From: Acidimicrobiales bacterium
Lineage (GTDB): Bacteria > Actinomycetota > Acidimicrobiia > Acidimicrobiales > CADCSY01
Assembly: GCA_035512495.1 (NCBI GenBank)
Contig: DATKDW010000025.1
Coordinates: 1 to 64,000 of the forward strand
Reading direction: 5' to 3'
DNA length: 64,000 nt
How positions within the stretch are numbered: position 1 is the first letter of the stretch; every line of letters starts with the position of its first letter. Below, in pieces: positions 1-64,000 of the stretch. The notes below the pieces were generated by a model. That model did not search any database. It saw nothing but the letters and a program-made list of their open reading frames with translations, and was not told the DNA's origin. Both the position numbers and the translations under genes were made by a program.

Positions 1-20
1 GGCGCAGGCCAACGACGGAG

Positions 21-179
21 ATGGTGGTGACGATCAAGCCGTACGAGCAGGACAGCAGCGGTGCAGCCGAGCGGCGGACGTGGTCGCCGCCTGAGCGGCG
101 AACCCTGGGCGAGCTGGCTGATGCCGCAGCGAATATAGGAACTGGGACGGACGGCGGGTTATTGAACTCTCATAGTTAG
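21..179 (+). CDS. Candidate RiPP (lasso-like) precursor peptide
   Basis: A 52-codon reading frame beginning ATG GTG GTG. The leader-like half contains W-S-P-P followed by a Leu-Gly pair (about residues 21-30). The C-terminal part is Gly/Thr/Asp-rich (I-G-T-G-T-D-G-G) and the peptide ends in Ser. A GGAG lies directly before the ATG, so GTG at 24 or 27 is a better-spaced start. It sits beside genes for a lasso-type B2 protease and B1 recognition protein, with an HPr-kinase-like gene nearby; related kinases phosphorylate a C-terminal Ser of lasso precursors. No clean Thr(-2)/Gly(+1) cleavage site is visible, so the core boundary is unknown. It is a proposal from context and composition. Confidence 0.5.
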   Translation: MVVTIKPYEQDSSGAAERRTWSPPERRTLGELADAAANIGTGTDGGLLNSHS

Positions 180-194
180 CCCCCTCACCAACCC

Positions 195-620
195 TCATCG
201 CAACCCGCCCGCTCGTAGCTCGACCGTCCGCGCGTAGGCGACGTCGTGCTGGTGGCCGAGGACCGCTGCTCCCTCGTGCTCGAGCCAGGCGTGGTTGAGC
301 AGGGCGCCGTCCTGGCGGGCCAGCCCGAACACCACGGTGCCGGCGAGGCCGCGGCGGCGCAGCATGAGCTGGCCGGCGATCGCCCGCGGCAGGCACGCGG
401 TGGCGAAGGGCAGCCGCCGCGCCGCGGCCTCGACGGCCCTGCCGCACCGCCAGGCCGCCGGCGGGAGCGGGCCGAACGTCTCGTCGCCCGCCGGCGAGTG
501 CTGGCCCAGCACCCGGCGCAGCAGGCGGAACGGCACCACTGCCACCGCCACCTTGGCCACGGTGAGCAGCACGGCCGCCTCCACCACGGCGGCCCGGTGC
601 GCGAGCCGCCGACGGCTCAC
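195..620 (-). CDS. Lasso peptide B2-type transglutaminase-like leader peptidase
   Basis: 141 aa from a GTG that overlaps the stop of the upstream B1 gene as GTGA, so the two are translationally coupled. The core reads C-L-P-R-A, then a Leu-Arg-Arg-Arg-Gly stretch, then N-H-A-W-L-E. This is the Cys/His arrangement of the transglutaminase-like core in lasso peptide B2 proteins, which cut the leader off the precursor. A hydrophobic segment lies near residues 15-30. No asparagine-synthetase-like cyclase (C protein) is visible; it would have to lie left of the window. Family call is firm, substrate is inferred. Confidence 0.85.
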   Translation of the reverse strand: MSRRRLAHRAAVVEAAVLLTVAKVAVAVVPFRLLRRVLGQHSPAGDETFGPLPPAAWRCGRAVEAAARRLPFATACLPRAIAGQLMLRRRGLAGTVVFGLARQDGALLNHAWLEHEGAAVLGHQHDVAYARTVELRAGGLR

Positions 621-913
621 CGACGAGCCCCGGGAGCGACCTCGATCAGGTCGTTGGCGGCGAGGTCGTCGAGGAAGGTGGTCACGTCGCGCAGGCACGC
701 CTCGGTCGTCACGTCGAACTCGCCGACCAGCTGCTCGCAGATCTGTTCCACGGTGCGCTCGCCGTCGAGCAGCTGCCACACTCGGGCTCCGACCGGGTCG
801 AGCCCGTGGTAGGCGCCGTCGGCCTCGCCGAGGATCACCACCTCGTCGTCGACGACGGCGTCGAGCACCGCTGGGCGGCGGACCGGCCGGCTCGACGAGG
901 CGATGGCTCCCAC
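617..913 (-). CDS. PqqD/lasso B1 RiPP recognition element protein
   Basis: 98 aa. The sequence runs V-V-I-L-G-E, then Y-H-G-L-D-P-V-G-A-R-V-W, L-L-D-G, and a helical tail with C-L-R-D-V and F-L-D-D-L. This is the winged-helix PqqD fold that binds RiPP leader peptides and hands them to the B2 protease. The GTG start at 913 is chosen because TAGCCT (complement of 921-926) lies exactly 7 nt upstream, which suggests a leaderless mRNA. It is coupled to B2 by a GTGA overlap and diverges from the nucleotidyltransferase gene at 956. Confidence 0.85.
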   Translation of the reverse strand: MGAIASSSRPVRRPAVLDAVVDDEVVILGEADGAYHGLDPVGARVWQLLDGERTVEQICEQLVGEFDVTTEACLRDVTTFLDDLAANDLIEVAPGARR

Positions 914-920
914 GGCCCCC

Positions 921-949
921 AGGCTACGTGACGACACCCCCGCTACGTT
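921..949. promoter_or_regulatory. Divergent leaderless promoters
   Basis: Two outward -10-like hexamers lie back to back. TAGCCT on the minus strand (926-921) is 7 nt before the B1 GTG, and TACGTT on the plus strand (944-949) is 6 nt before the nucleotidyltransferase ATG. Both spacings would put transcription start on the start codon. No clear -35 elements are visible. Confidence 0.55.
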
Positions 950-955
950 GAGGCG

Positions 956-2104
956 ATGACCGGCCCGGCGGCGCAGGACCCCACCGGTGGCGCCGCGCTC
1001 GCTCGAGTCCTCCGGGCCTGCCTGGCCTGGGAGAGAGACGAGCCAGCCGCGGGCGCGTCGTGGCCAGCCGGCATCTCCCTGCAAGACGCGGTCGAGGCGC
1101 ACCGCGTCGGCCCCGTGCTGGCACCGTGGCGCGACCGGCTCGGCCTCACGGCGAGCGACGAGGCCTGGCTCGAGGCCAAGCAGCGACGCAACACGACCGT
1201 GGCCCTCGCCGCGAGCCGCCAGCTCGTCGAGCTGGTCGCGGCACTCGATGCTGCCGGCATCCGGGTCCTGACCCTCAAGGGCATCCCGCTCGCCCTGCGC
1301 ACCACCGGTAACCTCGCCGGCCGCCATTGCGGTGACATCGACCTCCTGGTCGATACCGCCGACCTGGCAGCCGCCGACGGCGTCATGCGAGACCTCGGGT
1401 ACCACACGAGCGTCGGACCGGCCGCCTCTCCGCTCGCCGACCCCTGTCGGCGATTGGTCCTGACCATGAACAACCAGCTGGTCTTCAGCGCACCGGGTCG
1501 GCAGCCGGTGGAGATCCACTGGCGACTCACCAAGCACGAGCTGCTGCCCCTGCCGTTCGACGAGGCATGGGCCGCGCGCACCAGCATGGCGGTGGCCGGT
1601 GCCGACGTGGCGATCCTCGGTGACGAGCACGAGCGCTTGTTCGTCACCGTCCACGCCGCCAAGCACCACTTCATGCGGATGAAGTGGCTGGTCGACGTGA
1701 CGCGCCTGCTCACTGACGTGGACGCGGCGTCGTGGGTGGCGACGTGTGCCCTCGCGCACCGCCTCGGCCTGGCGGTCACCGTCGAGGGATCACGGGCCAT
1801 GGCCGCCCGGCTGGCTCCACGACGGGTTCAGAGGGTCGTGGGCCTGAGCTCCAGCGAGCGCCGGAGGGCTGCCCGGCTCACCACGTTGATGTGGTCGACG
1901 TGCCTCCGGGGGGAGGAGGGTCGGCTCGACCGCCGATTCCATGCGCTACGGATGCGGCGGGGACTCCGCTACCGGGCCGGTGTCGTCGGCAGCGCTTTTC
2001 CTTTGCGTCTGCTCGACACCGGAGCGAGCTCGCTCCTGCTCCCGTTCCGGAGGGTTCCCGGGTGGGCTCAGCGGATGGTGGAGAGGGCCACCACCTCCCG
2101 GTAG
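956..2104 (+). CDS. Nucleotidyltransferase family protein of RiPP locus
   Basis: 382 aa, similar to the uncharacterised nucleotidyltransferases (NTP_transf_5 type) common in lasso and other PqqD/B2 RiPP clusters. Visible marks are a T-L-K-G-I-P-L turn, then a D-I-D-L-L-V-D metal-binding pair (about residues 124-130), E-I-H-W-R, and later a H-A-A-K-H-H-F-M-R-M-K-W-L-V-D segment. It may attach a nucleotide or sugar phosphate to the peptide or a pathway intermediate; the substrate is unknown. The ATG follows TACGTT by 6 nt. The 3' end overlaps the convergent exporter gene by 37 nt. Confidence 0.75.
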   Translation: MTGPAAQDPTGGAALARVLRACLAWERDEPAAGASWPAGISLQDAVEAHRVGPVLAPWRDRLGLTASDEAWLEAKQRRNTTVALAASRQLVELVAALDAAGIRVLTLKGIPLALRTTGNLAGRHCGDIDLLVDTADLAAADGVMRDLGYHTSVGPAASPLADPCRRLVLTMNNQLVFSAPGRQPVEIHWRLTKHELLPLPFDEAWAARTSMAVAGADVAILGDEHERLFVTVHAAKHHFMRMKWLVDVTRLLTDVDAASWVATCALAHRLGLAVTVEGSRAMAARLAPRRVQRVVGLSSSERRRAARLTTLMWSTCLRGEEGRLDRRFHALRMRRGLRYRAGVVGSAFPLRLLDTGASSLLLPFRRVPGWAQRMVERATTSR

Positions 2105-3837
2105 TAGGCGCTCGTCTGGGCCAGCTCGGCGGCCGGGCCCGAAGCCACGAGCGCCCCTTCGTCGAGGACGACCACCCGGTCGCAGGCGTCGAGGGTGGAG
2201 AGCCGGTGGGCGATCACCACCACCGTGGTGGTCGCTCGCAGCGCTGCGAGCGCCTGGCGCACGGCAGCTTCGGTGTGGGCGTCGAGGGCGCTGGTCGGCT
2301 CGTCGAGCACCAGGAGGCGAGGGCTGCCGGCCAGGGCCCGGGCCAGCGCCACCCGCTGGCGCTGCCCCCCCGACAACGACGAGCCCCCAGGGCCGGCGTG
2401 GTGGCCGATGCCGTCGGGCCACGCCGCCAGCTCGGGCGTCAGGCCGGCGTGCTCGGCGGCGTCGAGCACAGCAGCGTCGTCCAGCTCGTGGCGGAGGAAG
2501 CGGATGTTCTCGGCGATGGTGCCGGTGAGCAGCTGGGGGTCCTGGGGCACCCACGCCGTGAGGCGCCGCCACGACACTGGGTTGAGGTCGCCGAGGGGCA
2601 CCCCGTCGACCTCGAGGCGGCCGGTGCCGGCTTCGAGGACGCCGAGGAGCAGGCCGGCGAGGGTGGTCTTGCCCGCCCCGGTGCGGCCGATGATCCCGAC
2701 CTGCTCGTGGCGGCCGATGCGAAGGTCGACCTCCCGCAGCGCCGGCCGGCTGGCTCCCGGGTAGGTGTAGCCGACGCCTTCGAGCACCACCTCGCCGACA
2801 TCGTCGACCGGCAGCGACCCCCGCACCGCGGGCCGCAGCGTGCGCCAGGCCGCGAGCTGGCGCCGGATCCGCTCCAGGTTGGAGGTGCGCTCCGCGAGGC
2901 GGTGGCTCACCCCGGCGATGGTCTGGGCATGGGAGAGCGCCCGCAGCAGCAGGACCACGGTGGCGCCGAGCACGGTGAGGGGGACGTCGACGGTGCCCAC
3001 CACCACGACCAGCCCGACGACCAGGACGGCCACGGTCACGTCGCGGGTGAGGGCGGGGACGGCCGTTGCCGACGTGCGCACCGCTTCGATCTGGTGGGCG
3101 GCGACGGCGACGAGGTCGGCCACGCGGGCGCGGGCGGCGTCGCGCCCACCGAACACGGCGACCTCCCTCGCCAGCTGCGCGGTCTCGGCCACCTCGGCGG
3201 CCAGCATGGCGGTGGTCGACGCCGCCCGGTGGGCGACCCGCTGGGTGCGGGACCGGAAGGGGCGGGCCACGCCGACGGCGAGGGCGGCGATGACGACCAC
3301 GCCGGCGGTCGACCACACGCTGATGGCGGCCGCGGCGACCACGACCACCACGAGGTTGACCCCGGCGGCCACCGCGGTGGCGGCCTGCTGCGCCCCGTGG
3401 CCCACCAGGCTGGCGTTGCGCAGCACCAGGTCCTGGAGCTGGCCGAGCCGATCGGCCGACTGGGCGGCCCACGGCGCGGCCAGGTAGGTGTCGAGCAGCT
3501 CGAGGCGCACGTGGTGCTCGGCCTCGGCTCCCACCCGCGCCGTCAGCACCGCCGAGGCCAGGTGAGCGGCGGCCAGCACGGCCAGCACCCCGAGGGCCAG
3601 GCCACCGAGCACCACCGTCCCGCTCGGCAGGGCGTCGGCGCCCGGCAGGCTGTCGAGGCCGGTCCCCCCGGCGGCCAGGCGGACGACGAGGACGACCACC
3701 GCCGATTCGCCCAGTCCGGCGACCACGCCGAGCCCCGCCAGCGCCGCCACGCGCCGCCCCGGGTGGCGGGCGCCGTAGGTCAGGTCGTGCCAGGAGCGGG
3801 AGATGCGGTGTCCGATCCCGCCACTCTGCTCGATCAC
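2068..3837 (-). CDS. ABC exporter, fused membrane and ATPase domains (lasso D-like)
   Basis: About 589 aa. A six-helix exporter membrane domain occupies the first ~300 residues and an ATPase follows: Walker A G-R-T-G-A-G-K-T-T, signature S-L-S-G-G-Q, Walker B L-L-V-L-D-E-P, and a switch His in V-I-A-H-R-L-S. There is no C39 peptidase domain, as expected when the leader is removed by B2. The frame stays open to a GTG at 3888, but that start lacks a ribosome binding site; GTG at 3837 has GGGAG at good distance and is preferred. The likely role is export of the mature peptide. Confidence 0.85.
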   Translation of the reverse strand: MIEQSGGIGHRISRSWHDLTYGARHPGRRVAALAGLGVVAGLGESAVVVLVVRLAAGGTGLDSLPGADALPSGTVVLGGLALGVLAVLAAAHLASAVLTARVGAEAEHHVRLELLDTYLAAPWAAQSADRLGQLQDLVLRNASLVGHGAQQAATAVAAGVNLVVVVVAAAAISVWSTAGVVVIAALAVGVARPFRSRTQRVAHRAASTTAMLAAEVAETAQLAREVAVFGGRDAARARVADLVAVAAHQIEAVRTSATAVPALTRDVTVAVLVVGLVVVVGTVDVPLTVLGATVVLLLRALSHAQTIAGVSHRLAERTSNLERIRRQLAAWRTLRPAVRGSLPVDDVGEVVLEGVGYTYPGASRPALREVDLRIGRHEQVGIIGRTGAGKTTLAGLLLGVLEAGTGRLEVDGVPLGDLNPVSWRRLTAWVPQDPQLLTGTIAENIRFLRHELDDAAVLDAAEHAGLTPELAAWPDGIGHHAGPGGSSLSGGQRQRVALARALAGSPRLLVLDEPTSALDAHTEAAVRQALAALRATTTVVVIAHRLSTLDACDRVVVLDEGALVASGPAAELAQTSAYYREVVALSTIR

Positions 3838-3924
3838 GAGCGCATCTCCCAGGTCTTCCTGGAGCGCCGGCCCGAGGTGGTGTTCCACGCGGCGGCCCGA
3901 TCGAGGAGCAAACGTGAGCTCAGC

Positions 3925-4881
3925 TCAGCTCAGGGAGCTGAACCAGTCGACGGTGTGGCGGAGCCCCTCCTCGAAGGGCACCGGCTCCACGTCGGGCACC
4001 AGGGAACGTAGGCGGGTCTGGTCGGCCTGCGAGTCGCGCACGTCGCCGGAGCGGGGCGCTTCGTGCCGGCGCTCGAGGGGATGGCCGAGGATGCCCTCCA
4101 GCACCTCGATGGCCTCCAACAGCGTGAACCGGCCGCCAAAGGCCAGGTTCACCGGTGTGGAGCTGGCGACACGGCGCAGGAGGGCGTCGGTCATCACGTC
4201 CACCAGCGATCCGATGTAGGTGAAGTCGCGCGTCTGGCGGCCGTCGCCGTGCACCGGCAGCGCCTCGCCCGCCAACGCGGCGGCCACGAACGCCGGGACC
4301 ACTGCGGCGTAGGCGTGGCCGGCGGGCTGCAGCGGACCGAACACGTTGAAGAACCGGAAGGCCAGCACGTCGAGCCCGAACGAATGGCCGTGGGCCAGGG
4401 CGTAGGCCTCGGTGGCCAGCTTGGAGGCGGCGTAAGGGGAGAGCGGGGCGGTGAGGAGGTCTTCGGTCTTGGGCAGCGTGGGGTTGGCCCCGTAGACCGA
4501 CGACGACGACGCCACGATCAGGTGCGGCCCGCCGGCCCGGCGCACCGCCTCCAGCACCTGCATGGTGCCCGTAGCGTTGGCTTCGTGGCTCGCCATGGGG
4601 TCGGCGATCGAGCGAGACACACTGGGCCGGGCCGCAAGGTGCACCACCGCGCTCGCCCCGCCCACCGCGTCGTCGAGCGCGGCGGCGTCGAGGATATCGG
4701 CCTCCACCAGCTGCACCTCGAACCCGTCGAGGTTGGCGGGGTTGCCGGTCGAGAGGTTGTCGTAGGCGACCACCTCCCCGAAGCGGTCGTCGGTGGCGAA
4801 CGCACGGCACAGGTTGGCGCCGATGAAGCCCGCACCACCCGTCACGACGACCTTGCTCAGCTCAGGCACGGCGGCGACCAT
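3925..4881 (-). CDS. NAD-dependent nucleotide-sugar epimerase (UDP-glucose 4-epimerase-like)
   Basis: 318 aa, extended short-chain dehydrogenase fold. N-terminal V-T-G-G-A-G-F-I-G binds NAD, D-N-L-S-T-G-N binds the adenosine ribose, and the catalytic set is S-S-S-S-V-Y-G plus Y-A-A-S-K. R-F-F-N-V-F-G-P and R-D-F-T-Y-I are typical of UDP-hexose epimerases. It lies 87 nt upstream of the exporter on the same strand and diverges from the UDP-sugar dehydrogenase. The pair could supply a uronic acid for a surface glycan or for modifying the RiPP; the exact sugar cannot be told. Confidence 0.85.
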   Translation of the reverse strand: MVAAVPELSKVVVTGGAGFIGANLCRAFATDDRFGEVVAYDNLSTGNPANLDGFEVQLVEADILDAAALDDAVGGASAVVHLAARPSVSRSIADPMASHEANATGTMQVLEAVRRAGGPHLIVASSSSVYGANPTLPKTEDLLTAPLSPYAASKLATEAYALAHGHSFGLDVLAFRFFNVFGPLQPAGHAYAAVVPAFVAAALAGEALPVHGDGRQTRDFTYIGSLVDVMTDALLRRVASSTPVNLAFGGRFTLLEAIEVLEGILGHPLERRHEAPRSGDVRDSQADQTRLRSLVPDVEPVPFEEGLRHTVDWFSSLS

Positions 4882-4910
4882 AACCGGAACGACCCGAGGA
4901 GCCCGCTGAC

Positions 4911-6179
4911 ATGACCAAGCCAGACAAGGTGATCGTCGTCGCCCAGGGCTACGTGGGTTTGCCCGTCGCCATGCGGGCCGTCGACGCTGGCTTCGACGTG
5001 GTCGGCTTCGATGTCGATGCCAACAAGATCAAGCAGCTCGCCGCCGGTGAGTCGTTCGTCGAAGACATCCCCAACGAGCGCCTTGCCGCCGCGCTGGCCA
5101 CCGGCCGCTACACCCCCACCGACACCATCGAGACCTGCGCCGGGTTCGACTACGCCGTCATCTCCGTCCCAACGCCCCTGGCCGAGGGCACCCCCGACCT
5201 CAGCTACATCGAGGAAGCCAGCCGGGTAGTTGGACGGCTCCTCACCGCCGGCGCCACCGTCATCCTCGAGTCGACGACGTATCCGGGCACCACCGAGGAC
5301 TTGGTGGCGCCCCTCCTCGAGAAGGCATCGGGCCTCATCGCCGGTCGGGACTTCCACCTCGGCTACAGCCCCGAACGCATCGACCCCGGCAACCCCACCT
5401 GGACCTTCGAGAACACCCCCAAGGTGGTCTCCGGCATCGACGCCGCGTCGCTAGCCAAGGTGCAGGGCTTCTTTGACCAGCTGGTGGAGACGACGGTGGC
5501 GGTCTCCTCCCCCAAGGAGGCCGAGCTCACCAAGCTGCTGGAGAACACCTTCCGCCACGTCAACATCGCCCTGGTCAACGAACTCGCCATGTTCGCCGGC
5601 GACCTCGGCATCGACGTGTGGGCCGCCATCGACGCCGCCAGCACCAAGCCCTTCGGCTACATGCGCTTCACCCCCGGCCCCGGCGTCGGCGGCCACTGCC
5701 TGCCCATCGACCCCTCCTACCTCTCCTGGCAGGTCAAGCGCACCCTCGGTCAGTCGTTCCGCTTCGTCGAGCTGGCCAACGACATCAACGACCACATGCC
5801 CGACTACGTGGTGCGGCGCCTCACCGTCGCCCTCAACCGCCAGCAGAAGGCCGTCAACGGCAGCCGCATCCTCCTCCTCGGCCTGTCGTACAAGAAGAAC
5901 ACCGGCGACGCCCGTGAATCCCCCTCCCACGACATCGCCCGACAGCTCCACGCCCTCGGCGCCGACCTGCGAGCAGCCGACCCCCACGTGCTCGAGGTCC
6001 ACGCTCCCCCAGGCGTTCGACGGGTCGAGGCCACCGCCGAGGAAGTCGGTGCCGCCGACGCCGTGGTGCTCCTCGTCGACCACGACGACTTCGACTATCA
6101 GACGGTCATCACCAATGCCACCTACGTGCTCGACTGCCGACGGCGGCTTCCCGCCAGCGACAACGTCGAGCACCTCTGA
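4911..6179 (+). CDS. UDP-sugar 6-dehydrogenase (UDP-Glc/UDP-HexNAc family)
   Basis: 422 aa, close to usual length. Domains in order are an NAD-binding Rossmann fold, a central helical domain and a UDP-binding domain. Catalytic Cys is in G-P-G-V-G-G-H-C-L-P-I-D-P; E-S-T-T-Y-P-G-T-T, S-P-E-R-I-D-P-G and K-L-L-E-N are conserved. It oxidises a UDP-hexose or UDP-HexNAc to the uronate with two NAD+. The nucleotide loop reads V-V-A-Q-G-Y-V-G, so the first Gly of GxGYVG is Ala. GAGGAG precedes the ATG. It diverges from the epimerase gene. Confidence 0.88.
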   Translation: MTKPDKVIVVAQGYVGLPVAMRAVDAGFDVVGFDVDANKIKQLAAGESFVEDIPNERLAAALATGRYTPTDTIETCAGFDYAVISVPTPLAEGTPDLSYIEEASRVVGRLLTAGATVILESTTYPGTTEDLVAPLLEKASGLIAGRDFHLGYSPERIDPGNPTWTFENTPKVVSGIDAASLAKVQGFFDQLVETTVAVSSPKEAELTKLLENTFRHVNIALVNELAMFAGDLGIDVWAAIDAASTKPFGYMRFTPGPGVGGHCLPIDPSYLSWQVKRTLGQSFRFVELANDINDHMPDYVVRRLTVALNRQQKAVNGSRILLLGLSYKKNTGDARESPSHDIARQLHALGADLRAADPHVLEVHAPPGVRRVEATAEEVGAADAVVLLVDHDDFDYQTVITNATYVLDCRRRLPASDNVEHL

Positions 6180-6197
6180 CCGCCCAACCCCGACCCC

Positions 6198-7085
6198 CTA
6201 TCCCCCCGCCACCAGGGTCTCGATGGTGTTGACCACCTCGGTCACCGACCAGCCCTCCTCGGGGCGGCGGACCACGTGAACAGCCACCACGGTGGGCAGC
6301 CAGGTGGTCCAGCGGAACAGCTCGGCCGGCCACAGCCGGCTGATCACCTCAACCCGGTAGGCGTTGGCACCCACCATGGTCACCGCCTCGGCACCGGTGA
6401 CCCGGATGGACCCCACCTCGGCCACGCCGGCGGCGGGGTCGAGGACGACCACGTGGGTCAGCTCTGCGCCCTCTTCGGTGGTGACCGGCACCGACAGCTT
6501 GGCGCTGGCCGCCGCCACCGGCGGCGCGTCGCCGACATCGACGCCGAGGCGCTCGGCGGTCTCGGGCCACACGTGCAGGGCCCGCCCGAAGGGGACCACC
6601 ATTGGCCGCCCCCCGGCCACGGGGTCGACGGGGCTCACGTCGTCGGTCACCAGCCGGTGGCCCCGGCGTCGGAGCTCGAGGGCGGTGGTCGACTTCCCTG
6701 CGTCCCGACGCCCGGCGATGGCAACAGCCCCCTCTCCGACGGCCACGGTGCTGGCGTGGAGAGCGGTGCGCCCCTGCTGGCCGAGCACGAGGGCGGCCAC
6801 CGTCCCGTGCAGCCACATGGCGACCTCGGCATCGTCGGTCCCGGGGGCGGCGGCGACCACCACTCTCGAGCCGTCGTCCACCTGGAAGCCGAGCCGGCCG
6901 GCCACGTCGAGCTGGGCGGTACGCCGGTCGGCCACCAGGCGCACGAGCCGCTCCGAGTCCCGCTCGTCGACGAGCGGGTCTCCTGGTGGCTCCCCGAGGG
7001 CGCCGGCCCGGACGTCCGCACCGAGCAGCCCGTACCCGCCGAGGGGTCCAGCAGCCTCTGGTGCCGCATCGCGGGGCAGTGACAC
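6198..7085 (-). CDS. HPr-kinase-like peptide kinase (PadeK/ThcoK type)
   Basis: About 295 aa. P-loop G-R-R-D-A-G-K-S-T-T, then R-R-R-G-H-R-L-V-T-D-D-V, which is the DD metal site of the HPr kinase/phosphatase C-terminal domain. Kinases of this type in lasso loci phosphorylate the C-terminal Ser of the precursor, and the candidate precursor at 21-179 ends in Ser. The frame is open to ATG 7115, but GTG 7085 has TACGTT 8 nt upstream, so I prefer it. It is separated from B1/B2 by the exporter and sugar genes. The substrate is inferred. Confidence 0.75.
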   Translation of the reverse strand: MSLPRDAAPEAAGPLGGYGLLGADVRAGALGEPPGDPLVDERDSERLVRLVADRRTAQLDVAGRLGFQVDDGSRVVVAAAPGTDDAEVAMWLHGTVAALVLGQQGRTALHASTVAVGEGAVAIAGRRDAGKSTTALELRRRGHRLVTDDVSPVDPVAGGRPMVVPFGRALHVWPETAERLGVDVGDAPPVAAASAKLSVPVTTEEGAELTHVVVLDPAAGVAEVGSIRVTGAEAVTMVGANAYRVEVISRLWPAELFRWTTWLPTVVAVHVVRRPEEGWSVTEVVNTIETLVAGG

Positions 7086-7288
7086 GGCCGCGAAACGTAG
7101 CCGCACCCGAGGCATGCAACCCCGTTCTCAGATGTCGTAGGTCAGAACCGGCGGTTTCGTGACCAGGGCCGATGAGCCCGAGCCGTCGACCTGCGCGTCC
7201 GTTCTCGCGATGTGCCGCGCGCGAAGGGGAGCGTTCTCCGGCGACTGTTGAATCCAGTACGCCGTGAGTTGGGACCTATGGCCCTCCG

Positions 7289-7301
7289 ATGTGTGACACA
7301 T
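7289..7301. promoter_or_regulatory. Perfect 13-bp palindrome upstream of cupredoxin gene
   Basis: ATGTGT-G-ACACAT, 33 nt before the ATG of the cupredoxin lipoprotein. Its position fits a repressor or activator site. The cognate regulator is unknown; a metal-responsive factor would be a guess from the target gene. Confidence 0.4.
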
Positions 7302-7334
7302 GCCCGTTCCCGATCCGCGTGTTGAGCACCGATC

Positions 7335-7898
7335 ATGTGGAATATGCGCTCGCTTCTCCGCCGTTTCATCCTCGTCGGAGTCCTTGTCCTCGTGCTGGGG
7401 GCCTGTGGCTCCGACAGCACCGACGTCGCCCAGACCGGGACCGCCACCTCCGAGGACACCCCGACCACGACGACCGCCACGACCGTCGACGATGGCTCCG
7501 GCTCGGACACCACCACGAATACCTCCTCCCCCGACACCGCCAGCGAGGGCGCTGACGAGATGACCGTCGTCGAAGTCGAGATGCAGGACTTCGGCTACGA
7601 ACCTTCCGAGCTCATGGTCCGGGCCGGCGAGCCGGTGCGCTTCGTCTTCACGAACACCGGCAAGGTCGAGCACGAAGCGATGATCGCCACTGCCCGCCAA
7701 CAAGAGGAGCTGGCCAGCGGCGGCCACGGCGACCATCACCACGGCGAAGGAGACGGTGAGATACCCAGCATCACCCTGGCACCGGGCGAGTCGGGCACGC
7801 TCGAAGTCACCTTCGACGAGCCGGGCGAGCTGCTGCTTGGCTGCCATCTCCCGGGTCACTGGGAGGCCGGCATGAGGTCTTCGCTCACCGTCACCTGA
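7335..7898 (+). CDS. Cupredoxin-domain lipoprotein
   Basis: 187 aa. A signal peptide ends in a lipobox (L-V-L-G-A-C, Cys near residue 25), followed by a ~45-residue Thr/Ser/Asp linker and a cupredoxin domain. Type I copper ligands are visible: His in V-E-H-E-A, then G-C-H-L-P-G-H-W-E-A-G-M giving Cys, His and Met. A His-rich loop (G-H-G-D-H-H-H-G) is inserted between the strands and may bind extra metal. It should be anchored outside the membrane and act in electron transfer or copper handling. ATG at 7335 or 7344 are both possible. Confidence 0.8.
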   Translation: MWNMRSLLRRFILVGVLVLVLGACGSDSTDVAQTGTATSEDTPTTTTATTVDDGSGSDTTTNTSSPDTASEGADEMTVVEVEMQDFGYEPSELMVRAGEPVRFVFTNTGKVEHEAMIATARQQEELASGGHGDHHHGEGDGEIPSITLAPGESGTLEVTFDEPGELLLGCHLPGHWEAGMRSSLTVT

Positions 7899-8010
7899 CG
7901 ACCAGTCGGCGAGAGACGACGGCAGCCGGGAAAGGTGTTGGGGATGACGACTGGCCACCAGCTGCTGCCAAACGGCACCGAGATGCGCTGGTTGCGGCAC
8001 GCTGATCATC

Positions 8011-8292
8011 GTGATGGCCGAGCTGTGGGCGGAGGAGTCGGTGCTGTATGCCGGCGCGATGACGGCAAGATCCCTCATGGCAGTGGAACGTGGGCCGTCG
8101 GCGGTTGTTGCGGAGTTCCCTGGCGGCGGTCGAGGGCACGACGAGGCACCGGCCGACGCAGTTCGGCGTGAGTTGGCAGAAGAGGTCGGCGCGACTGTCC
8201 GGGCTAACACCCTGCGATCTCTGGTTTGGGCGCGTCGCTGCACCGCTCCCCGGGGGAATGCCCCTTCCTTATGGGCAGCATCCGGCCGGTGA
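8011..8292 (+). pseudogene. Nudix hydrolase remnant
   Basis: A 93-codon frame holding a complete Nudix box: G-G-R-G-H-D-E, seven residues, then R-E-L-A-E-E-V-G. Normal family members are 130-200 aa; here the region before the box is short and the sequence after it breaks down. Another frame just upstream carries Nudix-like words (R-R-D-D-G-K-I and G-T-W-A-V), so a frameshift may separate the two halves. The 3' end overlaps the convergent PIN toxin gene. Probably decayed. Confidence 0.5.
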
Positions 8293-8787
8293 GAACGGGC
8301 CTACGAGGGTGCCTCCATCGGAGCCGTCACCGTCTCTCACCCACCAGTTCGGAACGGAGAGCGACGTGGAGATCTCGCCTTCGAGGAACTCGACGCCCTC
8401 TCTCGTCGCCACCGGCAGCCCGGGTGCGTTCGCCAGCCTCAGGTCGGTGGTGACGAGCTCTGCGCCGAGATGTTGTGCGACGACCACGTACAGGGCGTCC
8501 GCGATCGTCAGGTTGTGCCTCAGCCGCCAGGCCTCAGGCATGAGCGGCTTGACCGCGAACCTGTGCGCAGGGACGGCGAGCAGCCGGTCGAGCGCCGCCT
8601 GAACACGTCTCGGCGCGAGTCGACCGCTGAGCTCTTCGCGGCGAAGCACCGCCGTGGCTTCGGCGTAGTAGTGCTCCGGCACCCATGTTGTGGCGCCTGT
8701 CGGTAACCGGCGGCGGAGCTGACGGCCCACTGGCGTGCGGAGCGCGAGCTCGACGCCAGCCGAAGCATCGAGGACGATGTCGGTCAA
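8269..8787 (-). CDS. PIN-domain ribonuclease toxin (VapC-like)
   Basis: 172 aa from a TTG start that overlaps the antitoxin stop as TTGA. The PIN acidic residues are visible: L-D-A-S-A-G near the start, a Glu in H-Y-Y-A-E-A, Asp in T-I-A-D-A-L-Y, and T-T-D-L-R-L-A. VapC toxins cut specific RNAs and are held inactive by a partner encoded upstream. The C-terminus runs about 35 residues past the usual PIN end and is rich in Gly, Asp and Pro. That tail overlaps the Nudix remnant and may be acquired read-through. Confidence 0.75.
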   Translation of the reverse strand: MTDIVLDASAGVELALRTPVGRQLRRRLPTGATTWVPEHYYAEATAVLRREELSGRLAPRRVQAALDRLLAVPAHRFAVKPLMPEAWRLRHNLTIADALYVVVAQHLGAELVTTDLRLANAPGLPVATREGVEFLEGEISTSLSVPNWWVRDGDGSDGGTLVGPFSPAGCCP

Positions 8788-8960
8788 CGCTCGCCGTGTT
8801 CGCGGATGTCCCTGAGGATCTCCGCGGCGTTGGCGTCGACGTCGGTGGGCTCGTCCCCGTCGAGGAGCGCGAGCCAATCGTCGAACGTCCCTACCGGCTC
8901 GTGCTCGTCGATGACGACGAGCACCGGGTCGTCAGACAGATCCTCGAGGCGGCGCGCCAT
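8784..8960 (-). CDS. Putative antitoxin of the PIN toxin
   Basis: 58 aa, acidic (V-V-I-D-E-H-E-P-V-G-T, L-L-D-G-D-E-P-T-D-V-D), with a C-terminal helix ending E-H-G-E-R. It is directly upstream of the PIN gene and overlaps it by 4 nt. ATG at 8960 is chosen because TAGGAT lies 6 nt upstream, suggesting a leaderless message; an in-frame ATG two codons earlier exists. Antitoxin role is inferred from position and size. No DNA-binding fold was recognised. Confidence 0.6.
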   Translation of the reverse strand: MARRLEDLSDDPVLVVIDEHEPVGTFDDWLALLDGDEPTDVDANAAEILRDIREHGER

Positions 8961-9099
8961 AGGCAAATCCTACGACGCCCATCACGCGGATCGCCCGTCA
9001 TTGCCCACTCGGCACCGTCCCCGACCACCGCTCCCACGGAACACAGACGGAACGAGCGGCCTCAAGACCCGCGAAACCCCTGGTCAGCGTCCTTCCGGC

Positions 9100-10524
9100 T
9101 CAGATGTCGTAGTAGAGGGTGAACTCGTAGGGGTGAGGGCGGAGTCGCAGGGCGTCGACCTCGTTGATCCGCTTGTACTGGACCCAGGTGTCGATGATGT
9201 CGTCGGTGAAGACGCCGCCGGCCTTCAGGAAGTCGTTGTCGGCCTCGAGGGCGTCGAGCGCCTCCTCGAGCGAGCCGGGGACCTGCGGGACCTCGGCGAG
9301 CTCCTCGGGCGGCAGGTCGTAGAGGTCCTTGTCGACCGGGTCGGGCGGCTCGATGCGGTTCTGGATCCCGTCGATGCCGGCCATGAGCATGGCCGAGAAC
9401 GCCAGGTACGGGTTGGCAGTGGAGTCGGGGCAGCGGAACTCGACACGCTTGGCCTTGGGGCTCTTCTGGCCGAGGGGGATCCGGCACGACGCCGAGCGGT
9501 TGCGCTGGCTGTAGACGAGGTTGACCGGCGCCTCGTAGCCCGGCACCAGCCGCTTGAAGCTGTTGGTGGTCGGGTTGGTGAAGGCGATCAGGGCGTGGGC
9601 GTGCGACAGCAGGCCCCCGATGTACCAGCGGGCGATGTCGGAGAGCCCGGCGTAGCCGGTCTCGGCGAAGAAGAGCGGCTCGCCGCCCTTCCAGAGCGAC
9701 TGGTGGGTGTGCATGCCCGAACCGTTGTCCTGGAAGATCGGCTTGGGCATGAAGGTGAGTGACTTGCCGGCCGCCCACGCCACGTTCTTGCACACGTACT
9801 TGAAGGTCATGAGCTTGTCGCCCATGTTGAGCAGGGTGTCGAAGCGGATGCCGATCTCGCCCTGGCCGCCGCTGGCCACCTCGTGGTGGTGCAGCTCGGT
9901 GGGGATGCCCACCTGGTGGAGGGTGGCTGCCATCTCCGAGCGCAGGTCCTGGTAGTGGTCCATCGGCGGCGCCGGGAAGTAGCCCTGCTTGGTGCGGGGC
10001 TTGTAGGAGAGGTTCGGGCCCTCGTCCTTGCCGGTGTTCCACTGGCCCTCGATGGAGTCGACCATGTAGAACGCCGAGTTGCCCTTGGTCTCGAAGCGCA
10101 CGTCGTCGAAGACGAAGAACTCGGGCTCGGGGCCGAAGTAGGCGGTGTCGGCGACGCCGGTGGAGTACAGGTACGACTCCGCCTTGGATGCCACGTAGCG
10201 CGGGTCGCGCGTGTAGCTCTCGCCCGTGACCGGGTCGGCAACGAAGCAGTGCAGGATCAGCGTCTTGCGGGCCCGGAACGGGTCGAGGTAGGCGGTGTTC
10301 GGGTCCGCCACCAGGACCATGTCGGACTCCTGGATCTCCTGGAAGCCCCGCACGGACGAGCCGTCGAAGCCGTGCCCGTCCTCGAACTGGGTCTCACTCA
10401 GCTGGGAGGCGGGGATCGAGACGTGCTGCATGACACCGGGAAGGTCGCAGAACCGGAGGTCGACGAACTCGACCTCCTCGTCGCGCACCAGGGCCAGGAC
10501 CTCGTCCGGCGTACGTTGCTCCAC
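9100..10524 (-). CDS. glnA: Glutamine synthetase type I (adenylylation-type)
   Basis: 474 aa dodecameric glutamine synthetase, making glutamine from glutamate, ammonia and [12 protein letters not shown] near the start, P-E-P-E-F-F, the H-H-H-E-V metal loop, N-G-S-G-M-H-T-H-Q and N-R-S-A-S-C-R-I-P are conserved. D-L-Y-D-L-P-P-E-E carries the Tyr adenylylated by GlnE in GSI-beta enzymes. GTG at 10524 is supported by GGAGGAG at normal spacing. It lies downstream of, and parallel to, the type II gene, 99 nt away. Confidence 0.95.
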
Positions 10525-10623
10525 AGCGCTCTCCTCCGGGGGATGTTCGGGGCGCGCACACCTTAGGGGCCTCCGGCGCCCGACCCGAGGGGCAGGCACC
10601 GAGAGGACCCGTGTGGGGCATCG

Positions 10624-11622
10624 CTACGCCAGAGCGCTGCAGCAGGTGTCGGTGATGAGGCGGGTCACCACGTAGGGGTCGACGTTGGCGTTGGGGCGAC
10701 GGTCCTCGATGTAGCCCTTGCCGTCCTTCTCGACCTGCCACGGGATGCGCACCGATGCGCCCCGATCGGACACGCCGTAGCTGAACTCGGTCCAGGGGGC
10801 GGTCTCGTGGAGGCCGGTCAGGCGCTTGTCGACGCCCTCGCCGTACTGCTCGATGTGCTCGCGCGCCTTCTTCCCGAGCGCCTCGGCGGCGGTGATGATC
10901 GGCTCGTACGACTCCCGCATGGCCTTGGTGGAGAAGTTGGTGTGGGCACCGGCGCCGTTCCAGTCGCCGGGGATCGGCTTGGGGTCGAGGGTGGCGGCGA
11001 TGTCGTGGTCCTCGCCGAGGCGGTAGAGCAGCCAGCGGGCGACCCACATCTGGTCGGCGACCTCAAGGGGGCCGACGGGGCCGATCTGGAACTCCCACTG
11101 GCCCATCATCACCTCGGCGTTGGTGCCCGAGAGGGCGAGCCCGGCGGCCAGGCAGGCGTCGGTGTGCTCCTCGACCAGCTCTCGACCCCAGATCTCGTCG
11201 GAGCCGACGCCGCAGTAGTACGGGCCCTGGGGGCCGGGGTAGCCGTTGCTCGGCCAGCCGAGCGGGCGCCCGTCCTTCAGGAGGGTGTACTCCTGCTCGA
11301 TGCCGAAGAGCGGCTCCTGGTCGGCGTAGCGCTCGGCCACCTCCACCAGGGCGGCCCGCGTGTTGGTCGCGTGGGGGGTCATGTCGGTGAGGAGCACCTC
11401 GCACATCACCAGAACGTTGTCGCCGCCACGGATGGGGTCGGGGCAGGTGAAGACGGGCCGGAGGACGCAGTCGGAGGCCTTGCCCGGCGCCTGGTTGGTG
11501 CTCGAGCCGTCGAAGCCCCAGATCGGCAGGTCGGTCACGTCGTCGACGATCTTGGTCTTGGACCGGAGCTTGGCCGTGGGCTCGGTGCCGTCGATCCAGA
11601 TGTACTCAGCCTTGTGGGGCAC
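10624..11622 (-). CDS. glnII: Glutamine synthetase type II
   Basis: 332 aa, the short eukaryote-like form. Typical words are W-G-F-D-G-S-S-T-N-Q-A, the conserved region around P-S-N-G-Y-P-G-P-Q-G-P-Y-Y-C, N-A-E-V-M-M-G-Q-W-E-F-Q, N-G-A-G-A-H-T-N-F-S-T and R-G-A-S-V-R-I-P. It starts at GTG 11622 with AAAGGAA upstream. In Streptomyces glnII is activated by GlnR at nitrogen limitation; a phased half-site array lies about 55-90 nt upstream here. It diverges from the second type I gene. Confidence 0.95.
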   Translation of the reverse strand: MPHKAEYIWIDGTEPTAKLRSKTKIVDDVTDLPIWGFDGSSTNQAPGKASDCVLRPVFTCPDPIRGGDNVLVMCEVLLTDMTPHATNTRAALVEVAERYADQEPLFGIEQEYTLLKDGRPLGWPSNGYPGPQGPYYCGVGSDEIWGRELVEEHTDACLAAGLALSGTNAEVMMGQWEFQIGPVGPLEVADQMWVARWLLYRLGEDHDIAATLDPKPIPGDWNGAGAHTNFSTKAMRESYEPIITAAEALGKKAREHIEQYGEGVDKRLTGLHETAPWTEFSYGVSDRGASVRIPWQVEKDGKGYIEDRRPNANVDPYVVTRLITDTCCSALA

Positions 11623-11675
11623 GGGGTTCCTTTGCGAGAGGCGTCGAGGGACGGCTGAGAGCCTTCTAGGCCTGG

Positions 11676-11714
11676 GTTTCTCGGCCGTTGCACGTTTGTG
11701 AACGGCTCGTGAAC
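11676..11714 (-). promoter_or_regulatory. Four phased GlnR-like half-sites between glnII and a GSI gene
   Basis: On the minus strand four hexamers start exactly 11 bp apart: GTTCAC (11714), GTTCAC (11703), TGCAAC (11692) and AGAAAC (11681). The last two contain GCAAC-N6-GAAAC, close to the published GlnR box gTnAC-N6-GAAAC. The array sits between divergent glutamine synthetase genes, and a GlnR-like gene lies 1.4 kb away, so it probably controls both directions. Recognised by eye from consensus and periodicity. Confidence 0.65.
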
Positions 11715-11790
11715 AGCGCCTGGCGACAGGGGCGCCAGGGCGGCGCGGCGCGATGATGGGGCCCCTGTCCCGATGCAGCCCGGAGGACCC

Positions 11791-13116
11791 GTGGAACGCC
11801 AGCAGGACTACGTCATGCGGACCGTCGAGGAGCGAGGGGTGCGCTACGTCCAGCTCTGGTTCACCGACGTGCTCGGCACGCCCAAAGCGTTCTCCATCAC
11901 CCCGGCCGAGCTCGAGAACGCCCTGGACGAGGGCATGACCTTCGACGGCTCCGCCATCGACGGCTTCAGCCGGGTGCAGGAGAGCGACGTCCTCGCCAAG
12001 CCCGACCCCAAGACGTTCCAGATCCTGCCCTACGGGACCGACGAGGACCCGGTGGCGCGGGTGGTGTGCGACATCATCAACCTCGACGGCTCACCGTTCC
12101 AGGGCGACCCCCGCAACGTGTTGCGCCGCACCCTCGAGAAGGCGCGCGAGCAGGGGTTCTCCTTCTACGCCGCCCCGGAGATCGAGTACTTCTACTTCGC
12201 GGCCGACGACGACCCCGAGCCGCTCGACCGGGGCTCGTACTTCGAGCTCACCGCCTCGGACATCACCAGCCGCCTCCGCAAGGAGACGGTGCTGACCATC
12301 GAGGAGATGGGCATCCCGGTCGAGTACGCCCAGCACGAGGACAGCCCCAGCCAGCACGAGATCGACCTCCGCCACACCGACGGCCTCACGATGGCCGACA
12401 CGGTGATGAGCGTGCGCCTGGTCGTCAAGGAGCTGGCCCAGAAGGCCGGTGTGTACGCCACGTTCATGCCCAAGCCCATCGCCGGGATGCAGGGGTCCGG
12501 GATGCACACGCACTTCTCGCTCTTCGAGGGCGACTCCAACGCCTTCCACGACCCCGGCGACGAGCACGGCCTCTCCAAGGTGGCAAAGGGGTTCATCGCC
12601 GGGCTGTTGCACCACGCCCCGGAGATCACCGCGGTCACCAACCAGTGGGTGAACTCCTACAAGCGCCTGGTGGTCGGCTTCGAGGCGCCGGTCTACGTCT
12701 CGTGGGCTCGCAACAACCGCTCGGTGATCGTCAACGTGCCCCACTCCAAGCGCGGCAAGGCGGAGTCGACCCGCATCGAGTTCCGGTCGCCCGACCCCGC
12801 CTGCAACCCCTACCTCGCCTTCTCCCTGGTGCTCGCCGCCGGGCTCAAGGGCATCGAGGAGCGCTACGAGCTGCCGCCCGAGGCCGGGACCAACCTCTAC
12901 GCCCTCACCCCCGAGGAGCTCCTCGCCGAGGGCATCGAACCGCTGCCCGGCAACCTCCACGAGGCCATCGAGGCCATGGAGCGCTCGGAGCTCGTCGCCG
13001 AGACCCTCGGCGAGCACGTCTTCGAGTTCTTCATCCGCAACAAGCGGGCGGAGTGGCTCGACTACAAGACCCAGGTCAGCCAGTTCGAGATCGACCGCTA
13101 CCTGCCTCGCCTCTGA
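11791..13116 (+). CDS. Glutamine synthetase type I, second paralogue
   Basis: 441 aa from the GTG at 11791, which has GGAGG five nt upstream; the frame extends to an ATG at 11773. F-D-G-S-A-I-D-G-F, P-E-I-E-Y-F, G-S-G-M-H-T-H-F-S, N-N-R-S-V-I-V-N-V-P and S-R-S-like R-S-P-D-P-A-C-N-P-Y are present. It is shorter than the first enzyme and resembles GSI-alpha or actinobacterial GlnA2/A4-type proteins. It keeps N-L-Y-A-L-T-P-E-E, where the adenylylation Tyr would be. It may be true glutamine synthetase or a gamma-glutamyl-amine ligase. The GlnR-like gene follows 12 nt after its stop. Confidence 0.9.
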   Translation: MERQQDYVMRTVEERGVRYVQLWFTDVLGTPKAFSITPAELENALDEGMTFDGSAIDGFSRVQESDVLAKPDPKTFQILPYGTDEDPVARVVCDIINLDGSPFQGDPRNVLRRTLEKAREQGFSFYAAPEIEYFYFAADDDPEPLDRGSYFELTASDITSRLRKETVLTIEEMGIPVEYAQHEDSPSQHEIDLRHTDGLTMADTVMSVRLVVKELAQKAGVYATFMPKPIAGMQGSGMHTHFSLFEGDSNAFHDPGDEHGLSKVAKGFIAGLLHHAPEITAVTNQWVNSYKRLVVGFEAPVYVSWARNNRSVIVNVPHSKRGKAESTRIEFRSPDPACNPYLAFSLVLAAGLKGIEERYELPPEAGTNLYALTPEELLAEGIEPLPGNLHEAIEAMERSELVAETLGEHVFEFFIRNKRAEWLDYKTQVSQFEIDRYLPRL

Positions 13117-13128
13117 TCGGGAGACTCG

Positions 13129-13809
13129 ATGGAACCGATCCTGCTCTTCCCCGACCCGGCGCCCCCCGAGGTGGCTCAGGCCCTCGACCTCGGTGGCCAC
13201 CCGTGGAAGGCCGTCGCCGACGCCGGCGCGGCCGTCGAGCTCGAGCCGGAGAGCGGGTGGGCCGGGGCGCTGGTCTGTGCCGACGTCGACCCCGAGGGCG
13301 CCTTCGCCCTGTGCCGCAACCTGCGCAAGCGCGATGAGCCGTTCGAGCCGCTGCTGCTGCTCGTGACCGGCGCCCAGCTCGGCGAGCTCGAGCTGCGCGA
13401 CGACCTCTTCGACGACTTCTGCCTCGCCCCCGTACGCCAGGCCGAGCTCGAGGCTCGCCTCAAGCACCTCTTCTGGCGCGCCGGCCGCCAGACCCGTCCC
13501 GACCTCATCGAATACGGCGCCCTCGCCCTCAACCTCGAGACCTACCAGGCCGCCATCTCCGGCCGGCCCCTCGACCTGACCTACATGGAGTACGAGCTGC
13601 TCAAGTTCCTCGCCCAGCACCCGGGCCGGGTGTTCACCCGCGAGACCCTGCTCAGCCGGGTGTGGGGCTACGACTACTACGGCGGCGCCCGCACCGTGGA
13701 CGTCCACGTGCGGCGACTGCGCGCCAAGCTCGGCGAGGAGGAGGCCCACCTGATCTCCACCGTCCGCTCGGTCGGCTACCGCTTCGGTGAAGCCCGCTGG
13801 GGGATGTAA
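13129..13809 (+). CDS. glnR: GlnR-like orphan OmpR-family nitrogen regulator
   Basis: 226 aa. The C-terminal winged helix (about residues 135-222) contains L-T-Y-M-E-Y-E-L-L-K-F-L, R-V-F-T-R-E-T-L-L, V-W-G-Y-D-Y and T-V-D-V-H-V-R-R-L-R-A-K-L, very close to actinobacterial GlnR. The N-terminal receiver is atypical, with no clear phospho-acceptor pocket, as in GlnR. GGGAG precedes the ATG. Position 12 nt after a glutamine synthetase gene and near the half-site array supports control of nitrogen assimilation. No histidine kinase is nearby. Confidence 0.8.
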   Translation: MEPILLFPDPAPPEVAQALDLGGHPWKAVADAGAAVELEPESGWAGALVCADVDPEGAFALCRNLRKRDEPFEPLLLLVTGAQLGELELRDDLFDDFCLAPVRQAELEARLKHLFWRAGRQTRPDLIEYGALALNLETYQAAISGRPLDLTYMEYELLKFLAQHPGRVFTRETLLSRVWGYDYYGGARTVDVHVRRLRAKLGEEEAHLISTVRSVGYRFGEARWGM

Positions 13810-13955
13810 CGGGGCCCGTCGTCGACGGAACCCTCCCACCCTCCGCAAGCTCCGGGCGGGGCCCTTCCGTCGACGCCACCCGTTCCATGGCCGTTCTGCG
13901 GTCTCGGCCTTCGCCCGAGGCGCTTTCTCGGGGCCCGTTGGCCTTCGGCCGAGGC
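13810..13955 (+). repeat. 3'-end structured repeat, copy A
   Basis: Begins at the base after the glnR stop with CGGGGCCCGTC. A 10-bp inverted repeat (GTCGACGGAA at 13821-13830, TTCCGTCGAC at 13865-13874) encloses a loop with CTCCGCAAGCTCCGGGCGG. Two small hairpins follow with CTCGGCCTTCGCCCGAG (13902-13918) and GGCCTTCGGCC. The head matches copy C, and the loop matches copy B. It may be a terminator or REP-like element between convergent genes. Confidence 0.6.
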
Positions 13956-13957
13956 TC

Positions 13958-14116
13958 CTACTTGTTTAGGTCGATGAGCTCGCTTCCCTTGTGGCGGCGC
14001 TCGGCGTCGTCGACGAGGAAGAACCCGAGGAGGGCGGCCCCCGCGGCACCGCTCATGACGACGGCCATGGGGATGGCGACGATCAGGACGACGGCGATGA
14101 TGATCCCGGCGAGCAC
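13958..14116 (-). CDS. Small membrane protein (52 aa)
   Basis: GTG start at 14116, stop TAG at 13958-13960. One or two hydrophobic segments (V-L-A-G-I-I-I-A-V-V-L-I-V and G-A-A-L-L-G-F-F-L-V) are followed by a charged tail D-D-A-E-R-R-H-K-G-S-E-L-I-D-L. The clear membrane-then-soluble pattern and fit into the gap argue for a real gene. It lies 4 nt downstream of the ridA stop on the same strand and is probably cotranscribed. Function unknown. Confidence 0.6.
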   Translation of the reverse strand: MLAGIIIAVVLIVAIPMAVVMSGAAGAALLGFFLVDDAERRHKGSELIDLNK

Positions 14117-14120
14117 GGGA

Positions 14121-14492
14121 TCAGTCTGCCCCAGACGTAGACCCGTCGCCCACCCAGGCCCAGGCCTCGATCTCGACGAGAGCGCCGACGGGCAGCTCGG
14201 CCACTCCGATGGCCGAGCGGGCCGGCCGGTGGTCGCCGAAGGCCTCGGTGTAGGTCTCGTTCATGAGCGAGTAGTCGTTCATGTGGCGCAGGAAGACCGT
14301 GGTCTTGACCACGTCGGCGAGCGACGCCCCCTCTGAGACGAGCAGGCCCTCGAGGTTGGCGATCGCCTGGCGCAGCTGGCCGGCGGTGCCACCGCCGGTG
14401 AGCTTGCCGTCGGCCAGGCCGACCTGGCCGGACACGATGAGCCAGTCACCGGCACGGACGATGGGGGTGTAGGGACCGACGGGCGGGGCCAT
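14121..14492 (-). CDS. ridA: RidA (YjgF/YER057c) family enamine/imine deaminase
   Basis: 123 aa. W-L-I-V-S-G-Q-V-G, A-I-A-N-L-E-G-L-L and the active-site region R-S-A-I-G-V-A-E-L-P-V-G-A-L-V-E-I-E-A, with the key Arg, identify the family. It hydrolyses reactive 2-aminoacrylate-type enamines released by PLP enzymes. ATG 14492 is preferred because TAGGTT stands 6 nt upstream. The TAG stop of the preceding gene overlaps that -10, so it also has its own promoter. Confidence 0.88.
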   Translation of the reverse strand: MAPPVGPYTPIVRAGDWLIVSGQVGLADGKLTGGGTAGQLRQAIANLEGLLVSEGASLADVVKTTVFLRHMNDYSLMNETYTEAFGDHRPARSAIGVAELPVGALVEIEAWAWVGDGSTSGAD

Positions 14493-14501
14493 GGCCACAA
14501 C

Positions 14502-16064
14502 CTACGCGCCCCGGACGCCGCCGGTCCCGACGTGGGGCCACGCACCGGGACAGCCCTGGCGGACCCACTCGGCGCCCGCCACCGCGGCGAAGACGGCGTC
14601 GGACCCGTTCACCGGGGGCCCGTCGCCGGCGACGACCTCGACGTGGATGGGCGGTGTCTCGGACGCCCGCAGCACGCCGAACGATCGGATCGTCAGGTCG
14701 TGGACCACCCCGTCGACGTCGACGGCGATGCCCTCCGACCGGGCCCACCCGAGCGCCATGTGGGCGGCGCCGACGCAGTAGGAGCGCAGCACCACCTCGT
14801 CGAGCACGGCGCCGGCGTCCACCTGCACGTGGACGTCGCCGTCGTCGGCCACCCGCGCCGTCGCCCGGGCCCCGCTCGGGGCGACGACGGTCACGTCGCG
14901 CTCCCCCGCCAGCCCGGCACGCAGGACCGCCACCTCGGCCCACCCCACTGCCCGCAGGGCCGTGGAGGTTGGCGGGCCGGCGACGTCGACCTCCTCGACC
15001 GTCCAGCCCGGGGCCGCCTCGGCCAGGGCGGCGGCGACACCAGGGGTGCGCACGACCCGCACCGCGCCCGATCCGTCCGCCCGGACGCCCAGCGCCATCG
15101 GTGGTCGCTTGTCCCCGAGGCGGACGGTGTCCTCGCGCGACAGCACGACCCGCACCGCCCGCCCGTGCTCCGCGGCGAGGCGGGCGGCGGCCTCCGGCGC
15201 CACCGACGCCGCCTTCCCCCCGAAGGCGCCACCGTTGGCCAGCGGGCTCGCCGGCGCCCCGCCCGGCTCGCACCACGATGCATCGACCTCGAGGTAGGCC
15301 GGCTCCACCCAGGTGGTCCGAAGCGTGGCAGCCCAGTCGCCCGCAGGCACCTCCAGCGGATGGACGAGGTCGATGGGGGAACGGCGCCCCTGCACCTTGC
15401 CCGCCGCCAGGCGCGCCTCGGCGAGCGACTCGCCGACGGCCCAACCGCCCCCGACGCCGGGCACAGCCACCAGGCACCCGTCAGGCGCGGTGTCGTCGGC
15501 GAAGCCGCCACCGCCCAGCGCCACCTCGGGCCCGACGTCCTGGGGGGCGCCACCCTCGATCCCCGCCCGGACGGCAGCAGCCACGAGATCGCGGCCCCCG
15601 GTTCCCGCGACCCCGGCAGCGCGGGCGTCCCAGGCCTCCAGGATCGTCCGCCACCCGGTGCACCGGCACAGGTGGGCGGCGAGTGCCCGCTCCACCGCGG
15701 GGGCGTCGGCGCCGGCACCGGTTCGGGCGGCCAGCGCCGCCAGGCGGACGATGATCCCGGGGGTGCAGAACCCGCACTGGCTGGCGCCGGTGGCCACGAA
15801 GGCCTCGGCCCACGAGCGCCGCTCGACCTCGGGCAACCCGTCGAGGGTGGTGATGCGACGACCGGCCACGCGCCGAACCGGCGTCACGCACGCCACCCTC
15901 GGCGACCCGTCGACCAGCACGGTGCAGCAGCCGCACTGCCCCTGCGGGCTGCACCCGTCCTTCACCGAGCGCTCGCCGAGGCGATCCCGAAGGACGTCGA
16001 GCAACGAGGCACCGTCGTCGGCGACCTCCACGGCCCGGCCGTTCACCTCGATGCCGATGGCCAC
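14502..16064 (-). CDS. Shortened xanthine-dehydrogenase-like [2Fe-2S]/molybdo-subunit fusion
   Basis: 520 aa. Residues 1-150 are a two-cluster [2Fe-2S] domain (Cys 38, 44, 47, 59; then Cys 97, 100, 133, 135 in C-G-F-C and C-R-C). Residues ~170-520 resemble pieces of the large molybdopterin subunit: G-G-A-F-G-G-K, G-R-A-V-R-V-V-L-S-R-E-D, and a C-terminal P-P-I-H-V-E-V-V. Normal large subunits have ~750 residues, so about half is missing, including most cofactor-binding parts. No FAD subunit is present. TATCGT 6 nt before the GTG implies a leaderless start. Redox role uncertain. Confidence 0.7.
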   Translation of the reverse strand: MAIGIEVNGRAVEVADDGASLLDVLRDRLGERSVKDGCSPQGQCGCCTVLVDGSPRVACVTPVRRVAGRRITTLDGLPEVERRSWAEAFVATGASQCGFCTPGIIVRLAALAARTGAGADAPAVERALAAHLCRCTGWRTILEAWDARAAGVAGTGGRDLVAAAVRAGIEGGAPQDVGPEVALGGGGFADDTAPDGCLVAVPGVGGGWAVGESLAEARLAAGKVQGRRSPIDLVHPLEVPAGDWAATLRTTWVEPAYLEVDASWCEPGGAPASPLANGGAFGGKAASVAPEAAARLAAEHGRAVRVVLSREDTVRLGDKRPPMALGVRADGSGAVRVVRTPGVAAALAEAAPGWTVEEVDVAGPPTSTALRAVGWAEVAVLRAGLAGERDVTVVAPSGARATARVADDGDVHVQVDAGAVLDEVVLRSYCVGAAHMALGWARSEGIAVDVDGVVHDLTIRSFGVLRASETPPIHVEVVAGDGPPVNGSDAVFAAVAGAEWVRQGCPGAWPHVGTGGVRGA

Positions 16065-16087
16065 GGGCCCACGATAGGTTTGTCGCC

Positions 16088-17062
16088 GTGGCCTTCGACC
16101 GCGGTGACGTCCCCGACCGAGTCGGGCCGGACGGGGACGGGCCCACGCTGACCCGCCGACACCTCCTACTGGCCGGCGCCGGCACCCTCGCCCTCGCCGC
16201 GTGCGGCGGCGGGACGACCGACGAGGACACCACCGAGGCTGACGCCGTCACCACCACCAGCGAAGGTGAGCCGGTCGACGCGGAGGCACCAGAGGAGACG
16301 GGCGCCGAGGGCGGCCTGATCCTGGCGCGCGTCTTCCTTGCGCAGCAGCCCGTCGGACACGAGATCCGGCTCCCACTCGCCCTCGCCGACGCCGAAGGGG
16401 CGTTGCTGAGCGACCCGCCGCGGTCGATCTCGGTGCGGGTGGGGCCCGCCGACGGCGAGCTCGGCGAGGCCGTCACCATCGAGCGACACGACCGGGGCAT
16501 CCCCCGCCCGTACTTCCCGCTGCGGACCACCCTGACCGCCACCGGCGCATGGCGGATCGTGGCCGACGCCGAGGGCACGCTGGCCGAGACCGTGGTCAAC
16601 GCCATGCCGCCCGGCGAGCTCCCTGCCGTGCCCCGCCCCGGCGACCCCCTGGTCGCCATAGAGACCCCCACGCGGTCCAACCCCCGGGGCGTCGATCCCA
16701 TCTGCACCGCCGACCCGCCCTGCCCGCTCCATGCCGAGAGCCTCCGCGACGTCATCGGCGGTGACCGGTCCATCGTGCTGCTCGTCTCCACGCCGGCGTT
16801 CTGCCAGACGGCGATCTGCGGCCCGGTGCTCGACCTCGTCGTGAGCCGGCACGAGGCGTACGCCGACCGGGTGGCGATGATCCACGCCGAGGTGTTCACC
16901 GACACCACCGCCACCACCTACACCGACGTGGTGCGCGCCTACGGACTCCCCTTCGAGCCGGTGCTGTTCCTGGCCCGACCCGACGGCACCGTCGTCGACC
17001 GCCTCGACTACACCTTCGACTCCACCGAGCTCGAGCAGAGCCTGCGCGCGCTCACCTCCTGA
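16088..17062 (+). CDS. Tat-exported lipoprotein with thioredoxin-like domain
   Basis: 324 aa. Twin-Arg T-R-R-H-L-L-L-A-G-A-G with lipobox L-A-A-C near residue 39, an acidic Thr/Glu linker, an Ig-like middle region (about 75-180), then a thioredoxin-like domain (about 205-320) with F-C-Q-T-A-I-C-G-P. The C-x4-C pair replaces the usual CxxC, and P-V-L-F-L matches the cis-Pro strand region. It probably acts outside the membrane in thiol redox or metal delivery. GTG 16088 follows TAGGTT by 7 nt and diverges from the fusion gene with overlapping -10 elements. Confidence 0.7.
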   Translation: MAFDRGDVPDRVGPDGDGPTLTRRHLLLAGAGTLALAACGGGTTDEDTTEADAVTTTSEGEPVDAEAPEETGAEGGLILARVFLAQQPVGHEIRLPLALADAEGALLSDPPRSISVRVGPADGELGEAVTIERHDRGIPRPYFPLRTTLTATGAWRIVADAEGTLAETVVNAMPPGELPAVPRPGDPLVAIETPTRSNPRGVDPICTADPPCPLHAESLRDVIGGDRSIVLLVSTPAFCQTAICGPVLDLVVSRHEAYADRVAMIHAEVFTDTTATTYTDVVRAYGLPFEPVLFLARPDGTVVDRLDYTFDSTELEQSLRALTS

Positions 17063-17067
17063 CGGGG

Positions 17068-17097
17068 TTGACGTGTTACCGCCCGTAACAGTACCGT
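17068..17097 (+). promoter_or_regulatory. TetR promoter with operator between -35 and -10
   Basis: TTGACG (17068-17073) and TACCGT (17092-17097) are separated by 18 nt. Between them lies a perfect palindrome TGTTAC-CGCCC-GTAACA (17074-17090). The ATG at 17105 is 7 nt after the -10, giving a leaderless start. The layout fits autorepression by the TetR protein it drives. Confidence 0.7.
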
Positions 17098-17104
17098 CCG
17101 GTCC

Positions 17105-17782
17105 ATGGGAGAGCGCCGCCGGGACCGCAAGGACGACGATGGGACAGCCGACAAGGAGGCCCGACGCGCCCTGCGCCGCGAGGAGCTGCTCGACGCCGCC
17201 AGCGAGGCCATCCGCCGGGACGGGCCGGCCATCTCGATGGAGGCGATGGCCGCCGCCGCCGGGGTGACCAAGCCGATCCTGTACCGCCACTTCGGTGACC
17301 GCGACGGCTTGGTCCTCGCGCTCGCAGGCCGCTTCTCCACCAACCTCATGGCCGAGCTCCAGCGCTCACTGGCCACCGCCGCCGAGCCGCGCGACCTGCT
17401 GGCCTCCACGATCGACACCTTCGTCGCCTTCATCGAGGCCGACCCCGAGCTGTACCGGTTCCTCGTGCACCGGGCCGCCCGGGAAGAGCCAGGCGCCGCC
17501 GACGAGCTCCAGGGGTTCATCCGCCAGGTCAGCCAGCAGGTGACGCTCGTGCTGGGTGAGCAGATGCGCCTCGCCGGGCACGACTCGGGGGGAGCCGAGC
17601 CCATCGCCCACGGCATCGTCGGCATGGTCCACGCCGCCGGCGACTGGTGGGTCGACCGGCGGACCATGCCCCGCTCCCGACTCGTCGAGTACCTCACCAC
17701 CGTCCTCTGGGACGGCATGGTGTCACTGAGGCTGCCGGCCATGCCCGCCGAGCCCGTCACCGCTGAGGAGACCAGCCGATGA
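17105..17782 (+). CDS. TetR-family transcriptional regulator
   Basis: 225 aa. The N-terminal helix-turn-helix (about residues 25-75) reads R-R-E-E-L-L-D-A-A, I-S-M-E-A-M-A-A-A-A-G-V-T-K-P-I-L-Y-R-H-F-G-D-R-D-G-L. The ligand-binding C-terminal domain is the WHG/TetR_C type, with R-F-L-V-H-R-A and G-I-V-G-M-V-H-A-A-G-D-W-W. A palindrome inside its promoter is the likely operator. Its stop overlaps the ATG of the membrane protein gene (ATGA), so both are probably controlled together. Confidence 0.88.
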   Translation: MGERRRDRKDDDGTADKEARRALRREELLDAASEAIRRDGPAISMEAMAAAAGVTKPILYRHFGDRDGLVLALAGRFSTNLMAELQRSLATAAEPRDLLASTIDTFVAFIEADPELYRFLVHRAAREEPGAADELQGFIRQVSQQVTLVLGEQMRLAGHDSGGAEPIAHGIVGMVHAAGDWWVDRRTMPRSRLVEYLTTVLWDGMVSLRLPAMPAEPVTAEETSR

Positions 17783-19611
17783 CCCACCTCGTCACCTTCG
17801 CCCTCGCCGCCGACCTCGGGCCCGGCGGCGACGCCAGCGGCAGCGCCCTGGCCAGCTGGCAACCTCTCACCGTCCTCCTCGTGATCTTCGGGCTCGTCGT
17901 CACCGCCCTGCTCATCGGCGGCCGGGCCCCGGCAACCTCCACCGGGATCCTCGACCGCACGCTGCTCCGGATCCCCGACGCCCTCGAGCGCGTCGCCAAG
18001 ATCCCGGGGTGGGCGGCGGCGACGGTGGGCACCGGCCTCTTCGGCCTCCTCGTGGCCGGGCAGGGCTTCTACAGCGACGTCGCCTGGCACATCGCCCTCG
18101 GCCGCGACGACGAGCTGTTCACCGCCCCCCACATGTCGATCCTCATCGGCCTGGTGCTCATCGCCTCGGCGGCCGCCCTCGGCATCCTCTTCGCCACCCT
18201 CGGCCGGGTCGACGTCGGCCTGCGCTGGGGCGGCCTGCGCATCCCCTGGTCGACCATCCCGCTCGGCGCCCTCGGCGTGGCGGCGGTGTCGGGCTTCCCC
18301 ATCGACGAGGTGTGGCACGGCGCCTACGGCATCGACGTGACCATGTGGAGCCCGCCCCACATGGTCATGATCCTCGGCGCCTCCTTCACCGGCCTGGCCG
18401 CCTGGCTGGTCCTGGCCGAAGCGGGCGTCCCCCTCCGCGGGGGCAGCTCACGGTGGCACCGGGGCATCCACGTCGTCGGGGCTTGGCTCACCCTCCAGGG
18501 CCTCTCCGCCGCCCAGGGCGAGTTCGCCTTCGGCGTGCCGCAGTTCCAACAGCTCTTCCTCCCGATCCTCCTCTGCCTCGCCGCGGGCATCGGCCTCACC
18601 GCCATCCGCCTGATCCTCGGCCGGGGCTGGGCCATCGGCGTCGCCGTCGGGTCGTTGCTCCTCTCCTACTCGGGCCTGCTCAGCTTCGGCGCCGAGAGCG
18701 AGGGCGGCGGGCCCGTCCCCACCCGCGACGGCGGGCTCTACGTCGCCGCCGCGCTGGCCGTCGAGCTCGCCGCCTGGCTGGTCGGCACCGAGCGCCGCCT
18801 CCGCTTCGCCCTGGTGTCGGGGCTCGGTGTCGGCACCATCGGCCTCGCCGGCGAATGGGCGTGGAACGCCGACTGGGCGCTGTCCGACGGCGGCTACCAG
18901 CCCTGGAACACCTCCCTCCTGCCCGAGGCAGCCATCTACGGGCTGGTGGCTGCGCTGGCTGGCGCCGTCATCGGCGCCGCCCTCGCCGGCGCCGTGCGCC
19001 GCGAGGGGCGGGCCGGGCGCGTGCCCACCCCCGCCCTCGTGCTCGCCGGGCTGGCCGCCCTGGCCACCATCGCCCTCCCCATGCCCCGCCCCGTCGGCGA
19101 CGTGGTGGCCGACCTGCGCCTCACCGACGCGGGCGACGGCGAGGCCAGCATCGAGGTCATCCTCACCCCGGCCGACGCCGCCGACGACGCCCGCTGGTTC
19201 CAGGCCATCAACTGGCAGGGCGGTGAGCTGGTCATCGCCGAGATGGAGCGGAAGGGCGAGGGCCGCTACGTGTCCGAGCGCCCGATCACGGTCGAGGGCC
19301 GGGGCAAGACCCTCCTTCGCCTGCACCGGGGCAGCGAGATGATGGCGGTGCCCGTCCGCCTCCCCGCCGACCCCGAGATCGGTGAGCCCGAGATCCCCGC
19401 CGTCGACCGCGTCGCCCCCTTCGTCTCCGAGCAGCAGTACCTGCTGCGGGAACAGACCGACGGCGTCGCCTGGGTCTCGTGGGCGGTCCACGGCCTCGCT
19501 GCCCTCGCCGCCATGGCATGGGTCACCGCCTTCGTCGTCGCCGCCAAACGCATCGGAGACCTGCCCCCAGGCCCCGTGCACCAGCGCGAGCCGGCCGCCA
19601 GCGACGCCTAA
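17779..19611 (+). CDS. Polytopic membrane protein with duplicated W-H...P-H-M motif
   Basis: 610 aa, roughly ten membrane segments plus an outer beta-rich domain (about residues 430-560) and a last anchor helix. Two copies of one motif sit at membrane edges: D-V-A-W-H...G-x-D...A-P-H-M (D100, W103, H104, G108, D110, H118, M119) and D-E-V-W-H...G-I-D...P-P-H-M (D176, W179, H180, G184, D186, H194, M195). Four His and two Met could bind a metal or haem. It is coupled to the TetR gene by ATGA. Family and function not recognised. Confidence 0.8.
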   Translation: MTHLVTFALAADLGPGGDASGSALASWQPLTVLLVIFGLVVTALLIGGRAPATSTGILDRTLLRIPDALERVAKIPGWAAATVGTGLFGLLVAGQGFYSDVAWHIALGRDDELFTAPHMSILIGLVLIASAAALGILFATLGRVDVGLRWGGLRIPWSTIPLGALGVAAVSGFPIDEVWHGAYGIDVTMWSPPHMVMILGASFTGLAAWLVLAEAGVPLRGGSSRWHRGIHVVGAWLTLQGLSAAQGEFAFGVPQFQQLFLPILLCLAAGIGLTAIRLILGRGWAIGVAVGSLLLSYSGLLSFGAESEGGGPVPTRDGGLYVAAALAVELAAWLVGTERRLRFALVSGLGVGTIGLAGEWAWNADWALSDGGYQPWNTSLLPEAAIYGLVAALAGAVIGAALAGAVRREGRAGRVPTPALVLAGLAALATIALPMPRPVGDVVADLRLTDAGDGEASIEVILTPADAADDARWFQAINWQGGELVIAEMERKGEGRYVSERPITVEGRGKTLLRLHRGSEMMAVPVRLPADPEIGEPEIPAVDRVAPFVSEQQYLLREQTDGVAWVSWAVHGLAALAAMAWVTAFVVAAKRIGDLPPGPVHQREPAASDA

Positions 19612-19631
19612 TCGTCGACGCGGCTAAGCGT

Positions 19632-19955
19632 TCAAGAGAAGGACTGGCCGCAGCCGCAGGTGCGCTGGGCGTTGGGGTTGTTGATGGCGAAGCCACCACC
19701 TTGCAGCGCGTCCTTGTAGTCGAGGGTGGCGCCGTGCAGGAGCTGGGCACTCGACGGGTCGGATACGACCCGGATGCCGTCGGGGAGGTCGGCCTTGATG
19801 TCGTCGGCCGCGATGTCGGTGTCGAAGAACATCTCGTAGCTGAAGCCGGAGCACCCGCCGGGGCGCACGGCGACGCGCAGGGACAACTCGGCGTTGCCCT
19901 CGGCCTCGATCAGCTGCTTGACCTTGCTGGCGGCGGACTCGGTGACGGTGATCAC
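19632..19955 (-). CDS. erpA: HesB/IscA/ErpA-type Fe-S carrier
   Basis: 107 aa A-type carrier. The three conserved Cys are in R-P-G-G-C-S-G-F-S-Y and T-C-G-C-G-Q-S-F near the C-terminus. It accepts Fe-S clusters from the scaffold and passes them to target proteins in the cytoplasm. GTG 19955 has GAGGAG at 5 nt spacing. The neighbouring SufR-like and Mrp genes make an Fe-S biogenesis group. Confidence 0.9.
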   Translation of the reverse strand: MITVTESAASKVKQLIEAEGNAELSLRVAVRPGGCSGFSYEMFFDTDIAADDIKADLPDGIRVVSDPSSAQLLHGATLDYKDALQGGGFAINNPNAQRTCGCGQSFS

Positions 19956-20059
19956 GGCTGCTCCTCGGTGTACAAGCGGTTGCGCGACCTCCAGGGTACT
20001 GGCCCGACGGCACTCCCCGACAGGCGGCGGCACCAGGTCGCGAACCCGAGCTCCTCGGC

Positions 20060-20758
20060 TTAGGTGGGGACGAGCTCCACACGGCAGGGCATCCGGTCGA
20101 CCAGGGTGGAGAACCCCGCCACCCGCACCCCGCCCAACGTCGAGACGAAGCCGTCCACCATCCCCCGGTGGAGGTGGCACACGATCTCGGGGTGGGCCTC
20201 GGCCAGCGCGGCGAAGGGGCACCGGGTGAAGGCCACCTCGGTGGCGGCCCCGGTACCACTCACGGCAGGGTCGAACCCCATCTGCTGCAGCTCGGTGGTG
20301 AGCGCCTCGAGGCAGGCGGCGCCGTCGTCTCCGAGGTCGGCCAGACGATCGAGCTCGGCGGTGGGCAGCGCCGCAGCCGCCGCCCGGCCCTGGGCCCGGC
20401 CGATCTCCGCGGCGTCCTCGGGTCCTGCCCCCGTGCTGGCCGCCAGCCCTGCCAAGAGCCGGGCGAGGAGGGGCATCGGCCGGGCCTCGAGCCCCAGCCA
20501 CGGAGCGTCCTCGGCGAGGGAGTACCGGTGCTGCGGGCGGCCCACCCCGCCGCGACCCTCGGTCTCGACCGCCAGCAGGCCCACCTCGCGCATCCGCTCG
20601 AGGTGGGGCCGGACGGTGTTGGGGTGGAGGTCGAGCGCCTCGGCCACCTCCGCCGTCGAGCACGGGGCCGGAGCCCCCGCCAGCTGTCGGTAGACGGCGT
20701 ACCGCGTGTCGTCGCCGAGTGCCTTCAGCAGCTCGAGGCGGGACGGGGACACGGCCAC
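20060..20758 (-). CDS. sufR: SufR-like Fe-S responsive repressor
   Basis: About 232 aa. The winged helix-turn-helix (about residues 8-70) has L-G-D-D-T-R-Y-A-V-Y and L-D-L-H-P-N-T-V-R-P-H-L-E-R-M. The C-terminal half has Cys in T-R-C-P-F-A-A-L-A, I-V-C-H-L-H and M-P-C-R-V, the pattern of actinobacterial SufR, which binds a [4Fe-4S] cluster and represses Fe-S assembly genes. GTG 20758 is 6 nt after TAAACT; other GTGs at 20761 and 20752 are in frame. The promoter overlaps a palindrome shared with mrp. Confidence 0.75.
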   Translation of the reverse strand: MAVSPSRLELLKALGDDTRYAVYRQLAGAPAPCSTAEVAEALDLHPNTVRPHLERMREVGLLAVETEGRGGVGRPQHRYSLAEDAPWLGLEARPMPLLARLLAGLAASTGAGPEDAAEIGRAQGRAAAAALPTAELDRLADLGDDGAACLEALTTELQQMGFDPAVSGTGAATEVAFTRCPFAALAEAHPEIVCHLHRGMVDGFVSTLGGVRVAGFSTLVDRMPCRVELVPT

Positions 20759-20791
20759 CACCCGAGTTTACACGGGTGGTCCCGGTAGAAT
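20758..20791. promoter_or_regulatory. Palindromic operator and divergent promoters for sufR-like gene and mrp
   Basis: CCACCCG-N8-CGGGTGG at 20758-20779 is a perfect 7-bp inverted repeat. The minus-strand -10 TAAACT lies in its spacer, and the plus-strand -10 TAGAAT (20786-20791) starts 7 nt beyond it. A dimer bound here would block the repressor's own promoter and hinder mrp. The binding protein is inferred to be the SufR-like product. Confidence 0.6.
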
Positions 20792-20798
20792 GAAGGCC

Positions 20799-21977
20799 GT
20801 GCCCGGCTCCTCCACCACCGCCCCCCCGACCAGGGACGACGTTGTCGGTCTCCTCCGCGGCGTGGTCGACCCCGAGCTCGGCAGCGACATCGTCGACCTC
20901 GGCATGGCCCGCGAGGTCAGCGTCGGCGACGACGGCCACGTGCGCATCACCGTGGCCCTCACCACCGCCGGATGCCCGCTCAAGGGCCAGATCCAAAAAG
21001 ACGTCCGCGCTCGCGTCGGCGACGCCCCGGGGGTCAGCGACGTGACGATCGACTGGGCGGTGATGACCGACGAGGAGAAGTCGGCGTGCATGGCCACCGC
21101 CCGCTGGAACGCCAAGGAGCGTGCCGGCGAGACCATGGTGCCGCTCGCCACCAAGGTCGTCGCCGTCGCGTCGGGCAAGGGCGGTGTCGGCAAGTCGTCG
21201 GTCACCGTGAACCTGGCGGCCGGCCTCGCCGCCCAGGGGTTCACCGTGGGGGTGCTCGACGCCGACATCGGTGGCTTCTCCATCCCCCGGATGCTCGGCC
21301 TCGAGGGGCGACTCCAGGGCGCCGACGACGAGAAGAAGATCGTCCCGCTCACCCGGTCGATCGGCGCGGGGATGCTCAAGGTCGTCTCCATGGGGTTCCT
21401 CGTCGAGGACGAGGAGTCGGCCCTGCTCTGGCGTGGCCAGATGCTCAACCGGGCCGTCCAACACTTCCTGGAGGACGTCCGGTGGGGCGACATGGACTAC
21501 CTCCTCATCGACATGCCCCCCGGCACCGGCGACATCCAGATGGGCCTGGCCCGCATGCTCCCGCGTGCCGAGATGCTCATCGTCACCACGCCGGCGGAGG
21601 GCGCACAGAAGGTGGCGGCCCGGGCCGCCGACCTCGCCCGCAAGACCTACGTCCGCGTCGCCGGGGTGATCGAGAACATGTCGGCGTTCACCTGCGACCA
21701 CGGTGACACCTACGCCCTGTTCGGCTCCGGAGGCGGCCAGGCGCTCGCAGATGCCATCGGGGCCCCGCTGATCGGCCAGGTGCCGATCGAGCCGTCGGTC
21801 GAGACCGGTGGCGCCACCGGCGCGCCGGTGGCCCTCGGTGAGGGCCCGGCAGCCGAGGCGTTCGCGGCGATCGTCGACCGCCTCGTCACCGACGTGGTGC
21901 CCCCCACCGACATGGCCGGGTGCACCGCACGGATGATGGCCAGCGTCGAGGCAGCACTCGGTCCAAAGGAGGAGTAG
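20799..21977 (+). CDS. mrp: Mrp/ApbC/Nbp35-type Fe-S cluster carrier ATPase
   Basis: 392 aa from GTG 20799, chosen because TAGAAT ends 7 nt upstream; an ATG at 20790 overlaps that hexamer. Residues ~10-90 are a MIP18/DUF59 domain with T-A-G-C-P-L. The P-loop ATPase has G-K-G-G-V-G-K-S-S, D-A-D-I-G-G and D-M-P-P-G-T-G-D. It carries and delivers Fe-S clusters. The usual CxxC is represented by F-T-C-D-H, so a single Cys stands at that place. It diverges from the SufR-like gene. Confidence 0.9.
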   Translation: MPGSSTTAPPTRDDVVGLLRGVVDPELGSDIVDLGMAREVSVGDDGHVRITVALTTAGCPLKGQIQKDVRARVGDAPGVSDVTIDWAVMTDEEKSACMATARWNAKERAGETMVPLATKVVAVASGKGGVGKSSVTVNLAAGLAAQGFTVGVLDADIGGFSIPRMLGLEGRLQGADDEKKIVPLTRSIGAGMLKVVSMGFLVEDEESALLWRGQMLNRAVQHFLEDVRWGDMDYLLIDMPPGTGDIQMGLARMLPRAEMLIVTTPAEGAQKVAARAADLARKTYVRVAGVIENMSAFTCDHGDTYALFGSGGGQALADAIGAPLIGQVPIEPSVETGGATGAPVALGEGPAAEAFAAIVDRLVTDVVPPTDMAGCTARMMASVEAALGPKEE

Positions 21978-21993
21978 GCCAGCCCGCGGGTGC

Positions 21994-24888
21994 TCAGTCG
22001 GCGATGCGCAGGGCGACCGCCGGGGTCGTCTTGGCAGCCTTCGATGCCGGGACGGCGGCGGCGAGGAGCGAGGCCAGGAACGGGACGACGATGATCACGG
22101 CCAGGGCTCCCCACGGGACGGCGAAGGAGAGCTGCAGGTCGCCGAAGGCCGACGACTGGGTGAGCAGGCTGTAGCTGGCAACGAGGCCGAGGGCCACCCC
22201 GATGAGGATCCCCTGGGCGGCGATGAAGGCGGCCTCGAAGAGGAAGGCGGCGCGGACTACCCGCCGGGAGAAGCCCATTGCCCGCAGCATCCCGATCTGA
22301 CGGCGACGCTCTCGGACGGCGCGCACCATCACCACGCCGAGGCCGGCGATGCCGATGATCAGGCCGAGGCTCAGGTAGCCCTCGAAGAGCCGGAAGAACC
22401 CTGCCTGCTCGTCAAGCTGGCGGTCGACGATCTGGCGGAAGGTCCGAGCGTCGGCACCGTTGGCCAGCAGGGAGGCGTTGAGTCGATCTGCCACCTCGAC
22501 GGCGTCCGCCCCCTCGGTGACGGCGACGTAGCGCCGGATGGTGACAGCGCGCGGTCCGAACAGGTCGGTGAGGGCGTCGGCCCGCACGAGGGCGCCGTTG
22601 AAGTGGAAGTCGGAGCCCACGGTGCCGACCACGGTGAGCTCGGTGGATCCCCCGGACGCCGGGTCGAACATGGTGACGACGTCGCCGATGCGGACCAGGC
22701 TCTCGGGCGGTCCACCACCACCCTGCTGGAGGAAGAACTCAGAGACGACGAGGAGGGACGGGTCGGCGAGCAGGGCGGCGAAGACCTCCTCGTCGGTGGC
22801 GCCGACCTCGGGGTCACGGGCCGAGAGGGTCGGTGCCCCCCGGTCGAGCAGGCGTTCGTCGAAGCCGCCGATGACGAACTCGCGCCTCTCGCCCTCGGGC
22901 ATGCGGTTGGTGGAGAACTCGGTGGACGTCCGCACGATGGGAGCCTGGCCGACCACCCCGGGCTGGGCCAGGAGCTGCTCCTCCCCCACCGGGTTGGCGG
23001 GGTTGGAGTCGATCAAGAGGTCGTAGCCGGCCCGCGCCTCCTCGGCGAAGGTGGGCCCCTGCTGCTCGAAGATGGAGGAGACCACCGAGAGGAAGGTGAG
23101 GGTGAAGACCACCAGAGCGAACATCCCGAGGAGCAGGGCGGTGCGGAAGCGCTTGGCCAGGGGGTAGGCGAGGCCCAGGCGGGCAGCCAGCCCCCGACCC
23201 GAGGCCGCCAGCACGTCGGCCAGGCGCGCCGAGATGTCGGCGTTGGTCGTCACGATGGCCACGGCGGCGGCCACCAGGATGATGCCCTGCAGGACGAACA
23301 GCGGGATCTCGGCTCCCCGGAACACGTCGGGGAGGAGCACGAAGGCGGCCATGGCCCACACCAGGGCGGCGGCGCAGGGGACCGTGGTGGCGACCCGGCG
23401 GGGCAGCAGCCGGGCGAGCAGGGGGACGGAGGAGAACAGGGCGATGGCCGGGCCGGCCAGGGCGGGGAAAGCCTCCTCTCGGGACGCCCCGCTGGCGAAG
23501 ATGAGGCCACCGACCACGACGCCGAGGGCGGAGAGGACCAGCGTCCGCATCCGATGGTGCACGGCGGTGGGCTCCGGGAGGTCGCGGATGGCCCGGATCA
23601 CGTTGAGCCGCCCGATGCGGATGCTGGTGCCCCACACCGTCACCAGACCGATCACCAGCCCGACGAGTGCGCCGGTGACGAGGCTCTGGCGGTCGGCGGC
23701 GAAGCGCAGCGACAGCTCGAGGTCGCTTCCCGCGAAGAGGCCGGCGGTCACCGCCACGATGACGCGGCCCACGCCCACACCCATGAGGGCCCCGGCGACG
23801 GCCGCCACCACGGCGTAGATGGCGCCCTCGAGGCCGAAGGAGCGAACCAGGTGCACGCGCTTGAGGCCGACGGCACGGAGCATCCCGAGCTCGGTCTTCC
23901 GCTCCTCGGCGAGCATCACGAAGATGTTGACGAGCAACAGGATCCCGGCGATGACGCTGAAGGCCCCGAAGCCGACGAAGAGCTGGCTGAACTGGTCGCC
24001 CTGGGCCACCGCCGCCTCGACCACGTCGGCCTTGGATGCCCGGACCTCGACACCGGGCAGGTCGGCCACGCGCGCCTCGAGGGCCTCGGTGACCGCGGCG
24101 CTGGTGTCGAGCCCGCCGAAGATGCCCTCGCCGGTGGTGACTGCCACGACCCCCGTCGGTGGGGAGGAGCCGGGAGGCGCGCCCTCTGCGAGGGCGGCGA
24201 GGGTGCCGGGGGCGACGAACGCCGTGTACGAGCGCGATCCGAGGCTCGGGTAGTAGCCGGCGACCCCGAGCCGGGGCAGCACGTGCACCACCTCGTAGGT
24301 GGTGCTCGACCCGTAGGCGAAGACCTCGACCGCTTCGCCGGTGGCCACCTCGAGGTGATCGGCCAGGTCCTCGCCGAGCAGCACCTGGCCAGGCCCCGGC
24401 GCTGGGATGTCGCCGTCGAACCCGGTCTCCGACGGGTCGGCGCCGAAGGTCCGGGCGGCCTCGATGTCGACCTCGAGCAGCGTGGCCTGCGGCTGCGCCC
24501 GCTGGTCGGGGCCGGGCGGGGAGGCCACTGTGGCCGGCGACCGCACGATGGTGAGCGTGCCCGTCGTCCCCTCGACCGGATCAGCGACCGCCGCCTCCGC
24601 CGCCGGGAGGGCGGCGAGGTCGGTGGTGACGAGCACGTGGTCGACGGGCCCGAGCTGGGTTCGGGCCTGGTCGCGGATGGACGCGTCGAGGGTGTCGCCG
24701 ACCACGAACGACGCGGTGATGATCGCGGTGCCGAGCAGCGACCCGAGCACCACCAGCACGGCCTCGCCCTTGCGCCGGGCGATGTTGCGCAGCGCCAGCC
24801 GGCGGAACGTGGGCCGGGCGGCGAGGTCGAACAGGCTGATGCCGGCGATGGCGGCCACCGGGGCCACCAGCAGGGCGAGGACGATCAT
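21994..24888 (-). CDS. FtsX-like ABC transporter permease (two FtsX domains)
   Basis: 964 aa. It has a short N-terminal anchor, then R-N-I-A-R-R-K-G-E-A-V, a large outer domain, a first FtsX unit with E-E-R-K-T-E-L-G-M-L-R-A-V-G (about residue 330), a second outer domain and a second FtsX unit with R-E-R-R-R-Q-I-G-M-L-R-A-M-G. This is the MacB/LolE-like mechanotransmission class, which extrudes lipids, lipoproteins or peptides rather than small solutes. Its ATG overlaps the ATPase stop (ATGA), making a two-gene transporter. Substrate unknown. Confidence 0.88.
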   Translation of the reverse strand: MIVLALLVAPVAAIAGISLFDLAARPTFRRLALRNIARRKGEAVLVVLGSLLGTAIITASFVVGDTLDASIRDQARTQLGPVDHVLVTTDLAALPAAEAAVADPVEGTTGTLTIVRSPATVASPPGPDQRAQPQATLLEVDIEAARTFGADPSETGFDGDIPAPGPGQVLLGEDLADHLEVATGEAVEVFAYGSSTTYEVVHVLPRLGVAGYYPSLGSRSYTAFVAPGTLAALAEGAPPGSSPPTGVVAVTTGEGIFGGLDTSAAVTEALEARVADLPGVEVRASKADVVEAAVAQGDQFSQLFVGFGAFSVIAGILLLVNIFVMLAEERKTELGMLRAVGLKRVHLVRSFGLEGAIYAVVAAVAGALMGVGVGRVIVAVTAGLFAGSDLELSLRFAADRQSLVTGALVGLVIGLVTVWGTSIRIGRLNVIRAIRDLPEPTAVHHRMRTLVLSALGVVVGGLIFASGASREEAFPALAGPAIALFSSVPLLARLLPRRVATTVPCAAALVWAMAAFVLLPDVFRGAEIPLFVLQGIILVAAAVAIVTTNADISARLADVLAASGRGLAARLGLAYPLAKRFRTALLLGMFALVVFTLTFLSVVSSIFEQQGPTFAEEARAGYDLLIDSNPANPVGEEQLLAQPGVVGQAPIVRTSTEFSTNRMPEGERREFVIGGFDERLLDRGAPTLSARDPEVGATDEEVFAALLADPSLLVVSEFFLQQGGGGPPESLVRIGDVVTMFDPASGGSTELTVVGTVGSDFHFNGALVRADALTDLFGPRAVTIRRYVAVTEGADAVEVADRLNASLLANGADARTFRQIVDRQLDEQAGFFRLFEGYLSLGLIIGIAGLGVVMVRAVRERRRQIGMLRAMGFSRRVVRAAFLFEAAFIAAQGILIGVALGLVASYSLLTQSSAFGDLQLSFAVPWGALAVIIVVPFLASLLAAAVPASKAAKTTPAVALRIAD

Positions 24889-25634
24889 CGCTCGGCAGCG
24901 ACGATCGGCACGCGGCGCCGGCGCGGCGCCGACGACGGCGCCGGCTGGGGCAGCCCGTCGTAGGTGACCCGGCCGTCGGTGACCTGCACGAGGCGCTGCC
25001 CCGAGCGCCCGATGGTCTGGTCGTGGGTCACCACCACCAGCGTCTGCCCGGTGGCGTGCACCTCGTGGAGCAGCTCGAGCACCGACCCTGCCGTCTCCGA
25101 GTCGAGGTTGCCGGTGGGCTCGTCGGCCCAGATGATCGCCGGCTCGTGCACGAGGGCACGCGCGACCGCCACTCGTTGCTGCTCACCGCCGGAGAGCTCG
25201 GTCGGACGGTTGCGGAGCCGGTCGGCGAGGCCGACCCGAGCCAGCATCTCCTCGGCGCGGGCACGGGCATCCCGGGCCCGCACGCCGGTCACGAGCAGGG
25301 GCAGCTCGACGTTCTCGGTCGCCGACAGCACCGGGATGAGGTTGAAGCTCTGGAAGATGAACCCCATCCGGTTGGCGCGGTGCTCAGTGCGGCGACCGTC
25401 GGCCATGGCGTGGATGTCCTCGCCGTCGACCATCACCGTGCCGGCATCGATGTCGTCGAGGCCAGACAAGCAGTTGAGGAGCGTGGTCTTGCCGTTGCCG
25501 GAGGGACCCATCACCGCCACCATCTCGCCGGCTTTGACGGTCAGGTCGATCCCCTTGAGGGCCTCGACCGCGACGATGCCGGTTCGGTAGACCTTGCGGA
25601 CCCCGGACGCGACGAGGATCGGCAACTCAGACAC
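24885..25634 (-). CDS. ABC transporter ATPase (MacB/LolD class)
   Basis: 249 aa. Walker [10 protein letters not shown], signature [10 protein letters not shown], Walker [13 protein letters not shown], and switch His in T-H-D. The A-D-E-P-T-G-N-L-D form is typical of ATPases that pair with FtsX-like permeases. GTG 25634 has AAGG 7 nt upstream. A -10 TATGAT lies on the minus strand at 25674-25669. Coupled to the permease by ATGA. Confidence 0.92.
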
Positions 25635-25651
25635 ATCGGACCTTTCGGATG

Positions 25652-25726
25652 CTGACAGTGTCAGGATCATACGGGGCGGCTGCCACGTGAAGCCAAGAGA
25701 CACCTGTCACACCCTCACCTGTCACA
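25652..25726. promoter_or_regulatory. Promoter region with palindrome and direct repeats
   Basis: CTGACA-G-TGTCAG (25652-25664) is a perfect palindrome next to the minus-strand -10 TATGAT (25674-25669). Upstream, CACCTGTCACA occurs twice, at 25701-25711 and 25716-25726. All three share TGTCA. They are candidate sites for a regulator of the ABC/FtsX exporter; no regulator gene is adjacent. Confidence 0.5.
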
Positions 25727-25755
25727 TTGGCGCTGCCGGGCCCACCCGGGCAGGG

Positions 25756-26619
25756 TCAGGCTGCCTGCCAGGTGGCGTCGAGCCCCGACCCCCGCGCCCG
25801 ACCCTCCCCCGCCAGCTTCTCCAGGGTGGCCCACACCGAGTACCGGGCCATGCCGTGGAGGTGCTCGGGCACGTCGGTGTAGATCGTGGCCACCAGCTCG
25901 GCGATGGTCGCCTCACCGGCCTCGCCCAGGGCCGCGAGCACCATCTCCTCCCGCGCCCGCCGGTGCGCCAGGTACTCGTCGATCTTGGCCCGGGGGTCGT
26001 CGATGCGCTGGCCATGCCCGGGGGCGATGGCCTTGAGGCGCATGCCCCGGAGGCGCTGCAGCTGGGCGATGTAGGCGGCCATGTCGCCGTCGGGCGGCGC
26101 GATCACCACGGTGGACCCGTCCATGATGTGGTCGCCCGAGAACAGCATCGCCTCCTGGTCGAGGAGGAAGCACAGGTGGTTCGAGGCGTGCCCGGGCGTG
26201 TGCAACGTGGTCAGCCGGAACTCGGTGGCCTCGACCTGGTCGCCATCGGCCAGGCGGCGGTCGACGACGAGGTCGTCCCGGCTGTCGAAGGCGAGCACCT
26301 CGGCGCCGGTGCGCTCCTTGAGGGAGGAGGCCCCCGGGGAGTGGTCGCTGTGGGTGTGGGTGCAGAGGATCCAGCGGATGCGGTCGCCCCCGCAGCCGAC
26401 GATGGCGTCGAGGTGGGATGCGTCGTCGGGACCTGGGTCGATCACGGCGACCTCGTCGATCCCCACCAGGTAGGTGTTGGTCCCGGGGCCGGTCATCATC
26501 GACGGGTTCGGGGCCACGACCCGGCGCACCAGCGGGCTGAGGGCGGCGGCCACCCCGGGGATGAGCTCGGGCACCCGCCGCTCGGTCGCCTCGGTCTGCT
26601 CGCCGCGCTGCTCGGTCAT
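25756..26619 (-). CDS. Metallo-beta-lactamase-fold hydrolase (LACTB2-like)
   Basis: 287 aa. Zinc ligands are in T-H-T-H-S-D-H, H-T-P-G-H-A, F-S-G-D-H and A-P-G-H-G. A C-terminal winged-helix-like tail (about residues 215-285) follows, as in LACTB2/RNase-type members. M. tuberculosis Rv3677c lies next to a RidA gene, near whiB4, so the family belongs to this neighbourhood. It may be an endoribonuclease or thioesterase. It is the last gene of an ATGA-linked operon after fxsA and nudix. Confidence 0.8.
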   Translation of the reverse strand: MTEQRGEQTEATERRVPELIPGVAAALSPLVRRVVAPNPSMMTGPGTNTYLVGIDEVAVIDPGPDDASHLDAIVGCGGDRIRWILCTHTHSDHSPGASSLKERTGAEVLAFDSRDDLVVDRRLADGDQVEATEFRLTTLHTPGHASNHLCFLLDQEAMLFSGDHIMDGSTVVIAPPDGDMAAYIAQLQRLRGMRLKAIAPGHGQRIDDPRAKIDEYLAHRRAREEMVLAALGEAGEATIAELVATIYTDVPEHLHGMARYSVWATLEKLAGEGRARGSGLDATWQAA

Positions 26620-27512
26620 GGCTCTCTCCTCGTCGGGCCGCCTGGGCGGCCGGGCATGGGCGTTCCCTGGGGGATCCCGCCGGCGTCGTCGTACCCGAGG
26701 TCGCCAGGCAGCAGGATCCTCATCCCGTCACCGTCGGCGACGATCCGAGGGAGGATCGCCGGCACCGACTCGATCGCCGCCGCCGCCGCCATCAGCTCGT
26801 CGGCGCACTCGAAGCGGCCGATCGCCTCCAGGCTGCGGATGGTCGGGAAGATCATGTCGAACTCGCCGGCGCGGTGGCGGGCCAGGGCGTCGGCGGGGCG
26901 GACCCAGGCGCTGGCCACCGTCTCTCGGTCGTCGTGGAGGGGTTGTTGCCACTCGGGGGCGTGGCCCACGAAGAACCGGGTGTCGTAGCGCCGGGTCGGC
27001 CCCTCCGGGGTGATCCAGTGGCTGAAGTAGTGCATCCCGTCGACGGCGAGGCGCAAGCCCTCCTCGGCGCACACCTCGATGAGACGGCGCGCCCCCGAGT
27101 CGACCGCCTGACGGTGCACGGCGAAGCGCGCTGCGCCCCCCGGGTCGCGCAGGTCGACCAGGGCGCCGTGGCGGTCGTAGGCGAGCAGCACACCCGCCTC
27201 CTCGAACGACTCCCGGACCGCTGCCACCCAGTAGGCGAGGCCGCCGCTGGGCGGGTCGAGGCCGAGCAGGCGGCTGCACTCCTCGTCGCTCCGACCCTCG
27301 CAGAGGTCCTCGAGGTCGACGTGGCGGTCGGCGTCGTCGACGCCGCCACCGGGGAAGACGTAGGCCCCACCGACGAAGTCGGACCGGAGGTTCCGCCTGA
27401 GCATGAACACCTCGAGCCGGCTCTCGCCGGGAGGTCCCTCGCCGTCGCGGACGAGCATGACGGTGGCCGCGTCGCGGATCGGGACCGTGGCCACCTGCGC
27501 TCCGTCGCTCAT
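26616..27512 (-). CDS. Nudix hydrolase (NUDT19-like)
   Basis: 298 aa. F-P-G-G-G-V-D-D near residue 60 and R-E-S-F-E-E-A-G-V-L-L about 50 residues later form a Nudix motif with a long insertion, as in NUDT19/CoA-type members. The substrate may be a CoA or nucleotide diphosphate. ATG 27512 overlaps the fxsA stop (ATGA), and its stop overlaps the next ATG (ATGA), giving a tightly coupled three-gene operon. Confidence 0.8.
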   Translation of the reverse strand: MSDGAQVATVPIRDAATVMLVRDGEGPPGESRLEVFMLRRNLRSDFVGGAYVFPGGGVDDADRHVDLEDLCEGRSDEECSRLLGLDPPSGGLAYWVAAVRESFEEAGVLLAYDRHGALVDLRDPGGAARFAVHRQAVDSGARRLIEVCAEEGLRLAVDGMHYFSHWITPEGPTRRYDTRFFVGHAPEWQQPLHDDRETVASAWVRPADALARHRAGEFDMIFPTIRSLEAIGRFECADELMAAAAAIESVPAILPRIVADGDGMRILLPGDLGYDDAGGIPQGTPMPGRPGGPTRREP

Positions 27513-27925
27513 ACGTCGATCACCCCGCCCGGGCCGCCCGTGCCCTCCCCCCGGCGGTTGCCGAGAGCCACGACCCTGATGCGGCCGGCGGCCACCCGAC
27601 GAACGACGGCCCGCACGGGTGGGAGGAGCAGGGAGAGACCGATCGCGTCGGTGAGGAAGCCCGGCGTCAGCATGAGGGCGCCCCCGAGGAGGACCAGGAA
27701 CCCGTCGACCAGCGCGCTGCCGGGCACCTGGCCCGCCTGCACCTGACCCTGCACCCGGCGGACCACCCCGAGGCCCTCGCGCTTCATCAGCCAGCCGCCC
27801 GCCACGCTCATGAACAGCAGGAGGGCAATGGTGTTGAGCGTCCCGATGGCGGCGCCGACCTGGATGATGATCGCCAGCTCCACGAGGGGCACCACGAGGA
27901 ACAGCAGTGCGAGCAGGACGGCCAC
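27509..27925 (-). CDS. fxsA: FxsA family membrane protein
   Basis: 138 aa. Hydrophobic N-terminus V-V-P-L-V-E-L-A-I-I-I-Q-V-G, a second helix with M-S-V-A-G-G-W-L-M-K-R-E-G, and a third with L-T-P-G-F-L-T-D-A-I-G are the FxsA signature. The C-terminus is Gly/Arg-rich. FxsA in E. coli eases phage T7 exclusion by the F plasmid; its normal role is unknown. GTG 27925 follows TAGGCT by 6 nt. First gene of the operon. Confidence 0.88.
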   Translation of the reverse strand: MAVLLALLFLVVPLVELAIIIQVGAAIGTLNTIALLLFMSVAGGWLMKREGLGVVRRVQGQVQAGQVPGSALVDGFLVLLGGALMLTPGFLTDAIGLSLLLPPVRAVVRRVAAGRIRVVALGNRRGEGTGGPGGVIDV

Positions 27926-28009
27926 TGGGCCAGCCTACCGACGCCTCCGTGCCGAGCCCCGGGGCCAGGCGAACCGTCGACCCCGGAGCGGGCACGTACC
28001 CTGTGCCCC

Positions 28010-28942
28010 ATGGCCACGGAGGCAGCCCACAGACCCGCTGCCGCCGGCACCAGGCGATCGGAGTGGCAGGGCCGGCTCCTGCCCCGATCGGTGATCGGGC
28101 TCAGTGTCCTGCTGCTCGCCACCGCACTCGGCGCAGCGTTCAGCGGTGCCGTCCTCTACGCCTACTACGAGTACCGCCTCGACCGCTCCGAGAACCTCGC
28201 CGCCGACTACGCCGAAGCCTTCGACGTGCGCCTCCAGACCGCCCTCGAGACGGTCGAGGCCCAGGAGGCCACCGGCGTCAATGCCATCCGGGCAGAGATC
28301 GAGCCGCTGCAACGCCTGACCGCCAGCGGCGAGACGGTGGCCGCCCTCGTCGAGCAGCTGGCTCCCTCGGTGTTCTTCCTCGACACGCTGGGCGAGGACG
28401 GCGCCCCCTCCGTCGGCACCGCCTTCGTGGTCTTCCGCGACGCCGAGCAGAGCTTCCTGCTCACCTCCTTCGAGGCGGTGCGGGCCGTCACCGCCGACCC
28501 GGGACCGCCCATCGTGCTGCGACGGGGTGACGAGGAGCTTGGGGCGCGCCTGGTCACGTGGGACGACCGGCGCGACCTCGCCCTGCTGGTGGTCAACCGG
28601 GGCAACATCGAGCCCCTCACGTGGGCCAGCGGCAGCCCGACCGTCGGCGTGGGCGACCGCATCTTCGCCGTGTCCGGCCTCGGGTCCGCCGGTGGGTCAG
28701 CCACCCAGGGCTTCGTCTCCGACGTCAGCGGGGCCGGGATCCAGCACGACGCCACGGTTGGCGTGCACTTCCGGGGCGGTCCCCTCGTGAACTCCGAGGG
28801 TGAGGTCGTGGCCGTGGCATCCAGGTCGTACGCACCGCTCGGCTTCGCACCCGACGACGTGTTCTTCGCCCCCCACGTGCGCCTCGCCTGCGAGTCGGTG
28901 CTGCGCTGCCCGGGTGGCGACGCCGGCGGCGTCGGGGGCTAG
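28010..28942 (+). CDS. Membrane-anchored degenerate trypsin/HtrA-like protein
   Basis: 310 aa: a membrane anchor at about 27-50, a helical stalk, then an HtrA-like double beta-barrel (115-295). The fold is recognisable (S-V-G-T-A-F, D-L-A-L-L-V-V, R-G-G-P-L-V-N-S-E-G-E-V-V) but catalysis looks lost. The His site reads L-L-T-S-F-E-A-V instead of L-T-N-x-H-V, and the Ser site reads F-R-G-G-P instead of N-S-G-G-P. Only the Asp remains. It may bind peptides without cutting. ATG follows TACCCT by 7 nt; it diverges from fxsA. Confidence 0.7.
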   Translation: MATEAAHRPAAAGTRRSEWQGRLLPRSVIGLSVLLLATALGAAFSGAVLYAYYEYRLDRSENLAADYAEAFDVRLQTALETVEAQEATGVNAIRAEIEPLQRLTASGETVAALVEQLAPSVFFLDTLGEDGAPSVGTAFVVFRDAEQSFLLTSFEAVRAVTADPGPPIVLRRGDEELGARLVTWDDRRDLALLVVNRGNIEPLTWASGSPTVGVGDRIFAVSGLGSAGGSATQGFVSDVSGAGIQHDATVGVHFRGGPLVNSEGEVVAVASRSYAPLGFAPDDVFFAPHVRLACESVLRCPGGDAGGVGG

Positions 28943-28946
28943 CGAG

Positions 28947-31088
28947 CTACGGGTCGTCGTCGGTCGAGGGCCTGCGACCGAGGAAGCCCGGCGGCGTGGT
29001 GGTCGTGGTGGTGGTGGTGGTGCTCGTGGTGGTGGTGGGAGCCTCGACGCTGGCCGGCGGGAGGTCCTCGGCGTAGGGCCCGCCGTCGGGGGTCGCCCGA
29101 GCGGTTCGGCGCCCGCCGATGTCGAAGCCCCGGCGGGCCTCCCGGCGGGCCTGGTTCACGACCGGTTCGATCGGGGCGGGCTCGTTGAAGTCGGGGGCCT
29201 CGCGGTTCACGAGAGCCTTGGTCATGAAGTCCTGCCAGGTCCGGGCCGGGAAGCTTCCGCCGGTGACGGCCCGCACCCCCTTGATGTTCCTCAGCGCCTT
29301 GTTGCTGTCCCGGTACCCCATCCAGACGGCGGTGGAGAGCGTGGGGGTGTAGCCGACGAACCAGGCGTTGCCGCTGTCCTGGCTGGTGCCCGTCTTGCCC
29401 GCCGCCGGCCGGCCGATGCCGCGCCCGACGGCGGTGCCGGGCCGCTGGAAGACCCCCCGCATGATGTCGTTCATGGTGTCGGCGGTGACCTCCTTGATCA
29501 CCCGTCGACGGCGCTGCTCGACCTCGAAGTTCTCCTCGAGCACGTTGTCGTCCCGGTCGAGCACGGCCAGCACGGGGGTGGGGTCGGCCCGCTCCCCCCG
29601 GGCGGCGAACACGCCGTAGGCCGAGGCCATGTCGAGCGGTGACACCTCGGCGGCGCCGAGGGAGACGGAGAGGCCGTGGAAGCCCTCCTGGTAGACCGAG
29701 GTGGTGACCCCGAGCTCGCGGGCGAGGTCCATCGTCTCCTCCACCCCCACGTCGTTCATGAGCTGGACGAAGACGGTGTTGATCGAGGCCCGCGTCGCCG
29801 TGCGCAGGTCGACGGTGCCGAAGTTGGACCCGCCGAAGTTCTGGAACGGATGCCCGCTGATGACCACCGGGCTGCGACCGGAGTAGGTCTTGGACGGCGG
29901 GATGCCCGCCTCGAGCGCGGCTGCGACCACGAAGGGCTTGTACGTGGAGCCGGGCTGGCGACCGGTGCCACCCCCGTCCTTGCCCAGCGCCAGGTTCACG
30001 CTGCCACCGGGCGCGTTGAAGTCGCGGCCGCCCACCAGCGCCTTCACGTAGCCACTGCCCGGCTCGACGGAGGCCAGCGCCATCTCCAGGGGCGGGTCGG
30101 TCCCGCTGAGCGTTGCCCGCACCGCCTCCTCGGCCACCAGCTGCATGCCCGGGTCGAGGGTCGTGTAGATCTCGAAGCCCCGCTCGTAGACGGCGCCCTC
30201 GCCGTAGTGGACATCCATGTACCGCCGCACGTAGTCGACGAAGTACGGGAAGGCCGTCTCCACCCGCCTGCGGGGGTGGATGAACGTGATCGGCTGGCCC
30301 TCGGGCGGGAAGCCGGAGACGTCGAAGGACCAGACCTCCTGGGCGAGCGCCTCGGCGTGCTCAGCCTCGGTGATGTAGTCCTCGCGGAGCATCTGGCCCA
30401 GCACCTGCGTGCGTCGCACCTCGGCGACCTCGGGGTGGGCCCGGGGCTGGAAGCGGCTGGGGGCAGGGATGAGCCCGGCCAGGAGGGCCGCTTCCGAGAT
30501 GCTCAGGTCGTTGACCGCCTTGTCGAAGTACGTCTCGGCGGCCGCCCCGACCCCGTAGGCACCATCACCGAAGAAGACCGACGACAGGTAGCGGAAGAGG
30601 ATCTCCTCCTTGTCGACCTGGCGGTCGAGCTGGCTGGCCACGACCGCCTCGCGCACCTTGCGAGACAGGCTGCGCTCGTTGCCCACGTAGGTGTTCTTGA
30701 CGTACTGCTGGGTGATCGTGGACCCGCCCTCGACGACCTGGCCGGCGCGGATGTCGGACCACAGCGCCCGCAGCGTGCCCTGCACGTCGACCCCGCTGTG
30801 GGAGTAGAAGCGACGGTCCTCGGCGGAGACGACCGCCTCCTTGAGGACGTCGGGGATGTCCTCGCGCGCAACCGGGCGGACGGTGTCGAAGCGCTCGAAG
30901 GTCCCGATGAGGTCGCCGTGGACGTCGTAGATGCGGGAGACCTGGGCGGTGACGCCCTCGCGAGCCTCGGGGAGGGAAGCGGGCAGCGGCAGGAACAGGA
31001 ACGCGGCGAGCACCGCCACCGCCGACGCGACCGGCACAACGGCGCTGGCGACGATGAAGAGCGCGACGGCGCGGGCGGTTCGACGCAT
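28947..31088 (-). CDS. Class A penicillin-binding protein (PonA2-like)
   Basis: 713 aa. N-terminal anchor; glycosyltransferase 51 domain (about 60-230) with E-D-R-R-F-Y-S-H-S-G and G-G-S-T-I-T-Q-Q-Y; transpeptidase domain (about 320-620) with S-T-Y-K, S-I-N and K-T-G-T-S. It polymerises and cross-links peptidoglycan outside the membrane. The C-terminal tail ends with a run of Thr and Pro from a low-complexity GGT repeat on the plus strand. Position near whiB and the ArsA pair matches ponA2 in mycobacteria. Confidence 0.92.
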   Translation of the reverse strand: MRRTARAVALFIVASAVVPVASAVAVLAAFLFLPLPASLPEAREGVTAQVSRIYDVHGDLIGTFERFDTVRPVAREDIPDVLKEAVVSAEDRRFYSHSGVDVQGTLRALWSDIRAGQVVEGGSTITQQYVKNTYVGNERSLSRKVREAVVASQLDRQVDKEEILFRYLSSVFFGDGAYGVGAAAETYFDKAVNDLSISEAALLAGLIPAPSRFQPRAHPEVAEVRRTQVLGQMLREDYITEAEHAEALAQEVWSFDVSGFPPEGQPITFIHPRRRVETAFPYFVDYVRRYMDVHYGEGAVYERGFEIYTTLDPGMQLVAEEAVRATLSGTDPPLEMALASVEPGSGYVKALVGGRDFNAPGGSVNLALGKDGGGTGRQPGSTYKPFVVAAALEAGIPPSKTYSGRSPVVISGHPFQNFGGSNFGTVDLRTATRASINTVFVQLMNDVGVEETMDLARELGVTTSVYQEGFHGLSVSLGAAEVSPLDMASAYGVFAARGERADPTPVLAVLDRDDNVLEENFEVEQRRRRVIKEVTADTMNDIMRGVFQRPGTAVGRGIGRPAAGKTGTSQDSGNAWFVGYTPTLSTAVWMGYRDSNKALRNIKGVRAVTGGSFPARTWQDFMTKALVNREAPDFNEPAPIEPVVNQARREARRGFDIGGRRTARATPDGGPYAEDLPPASVEAPTTTTSTTTTTTTTTPPGFLGRRPSTDDDP

Positions 31089-31183
31089 GCTGCTCCGAGC
31101 GTACCGGGGAGGTTCGGCGCAAACGGCTCGCCCCCTGGCACCGACCGCCGACCGGGAGCGGCCGGAGGCGGCAGGATGGGACG

Positions 31184-32461
31184 GTGACCAACGCCCCCGA
31201 GCGACCCCCGTCGGTCGACGCCCTCGCCCGCTCGCTGCACGAGACCGGGCTCCCCCACCCGCTGCTCGTCCGGGTGGCGCGCCAAGCGATCGCCGCCGGC
31301 GAGCCGGCGTCGGCGCCTGCGAGGGCGGCGGCCGCGGCCCGGGCGCTCCTGCAACCGGTGGTCAACGGCACGGGGGTGCTGCTCCACACCAACCTGGGGC
31401 GCGCCCCGGCGGTGGCCACCTCTGCCGGCACCGCCTACAGCAACCTCGAGCTCGATCTCGGGTCCGGCCGGCGAGGCTCGCGACAGGACTCGGTCGGCCC
31501 CCTCCTCGCCACCGCGTGCGGCGCCGAGTCCGCCATGGTCGTCAACAACTGCGCCGCAGCGGTGGTGCTCGTCCTCGCCACGCTCGCCGGCGGGCGGGGC
31601 GTCACCGTCAGCCGGGGTGAGCTGGTCGAGATCGGGGGCGGCTTCCGCATCCCCGAGGTCCTCGCCTCCTCCGGTGCCACCCTCGTGGAGGTCGGGACCA
31701 CCAACCGGACCCGCATCGACGACCACCGCCGCGCCATCGCCGACCCCGCACACGACGTGGCCGTCGCCCTCAAGGTGCACACGTCCAACTACCGGATCAC
31801 CGGGTTCACCGAAGACGTGCCCCTGTCCGAGATGGCCGGCCTGCCCGTGCCGGTGGTCGCCGACATCGGCTCGGGGCTCCTCGATGCCGCCACCCCGTGG
31901 CTCCCCGGCGGACCGCCGTCGTGGCTGGCCGGCGAGCCGGCTGCCCGACAGTCGATCGAGGCCGGCGCCGCCCTCGTCACCTTCTCGGGCGACAAGCTCT
32001 TCGGCGGACCGCAGGCCGGCGTCATCGCCGGGCGCGCCGACCTGGTGGCGGCCTGCGCCCGGCACCCCCTGGCCCGGGCGCTGCGGCCCGGCGGCCTCGT
32101 GCTCCAGGCCCTGCAGGAGACGACGCTCGCCTACCTCCGCAGAGACGGGTCGGCCATCCCGCTGTGGCGCATGGCCGCCCTGCCCGTCGCCGAGCTCCGG
32201 GACCGGGCCGACGCGGTGGCCGCCGGTGCCGGCGGGCAGTGGGCGGCGGTCGGGTGCTCCTCGGTCACCGGGGGCGGGACGCTGCCCGGCGTGGAGATCC
32301 CCTCTGCCGGCGTGGCCCGCCCCGGCGACGTCACCGCCGCGCTGCGCGCCGCCTCGCCACCGGTGGTCGCCCGCGTCGTCGACGGATCGACCGTGTGCGA
32401 TCTGCGCACCGTCGACCCGGGTCACGACACCGGCCTGGCCGCCGCCCTCGCCACCGTCTGA
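31184..32461 (+). CDS. selA: L-seryl-tRNA(Sec) selenium transferase
   Basis: 425 aa PLP enzyme. N-G-T-G-V-L-L-H-T-N-L-G-R, R-R-G-S-R, V-V-N-N-C-A-A-A, and the PLP lysine in S-G-D-K-L-F-G-G-P-Q-A-G are conserved. It converts Ser-tRNA(Sec) to Sec-tRNA(Sec) with selenophosphate. Its TGA overlaps the selB ATG by one base. No selD or tRNA-Sec gene is seen in this window. Confidence 0.95.
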   Translation: MTNAPERPPSVDALARSLHETGLPHPLLVRVARQAIAAGEPASAPARAAAAARALLQPVVNGTGVLLHTNLGRAPAVATSAGTAYSNLELDLGSGRRGSRQDSVGPLLATACGAESAMVVNNCAAAVVLVLATLAGGRGVTVSRGELVEIGGGFRIPEVLASSGATLVEVGTTNRTRIDDHRRAIADPAHDVAVALKVHTSNYRITGFTEDVPLSEMAGLPVPVVADIGSGLLDAATPWLPGGPPSWLAGEPAARQSIEAGAALVTFSGDKLFGGPQAGVIAGRADLVAACARHPLARALRPGGLVLQALQETTLAYLRRDGSAIPLWRMAALPVAELRDRADAVAAGAGGQWAAVGCSSVTGGGTLPGVEIPSAGVARPGDVTAALRAASPPVVARVVDGSTVCDLRTVDPGHDTGLAAALATV

Positions 32462-34179
32462 TGCACGTCGTCGCCACCGCCGGCCACGTCGACCACGGCA
32501 AGTCCACCCTGGTCCTGAGCCTCACGGGCATCGACCCCGACCGCCTCGCCGAGGAGAAGGCACGGGGCCTGACCATCGACCTCGGCTTCGCCTGGGCCTC
32601 GCTGCCCTCGGGCCGGGGGGTGGGCTTCGTCGACGTCCCCGGCCACGTCCGCTTCCTCAAGAACATGCTCGCGGGCGTCGGTGTCGTCGACGCTTGCGTG
32701 TTCGTGGTCGCCGCCACCGAGGGCTGGAAGCCGCAGTCCGAGGAGCACCTCCGGATCCTCGAGCTGCTCGGGATCGACCGCGGCCTGGTGGCCCTCACGA
32801 AGGTGGGCCTGGTGGATGACGACCACCGGGCGCTGGCCCGCATGGACGTGGCCGACCACGTTGCCGGCACCTTCCTCGCCGAGGCCGAGGTCGTCGAGGT
32901 CGACGCGCCCTCGGGCCAAGGCGTCGACGACCTGCGGGACGCGCTCGACCGGCTGCTCGCCGACACGCCCACCGCCCTCGACCGCGGCAAGCCCCGACTC
33001 TGGATCGACCGGAGCTTCGCCGCACGCGGCGCCGGCACCGTCGTGACCGGCACGCTCACCGGTGGCGGCCTGGCGGTCGACGACGAGCTGGTGCTCCTGC
33101 CCGACGCCCGCCCGGTGCGGGTCCGGGGCCTCCAGAGCCACCGCGACGCCGTCACCTCGGTGGGACCCGGCCGTCGGGTGGCGGTCAACGTCGTCGGCGT
33201 CGGCCACGGCGACGTGGCGCGGGGCGACGCCCTGGTCCGGCCCGCCCAGTGGCACGTGACCAGCCGCATCGACGCCACCCTGGCCGTGCTCGCCTCGCTC
33301 GACCACGAGGTGTCCCGCCGGGGCGCCTACGTGGCCTACCTCGGCTCGGGCGAGCGCCACGTCCGCCTCCGCGTCCTGGGCGACGACGCCATCGAGCCCG
33401 GCCGGTCAGGCCTCGTGCGGCTCCACCTCGACACCGCCCTCCCACTCCTCCCCGGTGACCGCTACGTCCTGCGGGAGACGGGCCGCCAGGAGACGGTGGG
33501 CGGCGGCGAGGTCCTCGACGTCGACCCGGTCCTCCCCGCCGCCGCCGCCCGGCCCGACCGGAGCCCGGGGCGGGTGGTGGCCGAGCGCGGGTGGGTCGAG
33601 GCGACCACGCTCGAGCGGCTCACCGGCGAGCAGGTCGCCCCCACGCTCGACCGGTGGGTGGTCGACCCCGCCGCCCTCGACGCAGCCCGGACCCGCCTGG
33701 CCGCCGCCGTGGTCGAGGCCGGCCCCCTCGGCCTCGACATCGCCGCCCTCGGCGAGCGGGATCGGGCCGTCCTCACCACCCTCGACGACGTGGCCGTCGA
33801 CGCCGGTCGGGCCCGGCGCGAGGAGGCGGCCGACCCGCTCGCCGGCCACCCCTTCGTCGCCGCCCTCGAGGCGGCGCCGTTCACGCCGCCGCCACCCGAC
33901 GGCATCGATCGCGGTGAGCTGCGCGAGCTGGTGCGTCGGGGCCACGTGGTCGAGCGCGACGGCATCTGGTTCGCCCCCACCGCCGTCGATGCCGCGGCGC
34001 GGACCGTGGCCCGCCTGCTGGCGGCGTCCCCCGACGGGGTGACGGTCGCCGAGGTGCGAGACGCCCTCGCGACCTCGCGCCGGTACCTGTTGCCGCTGCT
34101 CGCGGTGCTCGACGGCTCCGGCGTGACCAGGCGCAGGGGCGACCTGCGCGTCGGCGGCCCCCGCCTGCCGAACCCGTAG
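32461..34179 (+). CDS. selB: Selenocysteine-specific elongation factor SelB
   Basis: 572 aa. G-H-V-D-H-G-K-S-T near the start, D-V-P-G-H-V-R-F and T-K-V-G-L form the GTPase. Beta-barrel domains 2-3 have G-A-G-T-V-V-T-G-T, and C-terminal winged helices (about 380-570) bind the SECIS hairpin. It delivers Sec-tRNA to in-frame UGA. It starts inside the selA stop (TGATG), so the two are coupled. Confidence 0.93.
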   Translation: MHVVATAGHVDHGKSTLVLSLTGIDPDRLAEEKARGLTIDLGFAWASLPSGRGVGFVDVPGHVRFLKNMLAGVGVVDACVFVVAATEGWKPQSEEHLRILELLGIDRGLVALTKVGLVDDDHRALARMDVADHVAGTFLAEAEVVEVDAPSGQGVDDLRDALDRLLADTPTALDRGKPRLWIDRSFAARGAGTVVTGTLTGGGLAVDDELVLLPDARPVRVRGLQSHRDAVTSVGPGRRVAVNVVGVGHGDVARGDALVRPAQWHVTSRIDATLAVLASLDHEVSRRGAYVAYLGSGERHVRLRVLGDDAIEPGRSGLVRLHLDTALPLLPGDRYVLRETGRQETVGGGEVLDVDPVLPAAAARPDRSPGRVVAERGWVEATTLERLTGEQVAPTLDRWVVDPAALDAARTRLAAAVVEAGPLGLDIAALGERDRAVLTTLDDVAVDAGRARREEAADPLAGHPFVAALEAAPFTPPPPDGIDRGELRELVRRGHVVERDGIWFAPTAVDAAARTVARLLAASPDGVTVAEVRDALATSRRYLLPLLAVLDGSGVTRRRGDLRVGGPRLPNP

Positions 34180-34189
34180 GGCCGTCGGG

Positions 34190-34444
34190 TCAGGTGTCGA
34201 GCAGCGCCTTGCGCTCCAACTCGTTGTGGCCGCCCCAGATGCCGTGCGGCTCACGGATCCTCAGGGCGAACTCGAGGCACGGCTCCTGGACGGAGCACTG
34301 GGAGCAGATGGCCTTGGCCCGCTCCTCCCGCTCCGCCTTCTCGTCCTTGCGCTCGAAGTGCGACGGCGGGAAGAACACCGCCGCCTGCGGCCCCCGGCAG
34401 GCGGCCTTTGCCTGCCACAGCTCATCGGTCCGAAGTGCACTCAC
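34190..34444 (-). CDS. whiB: WhiB-family Fe-S transcription factor
   Basis: 84 aa. Cys16, Cys47, Cys50 and Cys56 (C-x2-C-x5-C) bind a [4Fe-4S] cluster; G-I-W-G-G (68-72) is the WhiB turn, followed by a basic C-terminus. GTG start with GAGGGGGG upstream, and TAGGGT further up may be the -10. The neighbourhood (PBP, ArsA pair) matches mycobacterial whiB4, which senses oxygen and redox state, but the subfamily is not proven by sequence alone. Confidence 0.92.
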   Translation of the reverse strand: MSALRTDELWQAKAACRGPQAAVFFPPSHFERKDEKAEREERAKAICSQCSVQEPCLEFALRIREPHGIWGGHNELERKALLDT

Positions 34445-34539
34445 AGATCAGGCCCCCCTCGTCTGAGAGGCGACCCTACCGAGGGCCTCCGGCCCCGACA
34501 AGGGTCAACTTTTGCAAGCGCGGAGGAGAGAGGCCCTGG

Positions 34540-35910
34540 TCAGGAGGGCGGACGGCGCTCGCGGTAGTCGCGCGCGCCGCCTTCCTCGGGCTCCACCTCG
34601 AGCACCGTGCCCTCGATGGCCACCACCCGGACGCCGCCACCGGCGTCGATGGGGGTGGCACGGTTGGTGCGGGCCGGCCACAGGGCGTCGCGGACGCGCA
34701 CCGTGCCCTCGGGCGCCACGGCGACGGTTGCCTCCCCGAGCTCGCCCACCATCGACTCTCGACCGATGGTGGGAGTCGAGAAGCGGCTCCGGACGGTGGC
34801 GGGCAGGCCGGCGAGCATCATCAGCACCACCCCGACGAGGCCGCCGACGAGCGCCAGCCACCCCACCGACACGCCCTCACCGAACAACAAGACGGAGCCG
34901 GCGGTGTAGGACACGACTCCGACGCCGGTCCAGAAGCGCGGCACGCCCGTCTGGACGTCGATGCTGAAGCCGAGGATGCCGAGGAGGCAGAGGGCCAGAC
35001 CGAGCGGCCGGGTGGGCAGCACGGCCAGCCCGTAGCCGGCGAGGGCGAGGCTCACCGCTCCCACCACGCCGGCGATGCCCACCCCCGCCGTGAAGAGCTC
35101 GAAGACGAGCAGCGCCAGGCCGGCGGTGAGGAGCAGGTAGGCGACGGGCGGGCTGGCCACCGTGTGGAGCAGCTGGGACCCGAGGGGCAGCCGCGAGAGC
35201 CGGGCCTGGACCGTCAGGGTGGCCTCGTCGGGCCCGTCGGGGACCTCGCGGAAGTCGGCGGTGCGCAGCTGGCGCCCCTTGGCCTCGTGGCCGTCGAGGG
35301 CTGCGATGAAGCTGCCGAGGACGGCCGCCTCCTCCTCGTTGAGCTGGGTGAGCCCCAGCTCGTGTGCCTCGCCGGGCCCGATTCGGCCGCGCCGCAGCGC
35401 CTCCGGCACCTCGGCGAAGGCCGTCTTCGGGGCGTCGCCGATGCGGGCGCCGGGGGCGAGGCCGGCGAGGTCGGCCGCCACCACCAGGTGAGCGGCGCCG
35501 CCGAGGGCCGAAGCGCCGCTGTCGCCGACCCAGACGGCAACGGGGACGTCGACCTCGGCGATGAGGGAGAGCAGCCGCTCGAGGCGGACCGTGTCGACGA
35601 GGGCACCGGGGCTGTCGAGCTGGATGATCAGCGCCTCGACACCTTCGCGCTCGGCCGACCGGAGGGCGCCGTCGAGGAAGTCCACGACGATGGGGTCGAG
35701 ATAGCCCGAGACCTGCACCACGTCGACCACCCGCATGTCGTCGGGCTGGGCGTCGGCAGGCGACCAGAGCGCCCCGCCGATCCCGAGGGTCAGGCACGCC
35801 GCCAGTAGGATCCGGACGCGGGCCCGCCGCCGGAACCCTCGGTTCCGGCGTGGTGACGCCTCCCCCCCGGTGAGAGGAAGCTGTGGATCCGGCCGAGTTC
35901 CTGCGTGCAT
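34540..35910 (-). CDS. NfeD/ClpP-class membrane serine protease
   Basis: 456 aa. Signal peptide ending near A-D-A-Q (about residue 55); SDH/ClpP-like domain (about 60-225) with Q-L-D-S-P-G-A-L and a likely nucleophile Ser in G-D-S-G-A-S-A; five to six membrane helices (about 255-395); then an OB-fold NfeD domain with G-E-L-G-E-A. Long NfeD proteins cut hydrophobic C-terminal stretches of stomatin-like partners; no stomatin gene is adjacent. The 5' end overlaps the divergent ArsA gene by 28 nt. No ribosome binding site is visible for the ATG at 35910. Confidence 0.82.
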   Translation of the reverse strand: MHAGTRPDPQLPLTGGEASPRRNRGFRRRARVRILLAACLTLGIGGALWSPADAQPDDMRVVDVVQVSGYLDPIVVDFLDGALRSAEREGVEALIIQLDSPGALVDTVRLERLLSLIAEVDVPVAVWVGDSGASALGGAAHLVVAADLAGLAPGARIGDAPKTAFAEVPEALRRGRIGPGEAHELGLTQLNEEEAAVLGSFIAALDGHEAKGRQLRTADFREVPDGPDEATLTVQARLSRLPLGSQLLHTVASPPVAYLLLTAGLALLVFELFTAGVGIAGVVGAVSLALAGYGLAVLPTRPLGLALCLLGILGFSIDVQTGVPRFWTGVGVVSYTAGSVLLFGEGVSVGWLALVGGLVGVVLMMLAGLPATVRSRFSTPTIGRESMVGELGEATVAVAPEGTVRVRDALWPARTNRATPIDAGGGVRVVAIEGTVLEVEPEEGGARDYRERRPPS

Positions 35911-36848
35911 CGCGAGTCGTCATCGTGGCCGGGAAGGGCGGCGTGGGCAAGACGACCGTCACCGCCGCTCTCTCGCGCACCGCGGCAGCCGCCGGCCTGT
36001 CGACCCTCGTCGTGGAGGTGGAGGGGAAGTCGGGCATCGCCGCGCTCTTCGATCGACCGCCCCTCGCCTACGACGAGGCCGTCCTCCTGCCCGCCGCCGG
36101 GGTCGCCGGCGAGGTGCGGGGGCGGACCCTCACGCCCGACGACGCCCTGCTCGACTACCTCCACGACCACGGCCTGCGCCGGATCTCGAAGCGGCTGGTC
36201 TCGACCGGCGCCATGGACGTCATCGCCACCGCCGCCCCGGGCATCAAGGACATCCTCATCCTGGGCAAGGTCAAGCAGCTGGAGCGGTCGGGCGCAGCCG
36301 ACCTCATCATCGTCGACGCCCCCGCCGCCGGCCACGCCATCACCTTCCTCCAGTCCGCGCGCGCCCTGCTCGACGCCGTGCGGGTCGGTCCCATCAACGC
36401 CCAGGCGCGCGACGTCCTCGAGCTGCTCACCGACCCGGCGCGCTGCACCGTGATGCTGGTGGCCCTGCCCGAGGAGACGCCGGTGAACGAGCTGGTCCAG
36501 ACCGCCTTCGCCCTCGAGGACCGGGTGGGCGTGGCGCTGGCGCCGGTCGTCGTCAACGGCGTCTACCCGACCCTCGAGGTCGGCCCCGACCTCGACCTCG
36601 ACGCCCTGGCGGCCGAGGCGGGCACGTCGCTCCGCCCCGGTGAGGCCGACTCGCTGCGGGCCGCCGCCGAGTTCCGCCGCCGCCGCCAGGCGCTCCAGAC
36701 CACCCAGCTGGAGCGCCTCGCCTCGGCGCTCCCCCTCCCGCAGCTGCATCTGCCGTTCCTCTTCGAAGCCGACCTCGGTGGCGCGCACGTCGCTCGCCTA
36801 GCCGAGGCCCTCACCGGCGAGATCACCGGCCTGGGGGCCGCCGCATGA
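35883..36848 (+). CDS. ArsA/Get3-family ATPase, first of pair
   Basis: 321 aa. P-loop A-G-K-G-G-V-G-K-T-T, V-E-V-E-G-K-S at the switch position, I-I-V-D-A-P-A-A-G-H for Walker B/switch II. Like Rv3679-type proteins it lacks the arsenite Cys ligands. Its GTG has GAGAGGAAG upstream. It overlaps the second ATPase gene by 4 nt. The mycobacterial pair has been linked to cell-wall polysaccharide or glycerol-related functions; the role here is inferred. Confidence 0.85.
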   Translation: MDPAEFLRASRVVIVAGKGGVGKTTVTAALSRTAAAAGLSTLVVEVEGKSGIAALFDRPPLAYDEAVLLPAAGVAGEVRGRTLTPDDALLDYLHDHGLRRISKRLVSTGAMDVIATAAPGIKDILILGKVKQLERSGAADLIIVDAPAAGHAITFLQSARALLDAVRVGPINAQARDVLELLTDPARCTVMLVALPEETPVNELVQTAFALEDRVGVALAPVVVNGVYPTLEVGPDLDLDALAAEAGTSLRPGEADSLRAAAEFRRRRQALQTTQLERLASALPLPQLHLPFLFEADLGGAHVARLAEALTGEITGLGAAA

Positions 36849-37939
36849 GCGCCGACGAACCGGCGCCGAGCGTCAGTCGCCTGGTCGCCGAGCGCAGCAT
36901 CATCGTGTGCTGCGGGTCCGGCGGGGTCGGCAAGACGACCACGGCGGCCGTGCTGGCGGTGGAGGCCGCCCGCCAGGGCCGGCGCGCCGTGGTGGTCACC
37001 ATCGACCCGGCCAAGCGCCTGGCCGACACCCTGGGCCTCGGTGAGCTCACCAACGTCCCCAGCCCCATCACCGGCGAGTGGAGCGGCGGACTGTGGGCTC
37101 TCATGCTCGACACCAAGTCGACCTTCGACGCCCTGGTGGAGACCTACGCCGAGGACCCGGGCCAGGCCCGTCGCATCCTCGACAACCGCTTCTACCGCAA
37201 CATCTCCGGCGCCCTCTCCGGCACCCAGGAGTACATGGCCGGGGAGAAGCTCTACGAGCTCCACGAGAGCGGCGACTTCGACCTGGTGGTGGTCGACACC
37301 CCGCCGACGCGCAACGCCCTCGACTTCATCGACGCCTCGCGCCGCCTCACGTCGTTCCTCGACCACCGGATCTACCGGATGCTCATGGCACCCACGCGCG
37401 CCTACATGAAGGCGGTCAACGTCGCCGCCCAGGCCTTCGTCCGCACGGCCTCGAAGGTGGTCGGCGGGGAGGTGCTCGACGACGCCCTGGCGTTCTTCAA
37501 CGCCTTCGAGGGCATGGAGGCGGGGTTCCGCCAGCGTGCCGAGCGGGTCCAGGAGCTCCTCGCCGACCCCGGCACCGCCTTCGTCCTGGTCGCCTCTCCC
37601 CGCGCCGACACCGTGGCCGAGGCCCGGTGGTTCGCCGACCGGCTCCGGACGTGGCACATCGCCGTCGACGCCCTGATCGTCAACCGGATGCACCCCCGCT
37701 TCGGCGAGGGCAACGCCGAGGCCGATCGGGCCCGGTCCGACACGCTCTCGGACACCGCCCTCGGGGCGCTCTACGCCAACCTCGCCGACTTCCGCACCAT
37801 CGCCGACGGCGAGGAGGCCCACCTCGCCGGCCTCACCGCTCAGGTCGCCCCGGCCCCGGTGGTGCGGGTGCCCTTCCTCGCCGAAGACGTGCACGACCTC
37901 GCCTCTCTGGCCGAGGTCGCTTCGTTCTTGCGCTCGTGA
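36845..37939 (+). CDS. ArsA/Get3-family ATPase, second of pair
   Basis: 364 aa. P-loop C-G-S-G-G-V-G-K-T-T, I-D-P-A-K-R-L-A at switch I and V-V-V-D-T-P-P-T-R at Walker B. It resembles Rv3680, so together with the previous gene it likely forms a heteromeric ATPase on the cytoplasmic side of the membrane. ATG overlaps the previous stop (ATGA). A structured repeat begins right after its stop codon. Confidence 0.87.
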   Translation: MSADEPAPSVSRLVAERSIIVCCGSGGVGKTTTAAVLAVEAARQGRRAVVVTIDPAKRLADTLGLGELTNVPSPITGEWSGGLWALMLDTKSTFDALVETYAEDPGQARRILDNRFYRNISGALSGTQEYMAGEKLYELHESGDFDLVVVDTPPTRNALDFIDASRRLTSFLDHRIYRMLMAPTRAYMKAVNVAAQAFVRTASKVVGGEVLDDALAFFNAFEGMEAGFRQRAERVQELLADPGTAFVLVASPRADTVAEARWFADRLRTWHIAVDALIVNRMHPRFGEGNAEADRARSDTLSDTALGALYANLADFRTIADGEEAHLAGLTAQVAPAPVVRVPFLAEDVHDLASLAEVASFLRS

Positions 37940-38035
37940 GGGGGCCGGCGGGACCTGTCAGCGAGCTGGGCCCTCCCACCGCCCTCCGCAGGCTCCGGGC
38001 GGCGGGTCCCTCCCCTCGCTGCCACCCGCCGGCCT
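37940..38035 (+). repeat. 3'-end structured repeat, copy B
   Basis: Follows the ArsA stop directly. Nested inverted repeats: outer GGCCGGCGGG (37943-37952) with CCCGCCGGCC (38025-38034), inner CAGCGAG (37959-37965) with CTCGCTG (38015-38021). The loop has CCCTCCCACC and CCTCCGCAGGCTCCGGGCGG, nearly the same as copy A. The stems differ in sequence between copies but pair in both, which suggests conserved RNA or DNA structure. Confidence 0.6.
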
Positions 38036-38100
38036 CGTGGGCGGCGGGACGACTCCTCGAATCTTTCCGGGCGGGTCGTTGATTGGGATGGACTGCAACG

Positions 38101-38154
38101 GTGTCGGCCTTCGGCCGACGCGTTCCCTCAGGGTTCCGCCGGTGACGGGCCCCG
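38101..38154 (-). repeat. 3'-end structured repeat, copy C
   Basis: Read on the minus strand it begins at the base after the STAS stop with CGGGGCCCGTC and continues to CGGAACCCT. It matches the head of copy A with three differences in 25 nt. It ends in a hairpin, GTCGGCC-GAA-GGCCGAC. Copies B and C face each other between two convergent genes. Confidence 0.6.
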
Positions 38155-38493
38155 CTATGCCTCTTGGAGGGCCTTGGCGGCTTCTTCCTGGGTCTCGGAG
38201 ACGTTGGCGACGCGGTCGAAGCCGGTGGTGTGGAGCAGGCGGGCAACCGCAGGGCGAGCGCCGTAGACGGCAACATCGCCCCCGGCCTCCCGGGCCCGGC
38301 GAACGCCGCCGATGAGAGCGCCGAGGCCAGCGGAGTCGAGGAAGGGGACGCCAGACAGGTCGATCAGCAGCGGCTGGCCGGAGCCAAGCTCCGTGAGGGA
38401 CTCCCGGAACTTGCCGACCGTGAAGGCGTCGAGCTCACCGGTCGGCCGACAGATCGTGTAGTCACCGTTCTGTTCGACGTTGATCTCGAGCAC
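38155..38493 (-). CDS. STAS-domain anti-sigma factor antagonist
   Basis: 112 aa, a single STAS domain. L-I-D-L-S-G-V-P-F-L-D-S-A-G-L-G-A-L holds the Ser that partner kinases phosphorylate to switch binding. GTG 38493 has GGAGG at 6 nt spacing. No anti-sigma kinase is adjacent, so the partner lies elsewhere. It diverges from the receiver-domain gene. Confidence 0.9.
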   Translation of the reverse strand: MLEINVEQNGDYTICRPTGELDAFTVGKFRESLTELGSGQPLLIDLSGVPFLDSAGLGALIGGVRRAREAGGDVAVYGARPAVARLLHTTGFDRVANVSETQEEAAKALQEA

Positions 38494-38579
38494 AGAGGAC
38501 CTCCAGGGCAAAGGGGGTGGCGCGGTGCGCCGGCGCGCGGGATCGTACCCGAGGCTCGAGCGACGCTACCCTCCCCGCC

Positions 38580-39035
38580 GTGGCCGACGTCCTCATCGCC
38601 AGCGACGCCCCGTGGGTGGTCGATGCCATCCGCGCCTGCCTCGACGAGGCCAGCACCGTCCGCGTGGTGCACGCGGGGGTCGACGTCCGCCCGGCGGTGG
38701 CCGCCCGCACGCCCGACCTCGTCGTCGTCGACCTCCAGGTGGGCAACATGGGCGGCATGGCGGTCTGCATGGACCTGCGCCTCGAGGAGAGCGCCGGCCG
38801 GCTCGACGACGTGCCCGTGCTGATGCTCCTCGACCGCCGTCCCGACGTCTTCATGGCGAAGCGGGCTGGCGCCGACGGGTGGCTCCTCAAGCCCGTCGAC
38901 CCGATCCGGATGCGCCGGGCGGTTCAGGCCCTCCTCGCCGGCGGCGTCTACCACGACGACACCGGCACGCCGGCCACCTCCCCGGCGGCCGAGGCGCTCG
39001 CCGCGGCGGGCGGCGGCGACACCGAGGTCGAGTAA
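38580..39035 (+). CDS. Stand-alone response-regulator receiver domain
   Basis: 151 aa. V-L-I-A-S-D near the start, phospho-acceptor Asp in L-V-V-V-D-L-Q, and Lys in W-L-L-K-P-V-D. There is no output domain, only a disordered Ala/Gly tail. It may act in partner switching with the divergent STAS protein. GTG 38580 follows TACCCT by 7 nt, which excludes the longer upstream ATG. Confidence 0.8.
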   Translation: MADVLIASDAPWVVDAIRACLDEASTVRVVHAGVDVRPAVAARTPDLVVVDLQVGNMGGMAVCMDLRLEESAGRLDDVPVLMLLDRRPDVFMAKRAGADGWLLKPVDPIRMRRAVQALLAGGVYHDDTGTPATSPAAEALAAAGGGDTEVE

Positions 39036-39069
39036 CCTGGCCGCCTCCCCCCGGGGAGCCGGTACTTCA

Positions 39070-39146
39070 CGGGCTGTAGCGCAGCTTGGTAGCGCGCCTC
39101 GTTCGGGACGAGGAGGTCGTCGGTTCAAATCCGGCCAGCCCGACCA
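39070..39146 (+). tRNA. tRNA-Pro(CGG)
   Basis: A 77-nt cloverleaf. Acceptor CGGGCTG pairs with CAGCCCG, followed by A and an encoded CCA. The anticodon stem CCTCG/CGAGG encloses loop TTCGGGA with anticodon CGG at 39104-39106. The T loop is TTCAAAT. It reads CCG, a frequent Pro codon in this high-GC DNA. Confidence 0.95.
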
Positions 39147-39177
39147 CCCCGCGCCGTCCTCGCCGTAGCCTCGGCCG

Positions 39178-39456
39178 GTGGACCTCGTAGCGTTCCAGGA
39201 CCTGATGGCCCGCACCTACGGGGTGCGCGACCGCCAGCGGGGCACCGCCGCCTCGGTGGCGTGGCTGGTCGAGGAGGTCGGCGAGCTGGCCCAGGCCATC
39301 CGCAAGGGCGACGACGAGGCCCGCCTCCACGAGCTGGGCGACGTGCTCGCCTGGCTGGCCTCGATCGCCGACCAGCTGGGCCTCAGCCTCGACGAGGCCG
39401 CCGCCCGCTACGCCGCCGGCTGCCCCCGCTGTGCGGCCTTGCCCTGCACCTGCTGA
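39178..39456 (+). CDS. MazG-like nucleotide pyrophosphohydrolase
   Basis: 92 aa, one MazG domain. L-V-E-E-V-G-E-L (EExxE) and H-E-L-G-D-V-L-A-W-L (ExxD) bind Mg. It likely removes pyrophosphate from unwanted NTPs. The C-terminus ends with four Cys (C-P-R-C and C-T-C), which could hold zinc. GTG 39178 follows TAGCCT by 6 nt. Confidence 0.8.
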   Translation: MDLVAFQDLMARTYGVRDRQRGTAASVAWLVEEVGELAQAIRKGDDEARLHELGDVLAWLASIADQLGLSLDEAAARYAAGCPRCAALPCTC

Positions 39457-39545
39457 GGACCGCCCCCAACCCGAGATGTGCGCGCTCGGCGCTCGCAGCG
39501 GACGCGCGACGCACACAACCCGGCGCCGAGGACCGCCCATGAGCC

Positions 39546-40622
<1,077 letters not shown>

Positions 40623-41855
40623 CTAGGAGGTCGTGGGGACCGGGCCCGACAGCTCGAAGGCGTCGTGGAGGACGAGCAGAGCCTCCTCTGCCCGGTCCGA
40701 GCGCACCACGCAGGTGACGCGGATCGGTGACGTCGAGATCATCTCGATGTTGATGTCGGCAGCGGCGAGGACCTCGAACATGGTGGCGGTGACGCCGGGG
40801 TGGCTCTTCATCCCGGCACCGATGATCGACACCTTGGCGATGCCGGGGTCGGTCACCACCGACTGGGCACCGATCTCGGCGCTGAGCGCCTCGCACACCT
40901 CGCGGGCCGTGTCGAGGTTGGCGTGGGGCACGGTGAAGGAGATGTCGGTGGCGCCGTGCTCCGACACGTTCTGCACGACCATGTCGATGTTGACGTCGCA
41001 GTCGGCGAGTGACCGGAACAGCCGAGCGGCGACGCCGGGGCGGTCGGGGGCATCGAGCACCGTGACCTTCGCTTCGGAGTCGTCGTAGGTGACGGCGGTG
41101 ACGACGGACTGCTCCATGTCGGTGTCCTCCTCCTGGACCCGGGTGCCGGGCTCCCAGGTGAACGATGATCGGACGTGCAGGGACACGCCGTGGCGGCGGG
41201 CGAACTCGACCGAGCGCATGGCCGGCTTCGGGCAGCCCATGGCGGTCAGCTCGAGCAGCTCGTCGAACGAGATGAACGGGAGGCGACGAGCATCGTCGAC
41301 CACCTGGGGATCGGCGGTGTAGACGCCGCTCACGTCGGTGTAGAGCTCACAGCTCTCGGCCCCGAGCGCCTTGGCCAGAGCAACCGCGGTGGTGTCGGAG
41401 CCGCCGCGGCCGAGGAAGGTGACGTCGAAGGCGGTGCTGACGCCCTGCGATCCGCCGACCACCGGGACCTTGCCCTCGGACAGCGCCCGGCGGACCCGGT
41501 CGCCCCGGACCTCGATGATCTTGGCGTTGGTGTGCGTGGTGTCGGTGATGAAGCCCGCCTGGCTGCCGGTGAAGCTCTCTGCGCCGACACCGATCTCGTG
41601 CAGGGCCATGCAGATCAGGGCCGACGCCTTGCGCTCCCCGGCGGTGATGAGCATGTCCATCTCCCGGCCAGCGGGGCGGCTGGTGACCTGACCGGCCAGG
41701 CGGAGGAGGTCGTCGGTCTCCTTTCCCATGGCGCTGACGACCAGCACGACCTCGGTGCCGCGACGGCGGGTGCGCGCCACGTGGTCTGCCACGGCGCGCA
41801 TGCGGTCGGGATCGGAGACCGACGTGCCTCCGAACTTCATCACCACCAGGCTCAT
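40623..41855 (-). CDS. lysC: Aspartate kinase
   Basis: 410 aa. N-terminal kinase domain with V-M-K-F-G-G-T-S-V, I-T-A-G-E and G-R-G-G-S-D-T-T-A; two ACT domains (about 265-400) for feedback control, with S-I-I-G-A-G-M-K. It phosphorylates aspartate, the first step to lysine and threonine. As in related genes, an internal start could give a separate ACT-only beta subunit, but I see no decisive signal. TAGCGT lies 9 nt before the ATG. Confidence 0.95.
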   Translation of the reverse strand: MSLVVMKFGGTSVSDPDRMRAVADHVARTRRRGTEVVLVVSAMGKETDDLLRLAGQVTSRPAGREMDMLITAGERKASALICMALHEIGVGAESFTGSQAGFITDTTHTNAKIIEVRGDRVRRALSEGKVPVVGGSQGVSTAFDVTFLGRGGSDTTAVALAKALGAESCELYTDVSGVYTADPQVVDDARRLPFISFDELLELTAMGCPKPAMRSVEFARRHGVSLHVRSSFTWEPGTRVQEEDTDMEQSVVTAVTYDDSEAKVTVLDAPDRPGVAARLFRSLADCDVNIDMVVQNVSEHGATDISFTVPHANLDTAREVCEALSAEIGAQSVVTDPGIAKVSIIGAGMKSHPGVTATMFEVLAAADINIEMISTSPIRVTCVVRSDRAEEALLVLHDAFELSGPVPTTS

Positions 41856-41867
41856 GCGAGCCCGACG

Positions 41868-42413
41868 CTACCCGCCGGCGGGCGGACCCCCGGCGGCTTC
41901 GAGGAAGCCGCGGACGTCGGTGATCACCACGCCGTGGCCTTCGAGCACGGTGAGGTACGCGGCCTCGTCGAGGCCCATCCCCCACGCCAGCGCCCGCACG
42001 TCGTCGGCGCGCATGGTGAGGACACGACCGTTCCAGTCACCCCGGCGCTCGACGACCAGGCGGGCGAAGGCTGCCGTCGAGCCCAGCTCCTCGGCGTCGG
42101 ACGCATCCAGGGCGACGAGGTCGAGCGACACCGACGGGGCACCGGGCCGAGCCGCCCGGGAGGGCGACGACGGTTCCTCGAGAAGCACCTGGATCGGCAC
42201 GCTGTAGTAGTCGGCCAGGTCACGCAGCCGCGGCAGGCTGAGGTTCCGGAAGCCCCGCTCGTAGGCGCCCACCGCCGAGGCGCTCCATCGCCCCCCTGAG
42301 GTGCGCTCGACCTCGTCGAGCGACAGGCCGCGCTGATGGCGGACCGAACGAAGACGGGCGCCGACGGCGCGCGAGGCATCGTCGATGTCGTCGTCGGGTC
42401 GCGTGTCGGTCAT
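41868..42413 (-). CDS. bldD: BldD-like c-di-GMP-binding regulator
   Basis: 181 aa. N-terminal XRE helix-turn-helix (about 15-75): R-L-R-S-V-R-H-Q-R-G-L-S-L, S-G-G-R-W, Y-E-R-G-F-R-N-L-S-L, L-A-D-Y-Y-S-V-P. The C-terminal domain contains R-G-D, eight residues, then R-A-D-D, exactly the RxD-x8-RxxD signature that binds tetrameric c-di-GMP in Streptomyces BldD. GAGGGAG precedes the ATG. It lies 12 nt upstream of lysC on the same strand, so some read-through is possible. Confidence 0.85.
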   Translation of the reverse strand: MTDTRPDDDIDDASRAVGARLRSVRHQRGLSLDEVERTSGGRWSASAVGAYERGFRNLSLPRLRDLADYYSVPIQVLLEEPSSPSRAARPGAPSVSLDLVALDASDAEELGSTAAFARLVVERRGDWNGRVLTMRADDVRALAWGMGLDEAAYLTVLEGHGVVITDVRGFLEAAGGPPAGG

Positions 42414-42527
42414 GTGCGCACTCCCTCTCGCATCTGCCGCCGCCGAGAGGCCAGCGTAGGACGGAAACGGCAGGAACTGGAAGCTGACGGCGGCCCGCCC
42501 TCTGGTCCCGCCTATGGTTCTTCGCCC

Positions 42528-43139
42528 ATGGGAACCGAGAAGCGCCAGCGCAAGAAGGAAGGCCGTCAGGCCCGGCTCGAGGCCGAGCGGGCCGCTGCGG
42601 TCCGGGCGCAGCGCCGGCGCCGCCTCGTCACCGCGGCCGTGGCCACCCTCGCCGTCTTCGCCGTGCTCGTCCTCCTCGCTGGTCGCGCCGGCGACGACGA
42701 GGGCACCACCGAGGCCGGTGACGGCACCACCACCACCGAGGAGCCGGCGACGACCGACACCGTCGACCCCGCCGACAAGCCCGAGGTCCAAGTCCCCGAC
42801 GGCGACCCCCCCACCGACCTGGTGGTGGAGGACCTCGAGGAGGGCGACGGCCAAGAGGCGACGGCGGGCGACACGCTCGAGGTGCACTACGTCGGGGTCT
42901 CCTTCAGCACCGGGGAGGAGTTCGACTCCTCCTGGAACCGCGGCCAGGTGTTCCCCTTCGAGCTCGGTGCCGGCCGGGTGATCCGCGGGTGGGACGAGGG
43001 CCTCGAGGGCATGCGGGTCGGCGGCCGCCGCCAGCTCATCATCCCCTCCGACCTCGCCTACGGCGCCCAGGGCAGCCCGCCGGCGATCGGGCCGGAGGAG
43101 ACGCTCATCTTCGTGGTCGACCTCGTCGGAATCTCCTGA
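42528..43139 (+). CDS. Membrane-anchored FKBP-type prolyl isomerase
   Basis: 203 aa. Basic cytoplasmic N-terminus, one membrane helix (about 37-52), a Thr/Glu/Asp linker, and a C-terminal FKBP domain (about 105-203) with V-H-Y-V-G, F-D-S-S-W, G-W-D-E-G-L-E-G-M and I-P-S-D-L-A-Y-G. It should speed proline isomerisation in exported proteins. TATGGT stands 9 nt before the ATG. The cyclophilin gene follows after 1 nt. Confidence 0.9.
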   Translation: MGTEKRQRKKEGRQARLEAERAAAVRAQRRRRLVTAAVATLAVFAVLVLLAGRAGDDEGTTEAGDGTTTTEEPATTDTVDPADKPEVQVPDGDPPTDLVVEDLEEGDGQEATAGDTLEVHYVGVSFSTGEEFDSSWNRGQVFPFELGAGRVIRGWDEGLEGMRVGGRRQLIIPSDLAYGAQGSPPAIGPEETLIFVVDLVGIS

Positions 43140-43140
43140 G

Positions 43141-43992
43141 GTGACGACCGAACCCGGCCCGATCGACGACCCCCGACGACGCCATCTGACGATCGCCGGC
43201 GCGGCGCTGGCCGCGGTGGTGATCCTCGGGCTGCTCGTGGTCCTCGTCGGAGGGGGCGACGACGACGCCGGCACCGCCGTCGACACCGACACCACGGGCA
43301 CCACCGACACGACGCCCCCACCCGATGGCGACCCGGCCGGCAGCGACGGCACCACCACGGCGCAGGAGACGACGGCGCCGCCCGCCGGAGCGATGCCGTT
43401 CGCCTACGGCACCGGCGAGTGCGCCCCCGACGAGAAGCCGCCCGAGCCGGTGGTCCGCTTCGACGACGCCCCGCAGCGCTGCATCGCCGACGACGTCGGC
43501 TACGTGGCGGTGATCACCACCGACCTCGGCGAGATCACCATCGACCTCGACCAGGACGGCGCACCGGGCACGGTGAACAACTTCGTGAACCTGGCCCGCT
43601 GGGCCGCCTACGACGGCACCACGTTCCACCGCGTCATCCCCGACTTCGTCGCCCAGGGCGGAGACCCAGTGGGCGACCCGCCGGGCACCGGCGACATCGG
43701 CTACACGATCCCCGACGAGCTCCCCGAGCCAGGGACCTACGAGATCGGCTCCGTCGCCATGGCCAACCGCTACCAGGCCCAGACAGGCCAGGGCGCCGAC
43801 AGCGGAAGCGCGCAGTTCTTCATCGTCACCGGCGAGCACGGCGCCACCCTCCCACCCCACTACTCGCTGTTCGGGCGGGTGATCGACGGGATGGACGTCG
43901 TCGAGGCGATCGAGGAGCGGGGCAGCGACAGCGGCACACCGACCGAGGTGGTCACCATCCGGTCCGTGGACATCCAAGCGCGCGAGGGCTGA
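43141..43992 (+). CDS. Membrane-anchored cyclophilin-type prolyl isomerase
   Basis: 283 aa. One membrane helix (about 17-38), a long Thr/Asp/Pro linker and a cyclophilin domain (about 115-283). F-H-R-V-I, F-V-A-Q-G-G-D-P, S-A-Q-F-F-I and S-L-F-G-R-V are the active-site words. The membrane layout matches the FKBP gene just upstream, so the operon supplies two unrelated isomerase folds to the cell surface. Confidence 0.92.
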   Translation: MTTEPGPIDDPRRRHLTIAGAALAAVVILGLLVVLVGGGDDDAGTAVDTDTTGTTDTTPPPDGDPAGSDGTTTAQETTAPPAGAMPFAYGTGECAPDEKPPEPVVRFDDAPQRCIADDVGYVAVITTDLGEITIDLDQDGAPGTVNNFVNLARWAAYDGTTFHRVIPDFVAQGGDPVGDPPGTGDIGYTIPDELPEPGTYEIGSVAMANRYQAQTGQGADSGSAQFFIVTGEHGATLPPHYSLFGRVIDGMDVVEAIEERGSDSGTPTEVVTIRSVDIQAREG

Positions 43993-44002
43993 GACCCCCT
44001 CG

Positions 44003-44677
44003 CTAGGGCAGGTCGTCGAGCCCGACCACCTCGCCGGCCCGAAAGATCCGCACCTCGCCAGGGTCGGCGCCGGCCGCCCGCCAGGTGCCGTCGGGGCCGC
44101 GAACCACCGCTGTGCGCTCCGGCAGCGCCACCACGCAGGTGGTGGGCTCGGCGAGCTCGAGCGTCCGGCGGTGCTCGTCGGCCACCCGGCTGTCGGCGTG
44201 GGGCAGCACCGCCAGGCCGACGACGAGGCCCAGCCCCACGGTGAAGGCGCCGCCACGGGGGTCGATCATGGGGTCGCACAGCGCCATGGCGCCGGCCGAC
44301 GAACCCGCCAGGACGGCGCCGTCCTGCCAGGCCGACCGGATCGCCTCGAGGACCGGGCTGTCCTTCAGCACCGACCGGAGGTGGAGGGGGGAGCCTCCGC
44401 CTAGATAGATGAAGCGGGCGCCCGCCACCGCCGCGACGTGGTCGGGATCGAGGGCGTCGCTGCGCTGCAGCACCTCGAGGCCTCGCACCTCGGCACCGAT
44501 GCCTCCGAACCACGCCCGGGCCACGGCGACGGCGCGGTCGGGATGCTCGTAGGCCGCCGCGGTCGGCAGGACCAGGACCTCAGAGGCGCCGCTCGCCTCG
44601 AGGAGCTCGGCGTCGACGGTGGATCCGTCGCGCCACTCCCCCCCTCCGACGAGCGCCAGCGGGCCGGGGCCGCTCAC
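44003..44677 (-). CDS. Peptidase S51-like (class I glutamine amidotransferase fold)
   Basis: 224 aa. L-V-G-G-G-E-W near the start, I-Y-L-G-G-G-S-P-L-H-L and the nucleophile elbow G-S-S-A-G-A-M-A-L are typical of S51 dipeptidases and cyanophycinase-like enzymes. A His/Glu in D-E-H-R-R may complete the site. GTG 44677 overlaps the stop of a 30-codon frame (GTGA), so translation is probably coupled. Confidence 0.75.
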   Translation of the reverse strand: MSGPGPLALVGGGEWRDGSTVDAELLEASGASEVLVLPTAAAYEHPDRAVAVARAWFGGIGAEVRGLEVLQRSDALDPDHVAAVAGARFIYLGGGSPLHLRSVLKDSPVLEAIRSAWQDGAVLAGSSAGAMALCDPMIDPRGGAFTVGLGLVVGLAVLPHADSRVADEHRRTLELAEPTTCVVALPERTAVVRGPDGTWRAAGADPGEVRIFRAGEVVGLDDLP

Positions 44678-44766
44678 CTGGTCGCGCCCTCGCCGAGGGC
44701 GTCGTCCAGGGAGCCGTAGACGGTCACCACGGGAAAGCCGGCGCGCTCGGTGGACTCGATCTCCAC
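44674..44766 (-). CDS. Possible 30-aa coupled leader protein
   Basis: A short frame from GTG 44766 (GGAGG about 10 nt upstream), coding V-E-I-E-S-T and P-V-V-T-V-Y-G-S-L-D-D-A-L-G. It ends in a GTGA overlap with the S51 peptidase. The same frame is open to ATG 44853, which lies inside the divergent dehydrogenase start. It may be a real small protein or only a coupling leader. Confidence 0.4.
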   Translation of the reverse strand: MEIESTERAGFPVVTVYGSLDDALGEGATR

Positions 44767-44851
44767 AGCTCGGACCCCTCCAGACGGACGTCGGCGCGCC
44801 GAGGCGCCCAGGTTCGGACCTCTTCCCGCCCCCCGGGTAACGTACCTCTTC

Positions 44852-45703
44852 ATGGCGATCGAACGCGTGGGCATCATCGGGTCGGGGATCATGGGGTCGG
44901 GCATCGCCGAGGTCGCGGCGCGTGCCGGCCACCAGGTGGTGCTCCGCTCCCGCAAGCAGGAGAGCGCTGACGACATGGTGGCCCGGCTGACGAAGTCGCT
45001 GGCCAAGCAGGTCGACAAGGGTCGTCTCGAGGCCACCGAGCGCGACGAGATCCTCGGGCGGGTCACGGCCACGTCCTCGCTGTCCGACCTCGCCGACTGC
45101 GACCTGGTGATCGAGTCGGTCGTCGAGGACCTCGCCGTCAAGACCGAGCTCTTCGCCGAGCTCGACGGCATCTGCAAGGCCGGCGCCATCATCGCCACCA
45201 ACACGTCCACCCTCCCGGTGGTCGAGATGGCCGTCCAGACCGGGCGACCCGAGCAGGTGTGCGGCGTGCACTTCTTCAACCCGGCGCCCATGATGAGCCT
45301 CGTCGAGATCGTCCGGCCGCTCACCGCCTCCGACGAGACCATCGACGCCGTCCGGGCCTTCGCCGAGACCTGCGGCAAGTCACCGGTCGAGGTCAAGGAC
45401 CGCGCCGGCTTCGTGGTCAACGCCTTGCTGTTCCCCTACCTGAACAACGCCGTGCGGATGCTGGAGACGGCCACCGCCAGCCGCGACGACATCGACACAG
45501 CCATGAAGGGCGGCTGCAACTTCCCGATGGGCCCGCTCGCCCTGCTCGACCTCGTCGGCCTCGACACCTCCCTCGCCATCCTCGACGCCCTCTACGACGA
45601 GTTCCGCGACCCGAACTACGCCGCCGTGCCGCTGCTGCGCCGCATGGTCGCCGCCGGCCAGCTGGGCCGGAAGTCGGGCGCCGGGTTCTACGACTACGGG
45701 TGA
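44852..45703 (+). CDS. 3-hydroxybutyryl-CoA dehydrogenase
   Basis: 283 aa. G-I-I-G-S-G-I-M-G-S-G-I binds NAD; E-S-V-V-E-D-L, N-T-S-T-L-P-V, H-F-F-N-P-A-P-M-M-S-L-V-E and R-A-G-F-V-V-N are family marks, with the catalytic His in H-F-F-N-P. It interconverts acetoacetyl-CoA and 3-hydroxybutyryl-CoA. With the mutase downstream it could serve the ethylmalonyl-CoA route. ATG follows TAACGT by 8 nt. Confidence 0.92.
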   Translation: MAIERVGIIGSGIMGSGIAEVAARAGHQVVLRSRKQESADDMVARLTKSLAKQVDKGRLEATERDEILGRVTATSSLSDLADCDLVIESVVEDLAVKTELFAELDGICKAGAIIATNTSTLPVVEMAVQTGRPEQVCGVHFFNPAPMMSLVEIVRPLTASDETIDAVRAFAETCGKSPVEVKDRAGFVVNALLFPYLNNAVRMLETATASRDDIDTAMKGGCNFPMGPLALLDLVGLDTSLAILDALYDEFRDPNYAAVPLLRRMVAAGQLGRKSGAGFYDYG

Positions 45704-45769
45704 GCGGGCCCCGTCACCCGCTCTGGCGCGGTTGAGCGGACTCCGCCTGCGGCCGAGGCCACTTGGTCC
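45704..45769 (+). repeat. 3'-end repeat-like head, copy D
   Basis: Immediately after the dehydrogenase stop comes GCGGGCCCCGTCACCCGC, close to the CGGGGCCCGTCACCGGCGG head of copy C. GACTCCGCCTGCGGCCGAGG follows, recalling the inner part of the other copies. It lies between two parallel genes, so if it is a terminator it would be partial. Confidence 0.4.
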
Positions 45770-46444
45770 GTGACACCGACCGAGCCGGAACCCTCCATCT
45801 GGGTGCTGCCCCCGGCGACCGAGGCCGACCCCCACGGTCTGGTGGGCATCGGCGGTGACCTCGAGCCGGGCACGATCCTGGCCGCCTACCGGTCGGGCCT
45901 CTTCCCCATGCCCGTGGACGTGGGCCGGCGCGACGAGGCGCTCGGCTGGTGGTCGCCCGACCCGCGGGCGGTCCTGCCCCTCGACGGGCTTCGCGTGAGC
46001 CGGTCGCTGCGCCGGTCGTGCCGAGACCTCGAGGTGCGGGTCGACACCGCCTTCGACGAGGTGGTCGCCGGGTGCGCCGCGCCGAACCGTGAAGGTCGAT
46101 GGATCACCGACGAGGTGGCGGAGGCCTACGTGCGCCTGCACGAGCTGGGATGGGCCCACAGCGTGGAGGCGTGGCGGGGCGACGACCTGGTGGGCGGCCT
46201 CTACGGGATCGCCATCGGCGGCCTCTTCGCCGGCGAGTCGATGTTCCACCGAACGGCCGACGCCTCGAAGGTCGCGCTCGTGCGCCTGGTCTCACTCCTC
46301 CGCGAGGGTGGGGGCGTGGTCCTCGACGTGCAGTGGACGACGCCGCACCTCGAGTCCCTCGGCGCGGTCGACATCCCCCGCCCCCGCTATCTCGAGCTCC
46401 TCGCCGATGCCCTCAGCCGGCCGCTTCCAGAGGCCTTCACCTGA
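45770..46444 (+). CDS. aat: Leucyl/phenylalanyl-tRNA-protein transferase
   Basis: 224 aa. G-L-V-G-I-G-G-D-L near the start, Y-R-S-G-L-F-P-M, W-W-S-P-D-P-R, W-I-T-D-E-V-A-E-A-Y and G-G-L-F-A-G-E-S-M-F are signature words. It adds Leu or Phe to N-terminal Arg/Lys to mark proteins for ClpAP-type degradation. The start is GTG. Confidence 0.93.
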   Translation: MTPTEPEPSIWVLPPATEADPHGLVGIGGDLEPGTILAAYRSGLFPMPVDVGRRDEALGWWSPDPRAVLPLDGLRVSRSLRRSCRDLEVRVDTAFDEVVAGCAAPNREGRWITDEVAEAYVRLHELGWAHSVEAWRGDDLVGGLYGIAIGGLFAGESMFHRTADASKVALVRLVSLLREGGGVVLDVQWTTPHLESLGAVDIPRPRYLELLADALSRPLPEAFT

Positions 46445-46507
46445 CCCTGCGACTCGACCACGAACCCGCATGTGACAGCACCTCGTCCTGCGGGGGACGA
46501 TGGTGCC

Positions 46508-48454
46508 ATGGCCGACCGTGACCGTCCCTGGCTGATGCGCACCTACTCGGGCCACTCCTCGGCCCGGGCGTCGAACGAGCTCTACCGGATGAACTTGGCG
46601 AAAGGCCAGACCGGCCTGTCGATCGCCTTCGACCTGCCGACCCAAACCGGCTACGACCCCGACCACATCCTGGCCAAGGGCGAGGTCGGCAAGGTCGGCG
46701 TACCGGTGACCCACCTCGGCCACATGGAGCAGCTCCTCGAGGGCATCCCCGCAGGCGAGATGAACACCTCGATGACGATCAACGCCACCGCCGCGTGGCT
46801 GCTCGGCCTCTACGTGGCCAACGCCGAAGACCAAGGGGTGCAGAGCAAGGCGCTGCGGGGCACCACTCAGAACGACATCGTCAAGGAGTACCTGTCGCGG
46901 GGGACCTACATCTTCCCGCCGTTGCCGAGCCGCCGCCTGATCGTCGACATGATCGCCTTCTGCGCCGAGTGGATCCCCAAGTGGAACCCGATGAACGTGT
47001 GCAGCTACCACCTCCAGGAGGCGGGCGCCACGCCAGTGCAGGAGATCGCCTACTCCCTCGCCACCGCCATCGACGTGCTCGACGCGGTGCGGGAGTCGGG
47101 CCAGGTTGCCGAGGACCGCTTCCCGGCCGTCGTGGCGAGCATCTCGTTCTTCGTCAACGCCGGGATCCGCTTCGTGGAGGAGACCTGCAAGATGCGGGCC
47201 TTCACCCAGATGTGGGACCGGATCTGCGAGGAGCGCTACGGCGTCACCGACCCGAAGCTGCGGCGATTCCGCTACGGCGTGCAGGTGAACTCCCTCGGCC
47301 TCACCGAAGCCCAGCCCGAGAACAACGTGCAGCGGATCGTGCTCGAAGCCCTCGGCGTCACCCTCTCCAAGAGCGCCCGGGCCCGGTCGCTGCAGCTCCC
47401 CGCCTGGAATGAGGCCCTTGGCCTCCCCCGCCCATGGGACCAGCAGTGGTCGCTGCGCCTCCAGCAGGTGCTCGCCTACGAGACCGACCTGCTCGAGTAC
47501 GACGACATCTTCGACGGCTCCACGGTCATCGAGGCCAAGACGGCCGAGCTCCGCGACGCCGCCCAGGCCGAGCTCGACGACGTGCTCGAGCTCGGCGGGG
47601 CCTTCGAGGCGATCGACGAGCTCAAGGGGCGGCTGGTCTCGTCCCACACCGAGCGCATGCGCCGCCTCGAGTCCGGCGACCTCCAGGTGGTGGGCGTCAA
47701 CGCCTTCACCGAGACGGCTGACTCGCCCCTCGGCGGCGAGGAGAACATCCTCAAGGTCGATGCCGGGGTGCAGCAGGCCATGGTCGACGACGTGGTCGCC
47801 TGGCGCACGAAGCGCGACGCCGACGCGGTGAAGCGCTCGCTCGACGAGCTGGCTCGCGTGGCCGCCAGCGACGAGAACATCATGCCGGCCACCATTGACC
47901 TGGCCCACGCCGGGGGCACCACCGGCGAGTGGTCCGACGTGCTGCGGGAGGTCTTCGGCGAATACCGCGCCCCCACCGGCGTGGCCGCTGCCGTCGGCCA
48001 CGGGATCGGCGGCCTGGCCGCAGTCGCCGAGCGGGTCAAGTCCCTGCCCGGGGGGCCACCCCGCTTCCTCGTGGCCAAGCCCGGCCTCGACGGGCACTCC
48101 AACGGCGCCGAGCAGATCGCCGTGGCCGGCCGGGACGCCGGTATGGAGGTCGTCTACCAGGGCATCCGGCTGACCCCCGAGCAGATCGCCGCGGTGGCGC
48201 GCGACGAGGACGTCGACGTGATCGGCTTGTCGATCCTCTCCGGCTCGCACCTCGAGCTGGTACCCGATGTCGTCCGCCTGGTGCGCGAAGCAGGGGTCGA
48301 GGCGCCCGTCGTAGTGGGCGGGATCATCCCCGAGGCCGACCGCCCGAGGATGCTGGCGGCCGGCGTGGCAGCGGTCTACACGCCCAAGGACTTCGAGCTC
48401 GTGAAGATCATGGACGAGATCACCTCACTCGTAGCCTCTTCGCGCCGATCGTGA
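46508..48454 (+). CDS. ecm: Ethylmalonyl-CoA mutase (MeaA-like), B12-dependent
   Basis: 648 aa. Catalytic barrel (about 1-510): R-T-Y-S-G-H-S-S-A, G-Q-T-G-L-S-I-A-F-D-L-P-T-Q-T-G, C-S-Y-H-L-Q-E-A-G. Cobalamin domain (about 515-648): D-G-H-S-N-G (DxHxxG), S-I-L-S-G-S-H and G-G-I-I-P. One-chain length and these words fit ethylmalonyl-CoA mutase better than two-subunit methylmalonyl-CoA mutase. It would turn ethylmalonyl-CoA into methylsuccinyl-CoA in acetyl-CoA assimilation. No cobalamin riboswitch is seen upstream. Confidence 0.88.
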   Translation: MADRDRPWLMRTYSGHSSARASNELYRMNLAKGQTGLSIAFDLPTQTGYDPDHILAKGEVGKVGVPVTHLGHMEQLLEGIPAGEMNTSMTINATAAWLLGLYVANAEDQGVQSKALRGTTQNDIVKEYLSRGTYIFPPLPSRRLIVDMIAFCAEWIPKWNPMNVCSYHLQEAGATPVQEIAYSLATAIDVLDAVRESGQVAEDRFPAVVASISFFVNAGIRFVEETCKMRAFTQMWDRICEERYGVTDPKLRRFRYGVQVNSLGLTEAQPENNVQRIVLEALGVTLSKSARARSLQLPAWNEALGLPRPWDQQWSLRLQQVLAYETDLLEYDDIFDGSTVIEAKTAELRDAAQAELDDVLELGGAFEAIDELKGRLVSSHTERMRRLESGDLQVVGVNAFTETADSPLGGEENILKVDAGVQQAMVDDVVAWRTKRDADAVKRSLDELARVAASDENIMPATIDLAHAGGTTGEWSDVLREVFGEYRAPTGVAAAVGHGIGGLAAVAERVKSLPGGPPRFLVAKPGLDGHSNGAEQIAVAGRDAGMEVVYQGIRLTPEQIAAVARDEDVDVIGLSILSGSHLELVPDVVRLVREAGVEAPVVVGGIIPEADRPRMLAAGVAAVYTPKDFELVKIMDEITSLVASSRRS

Positions 48455-48458
48455 GAGG

Positions 48459-48926
48459 GTGAACACGGCGGCGATCATCGATCCCGAGACCGGGCTGCTC
48501 GATGAGGTATTCCTCCGGGCCGCCTTCCCGACCCGCGTGGCGATGGCACGGCGGCTCCTGCGCCCGACCTCCCTCGCCCTGATCGCCGTGGCCGAGCGCG
48601 GCCGGCCGGGCCGCCCCTCCACGGCCACCGCCCAGCGGGTGACCGAGGTGCTCCTCCTCGGCCTGCGGGAGTCCGACACGGCGTGCCGGCTCGACGACGG
48701 GGGCTTCGGCCTGATCCTGGAGGAGACCCCGGAGGACGGCGCCGTGTGGACCATCGAGCGGATGCGCCGCGGCGTCAGCAGCGACGTCATCATCTGGGCG
48801 GGGGTGGCGTGCTACCCCGCCCACGGCCTAAAGGCCGCGGAGGTGGTCGCCGGCGCCGAAGCTGCCCTCACCGACGCCCGCATGTGGGCCACCTCGCGCA
48901 TCGAGATCGCCCTCGCAGACAGCTAG
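48459..48926 (+). CDS. Degenerate GGDEF-domain protein
   Basis: 155 aa, a single compact domain. The order A-L-I-A-V-A-E, R-E-S-D-T-A-C-R-L, then D-D-G-G-F-G-L-I-L-E and a final G-V-A-C-Y-P follows the GGDEF fold. The signature aligns as D-D-G-G-F in place of G-G-D-E-F, so cyclase activity is unlikely. It starts 4 nt after the mutase stop and is probably cotranscribed. It may be a sensor or scaffold. Confidence 0.65.
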   Translation: MNTAAIIDPETGLLDEVFLRAAFPTRVAMARRLLRPTSLALIAVAERGRPGRPSTATAQRVTEVLLLGLRESDTACRLDDGGFGLILEETPEDGAVWTIERMRRGVSSDVIIWAGVACYPAHGLKAAEVVAGAEAALTDARMWATSRIEIALADS

Positions 48927-48975
48927 CCCGGTCGCACTAGCGTCGCCCCTTCAGCCGCGAGCAGAGGAGACGGCG

Positions 48976-50115
48976 ATGGCAGAGGTGCACGGGAAGTGCG
49001 ACGACCGGTTCACGATGGTGCGCGATGCCTTCGCGTCCAACTTCGACCAGGGGCTCGAGGTCGGCGCCTCGGTAGCCGTCACCCTCGGCGGAGAGCTGGT
49101 GGTCGACCTCTGGGGCGGCCACACCGACGAGGCCCGCACCACGCCGTGGGAGCGCGACACGATCACCAACGTCTGGTCAACGACCAAGACCATGACCGCC
49201 CTCTGCGCGCTGATCCTGGCCGACCAGGGCGAGATCGACCTGCACGCGCCGGTCGCCACGTACTGGCCCGAGTTCGCCGCCGCCGGCAAGGAGGGCGTGA
49301 CCGTCGCCCACCTGCTTGGCCACACCGCCGGCCTCCCGGGCTGGGAGGAGCCGGTCGGGCCAGAGGTCCTCTACGACTGGGAGCGCGCCACCTCGCTCCT
49401 CGCCGCCCAGGCGCCCTGGTGGGAGCCGGGGACCGCCTCCGGCTACCACGCCGTCACCCAGGGCTACCTGGTGGGCGAGGTCGTCCGACGGGTGAGCGGG
49501 CGGTCGCTCGGAACGTTCTTCGCCGAGGAGGTCGCCCGCCCCCTCGGCGCCGACTTCCACATCGGACTGCCACCCGAGCACGACGCCCGGGTGGCACGAG
49601 TGGTCCCCCAACCGAACCCGAGCCTCACCGGTGGTGCGGCCGGCGGCATGACCGCCCGCGCCCTCTCCAACCCCGCCATCGGCGCCGAGGAGTCCTGGGA
49701 GGAGGCTTGGCGGCGGGCCGAGATCCCGGCCGCCGGCGGACACGGCAATGCCCGGTCGGTGGCGCTGGTCCAGTCGGTGCTGTCCTGCGGTGGCGAGGCC
49801 CGGGGGGTGCGCCTCCTGTCCGAGGCGGGCTGTGACGCAGTGTTCGAGGTGCAGGCCGACGGCGTCGACCTCGTCCTCGGGATCCCCCTGCGGCTGGGCA
49901 CCGGGTACGGGCTCAACTCCCCCCACACCCCGCTCAGCCCCAACCCCCGGACGTGCTTCTGGGGAGGCTGGGGAGGGTCGCTCGTGGTCAACGACCTCGA
50001 CGCCCGCCTCACCATTGCCTACGTCATGAACCGGATGGGTGAGGGCACCACCGGCGACATGCGGGGCGTCAGCGTCGTGCTCAGCACCTTCGCCGCCCTC
50101 GCCGGCGCCGGCTGA
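48976..50115 (+). CDS. Beta-lactamase/EstB-type serine hydrolase
   Basis: 379 aa, class C fold. S-x-x-K is S-T-T-K near residue 62, the second motif is Y-H-A (about residue 157), L-L-G-H-T-A-G-L-P-G is conserved, and F-W-G-G-W-G-G-S stands at the KTG position. No signal peptide, so an intracellular esterase rather than a lactamase is likely. AGAGGAGA precedes the ATG; TAGCGT lies further upstream (48938-48943). Confidence 0.85.
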   Translation: MAEVHGKCDDRFTMVRDAFASNFDQGLEVGASVAVTLGGELVVDLWGGHTDEARTTPWERDTITNVWSTTKTMTALCALILADQGEIDLHAPVATYWPEFAAAGKEGVTVAHLLGHTAGLPGWEEPVGPEVLYDWERATSLLAAQAPWWEPGTASGYHAVTQGYLVGEVVRRVSGRSLGTFFAEEVARPLGADFHIGLPPEHDARVARVVPQPNPSLTGGAAGGMTARALSNPAIGAEESWEEAWRRAEIPAAGGHGNARSVALVQSVLSCGGEARGVRLLSEAGCDAVFEVQADGVDLVLGIPLRLGTGYGLNSPHTPLSPNPRTCFWGGWGGSLVVNDLDARLTIAYVMNRMGEGTTGDMRGVSVVLSTFAALAGAG

Positions 50116-50171
50116 GCCGACGGGATCACCGCGGGCGCCGGCTGGTAGATGCCGGCACACCCGGTGGGGGC

Positions 50172-51356
50172 TCACGTGCCCTGAGACCCCTCCGCGCCAT
50201 CGTCGAGCTCGGCAAGGACATCGTCGGTGTCGGCGCCGAGGGGCCGGCCCGCCCACCGGATGCGACCGGGGGTGGCCGAGAGGCGGGCGACGAGGCCCTG
50301 CATGGGGACGCCGTCCACCTCCGCGATCGAGCCCCGCGCCCGGTAGTGGGGATCCTCGGCGATGTCGGCCATGGTCATCACCGGGGCGATGGCCGCCTCG
50401 GCCTCGGCGAAGGCGGCCATGACCTCGTCGACGGGCCGGGCGCCGACCCAGCCCCCCACGAGGGCGTCGACCTCCTCGCGGTGCTCGATCCGGCCGTCGA
50501 AGGTGGCGAAGCGATCGTCGTCGCCGGCGCCCACCAGGGCCATGACGCGGGCGGCGACCGACTCGGCCGAGGTGGAGATCGCCACCCAGTGCCCGTCGGC
50601 GGTGCGGTAGGTGCCCCGCGGGACGCTGTAGGGGATGCCCGAGCCCAGGCGCGGCTGGCGGTAACCCAGGAGGTGGTGGGCGGAGATCAGCGGCCCCATG
50701 AGCTGGAAGAGCGACTCCAGCAGGTTGACGTCGACGACCTGTCCCTGACCGGAGTGGACAGCGACCATGGTGGCGAAGGCCGCGACCAGTGCCGTGACCT
50801 CGTCGGTGAGCGCGATCGGCGGGAGGAGCGGGGAGCCCTCGGGCTCGCCGTTGATCGCGGCGAAGCCGGACATCGCCTCGGCGAGGGTGGCGAAGCCGGG
50901 CCGGGACGCGTACGGGCCGTCCTGACCGAAGCCGCTCACCCGGGTGACGACCAGGCGCGGGTTGGCGGCGATGAGGTCGTCGGGCGCCAGGCCGAGACGC
51001 TCGAGCGTGCCGGGCCTGAAGTTCTCGACGAGGACGTCGGCGCCGGCGCACAGCCGACGCATGGCGGCGAGGCCGTCGGGGTCCTTCAGGTCGAGCGTCA
51101 CGGCGCGCTTGCCCCGCCCCGCGAGCTTCCACCACAGCGCTACGCCGTCGGACGGGTCGCGCCATCCCATGACGCGCGTGGTGTCACCCCCGTCGGGCCG
51201 CTCCACCTTGATGACGTCGGCCCCGAAGTCGGCCAGGTAGCGGGCACAGCCCGGACCCGCCACCACCGTCGAGCAGTCGATCACCCGCAGGTCGGCGAGC
51301 GGCAGCGGGTGGTCCGACTTGCCCGCCGTCGTCCCCGGGCCCGCCCCGGGGGTCAT
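50172..51356 (-). CDS. CoA-transferase family III (CaiB/BaiF)
   Basis: 394 aa. R-V-I-D-C-S at the start, A-R-Y-L-A-D-F-G-A-D-V-I-K-V-E, L-D-L-K-D-P-D-G, E-N-F-R-P-G and G-F-G-Q-D-G-P-Y are family marks. The catalytic Asp is in the Q-V-V-D-V-N-L-L-E-S segment. It moves CoA between carboxylic acids; the acids are unknown. ATG overlaps the phosphoesterase stop (ATGA). Confidence 0.9.
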   Translation of the reverse strand: MTPGAGPGTTAGKSDHPLPLADLRVIDCSTVVAGPGCARYLADFGADVIKVERPDGGDTTRVMGWRDPSDGVALWWKLAGRGKRAVTLDLKDPDGLAAMRRLCAGADVLVENFRPGTLERLGLAPDDLIAANPRLVVTRVSGFGQDGPYASRPGFATLAEAMSGFAAINGEPEGSPLLPPIALTDEVTALVAAFATMVAVHSGQGQVVDVNLLESLFQLMGPLISAHHLLGYRQPRLGSGIPYSVPRGTYRTADGHWVAISTSAESVAARVMALVGAGDDDRFATFDGRIEHREEVDALVGGWVGARPVDEVMAAFAEAEAAIAPVMTMADIAEDPHYRARGSIAEVDGVPMQGLVARLSATPGRIRWAGRPLGADTDDVLAELDDGAEGSQGT

Positions 51357-52360
51357 CGCGTGGGGAAGGCGAAGCAGCGGTCACCGAGCTCGCCGAAGGC
51401 GTACTCCGGGTAGAGGCCCTCGAACATGCCACGTGTGCGCTCCGACCACTCGAGGGCCTCGGGAGCGGAGATCCGGCGGAACACCTGGAGGATGCCGCCC
51501 TCGAAGACCCGGTACTCGGCCCACGCCCCGGGGAAGTCCTTGACGCACGCCACCTCGACCCAGGGCACCTCGCCCGTCGCCTGGAAGCGCCGCACGCGGT
51601 TGCGGTGGGTGTGACCGGCGAGGTAGCCCACGATCGAACGCCGGCGCGCCACGACCTCGACCAGCCGCTCGGAGTCGTCGGGGTTGATCCCGAAGTAGGT
51701 CGGGCTTCGGGTGCGGCTCCCCGGGTCCCACGCGTGGTGGTGGCCGAAGACGAGCACGGGCCGGTCGGCACGGCTCGCCAGCTCGTCGAGCCACTCGAGC
51801 TGGTCGTCGGAGACGCCGCCGGTGGGCAGGCGCGGGAGGCTGGTGTCGAGCACCGCAAGGGTGACGCCCGGGAGGGCAACCTCCTGGACCGAGGGCGAGC
51901 CGATCTCGACCTCGTGGTACGACTCATGGTTCCCCTGGATCCAGATGAGCTGCTCTCCGAAGGCCGACCCGTAGCAGTCGTGGAACGCTTGGACCTGGTC
52001 GAGGGTGCCGTCTGCGGTGAGGTCGCCCTTGACCACCACGACGTCGGGGTCGACGGCCGAGATCTCCGCCACCGCCGCCCGGTTCATGACCTCGGGGTAG
52101 GGGGTCTCGCCCGGCTCGACGCTGAAGGTGGGAGCGGTGGAACGGCCTCCGAGCACCCCGGCCACCTCCTCTCCGAAGTGGACGTCGTTGACCGCCGCCA
52201 CGGTGGCGAGGCGCTCGCCGGGCGGCCGGTCGAGGGTGCGGAACGACAGTCCCGCCACCTCGTGGTGGCTGCCGGGCTCCAAGCCGATGACGTGGACGAC
52301 CTCCACCCCGTCGAAGGCGACGGCCTCGTCATCGGCCACGGTGGTGAGCTCGAGGGTCAC
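51353..52360 (-). CDS. Metallophosphoesterase (calcineurin-like)
   Basis: 335 aa. The metal motifs appear in order: N-D-V-H-F-G, G-D-L-T-A-D-G, G-N-H-E-S, G-H-H-H-A and G-H-T-H-R-N. It is close to 3',5'-cyclic-nucleotide-type phosphodiesterases but the substrate is not evident. The frame is open far upstream; GTG 52360 is chosen because TACGGT lies 7 nt before it. Confidence 0.85.
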   Translation of the reverse strand: MTLELTTVADDEAVAFDGVEVVHVIGLEPGSHHEVAGLSFRTLDRPPGERLATVAAVNDVHFGEEVAGVLGGRSTAPTFSVEPGETPYPEVMNRAAVAEISAVDPDVVVVKGDLTADGTLDQVQAFHDCYGSAFGEQLIWIQGNHESYHEVEIGSPSVQEVALPGVTLAVLDTSLPRLPTGGVSDDQLEWLDELASRADRPVLVFGHHHAWDPGSRTRSPTYFGINPDDSERLVEVVARRRSIVGYLAGHTHRNRVRRFQATGEVPWVEVACVKDFPGAWAEYRVFEGGILQVFRRISAPEALEWSERTRGMFEGLYPEYAFGELGDRCFAFPTR

Positions 52361-52470
52361 ACCGGTGACCGTAGACGGAGCGGCGGGCATCCCGGCACCG
52401 CGGAGCCGTCCGGGGGCGGCGGCCGAACGACGGAGGACGGCTCGCCTCAGGCCCGGGTCCGGGGTTTGGA

Positions 52471-52658
52471 CTACGCCCAGGGCCGGTCGCGGCGCACCGG
52501 GATGGGCCGGCGCCACCAGCGGCCGGAGAAGCGCCACGCGGGGGTCGCCCCCGCGGGGCCGGCGGGGTCGGCGACGATCACCGGCCGCGGCCAGCTGAGC
52601 TCGACGGCCGCCATGATGGCGGCGAGCTCCTCGTCGGTGGGGGTGGGCCGGACCGCCA

Positions 52659-52659
<1 letters not shown>
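52471..52659 (-). CDS. accE: Acyl-CoA carboxylase epsilon subunit
   Basis: 62 aa. T-P-T-D-E-E-L-A-A-I-M-A-A-V and a C-terminal W-R-F-S-G-R-W-W-R fit the short actinobacterial epsilon subunits, which stabilise the alpha-beta carboxylase. GTG 52659 shares one base with the TAG of the beta-subunit gene (TAGTG). Confidence 0.8.
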
Positions 52660-54218
<1,559 letters not shown>

Positions 54219-54234
54219 GATCGGCAGGCTACCG

Positions 54235-54263
54235 GAGCCCTCCGGGAGGCCACCAAAGGGCTC
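54235..54263 (-). terminator. Stem-loop between exonuclease and carboxylase genes
   Basis: A perfect 7-bp stem, GAGCCCT with AGGGCTC, lies in the 49-nt gap and overlaps no coding sequence. There is no T-run. It precedes the carboxylase -10, so it may end exonuclease transcripts. Confidence 0.4.
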
Positions 54264-54267
54264 GGGG

Positions 54268-55140
54268 TCAGCGCCGACGGGCGGCCAGGCGCCCGACCCG
54301 GTCGACGAGGCGAAGGTCGTCGAGGCGCGCCGCCACTGCGGGGAGGGCATCGGTCGGGCCGGTCCAGCGCCAGACGTCGACCGTGCCGACATCGCAGTCG
54401 GTCCGCAGGGTCGCCAGGGTGCGGAACAGCATCGCCTCGTCCCGGTGGGCGGCGAGGGTCGCGGCGAGCTTGGGCGAGCTGCGCACCGACACCTCCCACT
54501 GCCCGGGAGCGTCGGGGATGTCCTCCAGGTGGCCGTAGCGGGCCAGGACGGCGGCAGCCGACTTGGCGCCCCACCCCGGGAGCCCGGGGAAGCCATCGGC
54601 GGTGTCACCGACAAGGGCCAGGTAGTCGGGGATCGACGCCGGCGAAACACCGAACTTCTCGACGATGGCGCCGGCGTCGAGCAGGGCACCCTTGCGCCGG
54701 TCGAGCTGCACGACCTTGCCGCCCACGCACTGTCCGAGGTCCTTGTCGGGCGTGCAGATGAAGACGCGCTCCACCCGCTCGTCGTCAGCCGCCACCCGGG
54801 CGGCGGCAGCCAGGGCGTCGTCGGCCTCGTCGGCGACCATCCCCCACACCGTGAACCCCGCCGCCGCCAGAGCCTCCTCGAGGATGGGGAACTGGGCGTG
54901 GAGCTCCTCGTCGATCCCGCTGCCGTCCTTGTAGGTGGGCCACAGGTCGTTGCGCCACGACTCGATGACCGTGTCGCACGCCACCCCCAGGTGGGTGGCG
55001 CCCTCCTCCAGCATCCCGAGCACGGAGCCCAGCACACCCCGCACCCCCGCAACCTCCTCGCCGTCGGCGTTGGTGCGCGAAGGCATGGCGTAGAAGTGTC
55101 GGAACAGCTCGTAGGTCCCGTCGACGAGGTGCACCTGCAT
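54268..55140 (-). CDS. 5'-3' exonuclease (PolA N-domain-like FEN)
   Basis: 290 aa. V-D-G-T-Y-E-L-F-R at the start, then [29 protein letters not shown] and G-A-K-S-A form the FEN/5'-3' exonuclease fold with its helix-hairpin-helix. It lacks polymerase parts, so it is a stand-alone nuclease for flap or RNA primer removal. AGGAG precedes the ATG. Confidence 0.9.
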
Positions 55141-55207
55141 GGCATTGCTCCTGCTCAGAGGCGGTTTTCGTGTCGTCGACGGCGAGGCTGCGAGTAGCGT
55201 CTCGATG

Positions 55208-55896
55208 ATGCCGCGACAGGAGCTGGAGTACAGCACGTCGCAGGTGAATCGGGCGGGCAAGACGCTCCGCTACTACCTCGATGGCCGCGAGAAGAACCCG
55301 GCCAAGATCCGGAACGCCATCCTGGTCATCCAGGATTTCCGGGCTGCTCACGCCTACCCGCTCACCAAGGCGGGGATGGGCGTTCGATCGATGGTGCGCA
55401 CCGCCGGGTACGCGCCTCATGTGTCACAACGACTGAAGCGCCTGCCGACCATCCTTGACAAGCTCAAGCGGGAGCCCACGATGAGCCTGGCCAACATGCA
55501 GGACATCGGCGGTTGCCGTGCGGTCCTGCCTACGGTCGCAGCCGTCTACGCAGTCACGAAGAACTCCACGCTTCGGAAGCGCCAGACGTCGACCAAGGAC
55601 TACATCGAGCGTCCGGCTCCGGCTACAGAGGTCTGCACGTGATCGTTCTGTACGACGACAGGCGCATCGAGGTCCAGCTGCGCACTCCGGCTCAACACGA
55701 CTGGGCCGTGACGGTGGAACGGCTGGGCGGTCGGCTCGATGTTGATCTCAAGAGCGGACGCGGCCCAGTTGAGGTGCTCATCCTGCTCCAGCTCATCAGC
55801 GAGGCCATGGCGCTCGAAGAGCGAGGAGAGTCGGTCCCGAGCAGCCTGGAGCAAGAGATCACGCGACGCCGTGCGGCCGCCGACGCCTTTCTATGA
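55208..55896 (+). pseudogene. Frameshifted RelA/SpoT-type nucleotide synthetase (toxSAS-like)
   Basis: Two frames together cover one domain. Frame one (to 55642) has S-T-S-Q-V-N-R-A-G, R-L-K-R-L-P-T-I-L-D-K-L-K-R, Q-D-I-G-G-C-R and K-D-Y-I-E-R-P. The continuation S-G-Y-R-G-L-H-V, I-E-V-Q-L-R-T and Q-H-D-W-A-V-T-V-E is in another frame, ending at 55896. The break lies at about 55613-55622, within a CCGGCTCCGGCT stretch, and one extra base would restore the protein. ATG 55208 follows TAGCGT by 7 nt. Single-domain synthetases of this type are often toxins. Confidence 0.75.
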
Positions 55897-55947
55897 TCTC
55901 ACTTGCCGACCGCCCAACCTGACGGCCACGGGTGTAGCGTGATCCGC

Positions 55948-56205
55948 ATGGCAAGGGATCTTGTGCATTTCTTGCTCGTCTTCGACCACGAGACTGGCGA
56001 GCTCACCGAGCAAATCGACTTCGGTGGCAACTCCGAGGCGGCTGTCCGCGCCTACTCGGCGTGCGAGGAGACATACCGCGACAAGGCACGAGTCGAAGTG
56101 GTCCTCATCGCCTCAGATTCGATCGACACGATCCGAAGCACCCACTCGAACTACTTCGACGGCACCATCGTCCACGCTTCGCGGTTCCTCGCCGGACTCG
56201 GCTGA
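55948..56205 (+). CDS. Small partner protein downstream of RelA/SpoT-like gene
   Basis: 85 aa. L-V-H-F-L-L-V-F-D-H-E-T-G-E-L, A-Y-S-A-C-E-E-T-Y-R-D-K and V-V-L-I-A-S-D-S-I-D-T-I-R-S-T-H-S-N-Y-F. The alternating pattern suggests a compact alpha/beta fold; no named family is claimed. It has its own -10 (TAGCGT, 7 nt before the ATG), the same hexamer and spacing as the synthetase gene. It could be the antitoxin of a toxSAS pair; this is inferred only from position. Confidence 0.6.
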   Translation: MARDLVHFLLVFDHETGELTEQIDFGGNSEAAVRAYSACEETYRDKARVEVVLIASDSIDTIRSTHSNYFDGTIVHASRFLAGLG

Positions 56206-56247
56206 GCGGCTCGGCCGTTCACCGGCCGCCATCGCAGGGGGGCCACC

Positions 56248-57156
56248 TTGGCCAAGGCAGACTTCGACGAGATCTACACCTCGCCTGATCCTCGCCGGTA
56301 CTACTCGACCCTGAGCGAGCACGATTACCAGATCCCCGCGCACAGCGGCGCTGTCTTCGGTCAACTCGCTGATGCGTTCGCTGCGGGCCCAAACTCGCGC
56401 GTCGTCGACCTGTGCTGCTCCTACGGCGTCAACGCCACCGTGCTCAAGCACGACCTGGAGTTCGACGAGATCATCCGGCACTACTGCGATCCGCCGGTCG
56501 ACGACCTCGAGAGCGCGGAGCTCCTCGCTCTCGACCAGGAGTGGTATGCCACGCACCGGCGAGTCGACCCCACCCGGGTCAGCGGGGTCGACAGCTCGGC
56601 TCCCGCGATCTCCTACGCGACCGCGGCAGGCATCCTCGACGCGGGATTCGCGGAGGATCTCGAGGGGAGCGACCCCTCACCGGCGCTCGCCCGCGAGCTC
56701 CGCGATGCCGACCTGATCACCGTATCGGGTGGGATCGGCTACATCACCGATCGGACGATCGACCGCGTCCTGCGCTGCGCCCGCAGCCCGCGCCTCGCCG
56801 TGCTGTGCCTGCGATGGGTCGACTTCGCCCCGATCGTGGACGCGGGCGCCGCGCACGGCCTCGTGACCGAGCGCCTCGACGAGGCCACCTTCCCGCAACG
56901 ACGTTTCGCCGACACCGAAGAACGCCTCTACGTCCAGCATGAGCTCGATCGGCTGGGGGTCGGGCAGAAAGGTCGGGAGGAGGATGGCTACCACCACACC
57001 GACCTCTACCTGCTCCGTCCTGAGCAGGAGGTCCTGGCGCGACCCCTCGATGCCCTCATCGAGCCGGCAGGCGCCATCGACGACGCTGGAAATCGATGGT
57101 CGAAGACCGACGAGGTCGACGTCTCCGTGTTCACCAGCGGCCAGGGCCTCCGGTGA
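56248..57156 (+). CDS. Class I SAM-dependent methyltransferase-like protein
   Basis: 302 aa from a TTG with AGGGGGG upstream. R-V-V-D-L-C-C-S-Y-G-V-N is a SAM-binding motif I variant, V-S-G-V-D-S-S matches motif II, and A-D-L-I-T-V-S-G-G-I-G-Y stands at motif IV. A C-terminal half with Y-H-H-T-D-L-Y-L-L-R-P is unassigned. It is 42 nt after the small partner gene. Substrate unknown. Confidence 0.65.
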   Translation: MAKADFDEIYTSPDPRRYYSTLSEHDYQIPAHSGAVFGQLADAFAAGPNSRVVDLCCSYGVNATVLKHDLEFDEIIRHYCDPPVDDLESAELLALDQEWYATHRRVDPTRVSGVDSSAPAISYATAAGILDAGFAEDLEGSDPSPALARELRDADLITVSGGIGYITDRTIDRVLRCARSPRLAVLCLRWVDFAPIVDAGAAHGLVTERLDEATFPQRRFADTEERLYVQHELDRLGVGQKGREEDGYHHTDLYLLRPEQEVLARPLDALIEPAGAIDDAGNRWSKTDEVDVSVFTSGQGLR

Positions 57157-57258
57157 CCGGCCTCCCCCAATCCGCCTGCCGCTCCTGCGACGGAAGCTAC
57201 GCGCAGCGTCAGTGACCGAGGAGCGCCATCCCAAGCGGGCACCTCGGGGGGCCACCCG

Positions 57259-59217
57259 CTACCAAATCGAGACGCGCAGCTCCGGGTCAAGCCACAGGCC
57301 ATCACCGGGAGCGGTACCGAATGCGTCGTGGAAGGCGTCGACGTTGCGAACCGCATTCGCACGAAACTCCGGCGGAGAATGAGGACCGAGCGACAGGCGC
57401 TGGATCGCGTAGGCCTCCCGGAGGACCACTCGCCAAACGAGCGCCCAGCCGATGAAGAAGCGCTGGTCGCCTGTGAGCCCGTCGATGACGGGCGCATCCT
57501 CACCGCTAGCTCCGAGGCTGAGCCGGTAGGCGTGGTGGGCAACCGTCACGCCGCCAAGGTCCCCGATGTTCTCGCCCACGGTGAGGCCGCCGTTCACCGT
57601 GTGCCTCGGGTCGAGGCCTCGCGGTGACAGGCAGTCGTACTGCTCGATCAGCGCCTTGACCTTCACGTCGAAGCGCGCGCGGTCCTCGGGCGTCCACCAG
57701 TCCCGGAGTGTGCCATCACCGTCGTAGCGAGAACCCTGGTCGTCGAAGCCGTGGCCGATCTCGTGGCCGATCACCGCACCGATGGCGCCATAGTTGTACG
57801 CCGGATCGACGTCTGGATCGAAGAACGGCGGCTGCAGGATGGCCGCCGGGAAGACGATCTCGTTCATCGGCGGGTTGTAGTAGGCGTTCACCGTCTGCGG
57901 CGTCATGTGCCACTCGTTGCGGTCCACCGGGCCCTCAAGCTTGCCAAGCTGGTACTCGAACGCGAACGCGTCGGCCCGGCGGATGTTCCCGATGAGGTCG
58001 TGGGGGTCGACCTCGAGGCTCGAGTAGTCGCGCCACTTCACCGGCTTGCCGATCTTCGGGGTGAACGCCGCCAGCTTCGCGAGCGCCCGCTGCCGCGTCT
58101 CGTCCGCCATCCACTCGAGGTCAGTGATGCGCCGCCGGTACGCCTCGAGGAGGTTCTCCACGAGCTGCGCCATCTGCGCCTCGGCTTTCGGCGGGTAGTG
58201 GCGCTCGACGTATCGCTTCCCCACCGCCTCACCGAGCACCGCCTGGACGAGCCCGACGCCCCGCTTCCACCGCTCACGCAGCTGGGGAGCCCCGGTGAGC
58301 GTCCTGCCGTAGAAGTCGAAGTGCGCCTCGACGAACGCGCTCGAGAGGTACGGCGCCTGGGACGCGAGCACCCGCCAGCTGCTCCAGTGCTTCCAGGAGT
58401 CCAGATCCACCTCCTCGAGCAGGCGGCTGGTCGCCTCGACGACGTCGGGCTGGGCGACCACCACCTCCGCCCATGCCTGCTCGGTGATCCCGCCGGCCGT
58501 GAACAGCCGCGGCGCGACCGGCAGCAGTGCCTCCAGCTCGTCTGCGGATCGCAGGTTGTAGGTCTTCACCGCATCGCGGACGGCGGTCCGATCCCAGTGC
58601 GCGTCCGCCAGCCGCGTCTCCAGGCCGATCACGGCATCTGCCTCCTCGCCGCCGCCGATGCCGGCGAGGTCCATCAGGCCGATCATGGACGAGCGGTAGG
58701 CGACACGGAGCGCTTCGTGCTCGTCGAGCCGGTAGTAGGACTCGTCGGGCAGCCCGAGGCCGCTCTGGAAGAGGTGCAGGACGTTCCGGCTCGGGTTGCC
58801 CTTGTCGACGCCGACGTGCATCGAGAGCGGGCCTCCGACACCGAGACGGAGGAGCTCGCCGAGGAGCTGGACGAGCGCCTCCCGGTCGTGGATCGCCGCC
58901 ACGCGTTCGAAGAGCGGTCGCAGCGGGGCAGCCCCGGCGGCCTCGACCGCCGCCTCGTCCATGAAGCTGGTGTACAGGTCGCCGATCTGCTGCAGCTCAG
59001 TGCCGCGAGGTGCCTCAGAGGCCGCCGCCTCCTCGATGATCGCCCGCACGTTCGCCTCCGCCTCGTCCCGCAGTATTTCGAAGGAACCGTGGACAGAACG
59101 GTCCTCCGGGATCGACACCGTCGCAGCCCAGGTGCCGTTGACGTGGCCGAACAGATCGTCCTGAGGGCGGATGGTGACATCGAAGTCGTGCGACCGCGGT
59201 GGGTCAGTAGTGGTCAC
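57259..59217 (-). CDS. M13-family (neprilysin/PepO-like) metallopeptidase
   Basis: 652 aa, full length. Zinc site H-E-I-G-H with downstream G-E-N-I-G-D-L-G-G, substrate loop N-A-Y-Y-N-P, and C-terminal G-D-G-L-W-L-D-P. The N-terminus starts D-F-D-V-T-I-R-P-Q-D-D-L-F-G-H-V-N-G-T-W with no signal peptide, so it probably acts in the cytoplasm on oligopeptides. GTG 59217 has AGGAG upstream. Confidence 0.93.
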   Translation of the reverse strand: MTTTDPPRSHDFDVTIRPQDDLFGHVNGTWAATVSIPEDRSVHGSFEILRDEAEANVRAIIEEAAASEAPRGTELQQIGDLYTSFMDEAAVEAAGAAPLRPLFERVAAIHDREALVQLLGELLRLGVGGPLSMHVGVDKGNPSRNVLHLFQSGLGLPDESYYRLDEHEALRVAYRSSMIGLMDLAGIGGGEEADAVIGLETRLADAHWDRTAVRDAVKTYNLRSADELEALLPVAPRLFTAGGITEQAWAEVVVAQPDVVEATSRLLEEVDLDSWKHWSSWRVLASQAPYLSSAFVEAHFDFYGRTLTGAPQLRERWKRGVGLVQAVLGEAVGKRYVERHYPPKAEAQMAQLVENLLEAYRRRITDLEWMADETRQRALAKLAAFTPKIGKPVKWRDYSSLEVDPHDLIGNIRRADAFAFEYQLGKLEGPVDRNEWHMTPQTVNAYYNPPMNEIVFPAAILQPPFFDPDVDPAYNYGAIGAVIGHEIGHGFDDQGSRYDGDGTLRDWWTPEDRARFDVKVKALIEQYDCLSPRGLDPRHTVNGGLTVGENIGDLGGVTVAHHAYRLSLGASGEDAPVIDGLTGDQRFFIGWALVWRVVLREAYAIQRLSLGPHSPPEFRANAVRNVDAFHDAFGTAPGDGLWLDPELRVSIW

Positions 59218-59440
59218 GCGCTGGCTCCTGTGATGATCGACGTGGTGCGACGAGATGGTGCCATGGACTGCGAACACATGACACTGCCGCTCGGCGCCTG
59301 ACGCCGCGGCGAACGCACCCGCACCGATTGATCACCGGCTCGCGCGGACACACCCCAGCGGCACGTCGCACCTATCGCCCGCGCCGAACGACGCCAAGCG
59401 GTTCAGCCCAAGCCCGCGCTATCGGCGCTTCGCGCGCTGG

Positions 59441-60271
59441 TCAGAAATGAAGCACTTCGAGGATCTGCGGCCATGCACGTTCACCGAGCGCGGCGTCAGC
59501 GCTCGGGTTGCCACCCCGCGCCATCTCACTGGATGGCTCGACGGCGGGTTCGCCGGGAAGACGGGCGTGGTGCCCGGCGCCCCGCCCGATGATGATGTCC
59601 ACATCTCGGCCCTGTCGGCGTTCGGCGAGCTGACGGGCGAAGAGGTCTGACGGCCAGAGCTGATCGTCGTCGCCTGCGACGAGAACGAGGCGTGCCGGGG
59701 AGTCTTCGACTCGAAGCGCCGCTCGCTCCGCTTGGACTGGATCGACACGAAGGCTGTGCTCGTACATCGGCCGGTACGCGATCGGTTCCGGTGGAACTGG
59801 CCAGTCATCGTCGTAGTTGACGAACGGGAGCGGCTTGCCTTGCCATGTCCAAGACGACCGCTGCGGTCGGAGGTTCCCGTCGTGGCCAGCGCCGAGGTTC
59901 CCCCACGTCACCGAGGTCGGAGCGAAGCCGACGACGACGTTGACTCGGGCGTCGCGCACGGCGACCGCGAGCGCGGCTTCGGCTCCCTTGGACGTGCCCA
60001 CGATGCCGAGCCGGCTCGGTGCGTGCTCCACCAGGACATCCAGCGCTAAGACAAAGGTTTTGAGCGGGATCTCGCAGATGCCGGGCGCCTGGCCGGAGCC
60101 ACCGAAGTACCGCAACGTCGCGGCCGCGCACCCGGCTTCAGCGAACAAGCGGGCCCGGCTGTTGTCGACGCGACCGCTGGATCCAGCGATCACGAGAACT
60201 CCCGCGACGGGGTCCATGTCCGGCAGGAAGAGTGTCCCATCCGGAAGTCGGTCCGACGTGAGCTCCTTCAC
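59441..60271 (-). CDS. Alpha/beta hydrolase, acyl-CoA thioesterase (BAAT C-domain) type
   Basis: 276 aa. L-V-I-A-G-S-S-G-R, nucleophile elbow G-T-S-K-G-A-E-A-A, Asp in V-A-G-D-D-D-Q-L-W-P-S, and His in G-A-G-H-H-A form the triad. This matches the C-terminal catalytic domain of BAAT/acyl-CoA thioesterases without their N-terminal domain. GTG 60271 overlaps the DUF402 stop (GTGA), so the two are coupled. Confidence 0.8.
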   Translation of the reverse strand: MKELTSDRLPDGTLFLPDMDPVAGVLVIAGSSGRVDNSRARLFAEAGCAAATLRYFGGSGQAPGICEIPLKTFVLALDVLVEHAPSRLGIVGTSKGAEAALAVAVRDARVNVVVGFAPTSVTWGNLGAGHDGNLRPQRSSWTWQGKPLPFVNYDDDWPVPPEPIAYRPMYEHSLRVDPVQAERAALRVEDSPARLVLVAGDDDQLWPSDLFARQLAERRQGRDVDIIIGRGAGHHARLPGEPAVEPSSEMARGGNPSADAALGERAWPQILEVLHF

Positions 60272-60936
60272 GTAGAGAGCGTGACTCTCGAACCAGGCGG
60301 CGTCGCGACTTGGCCCGCGAAGTCGTGAGGGAGTTCTGGTGCATCCCACCCATCCGGGACACTCCAGCTCGACCAACTGGAGCTGAAGGGCCCCGTCCGA
60401 GCTGCAATCTCCCGCTCCACTCGCTGGGCTTCGACCCTCACCGCCTCCTCGACTTCGGAAGCGAAGATGCCCCGTTCGATGCCGGCCCGGAAGGGTTCCT
60501 CGTCCTTCCATGTCCATGATCCGTCCGGCGCCACCACGATGTCGATGACCAAGTCGAGGGTGTCGTACCCACGAGCCCACCTTTGGAGGGGAAGCTGGAA
60601 GTTCACATACCAGTGCGCGAAGCGACCGTCGGCATACCAGGTGGCAGCAACGCTTGCCCAACGCCCGGCCCGGATGAAAGACAGGCTCGTCCCTCGAGCA
60701 GGGACACCTCGGTAGTGCCACCGTCGAGATGCGAGCGAAACGAGCTGGCGCTCCTCACGCGGGAGGCGTTCGCGGCCAGGAAAGAACCGGCTCGTCGCGA
60801 AACAGCCCACCACGCCTGCGGGGCACCAGTGCACGAGCTCCTCACCATCGTCGGCGACGACAAGAGCGGGACGGGCGGCCCACAGGAGGCCGTCCCAGAC
60901 CTCACGGGCGATGATCAGTGAGCCCGGCTCAAACAC
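60268..60936 (-). CDS. DUF402 (FomD-like) domain protein
   Basis: About 222 aa. F-E-P-G-S-L-I at the start, W-Y-V-N-F-Q-L-P, R-G-Y-D-T-L-D-L-V-I-D-I-V and W-K-D-E-E follow the DUF402 pattern; relatives such as FomD hydrolyse nucleoside diphosphate or monophosphate esters. GTG 60936 is 7 nt after GATACT; an ATG at 60978 is also in frame. Coupled to the hydrolase downstream. Confidence 0.75.
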   Translation of the reverse strand: MFEPGSLIIAREVWDGLLWAARPALVVADDGEELVHWCPAGVVGCFATSRFFPGRERLPREERQLVSLASRRWHYRGVPARGTSLSFIRAGRWASVAATWYADGRFAHWYVNFQLPLQRWARGYDTLDLVIDIVVAPDGSWTWKDEEPFRAGIERGIFASEVEEAVRVEAQRVEREIAARTGPFSSSWSSWSVPDGWDAPELPHDFAGQVATPPGSRVTLST

Positions 60937-61143
60937 GTCCACGAGTATCGCGGGGTCGAAGCAGGCCGCACAGAACAAGCGCCCCGAACTCCGCAGGCGA
61001 CCGCTGCCACGACGCCGACGATCGGCGCGTGAGCGATGCGACGGCGGATTGAGATATCACGTCGAGGACGTGGTCGTTGACGAGGATCATCGTCGGTGCG
61101 GAATCGCGCGACGCCGGTGCCGTGAGCACGAGTTGGAGGGTAT

Positions 61144-61167
61144 CCTTACGACGGCGTACATGTAAGG
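61144..61167. promoter_or_regulatory. Inverted repeat operator before VapBC-like pair
   Basis: CCTTAC-N12-GTAAGG; the right arm covers the ribosome binding site AAGGAGG, and the spacer contains TACATGTA overlap. A likely site for autoregulation by the antitoxin. Confidence 0.5.
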
Positions 61168-61176
61168 AGGATGGTC

Positions 61177-61425
61177 GTGGAAGCAGCTGCGAGGGTGACA
61201 TCCAAGGGCCAGGTAACCGTCCCGAAGGCCGTCCGTGACGCACTCGGCATCTCTGAGGGTGACGAACTCGTCTTCCGAGTCGAAGGAAACCGGGCCGTCG
61301 TGGCCAGGACCCGAGACTTCCTTGAGCTGGCTGGGAGCATCGCCGTGCCGGCGCGGAGGCGCAACGTTGCCTGGGATGAGGTGATCCGCCGAACACGCGC
61401 GACGCGGGCAGCAGCCCGACGGTGA
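61177..61425 (+). CDS. AbrB/SpoVT-domain antitoxin (VapB-like)
   Basis: 82 aa. R-V-T-S-K-G-Q-V-T-V-P-K-A-V-R-D-A-L-G is the classic swapped-hairpin DNA-binding motif. A basic C-terminus (R-R-T-R-A-T-R-A-A) probably wraps the toxin. GTG 61177 has GGAGG at 6 nt; the ATG at 61171 touches it and is less likely. Its stop overlaps the toxin start (GTGA). Confidence 0.88.
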   Translation: MEAAARVTSKGQVTVPKAVRDALGISEGDELVFRVEGNRAVVARTRDFLELAGSIAVPARRRNVAWDEVIRRTRATRAAARR

Positions 61426-61823
61426 GCGCGTTCGTCGACACCAACATCCTGGTTCGCCACTTGACCGGTGACCCACCCGACCTCGCTGCGCGAGCCAGCG
61501 CGTATCTCGCGCAGGCCAACGAGCTCCTCCTCACTGATTTGATCACCGCCGAGACGGTGTACGTCCTCGAGTCGTTCTATGAGGCTCCCCGGGACCAGAT
61601 CGCCGAGGCAATCCGCTCGCTGCTCGCGTTCGAATCGATCACCTGCGTGGACCCGGCTCTCCTCCTCAGGGCCGTGGAGGTCTACGAAATTGATCGCATC
61701 GACTTCGCCGAGGCCTACCTCGTTGCGTGCGCAGAGTCGACGGGTATCGGCGAGATCCTGTCGTTCGACCGGTCCGTCGACCGCGTGGCAACCGTCCAGC
61801 GGACAGAACCACCTCCGACCTGA
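61422..61823 (+). CDS. PIN-domain toxin (VapC-like)
   Basis: 133 aa, normal PIN size. V-D-T-N-I-L-V-R-H, A-E-T-V-Y-V-L-E, I-D-F-A-E-A-Y-L-V-A and S-F-D-R-S-V-D-R carry the acidic metal ligands. It is an RNA-cutting toxin paired with the AbrB-type antitoxin by a GTGA overlap. It is unrelated in detail to the PIN toxin at 8.3 kb. Confidence 0.9.
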   Translation: MSAFVDTNILVRHLTGDPPDLAARASAYLAQANELLLTDLITAETVYVLESFYEAPRDQIAEAIRSLLAFESITCVDPALLLRAVEVYEIDRIDFAEAYLVACAESTGIGEILSFDRSVDRVATVQRTEPPPT

Positions 61824-61884
61824 CCTACACATCACGCTTGCAGATCAACAGATCGGGGCCGGCGGTCGGTCGGCCATGTCCTGG

Positions 61885-62769
61885 TCACGGGAGAGCTCGT
61901 CCGGGAGAGCTTGGTTCGGCGGCGTTGGGGGATCGCTCGTCGAGCAGGAGCAGGTAGCCGTCCTCGACGGTCGGGGGGAGGAGGTCCGCTTGGTCCGGTG
62001 GCGAGCCGATGTGGCGGTGAGTGCCGTCCCCCATGCGCCAGGACAGCACCCCGCTCGGGTTGGCCTCTGGGGAGCGCCACACGCGCCCTTCGGCGACGCC
62101 GGCGAGGGCGGGCACGCCGCCGTCGAAGCGAACCTGACCATCGCTGAGGACCACGACCTGGTCGCAGAGGGCTTCGACGTCTTCGGTGAGGTGGGTGGCG
62201 AGGAGGACGACTCGATCGGCGGCGAGGCGGGACACGAGCCCGCGGAACCGCAGACGTTGCTCGGGGTCGAGGCCCGCGGTCGGCTCGTCCAGCACGAGGA
62301 GGTCGGGGTTGCCGAGGAGCGATTGGGCGAGGGCAACTCGCTGTCGCATCCCGCCCGAGAGCCGCCGCATCTTGCGGTGAGCGACGTCGGAGAGGTCGAC
62401 GAGGTCGAGGACGCGGCGGACCTCGTCATGGCGGCTGCGCCGGTCGACGTGTTCCTTGAGGATGGCAATGTAGTCGACGTAGGCGAATGCGGTGAAGCTC
62501 GGGTGGTAGCCCGGCTCCTGGGGCACGTAGCCGAGGCGGCGACGTAGGTCCACCCGTTGGTTGGCATCGGCCGGGTCGAGTCCCTCGAAGTCGACGGTGC
62601 CCCGGTCGGCGGCAAGGGTGGTGGCGATGATGCGCAGCAGCGTCGTCTTTCCGGCGCCGTTGGGTCCGAGGAGGCCGCACACGCCGGCCCGAGCGGTGAA
62701 GGAGACGCCGTCGAGGGCGTCCGTTGTTCGGTACCGCTTCGTGAGCTCGGAGATGTTGAGCGAAGGCAT
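61885..62769 (-). CDS. ABC transporter ATPase
   Basis: 294 aa. Walker A G-P-N-G-A-G-K-T-T, signature L-S-G-G-M-R-Q-R-V-A, Walker B L-L-V-L-D-E-P-T-A-G-L-D and switch His in L-A-T-H-L. The class is that of ABC-2 export ATPases. A ~70-residue extension after the ATPase is not recognised. Its ATG shares a base with the stop of the anti-sigma/membrane gene (TGATG), so that protein may be its membrane partner. Confidence 0.9.
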   Translation of the reverse strand: MPSLNISELTKRYRTTDALDGVSFTARAGVCGLLGPNGAGKTTLLRIIATTLAADRGTVDFEGLDPADANQRVDLRRRLGYVPQEPGYHPSFTAFAYVDYIAILKEHVDRRSRHDEVRRVLDLVDLSDVAHRKMRRLSGGMRQRVALAQSLLGNPDLLVLDEPTAGLDPEQRLRFRGLVSRLAADRVVLLATHLTEDVEALCDQVVVLSDGQVRFDGGVPALAGVAEGRVWRSPEANPSGVLSWRMGDGTHRHIGSPPDQADLLPPTVEDGYLLLLDERSPNAAEPSSPGRALP

Positions 62770-63581
62770 CAGACCTCCCGATGGTCGAGGTGCGGAGCGC
62801 GGACGGTGACGACGGCACCAGCAACGACGGCGACGACGACGGCGAGGACCTGGGTGGATGGACCGAAGAGGGCAAGCCAGTCGCCGGCGAGGCGACCGGC
62901 AAGCGGCACCGCGACCAGCCACCCGGAGACGATCAGGCCAACTGCCGTCCATGGCGAGAGCCAGGTGCTGAGGGCGAGCGACGCTGCGGCCAGGGCCAGT
63001 GCAGGGAGAAGCCAGGCGACGGCGACCATGCCGGTCTCGAGGTAACCGAGGGTGCCGACCAGGCAGATCACGATCGACACGGTCGTGATCGCGATGGTGC
63101 GGATGAGGACGAGCCGCAGGCCCGACAGGGGCGCGGCGGCACCGACCTCATAGGCGGGGTCAGCGGCCGCGCCGAAGGATGCGCCGACACCGACGGCCGG
63201 GACCACGGCGGCGAGTGCGACAAAGGCGGCGATGTTGGCTGACCGGTCGGCGTCGGCGAGGACGAGCCCGAAGGTGGCGCTGACGGCCGCTGCAAGCGTC
63301 GTGGCCAGCACCAGCCCAGGGGTGGCCGCGAGCAGGCGGCCGATGGAGCTGGGGATCCCCAGGTGGCCCAGAAGGCGCTCGATCACAGTCGGTGGGGCGG
63401 CGTCGATGTCGTCAACGATGTCGTGCCACAGGGCGTCGGTCGTCTGTGGATCGTCGAGGTCCCGCACCAGACGGCGGCATCGTTCGCAGGAGACCAGATG
63501 GGCGTCGACGGATCCCGCGGTGATCGCGTCGAGACCCCGGTCGCGGTAGGCGGTGAGCAGCTCGTCGGCGTGCCAGCTCAT
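62769..63581 (-). CDS. Zinc-finger anti-sigma protein fused to polytopic membrane domain
   Basis: About 270 aa. Residues 1-50 hold a zf-HC2 anti-sigma domain (H-L-V-S-C-E-R-C, the H-x3-C-x2-C site). About five or six membrane helices follow from residue ~85 to the end. Ordinary anti-sigma factors have one helix. It lies between an ECF sigma gene and an ABC ATPase gene, so it may both hold the sigma factor and serve as permease. Start 63581 or 63590. Confidence 0.75.
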   Translation of the reverse strand: MSWHADELLTAYRDRGLDAITAGSVDAHLVSCERCRRLVRDLDDPQTTDALWHDIVDDIDAAPPTVIERLLGHLGIPSSIGRLLAATPGLVLATTLAAAVSATFGLVLADADRSANIAAFVALAAVVPAVGVGASFGAAADPAYEVGAAAPLSGLRLVLIRTIAITTVSIVICLVGTLGYLETGMVAVAWLLPALALAAASLALSTWLSPWTAVGLIVSGWLVAVPLAGRLAGDWLALFGPSTQVLAVVVAVVAGAVVTVRAPHLDHREV

Positions 63582-63612
63582 TGGCAGCATCCCTGGGTCG
63601 TCGGTTCGGTGG

Positions 63613-64000
63613 TCATGCCAGCTCCGCCCGCAGCTCGCGTCGGGCCCGCATCATCCGGGTCTTGACCGTTCCCCGGGGCACGCCGAGGAGATGGGCGGCC
63701 TCAGCGGTGGTGAGGCCGTCGAGCACGGTTGCCTGGACGACCGCGCGCAGCTCGGGACTGAGCCGGCCGAGCGCGCCGGCGAGGTCGCCGTGCTCGACGC
63801 CGGCCAGCACCCGGTCCTCGGCCGACACCACCACCTCCGGCTCCCGCCGCAGTTCGAGGACGCGAGGCCGACGGCGGAGCTGGCCGATGAGGCGTCGGAT
63901 GGCGATGCCCCACAGCCATGCAGGCACCGCGCCCGAACCGTCGTAGCGACCGGCGCCGCGCCACACGGCCACGAAGGTGTCCTGGAGCGCATCCTGGACG
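63613..64000 (-). CDS. ECF sigma factor (5' end cut by window)
   Basis: 128 codons present; the N-terminus lies beyond the window. Region 2 has Q-D-A-L-Q-D-T-F-V-A-V-W and W-L-W-G-I-A-I-R-R-L; region 4 has L-S-P-E-L-R-A-V-V, T-T-A-E-A-A-H-L-L-G-V-P-R-G-T-V-K-T-R-M. The linked anti-sigma gene follows on the same strand. The trigger and promoter are not visible here. Confidence 0.9.
   Translation of the reverse strand, partial: VQDALQDTFVAVWRGAGRYDGSGAVPAWLWGIAIRRLIGQLRRRPRVLELRREPEVVVSAEDRVLAGVEHGDLAGALGRLSPELRAVVQATVLDGLTTAEAAHLLGVPRGTVKTRMMRARRELRAELA

Follow-up and report, generated by a model that had tools for sequence, protein, structure and literature searches.

An unannotated actinobacterial membrane protein family with a duplicated, invariant Asp/His/His unit and probable kinship to PmoC

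The window analysed here, a stretch of 64,000 nucleotides from an Acidimicrobiales bacterium, contains the gene for a membrane protein whose family is widespread in actinobacteria, conserved and without annotation. The protein carries an internally duplicated unit whose Asp and His residues are invariant across the homologues compared, the family is related at the profile level to HmoC and PmoC, forms of subunit C of the copper membrane monooxygenases and the nearest known relatives that we found, and its genome context points to copper and to lipid/alcohol metabolism. We favour, with moderate confidence, the reading that this is a stand-alone PmoC-like copper protein working at the outer face of the membrane, where it would most likely (mono)oxygenate or otherwise oxidise a hydrophobic substrate.

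Results

The open reading frame (17779..19611, plus strand) runs as the initial annotation had placed it, from an ATG at 17779 to a stop codon ending at 19611, and encodes 610 residues with approximately 13 predicted transmembrane (TM) helices, an outer beta domain and a C-terminus predicted to be cytoplasmic. The thirteen helices obey the positive-inside rule, which places the two Asp/His/His sites, a third conserved patch and the beta domain on the outer side and leaves the C-terminus inside. This third patch, E248-F-x3-V253-P-Q255 (18520..18543, plus strand), was recognised by conservation and topology at the outer end of TM6 and possibly contributes an extra ligand or residues of the substrate site. 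AlphaFold2 models reached a pLDDT of 88.7 for the full protein and 92.4 for the PmoC-like core, which comprises residues 77-214 (18007..18420, plus strand) in the order TM2, site 1, TM3, loop, TM4, site 2 and TM5, as delimited by HMM alignment to HmoC/AmoC and by the model. In the AlphaFold2 model, D100/H104 and D176/H180 terminate helices 77-106 and 159-183, H118 and H194 begin helices 116-141 and 192-202, and all ligand residues of both units are on one membrane face. Pfam and NCBIfam assigned no family to the protein or to its distant homologues, and PDB sequence searches with the single protein, the full alignment and the domain alignment returned no relevant match.

The beta-rich outer domain that had been claimed is present in the model as a sandwich of residues 443-547 (19105..19419, plus strand), weakly FixH/CcoH- or YtkA-Ig-like on the basis of the model, Foldseek and FixH scores. 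Foldseek matched it to the CcoH-type chain 9g6b_C (probability 0.80), and FixH (PF05751) was matched in two homologues only (E=0.04 and 0.15; 12-14 bits, below the cut-off of 23). It shares with FixH/CcoH and YtkA-like Ig domains (PF05751, PF13115) the arrangement of an outer beta sandwich beside a TM helix, but all matches lie below Pfam cut-offs and the family's domain is fused to a PmoC-like core. No conserved metal ligands were seen in this outer domain, which may stand in for PmoB.

Homologues occur in Actinomycetota, with 15 loci in the species-genome collection; a class-level search found them in 9 of 296 genomes and a phylum-level profile search in 47 of the 396 actinobacterial genomes sampled, representing 31 of 237 genera. 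The window's genome has a second family copy on another contig, and one locus (L007) has two copies in tandem. Within the conservation set of 46 sequences, identity to the window protein falls as low as 21-23%. There is a short, distant subfamily of about 470-520 residues (L022-L024, L119, L120 and L131); in the three members examined, an A-H-D-P-G-Q-G stretch is conserved ahead of the outer domain; this stretch resembles a site of the signal-peptidase type and could expose an N-terminal His. Separately, an ORF on contig 26 of the window's genome (L027:1285-3213, minus strand) has no Pfam assignment and matches the family's outer beta domain only, and weakly (35% over 71 residues).

Unit 1 (residues 100-119, DVAWHIALGRDDELFTAPHM; 18076..18135, plus strand) and unit 2 (residues 176-195, DEVWHGAYGIDVTMWSPPHM; 18304..18363, plus strand) repeat D, W, H, G, D, P, H and M at equal spacing, as the initial annotation had noticed. 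Their patterns are D100-V-A-W-H104-I-A-L-G-R-D110-...-P-H118-M and D176-E-V-W-H180-G-A-Y-G-I-D186-...-P-H194-M, both of the form D-x3-H-x13-H (residues 100-118 and 176-194). The internal duplication that had been suggested was borne out by hhalign comparison of the two units within the family alignment (P=7e-10, probability 96.6, score 47.6), the highest of 100 column shuffles scoring 17.9. Since this profile match lies so far above the shuffles, we regard the two units as a true internal duplication. Sixteen positions are invariant in 46/46 sequences (D100, H104, G108, R109, D110, H118, G124, D176, W179, H180, G184, D186, W190, H194, E248 and V253), and there are zero exceptions to either Asp/His/His triad among these homologues. 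They include all four His whose conservation had been put forward as a check (H104, H118, H180 and H194), together with R109 in unit 1 and W179/W190 in unit 2, which had escaped earlier notice. The Trp thought to be common to both units is invariant as W179, whereas position 103 is merely mostly W or Y, and the proposed Met ligands fell away, M119 and M195 being variable across the 46 homologues. As for the metal or haem site envisaged from the four His, invariance and correspondence to the CuC and CuD sites of PmoC argue for a metal, and haem gained no support. The metal is likely to be copper, and the additional ligand Asp instead of Met.

In pMMO, CuC is formed by D156, H160 and H173 with R165 hydrogen-bonded nearby, CuD, the putative active site, is formed by N227, H231 and H245, and copper has been seen in CuC or CuD, the two sites being about 6 A apart in the structures (PMC12576850). 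D100, H104, R109 and H118 of unit 1, which we term CuC-like on the strength of its invariance and this ligand match, pair with D156, H160, R165 and H173 of Methylococcus capsulatus PmoC; D176, H180 and H194 of unit 2, termed CuD-like as it is equally invariant and in register in whole-domain alignments, pair with N227, H231 and H245. The offsets in PmoC are D, +4 H, +9 R, +17 H and N, +4 H, +18 H, compared with D, +4 H, +9 R, +18 H and D, +4 H, +18 H in the window protein; the last interval of unit 1 is +18 in most family members, and L022 and L023 have +4, +9 and +17, exactly as in PmoC. Both families present D-x2-[WY]-H-x4-R-D-...-H and then [DN]-x3-H-x13-H in the same order, each unit flanked by the two helices of a TM hairpin, and at a similar separation (71-73 residues in PmoC, 76 in the window protein and 65-68 in the distant subfamily). 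They differ in size (about 610 residues versus about 255 in PmoC), the family having seven or more additional TM helices and the outer beta domain, in the Asp of the CuD-like site where PmoC has Asn, and in that the family's two units still resemble each other.

To compare the families at the profile level, reference PmoC, AmoC and HmoC sequences were collected from plasmids and viral contigs, and a family profile of residues 57-300 was run against the 4262 ORFs of all loci. The match is significant and strongest to actinobacterial HmoC: the top non-family sequences were HmoC of Rhodococcus and Mycolicibacterium (E=2e-5, 22 bits), with alignments spanning both sites in register, Nitrosomonas AmoC scored E=0.0027, and the best unrelated ORF E=2.2. 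Shuffled PmoC/HmoC sequences (4262 of them) attained a maximum of 11 bits, and in the reciprocal search a family member came first after PmoC (E=7e-4). With hhalign, the family aligned with HmoC alone at P=7e-5 over 111 columns across both sites. Alignment with PmoC gave P of about 0.001-0.002 at low probability, a result not relied on alone, which lay above 150/150 column shuffles, with 1/150 block shuffles near or above it. Unit 1 aligned with the CuC region at P=2.5e-5 (score 27.8; shuffles at most 16.6). Compared with the CuD region by itself, unit 2 gave no significant hhalign match, and nor did PmoC's two units against each other, so that a duplication shared by PmoC is no more than suggested; the PmoC signal comes mainly from the CuC-like unit.

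Other searches were less favourable. The Pfam AmoC/PmoC model PF04896 did not detect the family above its gathering cut-off, and a PDB profile search did not return PmoC, the PDB chains of which are from methanotrophs and ammonia oxidisers, with no actinobacterial HmoC seen among them. Foldseek searches of PDB and viral models with the full model and the core yielded no significant match, PmoC ranking 38th and 21st (TM about 0.38, E 1.1-1.6), and the remainder of the window protein did not match PmoA or PmoB. In view of the weak CuD unit and the PDB profile and Foldseek results, we consider homology to PmoC/AmoC/HmoC probable rather than certain. No PmoA/PmoB partners were found in the neighbourhood, nor in the genome with PF02461/PF04744, in searches that had no positive control. 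As the protein lacks Pfam membership, such partners and a significant fold match, we have not classed it as PmoC; its sequence instead suggests a divergent relative of the PmoC/AmoC/HmoC kind, one that we did not find described in open-licence papers. Two papers on divergent CuMMOs present them solely as complexes of A, B and C subunits (PMC9038741, PMC12533140), and among open-licence papers we found no stand-alone PmoC-like protein.

The closest homologue adjoins genes for a redoxin, DsbB and a CopC-CopD-YtkA fusion. The family resembles this fusion in combining an outer beta domain with a multi-TM layout, but itself has no sequence match to the CopC or CopD models. The plasmid copy of Mycolicibacterium vanbaalenii JOB5 lies beside CopC within a copper island, and mycobacterial copies sit among copper-resistance genes. 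In three genomes (L128, L129 and L132) a gene for a small cupredoxin-like lipoprotein and one for a second membrane protein lie downstream of the family gene, and homologues of this second protein, together with the small gene, flank true hmoCAB in M. chubuense NBB4, M. dioxanotrophicus and Rhodococcus ZPP. The HmoCAB hydrocarbon monooxygenases of mycobacteria and rhodococci thus have the same accessory pair nearby, but consist of three subunits with PmoA- and PmoB-type partners.

The accessory pair has no Pfam or NCBIfam annotation and is located at L128:10090-11963, L129:9764-11625, L132:10201-11891, L133:2724-4519, L134:6077-7980, L135:4131-5938 and L136:15291-16882, in settings that include true hmoCAB, the family gene and mycobacterial copper islands; it is a candidate copper-supply module for copper monooxygenases. 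Its membrane protein, of about 430 residues, contains the stretch LMAHSLIPIVxGYVFAHYLTYL, and the name 'fenitrothion hydrolase' found no confirmation for it and is not applied here. A haloarchaeal homologue of this protein in Haloferax (L219:3689-5098) lies beside a heavy-metal P-type ATPase, and others are on Rhizobium and Sulfitobacter plasmids.

In two relatives (L015:5941-8484 and L026:643-3153) the family protein is continuous with a short-chain dehydrogenase (SDR), joined at the predicted cytoplasmic C-terminus; since the two fusions are 45% identical to each other, both possibly arose from one event. In other relatives, a gene for an SDR-type epimerase or for a fatty-acid desaturase lies nearby. 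In the window, a gene for a TetR regulator (17105..17782, plus strand) lies directly upstream of the family gene and overlaps its start in an ATGA. It combines TetR_N with TetR_C_32 (E=1.5e-26) and is FasR-like, scoring 80.8 bits with the FasR equivalog against a cut-off of 330, and because of this resemblance an acyl-type ligand is plausible. A related TetR is found directly upstream in at least ten relatives, and other family branches have a MerR neighbour instead. The TetR-controlled small-molecule response that had been predicted is thus upheld as regards the coupled, conserved regulator, but the evidence fits an enzyme or copper protein controlled by TetR or MerR better than it fits a sensor. 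Immediately upstream of the TetR gene, 16088-17062 encodes a lipoprotein that has no Pfam match and contains a thioredoxin-like C-x4-C segment (FCQTAICGP); it is not conserved beside other family members and was left out as a partner.

Discussion

The neighbourhoods would also suit a PmoC-like protein that binds, stores or relays copper at the outer face of the membrane for other cuproenzymes or for copper resistance and catalyses nothing, a role we think rather unlikely. Genes for CopC/CopD/YtkA, a redoxin, a cytochrome c oxidase assembly protein, CbtA and the cupredoxin-like lipoprotein lie near family members, the FixH/CcoH-like fold of the outer domain serves cbb3 oxidase assembly, and copper handling would equally accommodate the mycobacterial copies among resistance genes and the Haloferax accessory protein beside its ATPase. 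The absence of a transport-like repeat beyond the site argues against it, as do the SDR fusions, the FasR-like TetR and the desaturase/SDR neighbours, which suggest metabolism of a compound; moreover, the Asp/His/His ligands with their Arg are closer to the pMMO catalytic centre than to Met/Cys-rich transfer sites. Less probable still is a membrane metallo-hydrolase or other Zn/Fe enzyme that reached the D-x3-H..H pattern independently of PmoC. Zinc is also bound by His/Asp sites in membranes, crystallographic PmoC first held Zn at CuC (PMC12576850) and Foldseek gave no confident fold match, but the reciprocal HMM and hhalign results, with ligands and Arg in register, and the copper-related neighbours speak for kinship with PmoC.

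Two further readings are improbable. As a small-molecule sensor or transporter under TetR control, the protein would have its His in structural rather than catalytic roles; the conserved coupled TetR and the numerous TM helices fit this, but conservation of the polar triads far exceeds that of the rest of the protein, Pfam and NCBIfam gave no transporter family match, and we consider it very unlikely. We give least credence of all to the alternative raised in the initial annotation, haem held by the four His as bis-His ligands: these are invariant and near one membrane face, yet an invariant Asp accompanies each pair, joined in unit 1 by R109, as in CuC, they lie at helix ends across a helix-loop-helix rather than on facing helices as in b-type cytochromes, and no haem-protein family or fold was matched with Pfam, NCBIfam or Foldseek.

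In the favoured reading of an oxidising PmoC-like copper protein, two tandem helical hairpins would each bear D-x3-H-x13-H at the outer membrane face and form an adjacent pair of three-ligand copper sites, one CuC-like (D100/H104/H118, with R109 in the second shell) and one CuD-like (D176/H180/H194). We infer that these would bind copper and make up one centre, covered by the outer FixH/YtkA-like domain in PmoB's place. O2 activated at copper would oxidise a membrane-soluble, lipid-like substrate, and the alcohol produced would pass to NAD-dependent dehydrogenases inside the cell, fused or adjacent in some relatives, with expression switched by the acyl-ligand-type TetR. We suggest, more tentatively, that the family makes up a widespread branch of single-chain proteins within the copper monooxygenase superfamily, working without PmoA and PmoB, that has kept symmetrical, duplicated CuC/CuD hairpins. 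If this is true, it would represent a minimal natural pMMO active site and show its origin by tandem duplication.

The location of the catalytic copper in methane and ammonia monooxygenases has been disputed for decades, and a trimeric complex of three subunits does not lend itself to dissection. The CuC/CuD region of PmoC is favoured by recent work (PMC12576850). Single-chain proteins that share this ligand pattern could be expressed and mutated alone, and the family would add to the tree of an enzyme group on which the carbon and nitrogen cycles depend centrally, while a conserved and wholly unannotated gene would gain a testable function.
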